This document shows positions 1 to 64,000 of a stretch of 64,000 bases of DNA, piece after piece. Position numbers and translations under genes: made by a program. The notes beneath the pieces were generated by a model that was not told where the DNA came from, searched no databases, and saw only the letters and a list, made by a program, of their open reading frames with translations. Position 1 is the first letter of the stretch; every line of letters begins with the position of its first letter. Source of the DNA: Gryganskiella cystojenkinii (taxonomy: Eukaryota > Mortierellomycota > Mortierellomycetes > Mortierellales > Mortierellaceae); assembly GCA_015852425.1 (NCBI GenBank), contig JAAAIG010000043.1:22796-86795 (forward strand), read 5' to 3'.

Positions 1-43
1 TGTACTGATCAGTCCTTTTTTTCGGCTTGGCTCTTGCTACTAG

Positions 44-402
44 CGAGTATTGAGGTCTTTGACTTTGTCCTGCGGAGTCTTTTTGCTAGCAAGTCTTACT
101 CACTCAAGAGGAATATCAAGTAAGGGCGCACATTTTGACATTGATCGATTAAACCGCTCCTTTTCTTTTTTTCTTAAAAGAGAACTCTAACACAAGTCAT
201 TTTGTTTTCTTCATGAACTAGATTGTTGGGTCCAGGCGCAGAAATCCTGTTGGGACGATTGAGTTTCGACACGGACACGAAAGTGAAGCATCTTACGATA
301 GAGCAACTCAACGAGATTGCAGTCAAGTTCGATCAATGGCCCCTTAGACCCGCTACCCTCTATGATGACATGATCCTCCAGGAGAGCAGAAAGAAGCGTT
401 AA
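44..402 (+). CDS. Mitochondrial transcription factor B / rRNA adenine dimethyltransferase-like, C-terminal end
   Basis: Two exons are visible, 44-119 and 222-402, joined through a GT-AG intron (120-221) whose phases agree (AA|A). Upstream exons lie outside the window. The joined segment includes FDFVLRSLFASKSYSLKRNI followed by LLGPGAEILL, LTIEQLNEIA and a WPLRP-type end. This is the pattern of the C-terminal helical domain of the KsgA/Dim1/mtTFB family: a conserved FDF..R.LF motif, a basic segment, then a ..LT.E.......WP stretch. Family members dimethylate two adenines in small-subunit rRNA, or act as mitochondrial RNA polymerase initiation factors. The catalytic Rossmann domain is not in the window, so which of the two roles applies cannot be decided. 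The frame also stays open upstream of 44, so that exon's left edge is tentative. The protein ends in KKR just before the stop. Confidence 0.62.
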
Positions 403-541
403 AAAGCTGCAAGTACAAAGAGACGGTGAAACGTTTCAAAGTACAATAAAAACAAACCAAAGAAGCCTCACAGAGTTTTATATTTTCAAAAAAAAAAGGG
501 TGTTACACAATGGAGGGGTGGTATTTTGGTCCGATCGTTAT

Positions 542-3495
542 TTACTCTAAGGCTGCTTTGGATCGCAAGGTACGCTTTCGAACATTCTCCGCTCCAACCT
601 GTTTCTTAGCCACGGTCTTATTCACACCCTTATGTTTCTTGGGATCCTTGTGACTCATTCTGGTCTTGTCTCTCATGCCCTCACCGCCCTCCCAGAACGC
701 GCCTGATCCATGAACAGACTTGACAGGACTTTCGCCACAGACACAGGGCTTATCACTCACAGTCTGTTCTCTCGAGCAATGACCACAGACCATTCTCTTG
801 GCAAACTCAGATTCATGATCTTCCTTGTCGTCGTGACATAAATGACAGGCATAAATCTTGGAACAGCAGGGGAAGCGGAACCAACGACGGGATTTCTTGT
901 AATGATCGCAGGCGCCCTTTCTCGGCAAGGGGTCCCCAACCTTGAGTTCGAAATCCAATCCACCGTTCTTGAGGTTACCACCACGGATGAGCTTCTTTTT
1001 CAGAGGGAGTTGTTCGAGTGTCAAAGCCGAGGCTTTCATGAGATCTCCTGGGGAGAGTTTGACGAATTTAATCTCGCCCTCGAGCGTCATAGTCATCCGG
1101 ACGTGACACTTGCGACAGTTTGCTGTTGCGGACATGCCACGGCCGATACGTTGACGGAACCCCGTTGGCGCATGTTGTTGTTGTTGATGGTGAGATGTTG
1201 AGTCAGCGGTGGTTTCGGCAGGATGATGATCGGTCACGGCGCCGTGGACGGTGTCACACTCGCCACAGGTCGGAACGAACGCCGAGGGCAATAGATCAAA
1301 GGCCGTACAGCCCGCGAGATCAATGTATCCAAGCGTCCTGGACTGCATGTGAATATACTCCGTCCTGAAATGAGCGCCCAACAGGGACTGGCAGTTATCA
1401 CAGGTTCTCCACTTGCGAGTGTCGCCACCACTCTTGGAAGCTGAGGTCGAGGGGGGGATGCCACCGCCTTCTTGCGGGACTAGATCGGGAATCTCAAAGA
1501 GTCCCTTGCATCGGTTACATCGGACCAAAAGATTGAGGGATCGACAATACAGTAACAAGATGTGTTCCAATTTGAGTTCGGGCATCCGAATCTCGATTCC
1601 GCGTTTTGGGGGTGCAGAGGCGTCGGTACTAGTTGTGCCTTGGCCTTGTCCGGTGTTTCCTGGTGCGTCATCCTCAGATTCTACATCTGACTCTGATTCA
1701 TCATCGTTATTATCGCTCCCACTGACGCGATCCTCAGAGTCGTCCTCTTCCTCGCCGTCGTTGTCTTCGTCTTCGTCCGAGGATGTCATGGCGCCTTGGT
1801 CTTCTGCATCAAAGTTTCGCGGCTTTTGTGGTTGAGGAGAGTTGACATAGACGACTTTGGGATTACGGTCCGGTTTAAAGGGTTCATAAAAGGACGAGGC
1901 GGGTTTGTTGGTTGGCTCGACAGTTATTGTTGCTGCCGGTGATGAGGATGACGACGACTCCGGCTCTGCCTTGAGAGTCATATTCGCCATCGCCTGAACG
2001 ACCGGTGAGGGTGCCTCAGGTTTGGGCAACGACATCAGATCCTTGAGATCCCGATTGAGTTGATTCAACAGTTGGAAGAGCGAATGTTGAGGCATCGCTG
2101 CCACCGTCTTTCGGAATCCTGCCTCGACATTTCTAATTTTTTACAAATAAGTGACAATTGCGGGTGAGCGGATGGACATGAAAGTGACAAAAATAGTAAA
2201 AAAAAAAAATAATCCAAATACTGCGGCCGGTTACACACGAAATAAATACATCATGGGAAAAAAAAATCGTTGAGCTCCGTATCGTTTTTTTTTTACCTTG
2301 CTCTCCAGAGTTCGATCTCGGGGTTATGGCCATCCTCTTTTAATCGAACCTCGCACGGTTCCAAAGGATAGATATTGGGGACCAATAGATTGATCCACAA
2401 TGGTCCCTCCCAGACCACAGGCATCTGCGACTTATTGGCGGATTCGAGCGAGATCTGGATCTCGGTCGGGGTGATGGTCTGGATCGAGGATCGGAATCGG
2501 GCTTGGATCTGAGCCATTTGTTGCTGTCGTTGCAAGCTGGCCTGGTCCAATTGACTGATCGTGTACACGGGTTTCCTTACCACCGGTGTCGAGGATACTG
2601 GTTTCGTAAGAGGTGGTGTCTGAACGGCCGGCGCTGGCGTGACCTTGACAGCAGTGGGAGGAGGAGGCGTAGGAGGAAGCGCTGGTGGAAGAACAGGAGC
2701 AGGGCTGATATTATTTTTCGAATTATGATTGCTCTGGTAACTGTTATTGGCATGCCCGACGAATCGAATCGTCGGTGCTGGAGGTTTTTGCAAGAGTTGT
2801 TCCATGTTGACATCTAACCAGTTCAAATGTTGCAATAGCGATTTGGGTGGCTGTTGACGTGCCGCGGTGTCGAATCCACGTTCCAGGTTGGTCGAGAAGC
2901 CCTTGGGGATGGTCGAGTTCAAGACTGTAAGCGAGGGTGCGGATTCTGGATAGTCAAGCGGAACTTGAAGACGGACATGAAGTGATTCAATCTCGTAAGG
3001 GAAGTCGGGATCAGAGGGGATGATCTTGAGCTCAAAGGCGTCATGGTTTTCTAGAGTGATTGATGCCGGTGTTGAAGAAGTGGTGGAAACGGATTTGAAA
3101 GAGGATACGAAACGACTTTGGACTTGAGAGATCTCAAAGGCACGGAGTTGAGCCTTGGCTTGGGCCTGATCTGTTGCTGAATCGAGGTTTTGAAGGGCCT
3201 TTGGGACGGGTTTACGAACAGGTGCACGGTTTGCTGGAGGGGCTCTTCTTGGATTGGAAATGCGGGAGGTGTTTGAGGTGGCTGCTTCTGGGACTACGGC
3301 AGTAGTGTTGGTCGTGGCAGGCGCTGAGGGAGCTGAAGATCGAGTCTTGTGAGTGGAGGGGGGGAACTCTGCAGTTGAAGAGGTTGGTCCTTGAATGTGA
3401 GCGAATCGACAAGAGGCTCCGTTACGACAACCCTTTTTTGTGGCAAAGAATTGGCATGGAGCAAGGGATGAAGTAGAAGAAGGGGACGATGACAT
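542..3495 (-). CDS. CCCH and CHY zinc-finger protein
   Basis: Two exons, 3495-2297 and 2132-542, are separated by a 164-bp GT-AG intron with matching phase (AG|A) and give 929 residues. Near the N-terminus Cys14, Cys23, Cys29 and His33 form a C-x8-C-x5-C-x3-H finger of the RNA-binding CCCH type. The middle is Ser/Thr/Pro-rich, with a segment around residues 150-235 that looks like a folded RWD-type region (inference) and an acidic Asp/Glu run in the second exon. Residues about 808-865 hold a CHY zinc finger (C.HY..S.RWFRFPCCSK..AC..CHD, then C..C), as in Hot13 and RCHY1 proteins, which bind zinc and act in redox or ubiquitin-related steps. Further CxxC pairs lie between the two fingers. I start at 3495 because an upstream in-frame ATG at 3558 would only add residues unlike the family. 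A two-gene reading is unlikely, since the exon 1 frame runs straight into exon 2. Exact function is unknown. Confidence 0.82.
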
Positions 3496-5268
3496 TACAG
3501 AGAAAGACGGGTAATTAAGGAAGAACGCAGTGTGGTGTCCAATGATGAGCGTCGGCACGGGAGAAGAAGAAGAGGAGTGGAATGAAGAAGAGGGAGAGGA
3601 ACGAGAAAGAGATGTAGTGATTCACGTTCTTATTGTTCTTTTTCTATTGCAAAACTGCGGGCGAATGGTCACATGATCACACAGGAAAATTTTGGTGGCA
3701 AAGAGCTCGAGGTACCTGGTTCTCAGGAATGAATGGCAGAAAGCGATCGGGCTCAATCAGACCCTTGAATCGTGTTGGATCACAACCTTCAAAGAAACGT
3801 AGCGCATTCGGTTCCAGCGACCTCGCTTATCATCCCCCTCCTTATTTTTCGTCTGAAAAGGCTCAATTGGTTCTTTCAGGCGAGTTTAAAGCTTCACGAA
3901 GGTTGTACGCGTTTTCCGATTCCTGCACAAATCCCATGTAACTTTAGATCTCCCTACGGGATAAAGAGAGGCCTTTGCGCCGAACGAGAAGGATAGGTTG
4001 GTAAACGCGGATCGCTGGAATCGAATGCGCTACTGTTCTTTGAGGGTTGTGATCGGTCAAGTTGAGTCGATCCTTCGCAGTGTTATACCACATGCGACCA
4101 TTCGCCGCCAATTCTATCTCCTAAAAGGATGGAGCCAAACAAAGCCGTGCTTTGTTGAGCAGAATGAAGGCCTCCTTAGTACTTTTATGCGCGGTGCTAA
4201 CGACCCTCGCTCTCACTCTCTCTCTCTTTTTTTTTTACGCTTTTCTTTTGTCTTTTCAAGAGGGACATCGAGAAAGAAAGAGGGATGAACAGAAGTCGCC
4301 TGGAAGCGAAATCCCAGGTCGCGATGACTCTCAAAACTGCGGTTCATTATATGATCAAGAGAGAAGCGGGGAGGCTGACCGCATCTGAATTGCAATTGTA
4401 AATTGCAAGACACCAAATAACACCAAGGTGGCGCAAGTTCAGAAATAGGCTGAACAAAGAGAGGAGAGAGAGAGAGCTCACAACTTGGAGTTTTGCAGCA
4501 GCAGATCTGGAACAAAGGAAAATCAAATTCGAGAGCACAGAAAGAATGAAAGAAGAAAAAAGGCGTTCAACAGAGCAAAAAAAGTCTTTTTGTTGTCGCG
4601 AGCAACAACCCTGTGTCTGTCACCCACGAGTGAGGAAAAGAAAACTTTCAGCAGTAAAAAAAGAGGTATGAAAAGGAAAGAAGATGGCAGTAAGGGCAAA
4701 ACAATTCCAAGAAAATGCAGAGCGGGCAGAGAGGATAAAGAAAGAGAACTCAATCTCCTTCTAACGAGCCAATCAGCACGCGCTCTGAAATGAAATTGTC
4801 CATCGGCTGCATTTCTGTCGAAGGAAAACTGTTTAATTTTTTGCACAACGGGGACACAAAAAAAAAAAAAAGTTCCAACCATCGTTGCTCATCATCTTTT
4901 CCCTTTTATACCATTCTTCCCGTCATCATCTCTCTTCCTCACATCCGTCTCTTTGCATTTGCATCTTCATTCTCCAACCCTTTTCTTCCCTCTCCGTTCG
5001 CATCATCTCCCTCCTCCCTCTTCCCTCTTTGCTTGGTATTTACAACTTGTTCAAACACGTCGAACCCGTCTCTGGTCGTTTATCTCGTTCACTCATACAG
5101 TTTACTCTCTTTCTCTTTCTCACCTGTTATCTAGACTCGAATCAACTCGACTCGCAAACAACTCTCTCTTTTTTAAACACTCGGGGGATCGGCAGACACT
5201 CACAGGATTTTCTTCGAGGGCGGCAAGGCAGGCAAAATCATACATCGATACTCCCTCACCCCCAAACG
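3496..5268. other. Intergenic region, divergent promoters
   Basis: This lies between the divergently transcribed CCCH/CHY gene and the coiled-coil gene. I see no convincing coding sequence. About 4480-4790 is purine-rich on the + strand. About 4880-5200 is strongly pyrimidine-rich (TTC/CTC runs) and directly precedes the ATG at 5269, which fits a long 5' leader or initiator region for the coiled-coil gene. Confidence 0.5.
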
Positions 5269-8200
5269 ATGGGTTCCAGATACAACGGCCCAGGGGCGGC
5301 CCTTCGTGGTCAACCTCGGGCACCGAGACAATCTTCACGAGCAAGAGAGGATACTGACGGGTCAACAGCTGTACGTTTTTACTCTTTATTTGGTTTTTCT
5401 TTCTTTCAAAACTTTGTCAGCTATCCTTTCTGTTCCATCGATTCTCTAACACCTTCCCCCTCCCTTGATAATATTTGATATTACCCCTTGTCATTTCAGG
5501 CACAGCCTTCAGATAGATCCCGTCAACCCACAGACAACAGATCTCAGACTGCAGTAACCCCGAAGGATCTTCCGGACATGGCGAGCCCACGTCCATACGC
5601 ACCCTCGCACCAACGTCAATGGAGCGACGCATCGTCCCTTCAAGGGACGGGACAGTATCAGCATGGACCTCCGCCATCAAACGGTTTCCCCTACAACGCC
5701 AACAACACTAACAACCCTCGATCACCATACATGGGTGCCACTACAGGATCACCCGTTTCTCCACCGCCCACGTCTTCTTCCCCTTCTTCTCAGAGCTCAT
5801 ACTTTCTTCCCGGAGATCATCACAGAGCACAAGGAGGACATGGATATCCTCAACAACAACAGCAGCAACATCCCTATGGTTCACCACCTCAACAAAGACA
5901 GCAACCACCACAGCAACAGCGAGGCTATGGTCCCAGCTCGTCTTCTCCTGCACTTGGACCTGGTGGGCCTGGCCAGGGTCAGTATCCACCTTATCAGTAC
6001 GGTAATAACGGATCTCGTGGCGGACCCAACGGTTATGCGGGCAGCAGCAACGGATATGATCAAAGCCCAATGATGTCTCCTCAGGACGGGTGGCGTTCCC
6101 CTCCTGGTCCAAGAGGATACCCAAACCAGAGCCAACAACCGTATTCGCCCTCTTCAAACTATCGCCAGCCAGGACATCAGCAGCAGCAGTATCCTTATGC
6201 TTCCTCAGTTACGAACGACGACCATCATAATGGTCAGCAAGACCGAACTCGAAATCGCTACGAGTCCGACTCGGATGACTACTATAACCGCCAAAACAAT
6301 CACGGACCCGGTGGTTATGGACAACATAACGCTCAAGGTGGTCAAGGTGGCGGCCGATATGAGAACGGCGGACGTGCTCTGAGTTACTCTACCTCGATTG
6401 CTTCGAACACGTCGTCGATCTTGGCTGCTCGTCGTGCGAGAGACGAACGGAACCAACGTCAAAAGCCGCTAGGGGACGAATGGCTCACTTCTCCTACAGG
6501 AACTGAGCACGAAACCGAAATCCTGCCCTGGAGCGATGACGAAGCAATTGTGGCCAAGGCTGTGCGGTCGCCTCCTACCGGTTACTCGAANNNNNNNNNN
6601 GAGAAGATCCTACCACCTATCCCTGGTAGGAACGCCAACAATGGCGGTCAACTTTCGCACTCAAATTCCATCAGAAGTACCGTTTCTTCGGTGGCTGCCG
6701 GACACAAGTCAAACTCAGATATGATCAAGGTGGAAGTTGGTGGAGCGACGACTTTTATCCCTACCAACGAGGGATCCGGGGTCAATTTTGTCAAGAATGT
6801 TCCTAGTTCCTCGCCTCCTCCTCCCTTGTCAAGACACCTTCCCAATCAGCAGCAACAGAGCCTGAGTGGTATTGCTTCATCTTTGAGATCTGCCGCCGCT
6901 GCCACGACTACAGCCAAGGCAGCGACCACTGAGATTCCTCGACAGGATCAGTCCAAGACTACAAAGCCAACAACAGCCAGACGGATTTCGTCTGACTGGG
7001 GCGGACAAAGAATCAGTCTAGACGACATGTTGTCGCCAACTCTCAATGGCAACGGAAACAACAATAGCAACAACATTAGCAGCAGCACGATCAAGGACAA
7101 GGATAGTCAACAACAACAAGCGATGAACAGCTGGCGAACCTCCCCTCCCTTGATGGCCTCCAAGGACACGGCATTCAAGGACTTGAAGAGCAAACGTCGC
7201 AGTAGTTTGCCCGAAAAGTTTGTACCCAACTGGAACGAGCAAGCTCAGGGTTGGAGAAACAGTATCGGACAGAGGAGACCCTCCTGGACGGCCGATAGTC
7301 GTGATAATGGCAAGGAGAACCATGTGGATTCTCGACAGGATTGGATGGCTCAAAGTGCTGCGGCCAAGAAGGCTCTTGGAGACAAGACCGTCTCCAAGCC
7401 CATTGCCGCCATCGATACGAAACGCACCTCTATAGAAGATCGCCGTCGATCTCGGTCCTGGTCACCCAGTCCGGTCTTGTCCCGCAACGGTTCCAAAGCC
7501 AACGTCGAACCGGTGACAAATGGTGCTCGCAAGAACTCTTTGGCCTCGACCATCTCTCGATCCCGTTCCAGATCCCCTGTCAGATCAAGCTCCATCACAA
7601 GATCTCGTTCTCATTCTCTCGCCACCTCAAGATCCCGGTCTCATTCCCGGTCTCGTTCGCCCGGACCTCGATCCAGGAATGCCGGTCACCGGCATTCGCT
7701 TGACTCTCACCACTCGTATTCTCGTTCAAGATCGAATTCGCTTCACTCAGAGACCAGAATGAATGCGCGATCCAACTCAAATCGCATCCATCGATCGGAT
7801 TCACCCCATTCAAGGTCCAGCTCGATCTCTCGATCCCGGTCCAGGACTCCTGAAAAGTACAAGGCTGCAGCGACCAAGGACACAAAGGTCACCGAGCGTG
7901 AATCATCTAGATTCTCTTGGCATTCAGGAACAGAAACGAACCGTCATTCTTGGGAGTCCACGGTCAAGCCCACTGAGAAAGGTAACAATATTCTTGACAT
8001 GAAGACCAAGGATGTTGGTGCGTCTCGGTACTCTTTGGCAACAGAGGATCTTTCGGATTACGAGGATGATTACAGAGAGACCAAGAAAGATGTGAGCAAT
8101 TTAACCACCACGACTGACGTCGCGGCCAATGGCATCAATGGTGCTGCACATTCGCAAGAGATCAAGAGGAACGTCACTCGACGTGACTCGATCTCGGACT

Positions 8201-11200
8201 CGGACATGGATTCACCCCCACTCAAGGTCCAGTACTCAAGGAGGCCTCAGCAAGATGACGACGATGAAAAAATCTCGTCCAAGCACCCGGCGTCGATCAT
8301 CTCAACCTTCAGCTTGCCTCCTGCAGGAGATTCTATCTCGGCTCCTCCAGTGCCCCAGCCCATGCCCACCAATTCCAACTACCAGACGGGTTTAGCACCG
8401 GGTGGTCCGGGTCCTGCTGTGAACACATCAAGAGATTTCCTGAACTACAAGCCGGTGGCACCACCACCCGTTCCAGCCTCACCGACCAAGGAAGTTCCAT
8501 CGATGCAGAGTCAATCTGCGGTTACGACGGTGTCGATCGAAGCTGCAACTGCGACCATGACTCTGTCGAGTTCCAGAATCTCGATGGAGAGCTTCAAGAA
8601 TGTTCCCGGGAATAGCGGAGAACAGCAGAAAGGTGCCATGGATACAGATCTGGATACAGACTTTGATACGGATACCGAGTCTTTGATGAACCATCGCCGT
8701 GGTGATCGAAACGGGCCTTCAGCTCGTTCAGCTCCCTTTGACTCGGCGCCTTCGACCCCGGGAAGTCGAGGATATAATAATAACAACAACATCGGTCATA
8801 CTCCTTTGTCGAGGAATGCTTCCAACACCTCCCAGCTCTCTCAGCTTTCAAGAAACGCCTCAAATACGTCACAGCTTTCGAGAAACGCTTCGAACACTTC
8901 TCTTCTCTCCCGAAAAGAATCCACGAGCAGTTCAGTATGTCACGCATGTGCAGGAAAACCAATATCAAAAAGGTGTTATTCGTTACTTGTTTCGATCGTC
9001 AGCTAACTCGTATACACTCTCTGATCTGTTTTATAGATTGTCTCTATGGACATGAGAGGTCCAAGACCTGGAAGTCCCTCGACTCACTCAGTTTCTTCCA
9101 TGTTGTCTTCATCACCCCCACCTCAGAGGGCCCCACCCCCAATTCCAGCCTCAGAGATCGGGGCCAACGGATCCATCATCGGAGTTGGTTTGGGACTTTT
9201 GGCAGGCGCGAAGCGATCTGCTAGTGGAGGCAGTGCCCGCGGTGCGCGATCGGGTCTCAGCAAACAAATCTTGCCCCCGCCCACAGCACCCCCTGGCCCG
9301 CCCCCTGGCCCTCCCCCACCACCTGCTTTGGAGACCGCAACTGCAGCAGCCGGTAAGACTTCATACGGAATTTTGCCACCCCCGATCCCATCCTCGTTCT
9401 TGAGTCCCACCAAAGAGAACGGTAGCACGGGCCTTCCTGCCCCCAGTATGGCCTCGGTTGTGAACACGACCTTGTCAGGCGCGATTCAAATGCAAATTCT
9501 TGCTGACGAAGATCAGAGCAAATCCCAGATGGGTGCGATCACAGTCGAAAGTGACGAACGGATGTTGACGCGCCTGAATAACCGTGTCGCTCAGCTGGAG
9601 AAAGAGCTCGAATTTGCACAGCAGGATCTCGAGGCTAGTTTGGAGGATGCCTCGGATCTTCGGGATAAGGTCCATGATCTCGAGACGGAGCTTGAGGATG
9701 CCCTCACGAGTCAGAATTCCAAGGCCAATACCGAGATCGATCAAAACGCAAAGGACGAATGGGAACGTGAGCGTGTCCAACTTCTCGAGGACCTTCAGCG
9801 TCTGAAGGAAGATCACCAAGATGATCTTGAGGATTGTGAACGTCGCGTCGGGGACGCTCACAAGGGTGAGCTTGAACGTCTTCACTCGGACCATGCCCTG
9901 GCTCTGGAGGATCATGAGACCCGATCGAGAAGAACCGTCGAAGATCTGGAAGAGAGTCATGCACGCGCCATCGAGGATCAGAAGCTACGATTGGAGGAAG
10001 ATCACCAGGATGCGCTGGATAAAATCCTAAGACAACTCGAAGAGGCTCATGATGAGCATTCCCGAGCCTTGGAGGAGACGCGGTCTAAGCATGAGCAAGA
10101 TGTGATGAAGGCCCAACAGGAATGGGAGTCTCGACTCGAAAAGGAGCTCGAGGTTCTCAAGTCCAGTCATGCGGATCAGGTTGAAATCTGGACTACGGAG
10201 CGTGAAAAGTTGGAGCAGACGCTTGAGGAGGCCAAGACCAAGCAAGAACAAGCTCAGAAGGATCTTGAGCACCACAAGAAGGAGACGGAGCAGGCCCTGG
10301 ATAAACTCGAGGTCGTGCTGGCGGATGACAAACAGACGTCGGCTCGTCTGGTGCAAGATCTGGAAGCGAAATCCAAGCGATTGGAGGATCGCGTTGCGGA
10401 ACTCGAGGCCGAGTTGCAAGAGCTGATGCAGGATAACGTCCAGATTGTCGAGGAGATGCAACGTCGTGAGGAGGCTTGGGCGCACGAACGATCAGTGCTT
10501 CAGTCCGAAGGCAGTGACAACGATGGTAACGCAGCGCGCGTGCAAGAAATGTATGAACAGATCCAGACACTCACAGAATCGAAGCGTCAAGCAGATGCTC
10601 AGTTCCAAGGTATCGTTAAGGGACTATTGCGTGAGGCGTCCAAGAGCAAGAAGGACCTCGAGGAGCGCGATCAGCTTTTGCAGAAGGAACGTGAGGCTCA
10701 AGAAAACATTTCCAAGGAGATGGAGACGATTGTTCAACAACTCGAGCAAGCCCGTCAGGGTCAAGAGATGCATCAACAGGAACGGTCCGGTCTGGAACAA
10801 TCTCTTCGAGAGATCGAGGACCAACTCGAGGCTCAGCGACGCAACGGCAATGAGGCCATGCTGTTGATCCAGAAGGAACTCGAGACCCGACTCCAAGACG
10901 CCGAACAAGAGCTGGCGTCCAAGAGACAGGCATTGACCGAACTCCAGACCTCATTAGACAAGGACCGTTCCAAACTCGCGAAGGATCAACAGCAAGAACA
11001 GTTCATGTGGCGGAACAAACTGGATCAAGTCGAGGCCGCGCTCAAGACCAAAGAGGCTCAAGTTCGGAAACTGGAACAAGAGGCGGACGCGACGATGAAG
11101 ATCCAGACGGATCTTTTGCAGAGTATGGAACGCGATGCGGCTTCCTCGAGCAAGAAGGCAGAGGCCAGCATGTTGGCGAAGACCAAGGCTCTGGAGTTGG

Positions 11201-12135
11201 CTTTTGAAGAGGAAAAGAACCAGTTGATAGCTCAGATGAAGGGCATGGAGGCTGCGTTTGAGGAGGAGAAGAGGATGCAATCGTCCCAGTTGCACAAGGA
11301 TCTGGTACAACAGTTCCAGAACGATTCGAACGACAGGGAAACGCGGTTGCAGCAACAGTTGGATTCGATCCATCAACAGGAGATGGCGACGGTCCAACAG
11401 AATTTGTTGTCGAAACATGATCAACAAATCCGGGCTGTCCATCAAGAACTCTCGATCGCGCAGCAGGAGTTGGTCCAAAAGCATGAACAGCAAATGAAGG
11501 CTGCCCGTCAACAACACGAGGCCGCATTGGCCCAGGCCAATGCTCAGGTGGCACATCAGACAAAGTCACTGGAAGATCAACTCAAACAAAAGACCAAGGC
11601 GCTTGAGGAGAAATCCAGATCATTGGAGGACCAGCTGGAGAAGATTCAAGCCCAGGCGGAACAGGATCGATCCGAGAAGGAGACTGCGTTGAAGGACCGA
11701 ACTTTCTTGGAGCGTAGGATGGCCGGTCATGATCGTCGCCATAAGGAACTCGAAGAGTCCCTGGAATCCCTTCAAGCCCAGATGGATCAATCCAAGGCCA
11801 AGTTTGGTCAGGATCTGCAAGAACTCGAGCGGTCCAAGAAGAATCTGGAGCGCAAGTTGGGTATGGCCCGCGAGGATGTTGAGGAGTTGAACAAGGTCCG
11901 GGACGAATTGGAGAGTGATCGGAATGAGCTCCGGAAAGAGCTTTCCAAGATGAAGAAGTCTGGTGGTGGTGGAAGCGGAGGAAGCAATGGCGGTGGAGGT
12001 GCTGGAAAGGCCGAAGCCGCTGCTTGGGAAGCCGAGAGAAAGGCGATGAAAGAGCAGATGACGAAGTTGGAGGATGAAGTTCAGATCATGCTTGAGAAGA
12101 ATATGAACCTGACGATCGAGCTTAGTATGAAATAA
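5269..12135 (+). CDS. Large disordered and coiled-coil scaffold protein
   Basis: Three exons, 5269-5370, 5500-8934 and 9037-12135, all join in phase 0 through GT-AG introns and give 2211 residues. Residues 1-340 are Pro/Gln/Gly/Tyr-rich, with polyGln around 153-177. Residues about 720-818 are an arginine-serine (RS/SRSRSRS) tract like those phosphorylated by SR-protein kinases. Just before the second intron (DNA 8810-8920) the motif SRNASNTSQL recurs three to four times. Residues about 1350-2205 form one very long coiled coil rich in Glu, Gln, Lys and Leu, broken near the end by a Gly/Ser linker (DNA 11960-12005). The architecture fits a cytoskeletal, septation or polarity scaffold, but I do not recognise a family. 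Ten N at 6591-6600 lie inside exon 2. The frame is kept across them, but the true number of missing residues is unknown. Confidence 0.8.
6591..6600. other. Assembly gap (10 N) inside a coding exon
   Basis: A run of ten N falls in exon 2 of the coiled-coil gene, after codons for ...GYS. A run of exactly ten N is probably a placeholder. The open frame on both sides matches, so no frameshift is implied. Confidence 0.95.
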
Positions 12136-12368
12136 GAACAAAAGTATCTCTAATAATTTAAGATAGACAACAACCACCCCCAAAAAATCTCACCCCAGCA
12201 TAGTAATAACCCCCCCCCCCCCTCCAATGTCATTTTCAATAACTATAACTTATTTTTTTGAATCAAAAACTGGTTTCTAGGCACTTTGACAAGATCCATG
12301 TTTTTTTCCGCCTGCTTTCCTTTTATAAAAATATGTGTATATGTTTATCAATACAAACTTGCATACTC

Positions 12369-15077
12369 CTAAGGGATAACAAACTGTCCCGTCGACGGAT
12401 CAGGATCTCTGCTTTGAAACCCTCGCTTCCTCCAATCTCTCAGAACCACACGCCATTCTTGCACAAACGACGGTTTAAAACACGAAACAAAGATCCAGAT
12501 GCCCGTGGTCGAGACCAAGAATTCAGAGGCCATCATCAACAGGTGATCGGGTACGTTGCCTTCTGCAAACTGGTTCGCACAGAATTCTTGGTCCCCACCG
12601 CCACTACCCTCAGTAAAGAGACAAAGTTTCCAGGTCGATTTCCAAGTTTGGTCCAAAGGTTGGTTCAGGCCCTCGATCGCGTAAAACGACCAGTAGACAA
12701 GGACGGAGACGGAAAAGATGGCGGCTAGAGCGGCGGGGCGCCATTGGATCCTGATCGAGTGGATGACATGAGCGCGATGACGGACCTGGTTGGACGACCG
12801 CATGGTCGATCGAACGTGGATTGATGCCGTGAAAGGTAGGGAGGCGGGAACTACGGTCGCGTATGAGGTCAAGGGAAATCGCCGAGAATGACTAGAAGAG
12901 ACAATGGCGTCGGGACTTCCCAGGGTGACCCGCATGATACGAATAACGGTCATGAGGTGAAAGAAGAGTGAGGGGAGCATTAATATGCCTATGGGGAGAA
13001 AAAAGAGCCAATTCGAGGCTTCTTGAGTCACCATGCACCTTTTGTAGACCAATGAAAAATAAAGGATGTGATGAATTTCAAATTTAGGCCCTTCCGAAGC
13101 AAAGCTGGTCAAACAGTATCTTACATATTCGAGTTATTCCATGCGGTCGATCTGGTAGCGATAGCAATGCTTGTCAAGACTGCAGGGAGACCCCACCCAA
13201 GAGAATGAGTGATCCAAGTTCTGTCCCCTAACCAATACGAGTTCCAGGCCACCCGAAGATGCCAGTTTATCATAATCATGGATAGCCAGACTGAGGTCGC
13301 CATCGATCCAAAGATCACCCATGCACCCTGGGCGGCACAGAAGGAATTGTTTGTGAAATTTGCAGTGACAATTGGGATACCCTCGGGATCTGGTTGGTAG
13401 TTCGGACCAACACATTGGATCCGTTTTGGGTTGCCGTGGGAGAGGACCACGGCGGTGTTGAAGACAAAAGAAGCGATGGCGACAAAGAGGATGAGGTTCT
13501 GAGGGCGTTGAAGTTTCTCCGGTAGGACAAAGTGAGAGACGATGAGGACCAAGGCTAAAAGCGCAGAGATGCCCTTGAAGATGTCCATAATCATAAACCC
13601 CTGGCGGAGACGATTCTGGGGGTAGTAGCCGTCGGATTGGGGGCAGGGGAGACAACATCCACAGTTGCAGTTGGTGTTGTCGCCGTTGAGGAGACCGCTT
13701 GAGGTACGAAAGATTGGATCATCGACAAATGCAGGGGGCAACTTGGAAAGGGTCGAGAACAGGTTTTGTTGTTGCTTTTGAGTGTGCCATATTAACGGCA
13801 GCCAAAGAGACCAAAAAGACCAAAAAGAAAAAAAAAAATTGATCGAACACAGAACAAAAGCGTATTCTTGATTTAGCAGTAATTCAAAAGAATATTCATA
13901 GAACAAAGAGGTCCCGAACTGGCAACAAAAAGCTTTCTTTTTTTACATGGAAGAGCGTTACAAGACGCGTCGGGTTCAAGCGCGAGGGGACCGCCAGGAT
14001 AATTTTGTGTGCCTAGAACCGGGGCTGAGCAATCTGGGAGGATGGCCTTGTTCTTCGAGGGGGGAAGGAGACCTCGCTGTTGAAGGTATAATATGTCTGC
14101 CTGGCAGGTCTTGGCGACTGCTTGACAAAGAGTTTCACAAGCGAACTACAGGTTGTAACTGTCATCTGTCGATAGATTTTTTTTAAAAAACTCGGTTAAG
14201 ACTCTGATCATCCTCCATTTACAGAAGAGTTTCAAAGCAAAAGAAAACAAATGAAGTGTACTTTTTCCAACATTGGCGACCGTTTGGGGGAAAGCTGCCG
14301 AACAAATAAAAGACAGGATGGTTGACCTGCAGGGGTCCTGAAGCGGTGAGATCAAAATCGAGCTCAACCCTGAAACGGCCTCCACTGTGGACACATTTGT
14401 TGTTCCCTCGGGAAGCCAGACATTGTAATCGACGAAGCCTTTGCAAGCCTCGCCGGTGTAAGGAACGACTAGTGATAGAATAAAGTGTAAGCTGTGAGTG
14501 GTTAGAAACAGACGATCCGTTGAGAGTTTCAAGGCACAGACGAGAGTAAGAAGACTTCGGCGACACATTTAAGACAAAAATGGCCTCTCTGTGTGAATGA
14601 ACCTTGTCCAAGGACCGTTATTCCAGCCGTTGTGGGTTGAATTTTTGAGAAAGAGAGGCTGAGATCCGTCGATGTCCTTGAGGTACACTGGTAGGAGTGT
14701 CTCATTTGCTTCAACATTTCTGTGTGAAGGTGACAAGAGTAAGTATTTGGAAAGAAGAAAAAAAGGAAAGATTGAAGAGTTCGAAAGTAAGAGAGGGTGG
14801 TGGACGACCGTCTTTCGTCTGGCTGAAAGGAGAGTTCAACAGTGGCTGTGAGACAAGTAATAAGGACGAAAGAGCGAAAAGAATATGTGGAGGAGAGTAG
14901 AGAGACCTTAAAACAGAAGAAGTAGGGGTTCGGTGAACTGTTGGAAGGATCACGATCGAGTAAGAAAGTAAAAAAGAAAAAAGCACATATCAGCTGGAGG
15001 CTGGCCTCAGCTTACCTCCATTGACAAAATTGATCATCTTCCCCTTCGGGTGCTCTTGTAGATACCAAGTGGTACCA
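12369..15077 (-). CDS. Frizzled/Smoothened-like seven-transmembrane receptor, 5' end and some joins unresolved
   Basis: Coding segments read on the minus strand at about 15077-15016, 14719-14610, 14499-14280, 14145-13947, 13774-13125 and 13038-12369. The N-terminal half is a cysteine-rich domain: GEACKGFVDYNVWLP, then DPC, C.AAFPQ, then CETLCQAVAKTCQADI, and LPDCSAPVLG. This spacing is that of the Frizzled CRD. After it come CNCGCCLPCP..DGYYP and seven hydrophobic segments, the last followed by a short basic tail with no clear KTxxxW Dishevelled-binding motif. Fungal Frizzled/Smoothened-like receptors (Fsl) are known from early-diverging fungi; their ligands are unknown. Most joins agree in phase, including AT|G between the last two exons. 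The CRD-to-membrane join does not: the good donor at 13946 leaves one base while the acceptor at 13775 needs none. No initiating ATG or signal peptide is visible upstream of 15077. The gene could be intact with unusual splicing, affected by a sequence error, or decaying. Confidence 0.72.
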
Positions 15078-15266
15078 CTAACAATATCCTATTTTTTTCT
15101 CTCTCGCGATCTCTCCTCCACTCTTTCGCTCTTTCATTTCATCCAACAAAAAAAAAACGGCAGAAGCACATTCAACGAGCAAGAAACGTCCTTTAATACT
15201 GTTTTTGTTTTGTTTTCGTAGGATACGTCGATTATATTATGACAAGGAGAAATGTGGTCAATATAT

Positions 15267-17622
15267 CTACGGGATGATGGCTTGAGGGGCACCAGGCGAG
15301 CCCAGATCAACAGTACCGAAGCCGGGTCCACCTTGAGGACTACTCAAGCGTTTGTAACTGTCGTCTGCAGTGGAGGTGGTCATCAACGAGTCCCGACCAT
15401 AATCATGGTACCCAGAACTGTTGTATGGGGTTACCTGGGGAGATCCAGCCGAGGATGTAAACATGGCTCCCGAGCCCTTCTCGTATGTCGGATCAGGAGT
15501 ATCAGGGGCTGGGGCGACAGTGACGGGTGGTGGAGGTGGGTAATAGATCGTACCGATGGGTGCTGCGGAAGAGGAAGTTGGAGAAGGGTATCCTAAGCCG
15601 TAACTGTCTCCGTACATGCTATCGGTGTTGGCAGGTTCCGAGTCCAAGTACTCGGCGACATTGGGTTTTGTGTAGTGAGCGTCGGACATATGAGGAGAGG
15701 GTTGGGTGAACTGGTTCTGGTAATGCTGTTGGTTTTGGGGGTACTGTTGTTGTTGTTGTTGCGGCTGGAAGATCTTTGGGCTGTAATCATGCTGATGTTG
15801 CTGTTGCTGCAGTAATTGCTCCTGTCGCTGTTGAAATTGTTGTTGCTCCAGAAGTTGCTGTTGTTGCTGATCGAATTGCTGTTGATCATATTGCCGCTGA
15901 AGTTCCGCCGCATATACATCATTGACGGCGACGTTTGCAGCTATAGCTAGCGAGGGATCGCCAAAGTTGCCTCCTGCTCCTCCCCCTCCGTTGCCATAGG
16001 CACCAACGGCGGGCTTGCCATTGTTGCTCGCTCCATGGCCATAGGCACCTACTCCTCCAACAGCTCCTCCTCCTCCTCCTCCGTCACCGTGATGGCTAGC
16101 TGATTGCATCCGCATCTCGCTTTCTTCCTGTTGAGGAACCTTTTGATGCCGTTGTCTCTTGCGACGGTTTCGTTCATAGATGGCCCAGGCACCAACGACC
16201 AAGACTGCGACTGCGGCGGCACAAATTCCTCCAATAAGACCAGCGGACATGCCGCCTTTACCGCTGCCTCCTGATCCAGAAGTTCCATTACCACCACCAC
16301 CATTGCCATTTCCTCCCGAGATCATGGCACTCGAGGGTGTGTACGAGAGTTGCCATTGCAGCTTTTGAAGATCCAGAAGTAACATGCATTCGGCGCCTGT
16401 GGGTACACCGCCGTTTGTACTTGGGGTCGTGTAGAAGCCACCCCAGACCATGAACGTGTTATCTACTACTGTACAGGCGGCATTGCCTCGTCCTTTACCA
16501 GAATAAGGGACTGTGGTCCAGGTCCAGCTCTGAGTGTTCAAGATGTAGGCATTGGGATCTGCAGTTCCGGATCCTATCGGGAACCCTCCAAAGATCGCGA
16601 CCAACGATCCGTCAGCATCTACTCCACCACAAACAATAAAGAGATATATCAGTTGCCAAAAACACAAAAGTTTGTCCATTCGAGAATAAATAATAAAGAA
16701 TATATGGAAAAACTTGGAAAAACAGTAAAGCACTCACTGCTGGCCGCACAATGACTGTTCCGAGAGTAAGCGAAAGTGCCCGTGGTATTCTACAACAAAA
16801 AGAAATAAAGTAGCGTCATCAGTTCCTCTGCGGTGCTCGGTTGAAAACATCAAAGTATCGCCATCGTTTTTTTTTTAAATAACTGATCTCATCCTTCATT
16901 TTCATTACCTGAGTAGACCAACCACCTGTAAGAGGCCAATAAATCCAAAGATTGGGGCTATTACCACCACCAATCACCAACATGGCACCCAACTTTGATG
17001 CCCAGACCGCACCATAAGTCGAAGGGTTCTGGGGACCAGTTGAGGTCGTCTCTGTTAGGGTTTTTGTCGCAGGATCATAAACATTAAATGCGTTTGAAAG
17101 AGTCGATCCAGCGGGTCCACCATCGCCTCCGAGGATATAAATCTTGTTGGCAGAAGGGTTGGTCACGACCGAAAAGTCTCTTCTCGAGTTGTCTTGCAAT
17201 ACGACGGAGCCTGTGGGGGGTGCGGACCAGGTCTTGGTCGCTATATCGTAGATGTTTAACCAAGAAGCTGCTACCTGACTTGCAGAAGCGGCCGTGTCTC
17301 GTCCAAATGTATAAAAAGTTGAATTGTCAGAAGAGTAACCTGCAGAGTGGAAACCGTTGTAGGGTCCGGCGGGTAAAGATGTCCAGGCTGGCGCGGCGGT
17401 GGTCCAGGGTTGGGACAGATCAAGGGACCAAAAGGTCTGAACGAGGTTATCGGCATAGGTTGCACCTCCTTGGATATAGAAGTTGTTCCCGACCCGAGCA
17501 AAGGCTGCTCCACCGACAGATTGGGGCTGTGATGGTTGAGAGAGTGTTTGATGGGCGAGAAGAGGGAAAATGACGGAGGTCAAGACCGCCGTCGTAGATC
17601 GGAAATATGGGTGTCGCCGCAT
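15267..17622 (-). CDS. Kelch-repeat single-pass membrane protein
   Basis: Three exons, 17622-16909, 16789-16738 and 16621-15267, join with matching phases and give 706 residues. Residues 1-28 are a signal peptide (basic start, then LTSVIFPLLA and a QP-type end). Residues about 33-350 are kelch-type beta-propeller blades, seen as repeated GG followed by a Trp or Tyr several residues later (FYIQGGATY, IYILGGDGG, MLVIGGGNS, LVAIFGG, FMVWGG). A Gly/Ser/Asn linker leads to one membrane helix at about 382-403, followed by the basic stop-transfer RNRRKRQR. The roughly 300-residue tail is Gly-, Gln- and Pro-rich, with polyGln and several Tyr-Gly or Tyr-Pro motifs. The topology is an outward-facing propeller with a long cytoplasmic tail, suggesting a cell-surface sensor or adhesion protein (inference). 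A second protein of the same design lies at 53745-55331. Its 3' end is only 190 bp from the first recognisable exon of the Frizzled-like gene on the same strand. Confidence 0.85.
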
Positions 17623-19047
17623 TTTAAATGCAAAGTGTCTTAGAGTTGCGTTGTGTGGGACAGAAAAGGTGTAGTTTGTGTACGAAATAAAAAAGTATGA
17701 GGCGTGTGTTAGGATAGACAGAGAAAAAAGGTCTCACGAACCGAAAAAAAGAAGGCAGTGAAAGGAGTGTTGCTGGATGGGCGTATGCTGGAGGAAAAAG
17801 AAGATAAAGATACGAGACGTCGATGGTTGAACTGAAAAACAGGGGAGAAAAAAATGAAAAAAGAAAAAGGAGGGGAGAGAAGGCAAAAAACTGAGGGGAG
17901 AGGGAAGACAGAGGATATATATAGGTGGCTCTGTAGGTGGGAAACGTAGATCGAGCCTTTGCACTGCCTGCAAAAAAAAAAAGACCCCTCTATCTTTGTT
18001 GGTGGTTGATTTGCGTTCTTGGGAGTCTTCTCATCTGAGAAGAAAAGGTCTGGACCGAGGCTCTGAAATGTCTGTCATCTTCGCAGATCGAACAGGATAT
18101 AACTAAGCCCTTCGCCCAGTCATCGAGGCGCGGAAATCCTTTTTCTCCCGAAATAGAACCACTGCCCCCACGGCTTGGACATAAAAAAAAAGATTATAAC
18201 CACGCATATGCTTTCTTGGGAGAGAGAACGAGAGACAAGTAACACTCTTGACTTGTCCGTAGGTTTTTTTTTCGGGGAGACATTCTTTGGTTTGCCACCT
18301 CCTATCCTTTTTGTCCTGCACAATGCCAGAAAAGAAAAAAAAAAAGAAAAAAAAAAGGAAAAAAAAAAAGAAAAAAATCGGCCCGTGTCTCTCTTAGCCG
18401 CTTGACAGCTCAAAAAAAAAAGGACAACCTGGGACTCCTCTTCGTTCCGAGGGGAAAAGTCCAAAGCGTTTGCCTGAATTGTTACCTCTTGTTGACGTTC
18501 TTTGTTGATATATCTAATTTGGTCGTCCAAGAAACACTACCGCCACAATTGTCCTTGTTCAGCCACTAGTCTATCGTCCATTGTCGTATTGGGCTATATA
18601 ACAAGGAAAAAAAAAGAGCTCTTTTGGATTTAAACTTGGACATGAGGCATCAAGGCGTCCAGCGTAGGCTCTTTTTCCTTACAAAGAAAGTTGCCTCCGT
18701 GGAACAATTCTCAAGACAACAGAGAGAAGATACGCACGGTGTCATGTAATGCTAGGTACGTGCCTTGCATAGTGAATATGAAATAGGTGAATGGAGTAGA
18801 GAGTCCATTCTCGGCGTAGCTGTGCACTTGGCATTGGACTTTGAAAACAAAAACATTCCAGCTGGTGGGACGGACAGACAGCACAGCAGATGGTACTGGA
18901 CAACCTTGGGACCCTGTCTTCCCGAGTTTTTTGAAGGGCAGTCACATAAAACGTGCGATTAAAAAACGCGTTTGTGGTTACTCCTCTTCATCCATCCATT
19001 ACTTCCTTCCACTCTTCATCATCATCGCCATAACCTCACATTTCAGG
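17623..19047. other. Intergenic region between divergent kelch and WD40 genes
   Basis: No supported gene. TATA-like strings occur at 17916-17926 (best read on the minus strand, about 300 bp before the kelch start) and at 18594-18601 (plus strand, about 450 bp before the WD40 start). Neither is confirmed. An A-rich simple repeat sits at 18329-18377. Confidence 0.4.
18329..18377. repeat. A-rich microsatellite
   Basis: Runs of seven to eleven A are interrupted by single or paired G bases over about 50 bp. It is a simple repeat with no coding sense. Confidence 0.85.
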
Positions 19048-21180
19048 ATGGCTTCAACAAATCCGATCTCATACCAGATTCCTGTCGACCAGATTGACTT
19101 TTCGCCAAACATCTCGGACCAGGCCGAGAACTTTTTCCAGACAGATGCCGACATAGCTCGCATGCAAGCCCGTCAGGGAATGGTCAACTACGACAAAGGT
19201 CAAGCCATCAAGGTCTCGTCAAAGGTCCTGGATATGTGTCCCGGTCGCAAGATTCGGTCTGTAACAGCCTCTACTACAAGCAGCACTGTTCAGCAGGATC
19301 AAGGAGAGGATCTGGACGAGAGAATCGTTGCTGCCGAATTAGGACCATTGTCCTCAGGAACCTCTGCCACGTCAAATCAATCCACAGGAATAGCGGCAGT
19401 GGCGGCAGCGCCAGGCACTGGGCGGACGATTGTTGTGGACGACAAAGCTGTTCTGGGGGCGACCATGTTCTTGGCCGAGAGTGGACATGTCGCACGCAAG
19501 ATCAATCTCGAGGTAAATAGGCCAGAGATCGATTATGAGGTCCAAAAATGTGATTTATGGCAAAGAATCGGAGCACTAACCTTGTATAAGCGTAATGGTC
19601 TTTGAAATTAGACCGGAAAGACGATGCGTATCTTCCATGGACATACAGGGCCTGTTACTCGTGTAGCGGTGTATTATACCCAATCTGGAGAGGAACGACT
19701 CGTCACTGGATCCTGGGACAAAACGATCAAAATTTGGGACACCAACACAAAGGAATGTCTCGCCACCTTGCGAGGCCACACGGATTTCGTCAAGGCGATT
19801 GTGGTCAGGACCTTGTTCGTGAACCAACCCGATGCGCAGGGCAAGGAGACTCAGGTCCGTCACCACGAGCTCTTTTCAGCCTCGTACGATGGAACAATCT
19901 TGCACTGGGATCTCGAAAAATTCGAACCATTCCAGGGTGGCGCCGGTGGTCCCTGGAAGGGCCATGTCCGAGGAATCAATGACCTCTGTCTGACGATCGA
20001 AGACGATTCTGAAAGGAAGGCTGATGCCGAGGGAGAGGATCATGGAAAGGAGTATTTATACTCTGCTGGAAGCGATGGCACGATTCGGAAATGGGATATC
20101 ACAAGAGGGCAGGGTCGAGGAGGTCATTGTGCACATGTTTTTAATCATCATGCCACGACCGTCTACAGGGTCATTGTAGAGGCTGTTGAGATTTGGTCTG
20201 GTAAGGTTTTCATTATAAATGATATAGGACAAGAAGAACGGTCTGGACCTTTCCGCGAGAGTGCCTGCACAATGACGAACTTGCCGGAGGAAATATCCGG
20301 AGTATTTTTTTTTCTGCTCAAAATCTTACCTCCTTTTTCTTGTTTTTTGTTTTAGCATCGGCTGACAAAACTGCACAGAGACTGGACTTGGAGGTAAAGG
20401 AGTAGAATGAAAAGAGGAGAGAGAAGAAGATTGCTCAGAAAAACCGTTGTTGGCCCTTTTCTTTTTTTTTTTTTTTTGCTGTGCGGGTCTAATTATACTT
20501 ACTCGCGCGGTGTCTCACCCAAGGTATCGCTGACACTATGAACATCCTGCATTTTCTTTTACTTTTGGAAAAATTAGACAAAGAAGGTCGATACGACGTT
20601 GCTTCACCCTGATTTTGTGAAATCCATTGCACTGGCTGGACCCTACGTCGTCACTGGAGGAAGACAGGAGACCATCCGTGTGTGGTCCGTTGCTGTAAGT
20701 GCTTCAATGCCCGAGATTGTATTTTTGACATTTTTATTTGAGCACAGCCACCAAGCATAAAGGATAAAAACAAAAATCGAGGTTATTTTATACTGATATT
20801 TTTTCCCTTCTTCTCTGTACCCAATGGATGTTATTTTTTAGACGGGAAAACTCATCAAGGAAATTACAGGGCATTTCGATGAGGTCTCGAGTATGGTCGC
20901 GATTGGAACGACCCTGTTCACCGGTTCTTTGGATAACACGGTCCGTCGGTGGTCGTTGAGGGAGCAGGACTTAATCATATCGCCACCAAAAGACATTGGC
21001 GAGACACCCGCCTCGGGCTCAACAAGTGCAGCTTTGGAGGGCGAGGTTGAGATGAACGAGGTGACAAACTCAAGCAAGAGTGCCGATGCTGCGACTGCAG
21101 TAACAAGCACTAGCATGATGACAGAGGAAGAAGAAAGGGAGCTTGCGGAGCTCATGGGAAGTGATTTTGAGGATGATTGA
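19048..21180 (+). CDS. WD40-repeat protein
   Basis: Five exons, 19048-19512, 19612-20200, 20356-20393, 20578-20694 and 20842-21180, join with all phases matching and give 515 residues. The first 155 residues are a variable N-terminal region starting MASTNPISYQIPVDQIDF. WD40 blades follow: GHTGPVTRVAVYY...GSWDKTIKIWD, GHTDFVKAIVV...SASYDGTILHWDL, GHVRGINDLCL...SAGSDGTIRKWDI, a blade with SADKTAQRLDL, HPDFVKSIAL...GGRQETIRVWSV, and GHFDEVSSM...GSLDNTVRRWSL. That makes about six recognisable blades, so one propeller. The C-terminus is acidic (ELAELMGSDFEDD). WD40 propellers are protein-interaction platforms. I cannot assign this one to a named complex. The small 38-bp third exon is unusual but has good splice sites and the correct phase. 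Confidence 0.85.
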
Positions 21181-22026
21181 ATAAATGATAACCCTGCACC
21201 ACCTCCTTACATGCAAGGGTAAATAATTTTTTTTTTAAAAAAAAAAAAAAAAAAATAATCTCGTTACAAACACCGTGAGCTATATCTTTGTCGTTGTGGG
21301 CGCGAGAAAGATGAGTTCAGGGACTGGACTGAATTAGAAAATTTATGGGTTCGGTGCTAAGTGATGGAATTGGGATGTTGAGGTCAGCGCCTCTTTTGCT
21401 TTCCCAACAGGGGACGGTCTCCAACTCCACAAACCCCCTATGTTGGGACAGGGAAAGACAAAGAAAGTAGGTTTATTACGGGTAGACGGACGAGAAAATA
21501 GGGTGTGAGCAAAAACAAACCCGATTAAGACGCCAGTCGCACAAATCCAATGTGAACTTGATTTCGTGCATTAGCAAATCGGGCATGTTTGTGATTGTCA
21601 CACACGTTTCCTTGTTCGTCTCCTTGTCTGCCACTGTAATGTCATGTTATAGTTCACCCTTTCTTTTTGTGTGTGCATGAAAAGCTCAACCGGACAGGGT
21701 TTGTCGAGTGTCTACTGGTGAATGTGTGCAGATGGAGCGTATGTCCTGTCCAATCGAGTGCCAAAAAAACAAGGGAGTAATCTACAAAGAGATGGATGAA
21801 GACGCTGCTCTCTTCGTTTTCACCTCTGGCATTTTTTTTTTTCGATCAAATTATTTTCAATCGTGTTCGCTGTTTTCCGTCCGTCAGCCTTCTCTTTTTC
21901 TTCCTTTGCTCAGTTCAACTTACTAACAATCTTGTCGATTTTTCTTTGTTTCTACCTCCACTCATCCGGCTATTTTTCACGAGCTTTCTGATATTGCACA
22001 CTCTTCGTCTCTCACTTAGCAAAAAA

Positions 22027-22123
22027 NNNNNNNNNNNNNNNNNNNNNNNNNNNNNNNNNNNNNNNNNNNNNNNNNNNNNNNNNNNNNNNNNNNNNNNNNN
22101 NNNNNNNNNNNNNNNNNNNNNNN
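22027..22123. other. Assembly gap (97 N)
   Basis: A continuous run of N, sized 97. It lies in non-coding sequence as far as can be seen. Confidence 0.97.
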
Positions 22124-24641
22124 TTCCCTAGTGGGTAAGTAGAATAAATAACGGGGTGGTGGATGAATCGTTCACAACTCATGGCGCACTTTCGGATAAA
22201 GAATCTTGAAAAGGGGAATACACATGCTGAGGTACTGCAGGTCAACACAAGGAGATAGAGAGTGAAAGACAGAGAAAAGAGTACAAAGGAAGGGGAGAGT
22301 TGGAGCGAGGTTTTCCTTGGAGTGGGTTTAAGGGTGTCATCATTTATGGTCCAGAATGACGATGCTAACACTTGGTCATTACCGAAAACAAACAAATAAG
22401 CGAATACCATGAACAACCACAGAGTTTGCCCTTGAAGAGAAACGAGGACGAGGTAGTCCAAGGATGAAGGCCAGCAGCAACAAAAGAAAATTGTCTAATA
22501 GAACCAGGAATATATCGCATGAGAAGGGGGGGGGAACCGACCAACAACGACAAGAACTCGGATATCGAATCAGATCATCAGGGTCTTCCCCCCCTCTGGC
22601 CTGTCACACTCTTTCTCGTCCATTCATTCTTCCCTTTTCTCTTTTTGATCTTTTTTCATTGTTTTATGCCTCCTCCTCTCCCCTTCTTCCTCCCGTTTCT
22701 TTCGTCCTGTCTCCGTTTTCTTCCAGCATTAACTTTGTTTTTTGTTGTTTTGTTTTTTTTTCTTTGTTTTGTCCGTATTTACTGTACCTCGATTCATCAT
22801 TTTTGGGGTTCATTACTGACCTGACCTGATCTGACCTTGAACCAGATCCTTTTAATTATTTCGCGACAATTTTGCCTTTCATTGAAACAGGACGCGTCTC
22901 AAAACCATCATCAAATTTACAAGGTAAAGTTCAATAGAGCGGTCAGACCATTCACCTTGGAATGGCGTTGCATTCAAACGTTATTGACCTCCATTTCACA
23001 TTGCCTGCAATGTCAAGTCACTCCATTCTGGGTAAACAATTTCGGGCGTTTTGACGCCCAAGACATTTAAACGTACACAGCGTTTTTTAGATGCGCCAAA
23101 AAAAAACAAAAAAAAAAAATCGGGCTTTGGACTCTGGAAAAGAGCTGGGTGAGGAAGAATCTGTTCTTGTGGCACCACAAACCACTCGTTCAGCACTTTT
23201 ATTTCCTTCAGCATCAATTGGCACTTTGTGCAGTTTCGCGCCTTTGTGGGATTTTATGTCCCTTGCTTTTGTAAACATTGTCAATACGCGTCAGCACTGG
23301 TGCATTCCATTCAGGTCGCAACAAGTCAAAGAGTGCATGGGCCCTATATTTCACTCCTTTGCTTTGATTCTGTATTTGGGAAAGGGGAGAAATCGCGTGG
23401 AGGTCTTTCTGAAGGCTAGAGCTTTTTTCTCAGCTATTGATCATTTCGAATGAACCGTTGCCGATTGTCCGTGTTTGCATGCGATTCGCCATCTGTACGA
23501 TTGCCGCCTTTTTTTTTGAGGGAGGAAGGTAGGGGAAGGGGGGGGGGGGGTTCTTTTTTTATGGTCATTCCCAACGTATCTTTTCTGCAGGGATGAGCAC
23601 CCAGCTACTCGTGTTCATTACTCGCATTCCAGATCATGTTTATTCTTTTCATTCATTCGAGATGATCGTCGCGCTCCCTCCCTCCCTTGTCTCCCACTCT
23701 CTGCCTCAGTCCTTTCTCTCCCACTCACTCTTTACTCTCTCTCCTTGTCGATTTGGTCTTCGCCCTCTTTCTGTAGTTCCCCTTCCTCGCCCTTGCTGCC
23801 TTTTTGTCGTTATTTCTGTTTGCCGAGTTCTTTTCATATGCATGAGTGCATACAACGCGGTATCTCTTTGTGTTTGTTTTTTCTGTCTTTTTTCTTCAGA
23901 AAAAACAAGATGACAGATCTCTCTCTCCTTAGCGACCGCTATGCACGGTGACTTTGCTACAGCAAACAACAAGACGAGACCCTTGAGGTCCCTCCTTCCT
24001 CTTTTCTCTCTTCTCCTACTATACTCCTTCCCCTCACTACCTGTGTGGTTGCACGGTTGTGGTGAGAAAAATACAGAAAATCTAAAGGCCTTTCATAGTT
24101 TGGTTGCGCGTATGAAAACCACCAAGGGGTATCGGTAGAAATCGAAAGACCGTTTTCAGTTCACTTTGGCTACCCCACGTACATGCATTTGCGAAATGGA
24201 CATTATTTTTTCTTCACTTTACATCCCACTCCGTTCTTGGAACAGCATTGATGACTGCTCTCCTCAAAATATTACTTGTTGTAGGAGGAATGCGAGAGTT
24301 CGCGCGACCACGGGATCAATGGCTGCCCTTTGGGTACTCCACCCTTCACATATTTTTAAGTTGTACGCCCGTTGTGCCCGGCAACCCCTCTTTATCTTTT
24401 ACTCGCGACAGCGGCAAGACAAAAATTCACAGGACAGCTCAAGAGCTAATTATAAACGCTTAGTCCCTGGATACACCCCCACCCCCTCCTACTGCTGCTC
24501 CTCGTCCTCCTCTCCTTGGTGCCTAGCACCCCCATTCCTGGGATCATTTCTTTAAGTTTCTAACTTTTTTTTTCTTTTTTTCCTCCTTTCCACCTTTCTC
24601 TTTGCTGTCGCACCAATTAACTAAGCACCGTCATCTTCTCG

Positions 24642-24779
24642 ACTATCGGACTCTAATTGCATTTAACTCTTTCGCATCCTCCCTCCTAACTCTCATATCC
24701 TCCCACTTTTACTATCGGATTCTAATTGCATTTAACTCTTTCGCATCCTCCCTCCTAACTCTCATATCCTCCCACTTTC
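24642..24779. repeat. Two-copy 69-bp tandem repeat upstream of the RasGEF gene
   Basis: The unit beginning actatcgga at 24642 recurs at 24711 with one C/T difference at its tenth base and otherwise near identity, including the CTCATATCCTCCCACTTT end. High identity suggests a recent duplication. It lies about 600 bp before the RasGEF start codon. Confidence 0.85.
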
Positions 24780-25343
24780 TGACACCTTGAACCCCAGACT
24801 CGTCATTTTCCTCTTGGACTGTCGCCCTGGATTCTCGACCCTCAGGTTTCTATTTTTTGCCCTCACTCCCACACGCACCCCAGATCTATACTGTCTGTCT
24901 CTCTCTCCCTTATTTGTTCAGGATTCATACCGTTGACCCCTCTTCTCGGTGGATGAATCATAATTCTGCCACTGTCTCTTTTTCATTTTGGCAATGTCTT
25001 TCCCCTATGTTCATTATCCTGTCCATCCCAGTTCCACTCAACTGTTATTTTGTTTGACCCCCCTTTTTCTGTCTTTTTTTTCCACAACCGTCGAAACTAC
25101 TACAATTCAGATTCAGGGAGACACAAAGAGCGCGAAAACTCACTTAATTTCGTAATTCATTTTTGTTGTTGTTTGCATGGCGTAGCACCAGACCAAAGCG
25201 AGCATTGGCAACAGCAAAAAACGGGCCAGATTGCATCAAAGGCAAAAAAAACTGCACGGCACAGACTCTGGAACCTTACTGCTTGAAGAACCAAAGGAAG
25301 ACACAATCCTATCTGTGTTTGTCATTGTTCGATACACCATCGA

Positions 25344-28300
25344 ATGCCCTCCCTCCTGGCCACTTTGGGCAACAAACTCCTCGCCCGGACCCGTTCTCGA
25401 CGCTCCCGACGCCAAGCAACAGCATCAGAAAACTCAAACACAAACACAAACACAACAATATCGCCCACAAACATGGTATCTAACAGCAACAGCAGGAACA
25501 GCGCCTCGTCGGAAACAACATCGACGACGGGAACCACCCCCTCATTGCCTGCTTTATCCTTTTCTCCTCCTCATAAATTTTCCCTTTCCCTCCTTTCTTC
25601 CGCTTCTACTTTTCATCAACAACAACAACAGCAACAACAACAACCGGTGTTCACAACAAGCACACCCATACCACCGACTTTTCCCTCAGAGGCACCAATA
25701 GCGTCGTCATTAACATCCTCGCCTTCATCTTCGACGACATCTTTGTCGACGGTGCGTCACCAGCAGCAACACCAGGACGCACCACACGTACAACAGCAGC
25801 AGGGGCGACTTGTGTCCAAAAAATCTTCGATTTCTTCCTTCTCTTCTTCTCCTCCTCCCGATAGACCTCCTCCACCTCCCCCACGACCCCCGATCTCTGC
25901 TTATTCTGCGCTTTCATCCCTGAACAGCACTCTTTCTTTTTCTCCTACTCCCACACGTCATTTTCAACCGAATACAGCAGTCAACGCCCCCTCAACTTTT
26001 GCAGCGTTCGCATCTGAACCGGTCGTGGAGATCGAAGAAGGAGTCGAGGGAGAACAAGAAGCAGAAGGAAAAGCAACGGACACGCCTGTGGCACTGGAAA
26101 CTCTTTCTTCATCAAACACAAAAACAACAACACCTGGACCGAGCGCTGTTTTTGGATCCCTCACAAGGTTCTCACGAACGCGTCTTCTTTCCTTGACAAG
26201 AAAGACGCCCTCTTCCTCACAACTTCCGGTCCGACCACCACCAGCGCCACCACTCCCGTCTTTTCCTCCATCGATCCCCATCATCACTTCTTCTTTACCA
26301 CAACCTCTGCCTTCCCTTCAGTCGTCACCAGTATCTCGATCAAAGACCTTATTCGCGTTTCGAACAGGATCACGAAAAAAACCAAAGACACAACCTCCTC
26401 CTCTTTCACTGTCTTCTTCCCCTCCTCCCGTTCGTTATTTTCCTCCTCTTAGTCAACAGCAACAACAACAACGGCAGCAATCGTACTCCCCGACTCAAGG
26501 CACGCGCCTACATTCACATCCGCATTCGAAATCAACATCTCATTCATCCCCCCTGAATCCCTCATCTTCCACTCCTGTCCATCAACGACATCATCGTCCA
26601 CAACAAGGTGCGCAGACAGTGGCCACCTCGTCCACATCCAACTTTTCTGCAAACTCTTTTAAAACCTCGATCCGATCGCAGTCCACAAACCTTTTTTCTT
26701 TTAAACGGTTTCGTCGTCAACGTCCGAGGTCTTCAGACAACAACACCGCCTTGTTCTCTGGTTCCACTAAAGACCTGAAGAGACGACCCCCTCTCCCCTC
26801 TCCACAACATAAACCCTCTTCGTTTTTAACGACATCAATAGCTCCTGGTGGATTGCTGCTGGAGCACGACGTGGAGATGCAAAAGGTTGAATACATGACA
26901 GAATTGTACAGCGGAACTATCGACATGACATCCGTGGCAGCGACTCTGGCCTCAGAAGAGAGCGAGATCAACAACAATGAAAACAGTAACTCGGCATCTG
27001 AAGCAGCAACTGCGGGAACCTCCTCGTCCTCTTCGACAACGTCTGAATCCATCCCACAACGGCAAACATTGTCCTCGAAGCGCATGCGACCACCCCTGGC
27101 CGAGATATCAATCGCTTCCCCTTCTTTTCCTTCGTTGTCCACTTCAAAAGTTTCGACCAACCGTCCCGACTTGATTATGCACAGCAAGAACGGGTCCTCT
27201 TTCAACGGAAAAATCATCAGCCATAACAGCAACGTCAAGTACCAATCTAGCATCACCACAGCCGCAGCGGCCTTATCCTCGGCCCTTAACCTTAGTATCG
27301 ACACCAACTGTAACATTAGTAGTGTCAGCGACAACAGCAACAACAACAACAACAACAACAACAGCAGCAGCAGCAGCAATGATACCCCTTTTAATAATAA
27401 TAACACCAAGGAGAGAGCCGAAGGTCTGAGATCCGTGGCAGCAGCAATAGCCAGACGAGCCTCGGATCCAGATGATATCCTCTATTACCCTCCAACAACC
27501 GTTGCAGAGCCCTCCTTCTCGACTGAGCCAAAGTCAAGCCCAGCGACGTTGACAGCGACGTATTCATCGACGCCAGCGATCCCTCCCTCGGCGGCAACAA
27601 TACCTCAACATCATCATTCCTCGTCAGCCCCTCGCACGATGAAGAGTGGAGGTGTAGGTCTCTCCAGAGATGCGAAAAAAATCCGGGATCGTCTTCGAAA
27701 TTTGTGGTGGGACCCCAGTCGTCCTAAGGATCAGTATTCACAAGCAAGGCGGGATCCTAAGGTAAACATGGCTTTGGTTTCCCTATTTTTCCCAGATTTC
27801 CTTTTCCTATTCCTTTGACCTTTCTCCTATGCCCTTTTTTCTTCATTTCCAGCGTTTGTTGCCCGTTTCCCATTCTCATATCTCTCTTTTCTATTCTTCC
27901 CTTGTTGCGTTGTGTTGGCTCACACAACAGTTTAAGATTTTATTTTTTTTTTTTTACCCCTGAATCTGTTTGTCTTGTTTGTCCCATCCCCCATGCAATG
28001 CATGTTCTCTCCCTCTTCTTCCCAACGCTTTTGTGAACAAGATCGAACACACGAAGATGGATGTGCATTGGAGAGTCTGAGCCCTTTGTGGAGAGGATGA
28101 AAAAAAGAGAGATCGAGGAAGAGGGAGAGGTCCACGCTCACAAATATTGCATGCTGCTTGTTGCCAAATTATGCGCGATGCTGCTGAGACTCAGTGGAGA
28201 AAATGCGCGAACGCTGGCCGCATGTCCTTCGAGACTCTCGAGCCCATGTGTTGTGAAGATGGATGGATGTACCTTTCAGCTCAAAAAAAGGGAGATCAAT

Positions 28301-31300
28301 GCTTACGGAAACAACGCAAAAGTTAGAATCAACCCCCGATTTCTAACCTTCCAACAAACCGATCTCTCCCTTTTTTCTTTTTCATTTTTTTGCTGCGATT
28401 CACGATCTTGAACACAAATAGAACCAATACGTCCGTTTGGGAGAGGCACTTGCGGGGATCTTGCAAATCGTGCCACCGATCATTCAGAATGCTCGATCAT
28501 CGACCGCAGGGCTCGGTTTGCTTTCACATCCTCATCATCGTCATAGCCCTTCAAATGTTGTGGAGATTTTGCAAGAACCCAGACCCGCGGCACCATATTC
28601 ACCTTCGATCGCTCAGGCAACCGAGGCTTCTGCAGGGACCTTTCCCGCCTTGTCACCATTCAGTTCACCCACAGCGGCTTCGACCTCATTGTCGTTTCCA
28701 CCCACCACCAGCGGCGGCGGCAACGCAGTTGGTGGCAGTGACTTGCGAGCCAACGACACCAATAGCGGCGGAGGTGGAAGCGAGGGCAAGCGCAACAGTA
28801 GTGGCAGTGGTGGATCCATGCTATCTTCACCAGTTCGTACTCGCGCCCGGACCACGTCCTCGAATTCAAACACAACGATCAGTGCGACCCGATACCAGAT
28901 TGCAACCAGTATCCTTCAACCTCCTGAGCCACCGCTCATGGATGTAAATCAACCTTCCGTGATTCGACCGCTCAAAGGCGCTATGCTAGGAGAGCCCGCG
29001 TTGAGCACGATCCTGGCCAGCAGTTCCAGCTCATTTTCGACCCTATCGCAACAGGATTCATCCTTTTTACCCTCCTTCAGTGCGAGCAACAACAATAGCA
29101 GACCGGAGAGTCACGAAATCTTGACTGGGAAACTGTTGTCGCTCGCGAGGACCATGACGGGAGCGATCAAGACCCTGTGTGAACAACAAAACGAAAAAGT
29201 CTTGCGATTTGATGACGACATGATTATGCAGCTCTTGTTGCAGTGGGAACAAGAAGCTGGCGGAGGCAATGAGAATGATGTCGATGACGAGGATGGGGCA
29301 GAGGATGCTGCAATGACCTCACCACTGGGCCTCCTCCCCAATAACGGGAGCACGACCTCGTTAGTGAGCTTGGGTGCAACCAATGCGCTGGAACGGTATC
29401 AACTGCTGGTTGGTCGCGTCTGGGAAGAGACCAACGTGATCCTGGTAAACATCCGGAAAGTCCGAGACTTAGTCGAGTTTGGAACGGTGCAACATTACCA
29501 CGAGTTTGACGACGCCGATTCAGAAGAAGACGCGGCCGAAAGGGACGAGCAGATCAAGAACGTAATGTATCCCCTCTGTCAAGGTTCGTTATATGCGCAG
29601 TTTAACATCCAACATACGACAACGTTATTGATCCTTCGCTTTTTTTTTTTTTTTTTTGGTTGCGCATTGCGATTTTACTGCAGAACCTTTATCCGGCCCT
29701 GCTCAGCCACGCGAACGGATTGGTTACCGTCTTGGGGGAATTGCTGGAGTGCGTTTCTGGTATTCTTAGATTAGTCGGGACAATCAAACAGCGAAGGAGT
29801 ATGGATGCCGGTAACAGTATCACGACAAGCAGTGGCACTCGGGAACTCGGTTCACCTCTCTCTCCAGACTCAGAGCTACTCAGTGGTGGTCGCCGATATG
29901 ATTATCCCGCCCCTGGCCAATCCTCTTTGATTACCGGGTTCATGAGCGAGGAGCCTCGACCAATCAAACATCTGGACCCGGCCATGATGAAGAAACTCAA
30001 ACGCAAGACCCCACGGTTCAAGTCCATAGCGGACAAAGTCCGAAAGACTGTCTCGGAGTTCACGAAAAAGTCAACCCACTCTGTCTTGAATTTTTTGCCC
30101 CCTTTGGGCGATGGGACCAACGAAGGGTTCCACTGGGATTCTTATTCAGATGGAGATTACGAATCAGAGGAATGGATCGCGTCCGAAATGGTATCCTCGA
30201 ACTGGGGTGAACAATCTTCAGCTTCTTATAATTCGACATCCTCGTATAACTTCCGGACCTTCTCCCCACCCTCGAGCCCGAGTCATCTAAACAGGTCGCC
30301 AGATTATAATTATGGGCCTGCAGGACCAACAGGAGCAGGAGGGCAAGGGCGTGGGCATCGTCGGTTGAGTTCCAAGGATTCGTCAACGGTGGCAGCTGGA
30401 TTACGGGATCAGTACTGGCCTGGCTCGACGCGTCTTGGGTTGTCGGATGATAGCAGCCCGGGTCCAATTTCTCCATTCAACAATGCCGCTGGGTACTTTT
30501 CACAGGCGGCAGGAGGAGCTGGTACGCAACCGGATATGACCACACTCATCGCACCAACCTCAGCGGTGGATCCAATCTCTTTTACGTCCAATAGAAAATC
30601 CCTGGAATCGTCAAGAGAATGCCGACTGAGTTCCTTGGCGTCCTCGCTTCCAGAAACGACCTCGTATTCTCCACCGATGAGATCACCCAAGTCGGACGAC
30701 AGTGGAAGGCGAACCTCCATTTTCGGTCGAAGAGGCTCGCAGGTAATGTGTGCTTTTTACCGAATGATTGCGTCTTTATTTTTTAGAATGATCGTTTTGT
30801 CTCGTGCAATTGGGCTGACACTGAGATATATATTTTTGTAACACCACTCCTTGTTTACTGCAGCAGACCCAAGCTTTCACAGGAACGAGTATTTCCTCGC
30901 CGATCCCGACCATCTCTCGACCTTTCTCGGTTCATTCTTCAGGGTCCGAGTCTCATACAACGCCATCCAAGAATAATTACAGGGCGCGTCCACCGAAACC
31001 ACCGGGTGCCTTATCACCGATGCCACCGTCGCCGACCCATTCGTATTTCAAGGCTGATGAGTTGATGAACGAGACCTCGAGTTTCAGAGAGGGAGCCCTG
31101 GAGAGGAGTGGGTCCTACCTGGCGACGAGGAGTCTTTCTCCATTGCAGTCTGCGCCTCTGATTTTGGATTCGCCGTTCACACGTCAGACCAGTATCCGGA
31201 TGGGGACGGATCGGAACAGGTACTCGATCCGGATGCCTGCGGACGAAATTGCTATCGGACCCTTGGAGCCGTCTTCGTCCTCCATGGATGCGACTTCACC

Positions 31301-34300
31301 AGACAGTCACGGTGGCTCCTCGACTTCGTTTTGGAGAAGGAAGAGTTTCAGTGATGCTGCGGATAAGAATTGGCAATCTCTGAGACATCAGTCGATGGTC
31401 TCGGAGAGATCCCTGTCCTCTTCCATTCGCATGACTACCTTTGATTTCCAGATCCCGTTCTTTTCAAGGGCGAACAGTTCTGTATCTCAAAAATCACTTG
31501 CATCGAGAAGGTCGAGACCATTGTCTGCATCGGCTGCGGGTATCTTCATGACCTCTATTGATGCTGCGGGTCTCTCCGGCGCATCGCCAGCAATGTCAAC
31601 GTCCTCGAGACCACGCATGTCAGATTTCGGAAACAACCGTCGGCATTCCAGTCCATTGTTGGCAGCCTCAGACGAGAGGATACTTTCAGAGGCATTGTCA
31701 CCGCAGAGTCAAAATACCAGTCGTCGACAAAGTATTGTCTCGCAACACAGCATGCAGTCACATAGTTCGACGAACCGGAGTTCTGTTCATATGATGCCAA
31801 TTGTGGACGAAGATTCTCAACAGCAGCAACAACAACTACAGTCCATGTCTTCACCTTCACTGTCTTCATCGCCTCACTCGACCCGTACTGGGGAACTTCC
31901 TCGACCGCTTGATGCCCTTGTTGGTTCAGATCTTGAAATCTTGAAGATTGCGCCAAGACCTCGATTGATCCAGCAACAGAGCTATCAAGAAACCAGTCGA
32001 CGGAACGGTAAAGATGTAGTCTTGCCGGAGCTTGGTCCAAGGGATACGGCCACAGCGGAGGACGATCGAACCGTGGAAGTCAAACGTCGACCGATCTCGA
32101 GCTCTCGATTTGGGGATATGAGAAAGGCCTGGGAGATTTTGAACCTGGACGTCAAACGACTGAACCAATACTCTGACTTGAGGGTTTATGCCAAGACCAA
32201 TAGTAGGTTTGAAATATTGCGTTGACTTTCTCTGCGATTTGATGGCGCCTCGCTTCTGCTCATCATTCTAACCATATTATTATCTCACGACGAAAATGGT
32301 AGATGCCCAGATCAACCAATGGGCATTGAATCATCCCAACGCCTTGAAGAGCGTCTCGTCCCCACAAGTCCTAAATATTGGTGAAAACGGGATCGATGTG
32401 CTCGTGATGGAGATTGCGGGCGATTATCTCCAAGTCGTCGCTGGTTTACTCGAAAAATTGATTGAGCGACTAGCGGATGAAAATGCGCAAGACGGAGAGT
32501 ATGTCAGCACGTTCTTACTCTCACACTCATTTTTCATCGACTCTGAGGATCTATTGGATCGGCTGATGGCTCGGTTCCATATTCAACCGCGCCAGGGTGA
32601 GATTCTCTACTTCGAGAAATGGCAAACCGTCATTCAGGTCAAGATCTTGTGTGTCTTCAACCGCTGGATCCAGATCCAGTACGAGGATTTCGAGCTAAAC
32701 CCGATACTGTTAAAGACACTGAGAAGATTTTTGGAAGTCGATGTGCGCTCCGCTGGGTTTGCGATGGAAGCCGAGTACATCGAACGGAAAATCTCCATCA
32801 GGGTAAGGCGCATTTCGTGTGGGAACAAAGAAAAAAAGGAATATATTCAACCTCAGTGATGACCTTCATCTTCTCGTTCTTAAATTTGACTCGTATTTTT
32901 TTTTTTGTTCGTTCGTAGGCACTTTCACCCCTCAAGAACTGCAGCGTAATCATGGAACAAAGTCGATTCTGCTTGCAGCGCTCCAGGACTCGGAAACTCA
33001 GTCTCTCTAGATCCCAAAATCGAAGTCCTGGTCCTGGTCAGCAACCACTTTCGCCTGCAGCAATGATGACCTCTTCGCTGGACCCGATCCCACCTTCACC
33101 TGTCGAGCATGCGATCGAATACGGCCCCACTCCAGAACTCGAGTCGGATTCTCCAATCCGTGATCTGGATGCGCAGGATCTAGCCCGTTATTTAACTGTG
33201 GCAGACATGAGAGCCTTCAGGGGCATCACAGTCTTTGAGTTGATGACAGGGTGGTGGAAGAGACGCAGGGCAATGGAGAACATGAAGGAGGCCGCCGAGC
33301 CCAATGCAAGTGGTGGTGTTGATGTGGACAGCGATGGTGCCATTGAAGCCTTTACACGTCGCGCTAACATGCTCAGTTACTGGGTCGCCCATGAGATTGT
33401 CAGCTGCAAGCGAACCAAGCATCGACGAGAGGTCATCAAAAAGTTTATCGACGTTGCAATGAAATGTCGCGAGCTCAACAACCTTCACACGACCATGTTC
33501 ATCGTCTCTGCCTTGACGTCTAAACCCGTTACTCGTCTCAAGAAGACTTGGAAGGTAAACAAACACAACATACTTTATTGAGGTGTTTTTTACGAAAGAA
33601 GGTATATCAGAAATTAACGCCTCCAATATCACTTTTATTACTGTGTGGATCGTGTTTTAGAGTATGGACAAGGATAAGGAGATTTTGAGTGAACTAGAAA
33701 AGTTGTTGGACCCCTCGAGTAACATGCGTCACTACCGACAAGCGATCGCAGCTGCCAGTGCACCTGCGATTCCGTTTTTGCGTAAGTCTTGATCTCAATG
33801 CTATGGTATTTTTAAATGTTCTGTTCTGGGCCTTTTTTTCTTCGTCTTTCATCGTTATGAACTGACATCGTCTCTCGACCACGAATGTTATAGCAATTTT
33901 GCTTAAGGACATTACCTTCATCTTGGACGGCAATCCGACCATGATTGCTTCTCAAGCGAGCGTAAAGCCTGCATTCACTTCTGCAGACGGAACCGCAGCC
34001 TCAGTCGCTGTCGGTGCCTCGACTTCCGCTTCTGCGCCAAACTCTTCGTCCGGAGCAGGTACCAGGACCACAGGCGGCTCGGGATCGCCCAAGCCCGAGC
34101 GTGCCATGTTGGTCAACTTTGACAAGTTCCGTCGGTTGACCCAATATGTCGAGAACGTCGTAGACATGGCCAAATCCGTCGATTACTGGTTTGAGACCCA
34201 ACTCTTGCGTCAAGCCCGAGTCTTCCGACCCTCGTCCCCGAGCAACGTCAGTGGCGGTATGAACGACAACGATTCTCAGCATGGATCGATTCATTCCATC

Positions 34301-34735
34301 TCGTTCCGCCGCTTGAACAAGAACGATACCGGCGGCACGAGCAGTAATATCAGCTTTGGTCAATCGAGCAACATCAGCGGCAGTACTCCAATCGGAGGCG
34401 CTTCACGAGGCGTGTTGGACAATATTTCCGAGATTGTGGAGCGTCGGTTGGTGAAGGCCTCGGGTCTCTATGGTGCACATCAGCGAGTCATCGAGGTCGA
34501 GTTCTCGACGAAACCGAAACAATCGACCAGTATTTGGAAGACTGGCATGCAGGCTGCTTCCGGTGGAGGTGGAGGAAGTACTGGCGGAGGCGGTGGTTAT
34601 GGCGGATCCGGTGGTGCCTCAGCGTCAGGCAGTGTGATTGGCCAATATGGGCAGCAAGGCGAAACTGTGATCCGAGCCGTTCAGGGTGAAGAAGAGTACC
34701 TGATGGGACTAAGTATCCTCTGTGAGTCTTATTGA
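25344..34735 (+). CDS. Giant Ras guanine-nucleotide exchange factor (RasGEF)
   Basis: Eight exons: 25344-27761, 28422-29561, 29684-30742, 30867-32202, 32303-32802, 32919-33554, 33661-33781 and 33894-34735. All junctions agree in phase, and the protein has 2683 residues. Exon 1 (806 residues) is almost wholly low complexity (Ser, Pro, Thr, polyGln, polyAsn). Exon 2 and the start of exon 3 contain helical segments such as YVRLGEALAGILQIVPPII and NLYPALLSHANGLVTVLGEL. The RasGEF N-terminal domain is at about 2015-2145, ending in EKWQTVIQVKILCVFNRWIQ. The catalytic CDC25-type domain is at about 2232-2640 and includes the LTVADMRAF segment, HEIVSC, RREVIKKFIDVAMKCRELNN, SALTSKPVTRLKKTW and FLPILLKDITFILDGNPT, with Gly/Ser-rich insertions after the helical hairpin. 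It should load GTP onto a Ras-family GTPase at membranes. Intron 1 is long (660 bp). A GTGAGT near the stop could be a donor, but the stop just beyond suits the family length. The 30864/30867 acceptor is ambiguous by one codon. Confidence 0.88.
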
Positions 34736-35689
34736 GAGGAGAGAGGGTGGTTGACAATTCCTAAAAAATGTATTATACCATAGAATAAGTAAATGAAAAG
34801 AAAGTACTGTCCCTGCATATATGCGCCTATTCCCTTTTTCGATTCATTCGGCAATGACAAAAAAAAAAGGTGCAAGCGCGAGTTTCTTCGCTTTTCTTCA
34901 AAAAACGAACGACGACGACATCAAACCTGTCTTTGCAATTTAAGCGAGTAACTAATATCAACGACACACAATGTCGCTACATAGACGCAGAACCAGAGAT
35001 GTCAAAGTCTCTATGAAAAAGTTGCTCTTTGGAGTTCAATGCAAAATACCGAGTCACGGAGGGAGGGAGAAGAGAACGAGAGAGAGAGAGGAAGGAGCCA
35101 CAACCCGTGTGATGTGAGTGGGTTGAGCTGGGGAGGAATAAAGAAACAAGGATGTCGCATGTCCGTGTTTGTCCCCTGCCCTTCTTTTTTTGGGTTGTGG
35201 CACCACCACATAAAATGCATCATGCCAGCAAAACTGCATTGGAGGAAAGAAAAAAATCGAAACGGTCAAAAACGGGGCTTTTCCCTTTTTTTTTTTTGGG
35301 CATCTTTGCCGTGTCTTCGCCAATTCGATTTGTTTACTTTTGTTACTCCCTCACCCCTTCTTCTCTTCCTCTTTCTTCTTTTTTCGCCTTCACTCCTCCG
35401 CATCACCCCTCATTTATTTTTTTGTCGAACAGCCTCTCATTCCTCTTTTTCCAAATAGCAGCAAAAATCTCGCTTTTTTACAATTCACTGTCAGAAAAGG
35501 TATTTCCTCCACAGAACATCGCGCTTCTTTTTTTCTCCGACCCTGACGCGCGTCATTTCATCCCCGCAGCCATTCGTTCAATGGGATCACATTCATCCTA
35601 CGTTTCGACTCAATCCTTTTCTTCTCTTTCTCATTGATTTTTCAGACAGTTCCATTAAAGAAGAAGGAAAAAATAGAAGTCATAAAAGA
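34736..35689. other. Intergenic region between RasGEF and F-box genes
   Basis: No gene seen. The last 350 bp are T- and C-rich, like the leaders of the other plus-strand genes here. Confidence 0.4.
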
Positions 35690-38600
35690 ATGCCCCCCAC
35701 AGGACCGACTCCAACTCCTTTGTCGTCGTCCTTATCCGCGTCGGCAGCTAAGTCAATAACATCAAGACAAACAGCGACCCCTGCAACAGCAACTGGATCA
35801 ATAACAGCATCAACAACAAGGCGGGAAACCACCGCACCAGCACCGGCACCCGCAGCAGTAGCATCAACAACAACTACTACTACTAATACTACAAAAATAA
35901 CGAAATCAGCGACCCCTTTACGGTTCTCCTCAACCTCGACCTCAAACTCGAGCCCGACTCCAACACCGCAGCAAAAACAACAACAACAACAACAATCGCC
36001 TTTAGCACTAAGAAACGGAAAGGGTGCCCTGGTGATCCCCGAGATTCTGGAACTCATCTTGCTACATGTTCTTGCGCAGTTCCAATCGTCATCTTGTTAC
36101 CACGTTGGGCGTTACTACAAGCAACAGCAACAGCAGCAGCAGCGCAAACAGTCTTATACCTTGCACTCTACTACTTCTTCTTCTTCACTCTCTCCTACGT
36201 CACCGTCTCATCAACAACAACAACCACCTCTCTCCAACTCAAACACTTTTACGCCTAAACCCTTGACTATTGATATCCAAAGACAGGTACGAGCGCAGAG
36301 ACCCGAATCGAATCATCTGGCATTTCTCCGCGTCTGTCGGCATTGGTACCAAGTCGGAGAACCCTTGATCTGGAAGGATGTGAAGTGGTCGGACACGCAA
36401 CAGAGATGGGTGCATGAGCGGATATGGAACCATTGGCATCGGGTCCGCAGTCTCGAGTTTGAGTATGGTAAACGGACCACGGACACAGAGACGCATCCGG
36501 CGCCAATCACACCTGTTACTGCGAATGGAGGACCTGTGGGGCTCATCTCGACCACTGTCTCTTCAACGGGATCAACTGTTATGCGATCACCCTCACCCTC
36601 ACCAGGAAGGTCAGCAAACGGATCAGCTCGAGTGCGGAACCTTCTTGCTGGAGGAAACGGATCTTCGTTGGGGAACAGTTCGTTACCAGTCATCCACAAC
36701 GGTGCGGATCGACCGATGACACCACCTACCTTGCGTATGCGCCCAGATCAGAGAATAGGCCAATCGTCCGAAACAATAGGAATGGAAGGCGCGGGAGTTG
36801 CCGGGGGGCCTGTTGGACACTGGCAGCCAAAAATCGAACTCGGAGATGCGCTCGGGGATCTAGCCCAAGCCATGTCCAAGCCTCCCCGGACATTTCACTG
36901 GAGTCACCAACAGCAACAACGACCCTCACCCTCGTCATTCTCGTCGTCTTCGCCCACATCCTCCTCTCGGTTTAATGTCTCAATACCCTTGCGACTTAAA
37001 GAAGTCTCAGGAGTGTACCATCGACCGTACAAACTGTTTCTCCCCATCTGTCCACAACTGACGTCCTTGACCCTGACGGGTCTCTTTCGACTGGAAAACT
37101 TTTTGGAGTGCATCTTGCCGTTTGTTCCTGAGCTGACGTACTTGGATATCTGTTTAAGGTGTTACGAGTGGCGGGACGAGATCCGACTGGACAAAGTGTT
37201 GAGGACATGTCCCAAACTCCAGTACTTGTCTGTGGATCGAAACATGATTGGTAGCGTTCATTTCCGGGAACCGTTGGTCGTTGACGGTTCCGATCCGGTC
37301 AGGAACGGGCAGGATAGTTTGTCGTCACAGATGGAGGTCGACGCCAGCATGGAGGACAGTGACGATGAGGACGATGTTCATGGCGATGAACACTATGCAG
37401 GAAACGAGTGGCATCGCCGGTTTGCCAAGGAGGTCGTCTGCAAGCCCGAATTCAAAACTACAAGCGAAGAGACTGTGCTGGATCAAGCCCTAGAAACATA
37501 TCACTCAACTGTCACCGCCACTGATTCCACAGTCTCGTCCGATACCCGACCCACCCCGAACAGTCGTGGCACCAGTAGCACAGGAAGAAGTCAAAAACCC
37601 CTGCCCAGGGTCAACGGACGACTCCAACGACAACAGCGACTCCAACGGCCCTTGGTGCTAAAGACACTTAAGCTGAAAAAGATCCGGATGACAGAGCAGG
37701 ACTTCTTGTCACTGATTCGTCGATGTCCACAACTGGAGGAGATGGACGTTTTTAGTACGATCCTCTGGGGTTGGTCACCGGCCTTCCTCGGGAACGTGGC
37801 AAAGTACTGCCCCCGAATCAGACATTTGCATCTCACGACGAATTATGTCACGCATGAAGCCGGTGGCCCCCCTGGTCTCACGAATAATCCGGCTTCACAA
37901 GGAGTCGCCATTTTGGACCCGATGGACCCAGAATCTCAACCTGCTACCACTGTCGACAATAATCTCACCATCTCGCAGGAACTCATTCCGCCACATCAAC
38001 CTTCAATGCAATATCACCAACCTGTTCAGACCGCCCCACCGTCTTTCCCCGAAGGTGAACTCCTATACGATCCAGTCATTGGACTGATCAAACTCTACCC
38101 GGACCTGATCTCGTACGACGCTAGGTTTGTCCGATTTCAGGACCAGGCTCTGCTAACGCTTCAACAACACTGTCGACATCTCGAACGACTGGATTTGACC
38201 TCTTGCCGAGAAGTGAGCTCTAAGTCTCTTGACACGTTCTTGCGCTGGACTCCAACTCTCCGCCATTTATCTGCGAGTCAGGTCATGTTCCAGGTGGAGC
38301 GCTTGATCCAGGTCTCGGAGCTACACCAACGTCGGCATCGTCGGCATCCCGCCAGGGAACCTAGCGTCGACCCATACGGAGTCGATAGTGACATGGAATC
38401 AAGTGCTGAAGAGGACGAAGGAGAGGACGAAGTAGAGGATGAGTACGATTTCGAAAACGGAGATTTGGACGGTCCGTTGATTAGAGAAGAACTCGTCCCG
38501 CGTTGGTGGGCCTGTCAGTGGCTCGAGACGTTGATTCTCGGAATCCAGAACCCGGCTTTGAACCCTCACAAACAAAGGAAATTCTATGTTCCTGTCGAAG

Positions 38601-39646
38601 TCTCCGCGACCGAGTCTCAGTTCTATAATCGAGATCTTCAGGGCAGCGGCAACATTGGTGGCGGTGGCGCTAGTAGTAGCTCATCAGCGGCGGCCGGCTG
38701 CTCAAATACCGGGAATACGCCACGAAACGCCAATCGCGGCATATCTGCTGAACAGGAATACATCCAGAAATGTACTTATGCGCTGTTTGAGCAACTCGGT
38801 CGATTGACAAAATTGAAGCGGTTAGAGTTGCTGGGCGGACAATTTGATCTCGGCGTTGGGTCCTCACAACAACAGCAGTGCCAGCAGCAACCGCACTACA
38901 ATAGCAACAGTGGCAGCAATACCTCTGGTTCCGGCACTCACAACAGCGGTGGTAGTCCCTCGAGATCACAGGCCGAGGCAGGAAATACATCAAGGACTCC
39001 GAAACGGCCCCAGGATTCGAAATCAAAGTCCTTGCCAGAATCGACGACCAGTACCTGGCGCGGAGGTCTGAATCGTGTCCGGTCGTTTATGAGTCTAAAG
39101 CAACGGAAACTCGATCAAAAACAGCAACAATCGGTCACCAATGGAGGTCAGGATGAGAGACGGCTCTCGTCCGATGTGGATACTCTCTCGAGAACCGGTG
39201 GTGCTGAGGAGGATGACTGGAAGGACAAGGGCAGCAAAGGCAAAGGCAAGGCCAGGAGCAGTGAACCCAAGAGTCGATTCTTTAGTACAGGCAAGGACAA
39301 AGGGAAACAAGTCCAGCGATCCATTGACGTTTTTGTGAATGACCTCGGATCTCCGACCAGTCATGGTGGCAAGAAAGGTACTACCGTCTCTCAGTCCAAG
39401 GCTGCCACTCGCCACATTCGACCATCGGGTCTTCGACCTCTGACAAACCTCACTATGCTAGAGCATTTCAGTATGACCTGGGCTAATTTTCCCCGCGTGC
39501 AAGAGACTGAGATCGAATGGATCTGTCAACAGTGGCCTGCGCTGACCTGGATCTCGTTGGGACTGATCCTAGAGGATGAATGGGCTCTGATCCGTCAGTG
39601 GTTCCATCGACGACGACGGGATATCATCGTCGTCTTTGAGAATTAA
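35690..39646 (+). CDS. F-box / leucine-rich-repeat-like protein
   Basis: A single open frame of 1318 residues. Residues 1-105 are Thr/Ser/Ala/Pro-rich with a polyGln run. An F-box-like motif is split by a low-complexity insert: IPEILELILLHVLAQ at about 116-130 and HLAFLRVCRHWYQVGEPLIW at about 209-228, followed by KDVKW. Further on come imperfect leucine-rich repeats, each with L..L.L..C or CP.L..L..S: LFLPICPQLTSLTLTGLFRL, CPKLQYLSVDRNMI, CPQLEEMDVFSTI, CRHLERLDLTSCREVSS, TLRHLSASQV and LTKLKRLELLGG. Long polyGln, Ser and Gly inserts separate them, and an acidic stretch (EEDEGEDEVEDEYDFENGD) precedes the last repeats. F-box proteins select substrates for SCF ubiquitin ligases, and the LRR region would bind the substrate. 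This family is large in the group of fungi suggested here. The substrate is unknown. Confidence 0.82.
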   Translation: MPPTGPTPTPLSSSLSASAAKSITSRQTATPATATGSITASTTRRETTAPAPAPAAVASTTTTTTNTTKITKSATPLRFSSTSTSNSSPTPTPQQKQQQQQQSPLALRNGKGALVIPEILELILLHVLAQFQSSSCYHVGRYYKQQQQQQQRKQSYTLHSTTSSSSLSPTSPSHQQQQPPLSNSNTFTPKPLTIDIQRQVRAQRPESNHLAFLRVCRHWYQVGEPLIWKDVKWSDTQQRWVHERIWNHWHRVRSLEFEYGKRTTDTETHPAPITPVTANGGPVGLISTTVSSTGSTVMRSPSPSPGRSANGSARVRNLLAGGNGSSLGNSSLPVIHNGADRPMTPPTLRMRPDQRIGQSSETIGMEGAGVAGGPVGHWQPKIELGDALGDLAQAMSKPPRTFHWSHQQQQRPSPSSFSSSSPTSSSRFNVSIPLRLKEVSGVYHRPYKLFLPICPQLTSLTLTGLFRLENFLECILPFVPELTYLDICLRCYEWRDEIRLDKVLRTCPKLQYLSVDRNMIGSVHFREPLVVDGSDPVRNGQDSLSSQMEVDASMEDSDDEDDVHGDEHYAGNEWHRRFAKEVVCKPEFKTTSEETVLDQALETYHSTVTATDSTVSSDTRPTPNSRGTSSTGRSQKPLPRVNGRLQRQQRLQRPLVLKTLKLKKIRMTEQDFLSLIRRCPQLEEMDVFSTILWGWSPAFLGNVAKYCPRIRHLHLTTNYVTHEAGGPPGLTNNPASQGVAILDPMDPESQPATTVDNNLTISQELIPPHQPSMQYHQPVQTAPPSFPEGELLYDPVIGLIKLYPDLISYDARFVRFQDQALLTLQQHCRHLERLDLTSCREVSSKSLDTFLRWTPTLRHLSASQVMFQVERLIQVSELHQRRHRRHPAREPSVDPYGVDSDMESSAEEDEGEDEVEDEYDFENGDLDGPLIREELVPRWWACQWLETLILGIQNPALNPHKQRKFYVPVEVSATESQFYNRDLQGSGNIGGGGASSSSSAAAGCSNTGNTPRNANRGISAEQEYIQKCTYALFEQLGRLTKLKRLELLGGQFDLGVGSSQQQQCQQQPHYNSNSGSNTSGSGTHNSGGSPSRSQAEAGNTSRTPKRPQDSKSKSLPESTTSTWRGGLNRVRSFMSLKQRKLDQKQQQSVTNGGQDERRLSSDVDTLSRTGGAEEDDWKDKGSKGKGKARSSEPKSRFFSTGKDKGKQVQRSIDVFVNDLGSPTSHGGKKGTTVSQSKAATRHIRPSGLRPLTNLTMLEHFSMTWANFPRVQETEIEWICQQWPALTWISLGLILEDEWALIRQWFHRRRRDIIVVFEN

Positions 39647-40494
39647 GATGCGACACGAGATAGAAAGGCACCTTCAAGAACAACGACTCAAATGAAAAAA
39701 TAAATTAAAATTCAATATCACCACCCGTCCTTGTCTTGTGCATCCATAATGTTTTCATCATCTGTCTATCAAGCGGAGTCTTTTTTGTACCATATGCTCT
39801 CCAACCATGGTCACTTGTTGCGACTATTTGAGGATACAGGATAATAAGTTACCCGACCGTTCACGGCAAAAATGGTGCAGCGACTCTCCCTTCCAAGACC
39901 CACTACTCGCCAGTTTGAACAAGACAATGCTAGACAAACCTGATCTTTAAACCCTTAGCAAGCGCCATAGTAGGACCATTACAGTATGACAACGGGTCCA
40001 ATTTCCCGCGAGACCTGGACGATTAGTGAGGCACCGATTCGCCAATGGTCCCAAAAGGCGTCGACAGGGACAACATTGTGGTGTTTGAGAAATGGAATCA
40101 AAAGGGTACATCGAATTAGCTGGTCTCCGCTATCAAGACGGCTGTCTGACGGCCTGGTCAACGATCCTAATGCCTGTTGCAAGCTTTCAGATGTAGCAGA
40201 GTAAAAAAAAGGCCTTCTTCTCCTTCACGGATGATCATTATGTCCTCTTTCCCCTTTCCTTTTCTTTCCTTTCTGAAAAAATTCTGGTTTTGACCGAAGA
40301 ACCTGGTTCCCCATCCTGTTTTGTTGTGTTTGTTGCTTTAGTACTTCCACTCCATCGCCTTTTTTTTATTTATTTTTTTAAAAAAATAAACGCCTCTTTG
40401 AACAACCTTTATCGCCAGTCTTGGTCAAGTTATTCTCTCCAGCTTTTAGAAAACACGTCTACTCCTCTCTTTTTTCTTTTTGTGTCCCGTCATC
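39647..40494. other. Intergenic region
   Basis: About 850 bp with no supported gene. A minus-strand frame near 39979-40182 reads as protein-like (HHNVVPVDAFWDHWRIGASL) but has no start, splice context or partner exons. It may be a remnant or chance. Confidence 0.35.
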
Positions 40495-41680
40495 ATGTGG
40501 CAGAGCTTTGTACGTGCCGTCGCTGCACCCCCCGATTTCGAAGGACAGATCGAAGGACTCAAGAGGCGCCTGCGGGAATGCGAGTTAAAATTTACTGTAA
40601 GGATGCTCGAAGAAATGAGGTGCGACAACTTACTCTTCTTTCTCGAAAAGTAAAAGAAAGAAGAAAAAAAAGCCATCGAAGCTCGGGCAACATTACAGTC
40701 AATTCTGTCATAACGGTAAACATTTTAACCATTTAATGGGAGAACGCTCCCCTCTCCCTCTGTCTCTCTTTTTTTATAATATTTAGATTCGTGTCGATAG
40801 GGCTCGAAGAGAAGAAACGAAACGATGGTTCTTGGCAAGGCAGAGAATGGAAAATACATTCGAAAACGAAACGAGAGAAAAGAACCTATTACTCCAAGAA
40901 AAAGAAAGGGCCTTGGAACAGGCCTATTTTGGAGCAAAGACCGTCGAAGCAAAATTGAACAAGGTGTGCCTTGTTTTTCTGTTTTTCTTTCTTTCTATTC
41001 CCTCGGCGGAGACAGTGCCTGGTGGTGCATGTCTAGCAATCGCCGTTTTTGAAGCTAAATGTTTTGTCTTTTTATTTGGATTTGTTCAGGTGCAAAAGGA
41101 AAAAGAGATTTTAGAAGAGAAACTATCTCTAGAGATTGTAAAGAACAAGAACGCGACCCTTCAGAACAATCTGCTCTCTGAAGAGAACAAAAGATTGCGT
41201 ATCCTCCTTCAAGAAGAATCCAGGTCCAAGACCGACTTTGAAAAGATCGAAACAGAGACGGATGAGGTGATCTCTCTAGTCCCAGAGCCTTTTCCTTCCG
41301 AGCTCACGACGATTGACAAGGGGACATCATTGACAGGGCACCTCGAAAACTCGCGGTTCGCTACAGACAACGCAACCTTTGAGCCACCGACGCCAGATCT
41401 GTATCTCTCCAACACTACTCTTGCAGAGTACAACGCCGACACCACGGATCAGAAAGAGTCCACCGCAGAAGACCCCATTATCCGTCTGGCCGCTGAGATT
41501 GCAAAGAACAAGGCTCTTGCACTTCAAATCGAACACCTGTATTCTATGATGGCTGACGACGTGCGTCAGGGAGGCATCACGAAATGTGACTATGTCCTCT
41601 TTGTCAATACTCCTCAATTTGAGACCAACAAAACGAAGACCAATATGGAGTCGAACAACCCATATATTTTATCTTTTTAA
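40495..41680 (+). CDS. Small coiled-coil protein
   Basis: Three exons, 40495-40596, 40787-40963 and 41090-41680, join in phase 0 and give 289 residues. It begins MWQSFVRAVAAPPDFEGQ. Residues 15-170 are highly charged and helical (GLKRRLRECELKF, RVDRARREETKRWFLARQR, NLLLQEKERALEQAYFGAK, VQKEKEILEEKLSLEIVKNK), fitting a coiled coil of about 150 residues. The rest is acidic and Thr/Ser-rich with a short second helix (LAAEIAKNKALALQIEHLY). The Arg-Ala-Val-Ala-Ala-Pro-Pro start is reminiscent of Golgi or vesicle tether subunits, but that is not enough for an assignment. An additional small exon between 40600 and 40730 cannot be excluded, and the last 40 residues may be intronic. The gene ends 82 bp from the convergent CSC1-like gene, so their 3' UTRs probably overlap. 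Confidence 0.6.
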
Positions 41681-41762
41681 TTCATTTTATTTTATTCATA
41701 AACGATGCAATATACGTGCTGACAACGGTTTTCTTTTTAAAAAAAATATATTCTTTTTATCT

Positions 41763-44700
41763 TTATGGGTCCACGGTCGACATGGCAGAACCCTGGTTCT
41801 TGGACAGACTAGCATCCGATCCTTGACCCTGAACGGTACGGATCCGTTGTTGAGCAGGATCAATAGTGGTAGCAGCGGCAGCGGTAGAAGTAGTAGTAGT
41901 AGTGTTGTCGGAATTCTGACGTTCAGGGTGGTGGTAATAAACCTCGTTAATGCCCTCAACCGCAGGGTTCTTGGCTGGTGTCGTCTCAGCAGCAGGAACA
42001 GCTGGCGTTGTCGTCGATGGTGCGGTAGTGCCAGGAGTAATCGTCGAAGGTGTCGTCGCTGTGGAGCCCGAACCTGCAGCCGCCGTAGTAGTACCTTGAG
42101 CTGCGGGAGCCGACAGATCCTCGTCCTGACCTCCACCAACCAAGTTGTCACCCTCATCAAAGCTCTGAGGCTCATCCGACGTCTGCGACGGCAACATCAG
42201 TGGCGGTCTCGCCAACGCCGCCTCAACGTGCTCATGGACATGATGTTCATCGTCCGATTCTGAATCCGAGTCTGAAGGACGATGACCCGCCTCGACATCG
42301 AAATTGACCTTCTTGTTGCTGGCAGCGCCTTTCTTGAGCGGTAACCAAAGAGTCGGCAGAGGGCCCGCGAGTGCTGGGTGGTTGTACTGACGCATACCCG
42401 AGTTCAAGACACCATCGTACAAGGTCATGGGTGGTTGACGATAATCCGTGTATCGATCTGGGATCGCTTGATAATCGTCCTCTTCAACAGCACTCTTGGG
42501 GATCAAACGTTGGGTGCCTCCGGGGGTAATCACAGCGGTCGCAGCGGCGATGGAGATGTCGTGTCCTTTTCCTGTAGAGCTTGATCCTGCAGCTGCAGTG
42601 GTAGGTGTGGTCGAGGTACTGGAGGGTTTCTTGGTATCATCGACCTGAATGAGAACGTGTCCAGGCACCTGAGTCGATGACGCGGGTCCCGTAGCAGTCG
42701 AGGTACTGTTATCCTGAACCGAGTTCTCGTTACAAGGATCCAATTGCGCTTTCACGTCCTCAGGTCGAATCAACTCGAGCGGAACAAACTCTGCAGAGTT
42801 TTTGTACGCCTTTGTCGTCCAAACCCAGAACCAGACTGTGCCCACAGGCAAGGGGACTAAGAGCGCGCCTAAAAGATATGACTGTTGCAGGATAAACAAC
42901 CCCATTGCCGTCATCTGGAAAACCAACAGTCCCAGTGTGATTCGGTTATATACCATAGGCCAGGTCTGACCGTTAGACTCGTTTGGATGGAAAAACACGT
43001 AGAGCAACTGGTACTTGATCACGAGGTACGCCAGCGCGAAATAAATCGCGCCAAAGACCAAGATCAACGGTCTCAACGTCGAATAAATTAGGATAATCAC
43101 AAAGATCAACGTCGCATTCGCGTAAACGACACCATGGTTCAACTCTGGGGGTGCTCGAGCCTCGGCATAATCACGCGGGGTTTTAGACAGGATGCCATGG
43201 AAGGTCTGAACAAAGACGTCTCCAATCTCGAGGAGTTGCAAGGGGAACATGCCGATACCCTTCAAGATAATATAGTTAATAAAGAAGGGCGCGACGCGAG
43301 GGAGTGAGGTTGCGAGGATCAGTGTGAGTTCCCCGAGGTTATGATAGACCTTGTCCACCGTCTGGGCCCAGGTACCGACGATCGTAAAGACCAAGACGAC
43401 GTTGAACAGGATAAACGTAAAGTACTTGTTATAAAGCGATCGGGCGACGCCTGAGCGGGATTGGATCCCTTGCTTTCTACAAAGTGCCTCCAGAATTTTG
43501 GGGACGACGGCCAAAAAAATCACGACTCCGAGTGTGGGAAGGAAACCTTGAATCAATTGCTTCAGGATTGGGTTCGCCTCGGCAATGACAGAGATTCCGG
43601 GAATCAATTTCTCGAGCGAGTCCAAATTCAAGAATGATGAAAAGACACCGATTGGTCCGGCCCAGAAAAAGATGAGGAAAAAAACGGTCGTGTTGACGAC
43701 CACGGATCGGATGCCGAGCTCGCTCGAGGGTAAGTTCAAGTTGTCCCAGAAGACGTCCCGAGGTTCCGGCGCCAGAGTCGTTTCGCATGAGAGAGTTTCC
43801 TGAGTGTTGACGGTTTGAGCCAAGATTTGCTATTTGTTGCCAAAGGGTAGATATGATTAGCACAATCGCTTGAAAACACCGCACATATATCAGCAACCCC
43901 CNNNNNNNNNNAGGAGTCGTAACTTACAGCAGAATGCATCTCCTCAAAAGTGACAAAGCCCACAGTGGTCGATGCAAAGATCCGGGACAGGCGCATCTTT
44001 TGAACCGCCTTGTCCAATGTGGCAAAGACCTCACTGCAGTGATCAATCTTGTCGACTTTTTTTCCAAAGATACCCCAAAGACCTAATCGCATCGTCGGTC
44101 TCTTCTTGCCCGGAATGGCTGCTCCGCGGTTGTAGTTTGTACCCAACAATGAGGTCCCCTCGTTCGCGTTCTCGTCCATGGTCGCCCGTCGAGAGAGAGG
44201 TGAAGTTCGATCAAATTCGGATTCAATCTTGTCGGGATCATATCCTTCTACTCCAGAGGGGTTGCCATAGTACTTTGTGTAAACCTTCTCGAGCTGTCGA
44301 AGGGCATGAGCACGTTGTTGGATCAATCGCTTCAAGGTCCGGACGTGTCGAACAACATGAGCGCTCTCGACTGATCCACATCCCAAACCTTCGTAAAAAG
44401 TCGCCAACGATCGATCGGTTTGCAAATGCGCCGGTAAATCCACAACCATGACAGTTCGGTTGGTGATAGATTGCGCACGCTTCAGCATGTATTTGCGACG
44501 GATCGCGATATAGCCCTCATAGGTTTGCCAGATCGAGTACAGCGTCAAGAGTGTAAAGACCCAAGTGAACGTGAACTGCGTGAAAAGGTACAACAAGGAC
44601 TGTTTCACGGCACTGGGAGTACTGGGTGTTCCTGTCGTGCTGTTCCCCCCGTTGACAGGGTCGATCTTTGCAGAGTGATTGTTGATGGGCATGATGATGA

Positions 44701-45806
44701 GCAATCCTGGAATCAAGCAGCAAGAAAAGAGTTTTATGGCCATGGAGAAGAACCGCAAGAGCTAGAGCAGAAGGACGGTCGAAAAATAACAAAAACAAGA
44801 AAAGGGATGGTCAACTCCTGCGTGTTTGTTGTGATAAGAATGCACGACGACAAAAATTCCTTTCGACAATCAACAAAAACAGGTTTTTTTCTTCCGTTGT
44901 CGTGTCTGTGCTTGTGTGTTCTCATGTTGTCGTCCCGCCCCACATTTCCTCAAAACGATATTTTTCCGTTTCAATGTGAGTGACTCTTACCATGACGGCA
45001 TCAAGTCCGACACAATCCAGGACTTCAGCCTCTGGAATGCGCAATAACTGAGGGATCCATCCAAAGAAGGTCGATGACAAGATAGGAGGTGTATGTCTAT
45101 TTGAAAAAGAAAAGTGTTAAAAACGATACAGTGTGAATCACTCAAAAAGCAAATCCATTAGAACTTCCGCCTGATCCGTAGACCGTCCTATGCATAACAA
45201 ATGTCCCCCCTCCCGTTCATCCTACGGCATATTCTCGAATTTCTATTCTCGAGCTACCATCCTTTTTTCATTATCTTTCGCGGTGGTTTCTCCTTGCTCA
45301 GCCGTCAAAAAAAAACAATGAACCTTTAGTTCCTCCCGTTATTGCAGCATAACCTTCACCACCACTCTTTTAACAGACTCACCTGCGAAGTTTTGACCGG
45401 GGTGCAAACATGACGACCCATCGGGTACGCAAGAGACAAAAGGATAAAAAGGCGACCAGTCCAAGAGAGATGGAAATGACGAGCTGAGTCGTTAATCCAG
45501 AGACGTTGTTCGCCGCCTTGGGGTCACCTGTGAGAAACAAAAAAAGTGCGGAGAACGCGTCAGTCTTCAGAAACTGCAAACCCATCACTGAGGTTCACAC
45601 TCCGAGAGGTCTTCCTTTGTCTTACCGGCACTGGTGGCATTCAGAGTGTCGTTGACTGTTGAGAGTCCATTGAATGTCTGGTCCCTACAGAGAATTGAAG
45701 TTCGGCGGTTAGAAAGGGAAAGCAAACAAATGAGACCGTTGGCCCATTATTTTCAGGGGGTTTTTGAATTGTACCCGAGTAAGGACGTCAGGTGGTAGTC
45801 TTCCAT
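41763..45806 (-). CDS. CSC1/OSCA/TMEM63-type cation channel
   Basis: Six exons, 45806-45775, 45684-45626, 45527-45383, 45096-44991, 44761-43928 and 43829-41763, all consistent in phase, give 1080 residues. The first helix is at about residues 40-62 (LVISISLGLVAFLSFCLL), followed by GWIPQLLRIPEAEVLDCVGLDAV and a second helix ending LLIIMPIN. A third follows (YLFTQFTFTWVFTLLTLYSIW). A cytosolic domain with TVMVVDLPAHL, KVYTKYY and VGFVTFEEMHSA then leads to LAPEPRDVFWDNL. The seven-helix pore region follows, with FLPTLGVVIFLAVVPKIL, NALPR-equivalent and DYAEARAPPELNHGVVYANA. This is the RSN1_7TM fold of osmosensitive, mechanosensitive cation channels in the plasma membrane. The roughly 310-residue C-terminal tail is Thr/Ala/Ser-rich. 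The fifth intron contains a ten-N gap. Very short first and second exons (32 and 59 bp) were placed by phase and by the family N-terminus. Confidence 0.9.
43902..43911. other. Assembly gap (10 N) in an intron
   Basis: Ten N lie between the exon ending at 43928 and the exon starting at 43829 of the CSC1-like gene. They do not touch coding sequence. Confidence 0.95.
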
Positions 45807-46368
45807 GGGTGTAAAGTGATGAGAGGCCAAAGAAAGGTCTCTTTTTAATTCAGGGCCAATGGAAGTCAAGAAAGTGAGGGGGTGAATGGTTACGGAAGAA
45901 AGAAGATTGAATGAACGGAGTGAAAACAAGAAAAGGGTCTTGTGAGCGAGTGAACTGAACTGGCGACAGAAAAAAAAAATAGTGAGCAGAAAAAAATAAT
46001 TTCTACGCAATGATACCATGATGTCCAAAAGGGGATAGATGAACGGACAGACTGGGCTTGGGCTTTTTCTGAGGCGCTTTTCTTTGAAAGAGCAAACCAC
46101 CCTCGCCTAACAGCGCATTGACGACACATATTGGTTCACTCAGAACCTCCCTCCAGTTGTTGTCTTTTTCGTGGGAAGATCGGCTATTGTACACTTGGCA
46201 ACTACTATCCTGGCTGGACCATTATTATTGTTTTTTTTTTTTCTCGGTTCGATCCTGTTTTTGTAATTTAATTGACATTTTTTTTATGGTCGCAAAAAAA
46301 AGGATTCCGCCCTCCTAATTATACGTAACGTCGTCCCTTCTTCTGACCATCGGTCCCGAGGGTGCTTC
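45807..46368. other. Intergenic: CSC1-like promoter and NAA50 3' end
   Basis: No gene seen in 562 bp. It should hold the promoter of the minus-strand CSC1-like gene and the 3' UTR of NAA50, since both genes run leftward. Confidence 0.45.
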
Positions 46369-47234
46369 CTACGAGAGGATCTTCTTCTGGAGCTTGAACG
46401 CGTCCGAAACGTCAAACTGAGGATAATAGTTCTCACACTTTTCCGCAACCTCGAATCCATGCTTCTTGTAAAACTCCAGAGCCTCCTCGTTATTCGATTG
46501 TACGTGCAAGTAGACACGGCGAATCTCGGGTCCAGTCGACAACTCTGCGTTTTCCACGATGTGCTTTAACAATTTTGATCCTATTTTTGAACGTTAAAAA
46601 TGAAGTTGAAAAAAAGGTCAGGCTCTGGTGACTCTGGCATTTTACTTGCTGGCGATTTCCTTGTTTTCAGCCAGCTTCCTGCTCAAGATCCAGTGAGATT
46701 AGTGCGTTGATTATTCGATATTCCTTGGTTTTCCTGGTGGTGCCTTTTGCTTTCTTTCGATGTGTATTCATCCCTGAGCAAGAAGGGAAACAAAAAGTAG
46801 ATTTACCCAATCCGAGACGACGGTAAGGTGCGAGGACGCCCAACGTAGCAATATAAAGATCCTGAGCCGCTGATCCCTCCACAACGTCCTTGCGACAGCA
46901 CACAGCGCCTACACAGACATCGTTGAAGTAGACTAAAACAAAAGACAAGAGGGTTAGCAACAGCTCTTTCAAGTTTCACCCTCCCTTTCATCACAAGAGA
47001 TAGTTTCGATCCCTTTCTATAAAGATAATCGTCCAATAACATACTAATCTTGGCAAACTCGCCAACATCGAGCACGTTCTTGTAGAAGCTTGGGGTGTAG
47101 ACGACAGGGAAGAGAACAGTGTTGAGTCGCTTGAGTTGACCGAGGTTGTTGATGGTAATGTCGCCAAGTCCGACACGGAAAGCGACATTCTTTGGTGTTT
47201 CTTCAGTGGTAGTGGTGGTCGCGTTGTTGCTCAT
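46369..47234 (-). CDS. NAA50: N-alpha-acetyltransferase 50 (NatE catalytic subunit)
   Basis: Three exons, 47234-47045, 46932-46807 and 46580-46369, have matching phases (A|TC and G|GA) and give 175 residues. The sequence follows NAA50 of animals and plants closely: LGDITINNLGQLKRLNTVLF, then FYKNVLDVGEFAKI, YFNDVCVGAVCCR, LYIATLGVLAPYRRLGLG (the acetyl-CoA-binding RxxGxG/A loop), YLHVQSNNEEALEFYKKHGF and NYYPQFDVSDAFKLQKKIL. NAA50 acetylates N-terminal methionine of nascent proteins and some lysines, usually bound to the NatA complex on ribosomes. The first 18 residues (MSNNATTTTTEETPKNVA) are a species-specific extension. An upstream in-frame ATG at 47252 would add six residues. It is downstream of the alanine aminotransferase gene on the same strand with 388 bp between them. 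Confidence 0.93.
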
Positions 47235-47622
47235 GATGCCTGGTGGTGTCATATGTAAGGATGAAGAGGATAGATGTTTCCAAGATTGGGAGTCTTTTGG
47301 TCACAGAAAAGAAAATGCCTTTTGCAGAATGCATGCATCTCCACTCAGGAACACACCCATCTTTTTCACACGCGACTGGAAGCCCCCATTTGTTTTTTGT
47401 GGCTCGGCGGTAGAAAAGCAGTCACCTAGACATCGATATGATTTTTTTTTCGTTTATGTGAGGATGATGAGGGATGGTGTAAGTCTAACTAAGTGTACAG
47501 GAGGGACTGAAAAAAAGAAGAGAAGAGAAGAGAGAGTACCGCAACGGCAATGAATGATAAGATGAGTAAAGGTGAGAAAGAGAGTGTGTGTGTCTCAAAA
47601 GAGCCAAAGCGAGGACTGACGC
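47235..47622. other. Intergenic: NAA50 promoter and alanine aminotransferase 3' end
   Basis: 388 bp between two minus-strand genes. It contains GA-rich stretches and no coding sequence that I can support. Confidence 0.45.
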
Positions 47623-50492
<2,870 letters not shown>

Positions 50493-50494
50493 CG

Positions 50495-50502
50495 TATTTA
50501 TA
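50495..50502 (-). promoter_or_regulatory. TATA-like box overlapping the first start codon region of the alanine aminotransferase gene
   Basis: TATAAATA reads on the minus strand only three bases before the first ATG (50492). If used, transcription would begin inside exon 1, past Met1, and the first in-frame ATG would be Met41, giving a protein without the targeting peptide. This is sequence-based inference only. Confidence 0.35.
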
Positions 50503-51491
50503 TGCGACTCAAAAGAGGAAAGACTAGGAAGAGGGTGAAGGAAGGTTTACGAGACCACTAGATGGAAAGGACAGGGTCCGGAATGGAGAGGAAAGGAACT
50601 GATGGGGGTGGAAAGAGGTGAAAGAGGACAACGTGGGATGAGGTGAACTTTTTTTGTATTCCCACTGTGGACGTGGACGAGGCAGCTTGGAACAAAGTCC
50701 GCTTTGTTTGTTTTGCGGGTGCTGGCCCAGGCACAAAAATGCCATTTTTTTTTTTCTTTGGTCGTTCCTTCCGCCTGGATCGTCCGTAGTGCGGGCGAGG
50801 ACCACAAAATAATATCGAATTCTGTCTCCACGGCTCAGATGTCTAAACCCAACTCTATTTGAAAAAGAATCTCACCCACCCCACAATACCCTCCTTTAGT
50901 CATTGAAGGGATTTTTCGGAAGAATCCCTTATTCTCAATTGAATAAGAAAAGTACAGAGAGTGAAAACCTCGCTCGTCAGAGTTGTTCCACTTCAGGTGA
51001 TTCAAAGGCATCCCGAGTTACTCCTCGAACAAAGAGTTGGTTGGACTCTTTTTCCCCTCTGTAAAACCTGGGGATAAGAAAAGGTAGAAGCACTGCGGAC
51101 ATTCGTCTCCGAGAAAAGAAGAGACAAAATCTGGATCTCTTTCGCGTTTCGGCTAACCAGTTCCCGTTGATGATGACTATTGCAAAGCGATCCAAACCCA
51201 GGTCATGTATTGGAAAGCGGACGGGGTATGCAGGCCGCTCATGGACATGGTCGACAATGTTAAGGTCTCATTCCCTCGGTGCAGGCAAGAGAGAACCAGA
51301 TCTCTGGCCAGTTCACGACTCTTATTCCCTTGTACTTCTCCAATATCCCGACGAGATGACCATAGTGTTCAAAATCGAGACCAATACTGGATGTACGTCC
51401 CAGACGTAGTCTGATGTCCGATTTCATCGCTGGACGTCTTCGGGATCCCATGCTGAGTTGGTCTCCAACAGCACAAGGCTTTTAGTCATCC

Positions 51492-51527
51492 TCCTGGTGT
51501 TGACACACGTCCTGGTGTTGACACACA
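51492..51527. repeat. Two-copy 18-bp tandem duplication
   Basis: The unit tcctggtgttgacacacg is followed at once by a second copy differing in the last base. On the minus strand it adds a repeated CVNTR segment to one of the fragmentary frames, consistent with decay of an old coding sequence. Confidence 0.8.
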
Positions 51528-52236
51528 CCGCCCGCGCGAACGCATCCGGAGCTGGGTGATCCCCAGCATCGAAAGATCTTCCAAATCCCATCAGGTCGTC
51601 TTCGTTCTCAGGCTGGACTGCAGTCACAACGGCCCCGGTGAATCTGAATGTCTTGTGTTCATGCCATAGCTCGGTCACCAGTATAAGCAAAAAAAGCATA
51701 GTACACAACGAGCATTAGGGAAGGGGGACTCACGAACGAGTCCTCTGGTTAGTGATGCCAAGTCGAAGAAGCCTGATGGCTACAATCTCATTAATTACGA
51801 AAGACCTTGCTTAATTTGATCACGTCTGGCGCTTGTGGCTGAAGATTGAGCCTGCCAGCACTGCCGCTGTTCCCTCTCCCTTTTTTTTTCTTGTTTCTTC
51901 GTCGACATTCAGAAGCGAAGCAAAGCTGCAATGCAGAAAGAGTGAGTGAAAAACGTATTATTGTGTGGTCTATGAAGTTGCAAAAATATCTAAGGCAAGA
52001 AGAGAGAAATGGATGAAGAAAATGGTATAGTCCTGGAATTTTGTTATTTTGCTTGTCCAAAGGGAGAAAGAATCCGAGCTTGGACGGAGGGGGTTCAGGA
52101 TAGGATAATATTGAAAAAAAAGATGATCTCTCGACACTCTCCACCTGGTCGTTGTCTGTCTTGCAAAGTGCCTCTGTTCAAGGAGGTCGTGGATTAATGG
52201 GAGTGAAAGGACCGGCCAGAGGACTGAAAGATGTCT

Positions 52237-52452
52237 TTAATCCTCCTTCTTGTTGATCTCGTCTCTGAGACGTTGCTTCTTTTCCTCATGCTCAGCTTTG
52301 CCGACCCGGATGATCCAGCTGATAGCGACAAAGAGCGAGAGAGCAATAAAGGAAAAGCAGAGGGTCATGACACCGAGGACCTTGAGAATGGGGATATCAT
52401 GTTCGCCTGTGCTGACAGGTTGGGAAATAATGCTTTCTGTTGCGGCGTCCAT
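52237..52452 (-). CDS. Small single-helix membrane protein of 71 residues
   Basis: An uninterrupted ATG-to-stop frame. A polar N-terminus (MDAATESIISQPVSTGEHD) is followed by a strong hydrophobic helix at about residues 22-48 (ILKVLGVMTLCFSFIALSLF, then VAISWIIRV). A charged tail follows, predicted helical (KAEHEEKKQRLRDEINKKED). The clean split into polar, hydrophobic and basic/acidic parts argues for a real small membrane protein, oriented by the positive residues with the C-terminus in the cytosol. I do not recognise a family. It could also be the last exon of a longer gene, but no upstream exon with a good acceptor was found. It sits next to a decayed gag-like sequence and far from any partner gene. 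Confidence 0.55.
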   Translation of the reverse strand: MDAATESIISQPVSTGEHDIPILKVLGVMTLCFSFIALSLFVAISWIIRVGKAEHEEKKQRLRDEINKKED

Positions 52453-52726
52453 TGTTGTTTATGTTGTTGGTGCGGATAAAGGTCCTTGTCTTGCTCCAGG
52501 TGATGAGGTTGGGTCCTGGGTTGGTTGATGAGAAATAAAGAAGAGAAATGAAAAAGAAAAAGAGGCATGGGAAAGAGATCTCGACCTTCCTACACTCATT
52601 CGTTCTCTGTCCATCTGCATCCTTTTTTTTTGGTCCAACCAGAACTGGGTTTTTTTGCCACCAACAAAAATTGGGCTTTGAGGCACGTTTTCGACTGATC
52701 CCAGCCAATCAGAAACGCCAATTTTT

Positions 52727-53294
52727 TCATATATATTCTTTCATATGCAAGAAGTCAGGGCGGCTAGTGCAGATCCTCCTCGTCCCAACTACTTCATTGT
52801 AAGTCGTAAATGTCTCAGCAGAAGAAGAAGAAGAGCAATCATACATCTGGTCGAATTGCTCAGCAACAGCGCGCAAGTCGTGGATGGTAGTCGTAGTAGT
52901 GTTATTCAGATGGTAGGTCTCAAGGACCTAGCGAGGACCTTTGGGAGCACTCTTGAAGAAGCACGAGACCGTGGCCTATTTCAAAGTGAGACATGCCTCG
53001 GCATTCATGTTCGCAAGGCAGAGAATAGCCATGTACTTGCGTGTGCGCGCCTCATAGTCGGAGTCAGCGGTGGTCCACTAGATGTCGAAGAGCATGGTAG
53101 GAACCAAGTCCAAGAAACCAGCGGGGCGAAAGGCGTCGCGGAGGCCAGAGTAGGGTGTCGGGTTGAGGGAACAGGAAAGTGGCGGCGTTGTTGGCCATGG
53201 TCAGGGTGGTGAACAAGGAGGCGAGGTGGTCAATAGGGTCGAGGGGCGTGGTAGAAGTCTGGGTGGGCAAGGGAACTGGGGCAGAGGTGGACAA
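52727..53294 (-). pseudogene. Decayed retroelement gag-like remnant
   Basis: The minus strand starts with MSTSAPVPLPTQTS and a segment reading HLASLFTTLTMANNAATFLF. It then shifts frame near 53165 into a stretch containing RDAFRPAGFLDLVPTMLFDI and, beyond a stop, YEARTRKYMAILCLANMNAE. Three in-frame TAG stops interrupt the second part before the frame closes at 52727. The layout (Pro/Thr-rich start, then a helical region) resembles Gag proteins of fungal LTR retrotransposons. That assignment is tentative because no protease, reverse transcriptase or LTR is seen nearby. The locus is inactive as it stands. Confidence 0.5.
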
Positions 53295-53744
53295 GGAAAC
53301 TGAGGCAGAGGTGGTGGAACGAGGAGAACTTCGCTATCATGTAAGAGCGTAATGCAATTGTAGGTGGAAACACGCTGTTGTTTCATCAAGGGATCTACGT
53401 AGTATTTAAGTCTATCTGTGATTAGGGTTGTTATCATGGTTGCTTGTTGGAACCTTCCTGGTTTTGAGATCTTATCGTTTCCGTGATCTGATCCTTATCT
53501 TGCTACATCTATGGGGTGGTCGACTTGGAATGAGAGTTGAATGTTGAATGTGAAGTATGAGAGGGATGATGGCGAAGAGTTGACAGAGAACAAAAAAACG
53601 AGGTGGAGAGGCATGGTAAAACCGAAGTAATTGGGACAAGAATATGCTCTTGCGTTCATTTTCTTTCTTTTTGATTGCCCGTTTCTGCAACAGGTTGTAT
53701 TCATTAATGTTGTTCTCGTTTAAGTCGGATGGTCTAAGGTAGAA
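53295..53744. other. Short intergenic region
   Basis: 450 bp between the gag-like remnant and the second kelch gene's stop codon. No gene seen. It includes a repeated GGGCAAGGGAACTGG / GGACAAGGAAACTGA motif at 53267-53305. Confidence 0.35.
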
Positions 53745-55331
53745 TTATGAGATTACGGCATGTGGTCCATTCACAGGAGCATCTGACTGAGTCAATCCCT
53801 TTGCTGCTGCTTCATAACATTGAGGGGCAGCGCGCTGGAGTTGTTCTTTGGAGGCGGACAGGTAATAAGAGCTGGTCTGCAGTGGTCCTCCATCGCTCCC
53901 GACGTACAGCTGTGGCGACAGGCGCTGGAGTGGCTCTTTGGAGGCGGACAGGTAATAAGAGCCGGTCTGTGGTGGTTCTCCGTCCTTCCCGACCCATAGT
54001 TGTGGCGACAGCCTCTGCTGTGATGTGGTGGGCACAGATTGATATGAGCGTCGGTCATGATAGTGCTCGTTCAGGTGCTGTGGTACAGATGGTGGTGGTG
54101 GCACATAGCCTTCAGTCCGATGATGCATGTCCTCCTCTCCCTTTTTGTTCAGGAAGGCAGCTCGTGTTTTTCTTCTTCTGTATACGAAAAAACCAACTAT
54201 CAAGGCAATAGCTGCCACTCCACCAACCACACCACCAATCATTGCTCCATTGGAAGATGTCGATAAGTTGCCTGGGGAAGTGCCACCACTTGGTGAAGTG
54301 CCGCCACCTGCAGTAACCAAAGGTGTCGCCGGAACAAACTGGTGGACCCATTGCATTGACTGGAGGTTGAACAACAGCGTTACGTTATTGGTGAGGGCAG
54401 TGTTGCCATAGCCACCACCCCATACAATGAAGAAGTCGTGATCGATGCCACATGAGGGTGCAGCACGGGAAACAGAGCTACCAGCGTCGGGTCCTTTTTT
54501 CCACTGCATGGATGCCACATCCAACACGTAGATGTCGCTTAGTGCGGGCTGCACTAACTGGTTCAATCCACCAAAGACCACCAGTCTACTTCCTGTTGCA
54601 TCCGATACCATGCAGTGGTTGTCTCTACTGGGTGGGATATCCCCTCCAACAGGTGGCTGGATCCAGGTGTTGTCGGCAGGGTTAAATGAGTAAAAGACGC
54701 CGAGTGGTAGGATACTTGAAGCTGACACACGGCCCGCATGAAGGAAGAGTCGTTTCGCGTAGGCGCTCCAAGCCACACCTGCCTCGATGTCTGATGGTAA
54801 ATCGGAGGGCATCGGTAAACTGGTAGCTGTTCCATAAGCGAGGTTGTATGCCATCATCGTGTTGTTAATGACGCCTGCTTGATAATATCCACCCGGCAAG
54901 TAGAACGTATTGGTGGCAGGGTCGATGGCACCACCAAGACGAGTTCCTTTTGCAGCGATTCCATTGGTCAAGGTGGAACCCGGTATCCAGGTTTGCGAGC
55001 CACTCAAGTTGAACGAGAAGATTTGACCAGTAGATACGACTACCAACGTATCATCTCCTGTGCGACTGGACGGCACGTAGATGTCGGCAGGACCGCCCTG
55101 TAACTTGTTGTATTTGGGATTTGCAGTATCCCATGCAACAGTTAGATCCAGAGAAAATGTCTGAGAGACTGCGCCAAGCGAGATGGTAGTTTCACCGGGT
55201 GTCCCTCCAGAGATGATCATGGCCTTGCCTTGAACCACTGCCTGGGACGCGCCATAAACGGGAGTTGGCGTCTGGGCTGTGGTGAAACGGAAATGGCAGA
55301 GACAAATGGCAAGCAAGACGATTGCGCGCAT
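53745..55331 (-). CDS. Kelch-repeat single-pass membrane protein, second copy in the window
   Basis: A single exon of 528 residues. Residues 1-19 are a signal peptide (MRAIVLLAICLCHFRFTTA). Residues about 25-335 are kelch-type blades, with repeated GG (MIISGGTPG, FYLPGGYY, LVVFGGLNQ, FIVWGGGYG) each followed by W or Y residues. A Gly/Ser/Thr-rich linker leads to one membrane helix at about 363-384 and the basic stop-transfer YRRRKTR. The cytoplasmic tail of about 140 residues contains two near-identical 30-residue units. Layout matches the kelch protein at 15267-17622, but this gene has no introns and the tail is shorter and unrelated, so the propeller and helix are conserved while tails diverge. 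It likely works at the cell surface, with ligand unknown. The start codon at 55331 is supported by the signal peptide. Confidence 0.87.
   Translation of the reverse strand: MRAIVLLAICLCHFRFTTAQTPTPVYGASQAVVQGKAMIISGGTPGETTISLGAVSQTFSLDLTVAWDTANPKYNKLQGGPADIYVPSSRTGDDTLVVVSTGQIFSFNLSGSQTWIPGSTLTNGIAAKGTRLGGAIDPATNTFYLPGGYYQAGVINNTMMAYNLAYGTATSLPMPSDLPSDIEAGVAWSAYAKRLFLHAGRVSASSILPLGVFYSFNPADNTWIQPPVGGDIPPSRDNHCMVSDATGSRLVVFGGLNQLVQPALSDIYVLDVASMQWKKGPDAGSSVSRAAPSCGIDHDFFIVWGGGYGNTALTNNVTLLFNLQSMQWVHQFVPATPLVTAGGGTSPSGGTSPGNLSTSSNGAMIGGVVGGVAAIALIVGFFVYRRRKTRAAFLNKKGEEDMHHRTEGYVPPPPSVPQHLNEHYHDRRSYQSVPTTSQQRLSPQLWVGKDGEPPQTGSYYLSASKEPLQRLSPQLYVGSDGGPLQTSSYYLSASKEQLQRAAPQCYEAAAKGLTQSDAPVNGPHAVIS
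53838..54017 (-). repeat. 90-bp coding tandem repeat in the kelch protein tail
   Basis: Two 30-residue units at residues 439-468 and 469-498 share QRLSPQL.VG.DG.P.QT and SYYLSASKE, with a partial third unit starting QRAAPQ. The conserved YYLSASKE could be a phosphorylation or docking site (inference). Confidence 0.88.
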
Positions 55332-55558
55332 TGAATGATTTGAAGATGACGTCGCTCCAAAACGTATTGGGATGTGAATGAGGAATGGAATGAAGGAAAG
55401 GAGAGGGAGGCAGCCAATCTCATCAATGATTCTCCCAAAAAGTCAGTCAAGGAAAGAGGCGATTCAAAGCAATGCTCATGTCCCGCCTGTCGCAAAGTTT
55501 ATGTCGGGGGGTACAGAATACACTGCCGCTAGAAAATTGATCGATGTACGTTCCTGAA

Positions 55559-56170
55559 TGCTCTTTGACATAAATAGAGTTGCTGTCCACCTGCCAAAAA
55601 AAAGAGCTTAATGTCTAGACCCTCACACTGACAAAATCAAATGCTTGGCCCTTTTGATTTAAAAAATTGGCACATGAAGCATTCAAAAAATTGGCGAAGT
55701 AAAGAAAAAATTTTGGTGAGGGAGAAGTGCTGGATGTTGGGTTGGCACGACCGGGACTCTCGATTGGCAAACCACTTTGGCGCGAGTTCACGATGGGCTG
55801 CGCCGAGTTGATACCAAATTTTTTGTAGGCTCGCGCCAAAGTGGTTTGCCAATCGAGAGTCCCGGTCGTGCCAACCCAACATCCAGCACTTCTCCCTCAC
55901 CAAAATTTTTTCTTTACTTCGCCAATTTTTTGTTATTATGTAAATTATCGTCAAAAATATATGCACCTCGATTTTGGCAGTAGTAAGTCATCCCTCGATG
56001 GCTCGGCGGCAGAGAAAGGTAGACCTCTTCAGCGCTTGCTCTTTGACAGAAATAGAGTTGCTGTCCACTTGCCAGAAAAAGCGCTTTTTGTCTAGACCCT
56101 CACAGTAACGTTCGTCCCTCGATGGCTCAACAGAGGAAGGCAGTTCTATTCAGCGCTCGCACGTGGCAGA
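55559..56170. repeat. Cluster of diverged direct repeats around a foldback element
   Basis: A block of about 69 bp at 55559-55627 (tgctctttgaca...tctagaccctcaca) recurs at 56037-56104 with about ten differences. A second pair, at about 55979-56048 and 56102-56170, shares tccctcgatggctc and ttcagcgct(t/c)gc. The foldback repeat lies between the first pair. This is probably a small local array of repeated non-coding units. Confidence 0.75.
55684..55932. repeat. Perfect 103-bp inverted repeat (foldback or MITE-like hairpin)
   Basis: The left arm 55684-55786 and right arm 55830-55932 are exact reverse complements over all 103 bases. They are separated by a 43-base loop (55787-55829). The arms include gttgggttggcacgaccggg and end inward with cgcgag / ctcgcg. 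No open frame spans it. A transcript would fold into a long perfect hairpin. It lies about 350 bp upstream of the second kelch gene and 410 bp beyond the presenilin stop. Confidence 0.95.
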
Positions 56171-56342
56171 ATTTTCCTGAGGTCGGCTGTGCAGTGACCC
56201 GCAACAAAATACTATTCCAGGTCACTCGATCCACGAGGAGGGGGTATCTTTTACTAATCTTCTAATTTTCTTTTCTTTCTAGTCTCTGTTTGATCAGACA
56301 CGACCATCCAGAGCTGTGGGAGGAGTGGCTGTCACAAATACA

Positions 56343-59135
56343 TTAAATGAAGATCTGACTGGTGCCCAGAACTGCCAGGAAGGGAACGAGCGCAAACCGA
56401 GTTGCAAAATAAAACAGCATGCCAAAGCAGATCGAGATTGGTAACGCTGGCAACGCCTTTTGATAGATTGCCAACAAGAAGATCGTCGCGTTCATACCCG
56501 TCAGCACTGCGACAGTACAGCACATTGTCGTAACCCAGTCAAACATGGCTAGAATTGTTGAGAGAAATGACCTTGTTAGTGAGAAGGAACTCTCAAGATA
56601 TCTCGTCACGGCCTCACAAAAGGTGAGAGATCAAGGACGGAATCAACGGATCTTACCTGCTCTTGCGATCAGCACACTATAAAACACAAAGTCTCCCAAT
56701 CCAAGCTTGAGTCCACCACCGTCATCATCCTCATCCTCATTCTCGTCTTCTTGACGCTCAACAGTATCCTCGCTACGACGTGAGGGTCCCGATGACCGCC
56801 GGTTTCCTTCGTCCTGCCTTGACGACCGGTCTCCACCACGTGCTCTTCCAGGCCCTGTTCGCGAGGGACGATCTCGGAGTTCGATATGCTCTCGAGAATC
56901 GTTCGTCATGTCCTGCAGTTGTGAACTCGGGTATAATGCCATCGTCGAAGATGCCCGGGACATACCACTGCTCGGTGCAAACGAGGCATCCAGCGCACTG
57001 TTCCGACTGCTCCCGCCGATACTGTCTGCCTCGCGACCCATGGCACGGGCATGTCCCATCGCAAAGGAGGTCGTGGTTCCTTGGTTGTTGTTGGCGGCGC
57101 TGGAGACCACGCCATCCAGTGTTCCATCGTCTGATTCCAAGCCCTCATTTTTCATTTTGTCCGCTACCTCTCGATTAAGAATCGAGTTTGGTGGTGAAGC
57201 CATGAACCAGACGGCGTTGACAGTGTAAAGCAGTGCAGGGACTTCTTGGTTTTGATTCCTGGAACTCTCGACTAGAATCTTGAGCGGACCAAAAGGACAG
57301 AGCACAGCGATCAAATCTAATAAGTGACGTAGTATTCAAAGGTAAATAACGTAGACTTAGGTTTTCTCCCGTTCCGGTCGAACGCAGAAAAGACAAACAA
57401 AGGAGGGTTAACATACCCCAAACGACCAAAAGAGCCAGTAGCATCCATGTCGTCCACTCTGCAAGTCCAGTCAGCGAGAAAGCCTAGCCGTGATAGTAAG
57501 CCGAATGAAAAAAAAATGTCAGTTGAATCTGCTTCGAATATTCGCTTCGCCATTCCTCCCCATAAAAAATAAAATCTCTCCTCCTCGTACCATCAAACTA
57601 CTCATGACGGTGAGATAGACCTGTTGGAGCCACATGGGGCCCTTCCAGAACACCGATATCAATCCAGTTACGGCGAAATTCCACAGTGCGAATGACATGG
57701 TCACATAATCCATAGGAATCCTGAGCACTTGAATCAAGTTGAGGACTAGGATATATCCCATAAAGCCCAGCAACATTGCCACGACGACCATGAAGAAGCC
57801 GATCAGAACCTAATAAAAAATTGATGTATCACCAAGAACGGCGAAGTTATAATCAGCGATCATTTGACTAAGGTAGGGGGACCAATCTTTCTCGATCAGA
57901 CTCTTTCTCTCTATTTACCTTGATGTGTCCTCGCTTGAAGAGAACGACGATGATGATGGTGACAATGACAATCTGAGCAATAATAATTCCTGCGTTCGCC
58001 AAGGATCCCAGAATATTTTGTGATACAGTCGACGTTGAAGTTTCATTGTAGACTGTATAAGACGATTGCGTGGGCCTGCCAGAGATTATAAAAGAAAACG
58101 TGAAGATGTCAGTCTTTCCTCCCGTGTCCGACTTATGCCTTACTATTATAGTCTCTGGAGGTATTTTACCTGTAGTCGCTTCCTGCCATCGAGATTTTGA
58201 CCCAGAGAATACTCAAACAAATGCAGATCACGACCGGCTTGATGATCTTGTAAACCTGGAGCATATAAAACTTCATGTCCGCTATCCTCTCGGCTTCCTC
58301 AAAGGCAGCTCTTTGTTCTGGAGTCAGTTGAGGTCGTCTCCGGGGTTCCCGTGGTCGTCTTCGAGGTCTGTTCGCCGTTGCCCTCACATTCTCAGCCTCG
58401 GCACCCAAGGGATCCTCGATTTCTCCTGTTGCTTGTCGAATCCGTGGTCTGTCTGTAAAGAGATCAAGAACAAAAGAAGAAAAAAACGTTGAGAAGTTGT
58501 CCCTTTTCTTTCTTTTCTGTCCTTACTTCTGTTCTTCATATGTATAAATCGTGTCTCGCTTTCAATATCGCCAGTGCTTTACCTGCAACCGCCTGGGTAT
58601 CACCACCTTCTGCGTTGTGTCCAGCAGCGTCGCCAACAAGTTGTTGTTGTTGTGAGCGAGGCACACTAGATCTTGATCGAGGTCGCTGACTCCTCCTCCG
58701 TGTTGCAGTACCGTCAACCTCTTCTCCTACTTGCTGTTCCTGTTCCTCTTTCATAGCAGCGACAATTTCGGCACACTCGCGATAATGAATCTTCCAGTCG
58801 GAGGCTTGACATTCTTGCGAACAATATCGGACACTCTGGCAGGCGGAACATTGGAATTTGGCAGGGAAGACCCCACAGGCTTGACAGGGTTGGTCCTCTC
58901 CGTCATCGTCCTCGCCTTCCTCCTCAGAGGCTCCGGTGCCTGAACCATTACCACTGCCGCCTTGTGCTGAGGCTGTGTTTGTTGTTGCTGCGTTGACCGG
59001 CTGTGTTGCGACTATGGATGAGTTTGTGGAGGTTGCATCGCCTCTTTGAGCTTCTGGTGATGACATGCCCTGCGTTGCTCCGCTCCCTGCTTCAGTTGTG
59101 GTTGCGGTGGCACGGGATGAGTCTATGGATGTCAT
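56343..59135 (-). CDS. MYND zinc finger-presenilin fusion (gamma-secretase catalytic subunit-like)
   Basis: Seven exons, 59135-58583, 58452-58170, 58075-57919, 57809-57591, 57483-57417, 57316-56657 and 56548-56343, agree in every phase and give 714 residues. Residues 84-121 form a MYND finger with all eight ligands: C84, C87, C96, C99, C105, C109, H117, C121. After a basic linker (RRRPREPRRRP) comes a nine-helix presenilin: TM1 at about 253-273, WNFAVTGLISVFWKGPMWLQ in TM4-5, the first catalytic Asp427 in VVWDLIAVLCPFGPLKILVE, and a hydrophilic loop of about 180 residues. The second catalytic Asp636 is in LGLGDFVFYSVL, and the PAL motif is at 680-682 (KALPALPISI). Family knowledge: presenilin is the intramembrane aspartyl protease of gamma-secretase and is cleaved in the large loop. 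The usual YD motif is WD here. The LVE.. and ..PALLYT segments separate it from signal peptide peptidases. The MYND part could bind Pro-rich partners in the cytosol (inference). Confidence 0.9.
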
Positions 59136-60722
59136 GTCCACGTTAACTGATCGTCTATGGGAAGACTGATGTTCCTGATTTGTCGTGAGTTTTTGCGATG
59201 GCGGTTTGTAGAGATGATGAAGAGGTGGAAAGAAAAAGAAAAATTGAAAGAGGGCCTAAAATGTAAGGACTTGAAACAGGGAATGTGGGCAGAAAGAAAT
59301 AAAGAACAATAAGGTACGGTTGTGTGTGTGTGGTTCAATGTTCCCTTTGTGCCGCGAATGACGACGGTCCTTTGCTTTTGAATGTGGTATGAGGAGGTAT
59401 TATTAACGTTAATGCAAACAGAGAAGAGAGACAATGTGCACGCAGGGGGGAAGGAAAAGGAAACGGTGGCCAAACAGGTATCCTCAGAGCAATGGCAGAG
59501 GGGGGGAGGATGGTCCGGCGTGAAGTGGAGGAGCAACAATAGTAAAAAGAGTTTGGTTGCACCAAAAGACAGCAGCAGAAACAGGGCACCTGGAAAGGGG
59601 AAATAATGAACACGTCCCAAAAATAGTTGGAATCATCGAAAATCAAAGCCCGAATCAAATTATGGCTTTCTCAAAGGCACGGACACCATTCGCCCAAAGA
59701 AAACCACAACGAAAAACACGGTGCTGACAGACTCTGGTTCACAATACTTGAGGGCCACGCTTCTCTTCAGATGGACTGAACTCGTGTTGTAGTTGACTTT
59801 AAAATGTGCATGAGAAGGGTAACAATGAATGATAAGGCATAAGAGGGGAAAGTTGGCAAGAAAGTCAAAGAACACAAGAATACATAGAAAACCATGCAGA
59901 AGCGAAGAACGATGCACAATGCAAAGCTCTTGCAAGAGAAGGATAAAGTCCCCCAGGTCTCGCCAAAGAGAGCTAAACTCTGGCCAGAGAAGGAGGCGGT
60001 CTTGCAACTTTGTGAGAGAAAGATTATTTTCTGGAAAACTTTTTCTGTGTTGAGAGGACACTTTTCTCTGTGGCGAAACAAATGGCAATTGACCGACAGA
60101 AACCCAGCGCGCACGTTTTTAACTGAGGAGTGCTCTTGTCAAGCATATCTCAGGTGCAAGGCGGGAATTAAGATCTTTTTCACAAGCAAACGGCTCCCTT
60201 TTTTCATCAAGAGTCTTTTACTTTGCCACCATCAATTTCAGGACACAGGAATAGAAGTTGGAACCACGTTCATTCCATAAATCTCCAATAATATATCACT
60301 CGCAGATGGACGCATGTTCAATGGACTGTTCCAAGGCTTTATTCATAAACGAGCAAGAGGAAACAGTCGAGAGAGAGGATGAGAGGGAAGGTTGTGGATT
60401 CTGGTGGCAAGAAAAAGGATCAGTCAACGTTCCTGTAGCAGCATCACGCCGCGGAAAAAAAACGTCTCTTGGGTGGTGAACAGAATGATCGCCTTAAATG
60501 CTTCGAAGTCCCGAACAGGCTGCCAGCCCGCTTTCAGTCGAGTCGAGGGAGGATTTGACGCGCCAAAGAGAAATTGAGATGAAAGATCAAATCTAATGAA
60601 AACAATGTTTGCAAAAGTTGATCGTCCACAGTCCACCTCTGTACTCAATCACAGTCCAGCCTCATATGAAGTCGAAGCGTAATTAATCTACAACCGAAGA
60701 GTAACGCAGGGTCTGATAGGCT
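59136..60722. other. Intergenic region upstream of the presenilin gene
   Basis: 1.6 kb with no supported gene. A plus-strand frame at 59894-60280 is open for 128 codons and mildly protein-like (KLWPEKEAVLQLCERKIIFW), but it lacks splice context and a recognisable family. I do not call it. Confidence 0.35.
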
Positions 60723-61220
60723 CTACATCGAACTGTCCTCCTCCTCAACGGGCATGGCTGTAGGCGAGACCAGGTCTGTAAAAATACGGTAGGTACAAGG
60801 AAGGAAGAAGTCGAGGAGCAACATGTACCAATCGACAGAATGGCCGGTCATATAATCGACGACAGTGGTGGTTGTTGAGTGTTGGTGGACAATTTGGGCA
60901 TTTGGTTCCGACCTCAAGGTACAGTTTCGGTATACCCCAAAAGTGCTGAAGTCATTGTCGTACTCGTCCTGAATCCACCTTTCGTTGACTGCCAAATCGA
61001 AGGACCCTGATCCATCCTAGCGAGTCGGTTCCTTCCACAGTTTCTTGCGTTGTCACTTGCTGTCATCCTCCGAATCTGAATCCAAGTCAGATCGGTATAT
61101 ATAGGACGAAGTTGAATCTGTAGTCTCTGTCACCCCTGTCTTGGACGAGGAAACAGAATCACGCAAATTCGCCTGTTGTGGCGCAGAAGGTGATACTGGT
61201 GTGCAAACATTACATTGATT
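60723..61220 (-). pseudogene. Broken coding remnant with two in-frame stops
   Basis: One minus-strand frame runs from about 61220 to a final TAG at 60723. It reads Ser/Thr-rich sequence ending SDLDSDSEDDSK, then TGA (61055-61053), QRKKLWKEPTR, then TAG (61019-61017). It then continues as GSFDLAVNERWIQDEYDNDF and on to DWYMLLLDFFLPC and PVEEEDSSM. Because frame and protein character continue across both stops, this looks like one old coding sequence inactivated by point changes. Splicing out the stops would need a 40-bp intron out of phase. The acidic Asp/Ser run resembles N-termini of some DDE transposases, but no catalytic motif is visible. Family unknown. Confidence 0.45.
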
Positions 61221-62149
61221 CTCAAGTGTGAATAATTGTCGAATCGAATAATTCTTACAAAGGATTAGTGCGGAAAAAAGTCGAATCGAATACGAGTCAA
61301 ACATTTGAGAACTAAACACGCATATCGACTGTTAGACATGGGTATTATTCACACGCAGGGCAAGCCAGCTCGTTGTGACACATTTACTTACCATTCAGTA
61401 AAACTACAGATTGTCCCAGCGACTCCGCAACTCCATCCATCATTCCTGCAAACATCGAGCATGTCCGGATGGCGAGAGTTGACTACGCAATAAATGGAGG
61501 AGCAAGGCGACAAGCGGTTGGCAAAGTACAGCCTCGTTGAAATGATGAAAGGTGGCAAGATATCAACAAGGGCTGTGCATGTCGGGAAGGTATTCTACGA
61601 GAAACCTTTTTTCCAACTCCCGGGACACCAGAGCGAAAGGCAGAGTCCAAAGAAGTCAGAGTGTCTTTTAAAAATAAAATTAGGCGAATGAGCATAGGTC
61701 TTATCTTATGACTGACCATCATTGCACAAACACATACTTGTGGATAGCTGGTAAAAAAAGCTACGCTTCCTACGAATTTTAATGAAGGAGGAGAGAAAGA
61801 GCCAACTTAAAAGGATCATAGAGCAACGTCGCTATGAACGCCTGGCTGCCACACGCCAATTATTCCCCACATCAGTATGCGAATTTCCAGGGAACATGGA
61901 AGTCCATACCCTCAAAATTTTAATTGGTTCACTTTTTGTGCCACCGTAACCGCACACAGAAGGCCAACAATAATACTCCACCCTGCACAGCCCTTCCCGC
62001 GCTCGTGCTCTTGAATTCAAGGCCATCAGGCAGTTCCCTTTGTCTTTCTGATTCCCAATCCATTTTGTCCTCTTTCCGCCTTCGTTCTTCCATCCATATC
62101 CTGTCTTTGCTTTTTATCCAATTGGCATAAGGATTTAGCGCAAGGAGCA

Positions 62150-62335
62150 TTAGACTCTCAGGAAACGAAGCAAACCAACAAGCGCCTCATCGATCGTGTC
62201 TTTTTTCGCCTGCTTCTCGCCAAACAACGGCCCTGGTGAGACCTTTTCTATCAACCTCTTGTTCCTCGTGAACCTGAAGATCCGATAGAAGGACTGATAT
62301 CTAATTATTTTCTTCTGACTTGACTCGTGATAGAG
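62150..62335 (-). other. Possible C-terminal exon fragment
   Basis: After an AG at 62337-62336, a minus-strand frame stays open to a TAA at 62150. It reads as natural protein (FYRIFRFTRNKRLIEKVSPG, then GEKQAKKDTIDEALVGLLRF). It has no ATG and no clear upstream exon. It could be the end of a decayed gene or chance. Confidence 0.25.
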
Positions 62336-62360
62336 CTCAGTGCCGATACCAACAACAAAC

Positions 62361-62391
62361 CAAAAAAAAAAATAAAAATAAAAATAAAAAT
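62361..62391. repeat. AAAAAT simple repeat
   Basis: A poly-A run is followed by three to four AAAAAT units. Low complexity. Confidence 0.8.
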
Positions 62392-62867
62392 TGACGTTTT
62401 CTTAGTAGGTAAAGACGACTGATCACCTTGAACTGAACAAATCCAATTATCTTGAAAGGATTGCGTGGCTGATCACTCCTTTTGTCTTACAACTGCCGTC
62501 ATCGCTGCCGCACGCAACACCAATCTGAAGATCGTTCCAAGACCCGAGATACGAACCAAAAAATAAGGACCACCATCAACTCTCCTTTCGTTTGTCCATA
62601 TCACTCTGCAGGACGAGTCTTCAGTATCAACGATCCATCTCCATAAACAGCTCGTTTCCACTCACGCAACCCTGCGTACTACCCTCGACCGGTTATATTC
62701 AGCACCTGCAATCGTTTTGCATCCCGTCAAGAAACGGCCGCATCGAGTATCGTAAGTAGGTTCGTGTTCGCTTCCCGCCCGCTGCTCATCTCAACCCTCC
62801 CGAGACTGAAATTAAAGTTCATCTTCCTGTTTTTTGCTCGGTACCAGCAGATCACTCAATAGAAAAC

Positions 62868-64000
62868 ATGTTTGACAAGGTGTCCTCATCGAGAAGTCCT
62901 CTCCCGCCTCAAAAAGAATTGGAGCTCGCCCTCTTTTATTTGCAACATGCTCGCAACGCCCTCAGAACCGAGAAACTCGAGATTGCGCTTGTGCTCTGTG
63001 ACGAAGCAGAGGCATCATTATCTCAAACGAGAAAAGCTGTTAAAGCAGCCGACGACTCCCAGAACGGTAACGATTTATGCCATGGTGTCGCCTGTGCATA
63101 TTTCGAGCTCAGCGAACTTTTGGAAGAACAAAAGCAGCCTAAGAGGGCAATGGAGAGCCTCAAGAGGGCAAAGAAATTGGGACACGACGATGTGGAGCAA
63201 TTGTCTGTCTCGCCTCAACCGCCTCTTGAGATCGTGGAGGTCTCCACTACAACCCAGCCGTCACTTGAGACTCAGGTATACGTCGCATCCAACCTGCTGC
63301 CCATTGAGACTGAGGTTTCCATCGAATCCAAACAGCAGCTCAAGACCGCCGTTTCCACTGCATCCGAGCCAGCACTTAGCCGATCGGCTACTAATGACGA
63401 ATCTATCGTTGGAGACTTCTTCGTCCAGGACAAATATCCACCTGTGATCGAATACAAATTGCCAGAACCAGATGAGCGTCTTATGAACACACACCAGCTT
63501 GTCTATTGCCTTGGCCTTCTGAAAGCTCCGCCATCGTCTGAAGACCCTCTCCAGGACTCTGCGCGCAAGTGGGTCAAAGCAACACAGCACAATATGGATG
63601 AGCAGGAAAGGCTCAACACCTTAACGACGAACCTGATCCGGGCATTCATTCGAGACGAGTTGAAGGGTCCAACAGCTGTTGGAGAAGTCGCGTGCATAGC
63701 CCCATTCCTCAGCAAGGACGATTACCGAACTTTGCTGGGACTGTTTATCGACAGTATTGCACACTCCACCCTGCTAGATGTCAACTCTCTGGAAGGACTG
63801 ACCAAGCTGGTGCAAGGCGCGAATGAGGACTACCTCCAGGCGGACGATCTGGTCAAGATCCTTACAGTCCTCAACAACAGCTTGCAAACCACCCACGGAC
63901 AAACTCCAAACTACATCTATCAGCTCTTGCTAGCAGTGTCGCATGTCTTGGATGCCATGGCAGACTGCAATGTCAAGGGCTTGGATCGTGTCACTCTTCA
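62868..64000 (+). CDS. NLR-like protein, N-terminal part (runs off the window end)
   Basis: An ATG at 62868 opens a frame with no stop to the window end, giving 377 residues. Residues 14-110 are two helical hairpins of TPR type: QKELELALFYLQHARNALRT, EKLEIALVLCDEAEASLSQT, GVACAYFELSELLEEQKQPK, RAMESLKRAKKLG. Residues about 115-185 are a variable Thr/Ser/Glu linker. From about 250 the protein is helical again (NLIRAFIRDELKGPTAVGEV, CIAPFLSKDDYRTLLGLFID, QLLLAVSHVLDAMADCNVKG, LDRVTLH). This N-terminal layout recurs in large Mortierella predicted proteins, which continue with a P-loop NTPase and WD40, ARM or pentapeptide-type repeats. The NTPase and repeats are not in this window, so the NLR label is inference. 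If correct, its role would be non-self recognition or regulated cell death. A 5' UTR intron (from 62752) is likely. Confidence 0.68.
   Translation, partial: MFDKVSSSRSPLPPQKELELALFYLQHARNALRTEKLEIALVLCDEAEASLSQTRKAVKAADDSQNGNDLCHGVACAYFELSELLEEQKQPKRAMESLKRAKKLGHDDVEQLSVSPQPPLEIVEVSTTTQPSLETQVYVASNLLPIETEVSIESKQQLKTAVSTASEPALSRSATNDESIVGDFFVQDKYPPVIEYKLPEPDERLMNTHQLVYCLGLLKAPPSSEDPLQDSARKWVKATQHNMDEQERLNTLTTNLIRAFIRDELKGPTAVGEVACIAPFLSKDDYRTLLGLFIDSIAHSTLLDVNSLEGLTKLVQGANEDYLQADDLVKILTVLNNSLQTTHGQTPNYIYQLLLAVSHVLDAMADCNVKGLDRVTL

Follow-up and report, generated by a model that had tools for sequence, protein, structure and literature searches.

A presenilin with an N-terminal MYND zinc finger in Gryganskiella cystojenkinii and many other early-branching fungi

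The 64,000-nucleotide stretch of Gryganskiella cystojenkinii DNA analysed here (the window) holds a gene for a presenilin that carries a MYND zinc finger near its N terminus. All or part of this finger was found on 94 of 147 distinct homologues, from an aphelid and chytrids to Glomeromycota and Mucoromycota, which on sequence evidence makes the MYND presenilin a widespread form in early-branching fungi and not one odd species. The initial annotation had implied that the fusion was singular, which was wrong, and had allowed that relatives might always keep the two domains as separate genes, where we found the opposite. We consider it fairly probable that the protein is the catalytic subunit of a fungal gamma-secretase equipped with a cytosolic MYND adaptor that binds proline-rich partners, and that the fusion was gained once and lost a few times.

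Splicing of the predicted frames gave a gene of seven exons (59135..56343, all on the minus strand) that join in frame into a product of 714 residues. Exon 1 (58583..59135) encodes a low-complexity N-terminal tail, the finger and the first half of a linker, and ends in phase 1; intron 1 (58453..58582, GTAAAG...TTTACAG, phase 1) links this MYND exon to the presenilin exons. Exon 2 (58170..58452) carries the second half of the linker, a conserved segment before the first transmembrane helix (TM1) and TM1 itself, and, by eye, exon 3 (57919..58075) covers the loop after TM1 and the TM2 region, and exon 4 (57591..57809) the TM3-TM5 region. Exon 5 (57417..57483) holds the TM6 region and ends on the first base of the codon for the catalytic D427, which is interrupted by intron 5. 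Exon 6 (56657..57316) supplies the remaining bases of that codon, a variable loop and GLGDF with D635 (codon 56691-56693), and exon 7 (56343..56548) the last transmembrane segments, ALPALP (codons 56439-56456) and the stop. All six introns are GT-AG and measure 130, 94, 109, 107, 100 and 108 bp; the coordinates, reading frames and 130-bp intron (58582-58453) given in the initial annotation were confirmed. Among the matches listed, an MSS... start is seen in 14 of the 21 closest models and resembles window residue 24 (MSSPEAQRG), so the true translation start may lie at 59066 (M24, codon 59064..59066, minus strand), for a product of 691 residues.

The presenilin domain (PF01080, residues 246-703, 56379..58270 on the minus strand, spanning introns) matched at 2.8e-124 and 415 bits against a curated cut-off of 34.3, covering positions 2-407 of the 408 in the profile, and the protein agreed with the presenilin fold. 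Both catalytic aspartate motifs and the PAL motif that had been claimed are present: W426-D427 in TM6, GLGD with D635 in TM7, and ALPALP at residues 678-683, which includes PALP. The first of these is refined to WD, where the textbook form is YD; a motif scan of the best 120 of 607 homologues found WD in all 113 with a motif match, Pristionchus included. One homologue, a predicted Pristionchus sel-12 of 943 residues (P0070), carries the presenilin catalytic motifs twice over in a single chain, as either tandem copies or a merged model. Signal peptide peptidases (A22B) and presenilins are related intramembrane aspartyl proteases, but in this genome the former (PF04258) are separate genes, and the Pfam match of the window protein is to presenilin. 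The window protein presumably carries out intramembrane proteolysis.

A profile search of the genome assembly (35 Mb in 1050 contigs) gave one locus each, above the family cut-off, for APH-1 (C864, 6.4e-42), PEN-2 (C791, 9.9e-7 and 7.4e-4) and nicastrin (C363, 1.8e-15, with the small lobe at 1.6e-7), and the APH-1 and nicastrin exons also matched solved chains. The fungal presenilin presumably assembles with these other subunits. The search also placed A22B at two sites and MYND at eleven. The presenilin profile gave four matches on the window gene and, at one other place, a weak match below the cut-off (L005, G000 C129:33126-33665, 22.5 bits).

The finger occupies residues 84-121 (58773..58886, minus strand) and was matched by zf-MYND (PF01753) at 7.2e-10 and 39.2 bits, against a curated cut-off of 22.7; it was also hit in six-frame translation. 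It has the ligand pattern C4-C2HC with all eight zinc ligands in place, which bears out the complete MYND described earlier, and it probably binds zinc. Its closest solved sequences were the MYNDs of ETO/MTG8 (CBFA2T1) and DEAF-1 (1.2e-5 to 1.9e-5), with which it shares the ligand pattern, a Gln and a Trp in the groove, and Ser at the position of the Thr/Ser contact. Set against the DEAF-1 contacts Met512, Glu514, Thr516, Gln529 and Trp533, the window finger has Ser at 516 and keeps the Gln and the Trp, which stands in CQASDW, whereas Met512 and Glu514 are not retained. Tethering through proline-rich ligands is plausible because the ligand-contacting Gln and Trp were invariant in all 81 complete fingers of the retrieved homologues, a count in which the pattern left the Trp position free, and the finger may dock to a proline-rich peptide. 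The ETO and DEAF-1 MYNDs are co-repressor-binding adaptors of transcription regulators, whereas this finger is N-terminal in a membrane protease.

Against a database of 5.8 billion proteins, the 21 best matches were 62-72% identical to the window protein across the searched stretch (residues 80-714), and all of them, like the window protein, carried both Pfam domains, which supports the fusion and speaks against a chance join or a gene-model error. Mean identity to these 21 Mortierellomycota models was 90% for the finger, 88% for the segment before TM1 (206-240), 89% for TM1-6 and 92% for TM7-9, and fell to 20% in the N-terminal tail, 20% in the exon-1 linker and 39% in the big loop; the linker over the exon 1/2 junction (residues 175-195) was 11% conserved. 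Since the finger is about as conserved as the catalytic core while its flanks drift, it appears to be under selection as part of the presenilin protein. Among 55 MYND presenilins whose linker has at least 15 residues, 13, from chytrids to Glomeromycota, carried the motif AQ[ILVWM]IN there, nine of them as RGNxAQxIN. Shuffled linkers gave 0.012, an expectation that is flattering because the motif was chosen after the linkers had been viewed. The window segment ENVRATANRPRRR (205-217, 58355..58393, minus strand), about 40 residues before TM1, is a possible diverged equivalent of the AQxIN motif of other fungi, and a short helix is predicted at the corresponding place of P0001 (162-171, pLDDT about 50-60). 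A second linker motif, [DENS]I[PA][LM]x[DEQN][LIM], was seen before TM1 in 13 rows from Mucorales, Umbelopsis, Bifiguratus and their kin.

The 147 homologues comprised the best 120 of 607 from a first search, in which the 8000 candidates sharing most words were scored, and all 93 matches of a second. A third, aimed at MYND presenilins outside fungi, scored 26 candidates, returned three that were already known and carries no weight; with plants, amoebae, nucleariids and holozoan protists outside the named sampling, the finger need not be confined to fungi and aphelids. Presence of the finger was judged with a profile built from presenilin fingers. The finger was present from its front in 86 homologues (weakly, at 12 bits, in P0140), and in eight its front was removed by the annotated start. 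The annotated start lay fewer than 45 residues before TM1 in 20, including at least three from animals or from rows that cluster with them, and 33 had a longer N terminus without a finger. These 33 included eight Mortierellomycota models, P0041 among them, that resemble annotation slips, three (P0069, P0107, P0112) in which the linker motif of relatives with a finger is kept, seven rows that are animal, group with animals or resemble them, and two merged with another upstream domain (P0134, P0136). The other 13 include apparently real absences, in Gonapodya, Piromyces and similar rows, and in Amoeboaphelidium occidentale, unlike A. protococcarum, which has the finger. A MYND finger was absent from all five named animal presenilins among the homologues. 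Animal presenilin-1 and -2, the catalytic subunit of gamma-secretase (MEROPS A22A), have a tail without a known domain where the window protein has the finger and the conserved segment before TM1, and the window protein has WD in place of YD. Further Pfam domains were seen in predicted presenilins P0129, P0132, P0134, P0057 and P0136, as merged neighbours or real fusions; HEAT/armadillo-type accessions were attached to those of Batrachochytrium salamandrivorans and Polyrhizophydium, PF06094 to that of Rhizophagus irregularis and PF01699 to that of Siphonaria.

A presenilin-core tree of 85 rows, built by a quick method and with about 24 of its 80 forks unresolved, placed the window protein among ten Mortierellomycota rows that form a fully supported set. 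Fingers fell on aphelids, Blastocladiomycota, chytrids, Basidiobolus, Syncephalis, Glomeromycota, Mortierellomycota and Mucoromycota. Four changes, one gain and three losses, sufficed for the 72 rows scored after omission of 13 with a doubtful N terminus, whereas 11 were required when six truncated rows were omitted and the rest scored as annotated; the labels 'truncated' and 'unsure' are judgements from the N-terminal letters. In the 72-row count, equal costs favoured a finger-less root, a gain cost of two gave a tie and a cost of three a fingered root. Most simply, the sequences suggest that the fusion arose once, on the stem of fungi and aphelids, and was followed by a few losses. We give somewhat under even chances to a fuller version in which early fungi acquired a gamma-secretase of their own: MYND was welded onto presenilin once on that stem and has since steered intramembrane proteolysis to proline-rich cytosolic or chromatin-linked partners, Dikarya having later lost the whole complex. 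Finger and core divergence were correlated on 49 rows (r 0.70, with none of 2000 permutations as high) but less so with one row per lineage (15 rows; r 0.24, 161 of 5000), and we did not take this co-divergence as proof because the 49-row signal mostly reflects close relatives.

Repeated, independent joining of MYND to presenilin within fungi is improbable in our judgement: the weak correlation at lineage level, the little signal held by 40-residue fingers and the unresolved forks are compatible with it, but one gain with three losses is enough for the scored rows, the finger always lies N-terminal to TM1, and a linker motif is common to chytrids through Glomeromycota. Still less credible, to the point that we give it almost no weight, is a prediction artefact in which a separate MYND gene sits directly upstream of an ordinary presenilin gene. 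Some of the 20 models with late starts begin exactly at MKFYM, and the poorly conserved exon 1/2 junction would suit such an arrangement, but two-domain models occur in many genera, and the presenilin part alone would begin at MKFYML, without a cytosolic tail, because the exon-2 frame has no earlier Met. Moreover, the eight models cut within the finger, together with P0041, in which the finger exon has been read in the wrong frame to give the N terminus (blastp 3e-9 to the corresponding frame of the window), make the short models look like annotation errors. On this ground and on the conservation of the finger we rejected two merged genes.

In the adaptor model that we prefer, the chain would run from a cytosolic N-terminal MYND finger through a flexible linker and a conserved basic, proline-rich segment to a nine-helix aspartyl protease. 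By homology to human PSEN1, the finger would face the cytosol and remain on the N-terminal fragment, where its ETO/DEAF-1-type groove (Ser, Gln, Trp) could grip a proline-rich peptide of a cytosolic regulator or of a substrate tail and so bring the bound partner to the assembled protease, as a built-in adaptor. An unlikely rival is a self-docking switch, in which the finger binds PQLTP (225-229, 58319..58333, minus strand), a PxLxP-type motif immediately before TM1 and 104 residues downstream, on its own chain or a neighbouring one, and controls the protease through the segment before TM1. PxLxP is the published ligand of the BS69/ZMYND11 MYND (PMC3555993), and most retrieved Mortierellomycota presenilins bear such a motif of their own: among the matches listed, PxLTP was found in 17 of the 21 closest models as well as in the window protein, within a well-conserved segment adjoining TM1. 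The other four relatives have PxMTP or PxLTA instead, and the linker between finger and motif has a pLDDT below 50 (111-155 of the predicted model). Furthermore, BS69 needs a basic patch after its finger (PMC3555993), whereas the stretch directly after residue 121 in the window protein, AEIVAAMKEEQEQQVGEE, is largely acidic. No MYND-bearing row outside Mortierellomycota had PxLxP before TM1 among the 85 rows compared, and the sole other row with it, P0109, has a model without a finger; a universal PxLxP self-ligand was rejected for those rows. A slightly better chance, though still a low one, goes to the finger being only a structural, stability or trafficking element and not a ligand-binding adaptor, which would sit well with its absence from several lineages that retain presenilin; the invariant groove Gln and Trp, and a finger that matches the catalytic core in identity while the stretches on either side are not conserved, argue against this, although the Gln and Trp may be kept for the fold alone.

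Presenilin is a protease core familiar above all from Alzheimer's disease, and in animals its N-terminal stretch is commonly regarded as a disordered tail. A conserved folded adaptor at this position, kept in a large part of the diversity of early fungi, would mean that regulatory input can reach gamma-secretase through the cytosolic N terminus. It also offers a handle on the role of the complex in fungi, which had long been supposed to lack it, and this handle is usable in culturable species such as Mortierella alpina and Phycomyces. Saccharomyces cerevisiae does not have the complex. Both domains are already known, the gamma-secretase of early fungi is in print, and databases tag MYND presenilins with both Pfam accessions. 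A four-fungus survey had called presenilin absent from fungi (PMC2770060). The words MYND, fusion and nicastrin do not occur in the main text of PMC10406608, and titles and abstract openings of the open-licence literature yielded no paper on a MYND presenilin, its spread or its conservation.

The presenilin gene is adjoined in the window by a Kelch-repeat (galactose-oxidase-like) gene (53748-55442, minus strand) with a TM-like segment by eye, whose tail contains two 90-nt units duplicated in tandem and in frame (53832-54011); elsewhere in the window, at 15270-16733 (minus strand), a weaker kelch match fell below the Pfam cut-off. An RSN1_7TM calcium-dependent channel gene lies at 41766-43829 (minus strand), and the frame adjoining it (43736-44761, minus strand) has a short run of unknown bases inside. 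Two frames of more than 1000 residues (5479-9003 and 9037-12132, both plus strand) had no Pfam match, one being Ser/Pro-rich and one Glu/Gln-rich and coiled-coil-like by eye, and a 69-bp unit is repeated twice with 98% matches at 24642-24778.
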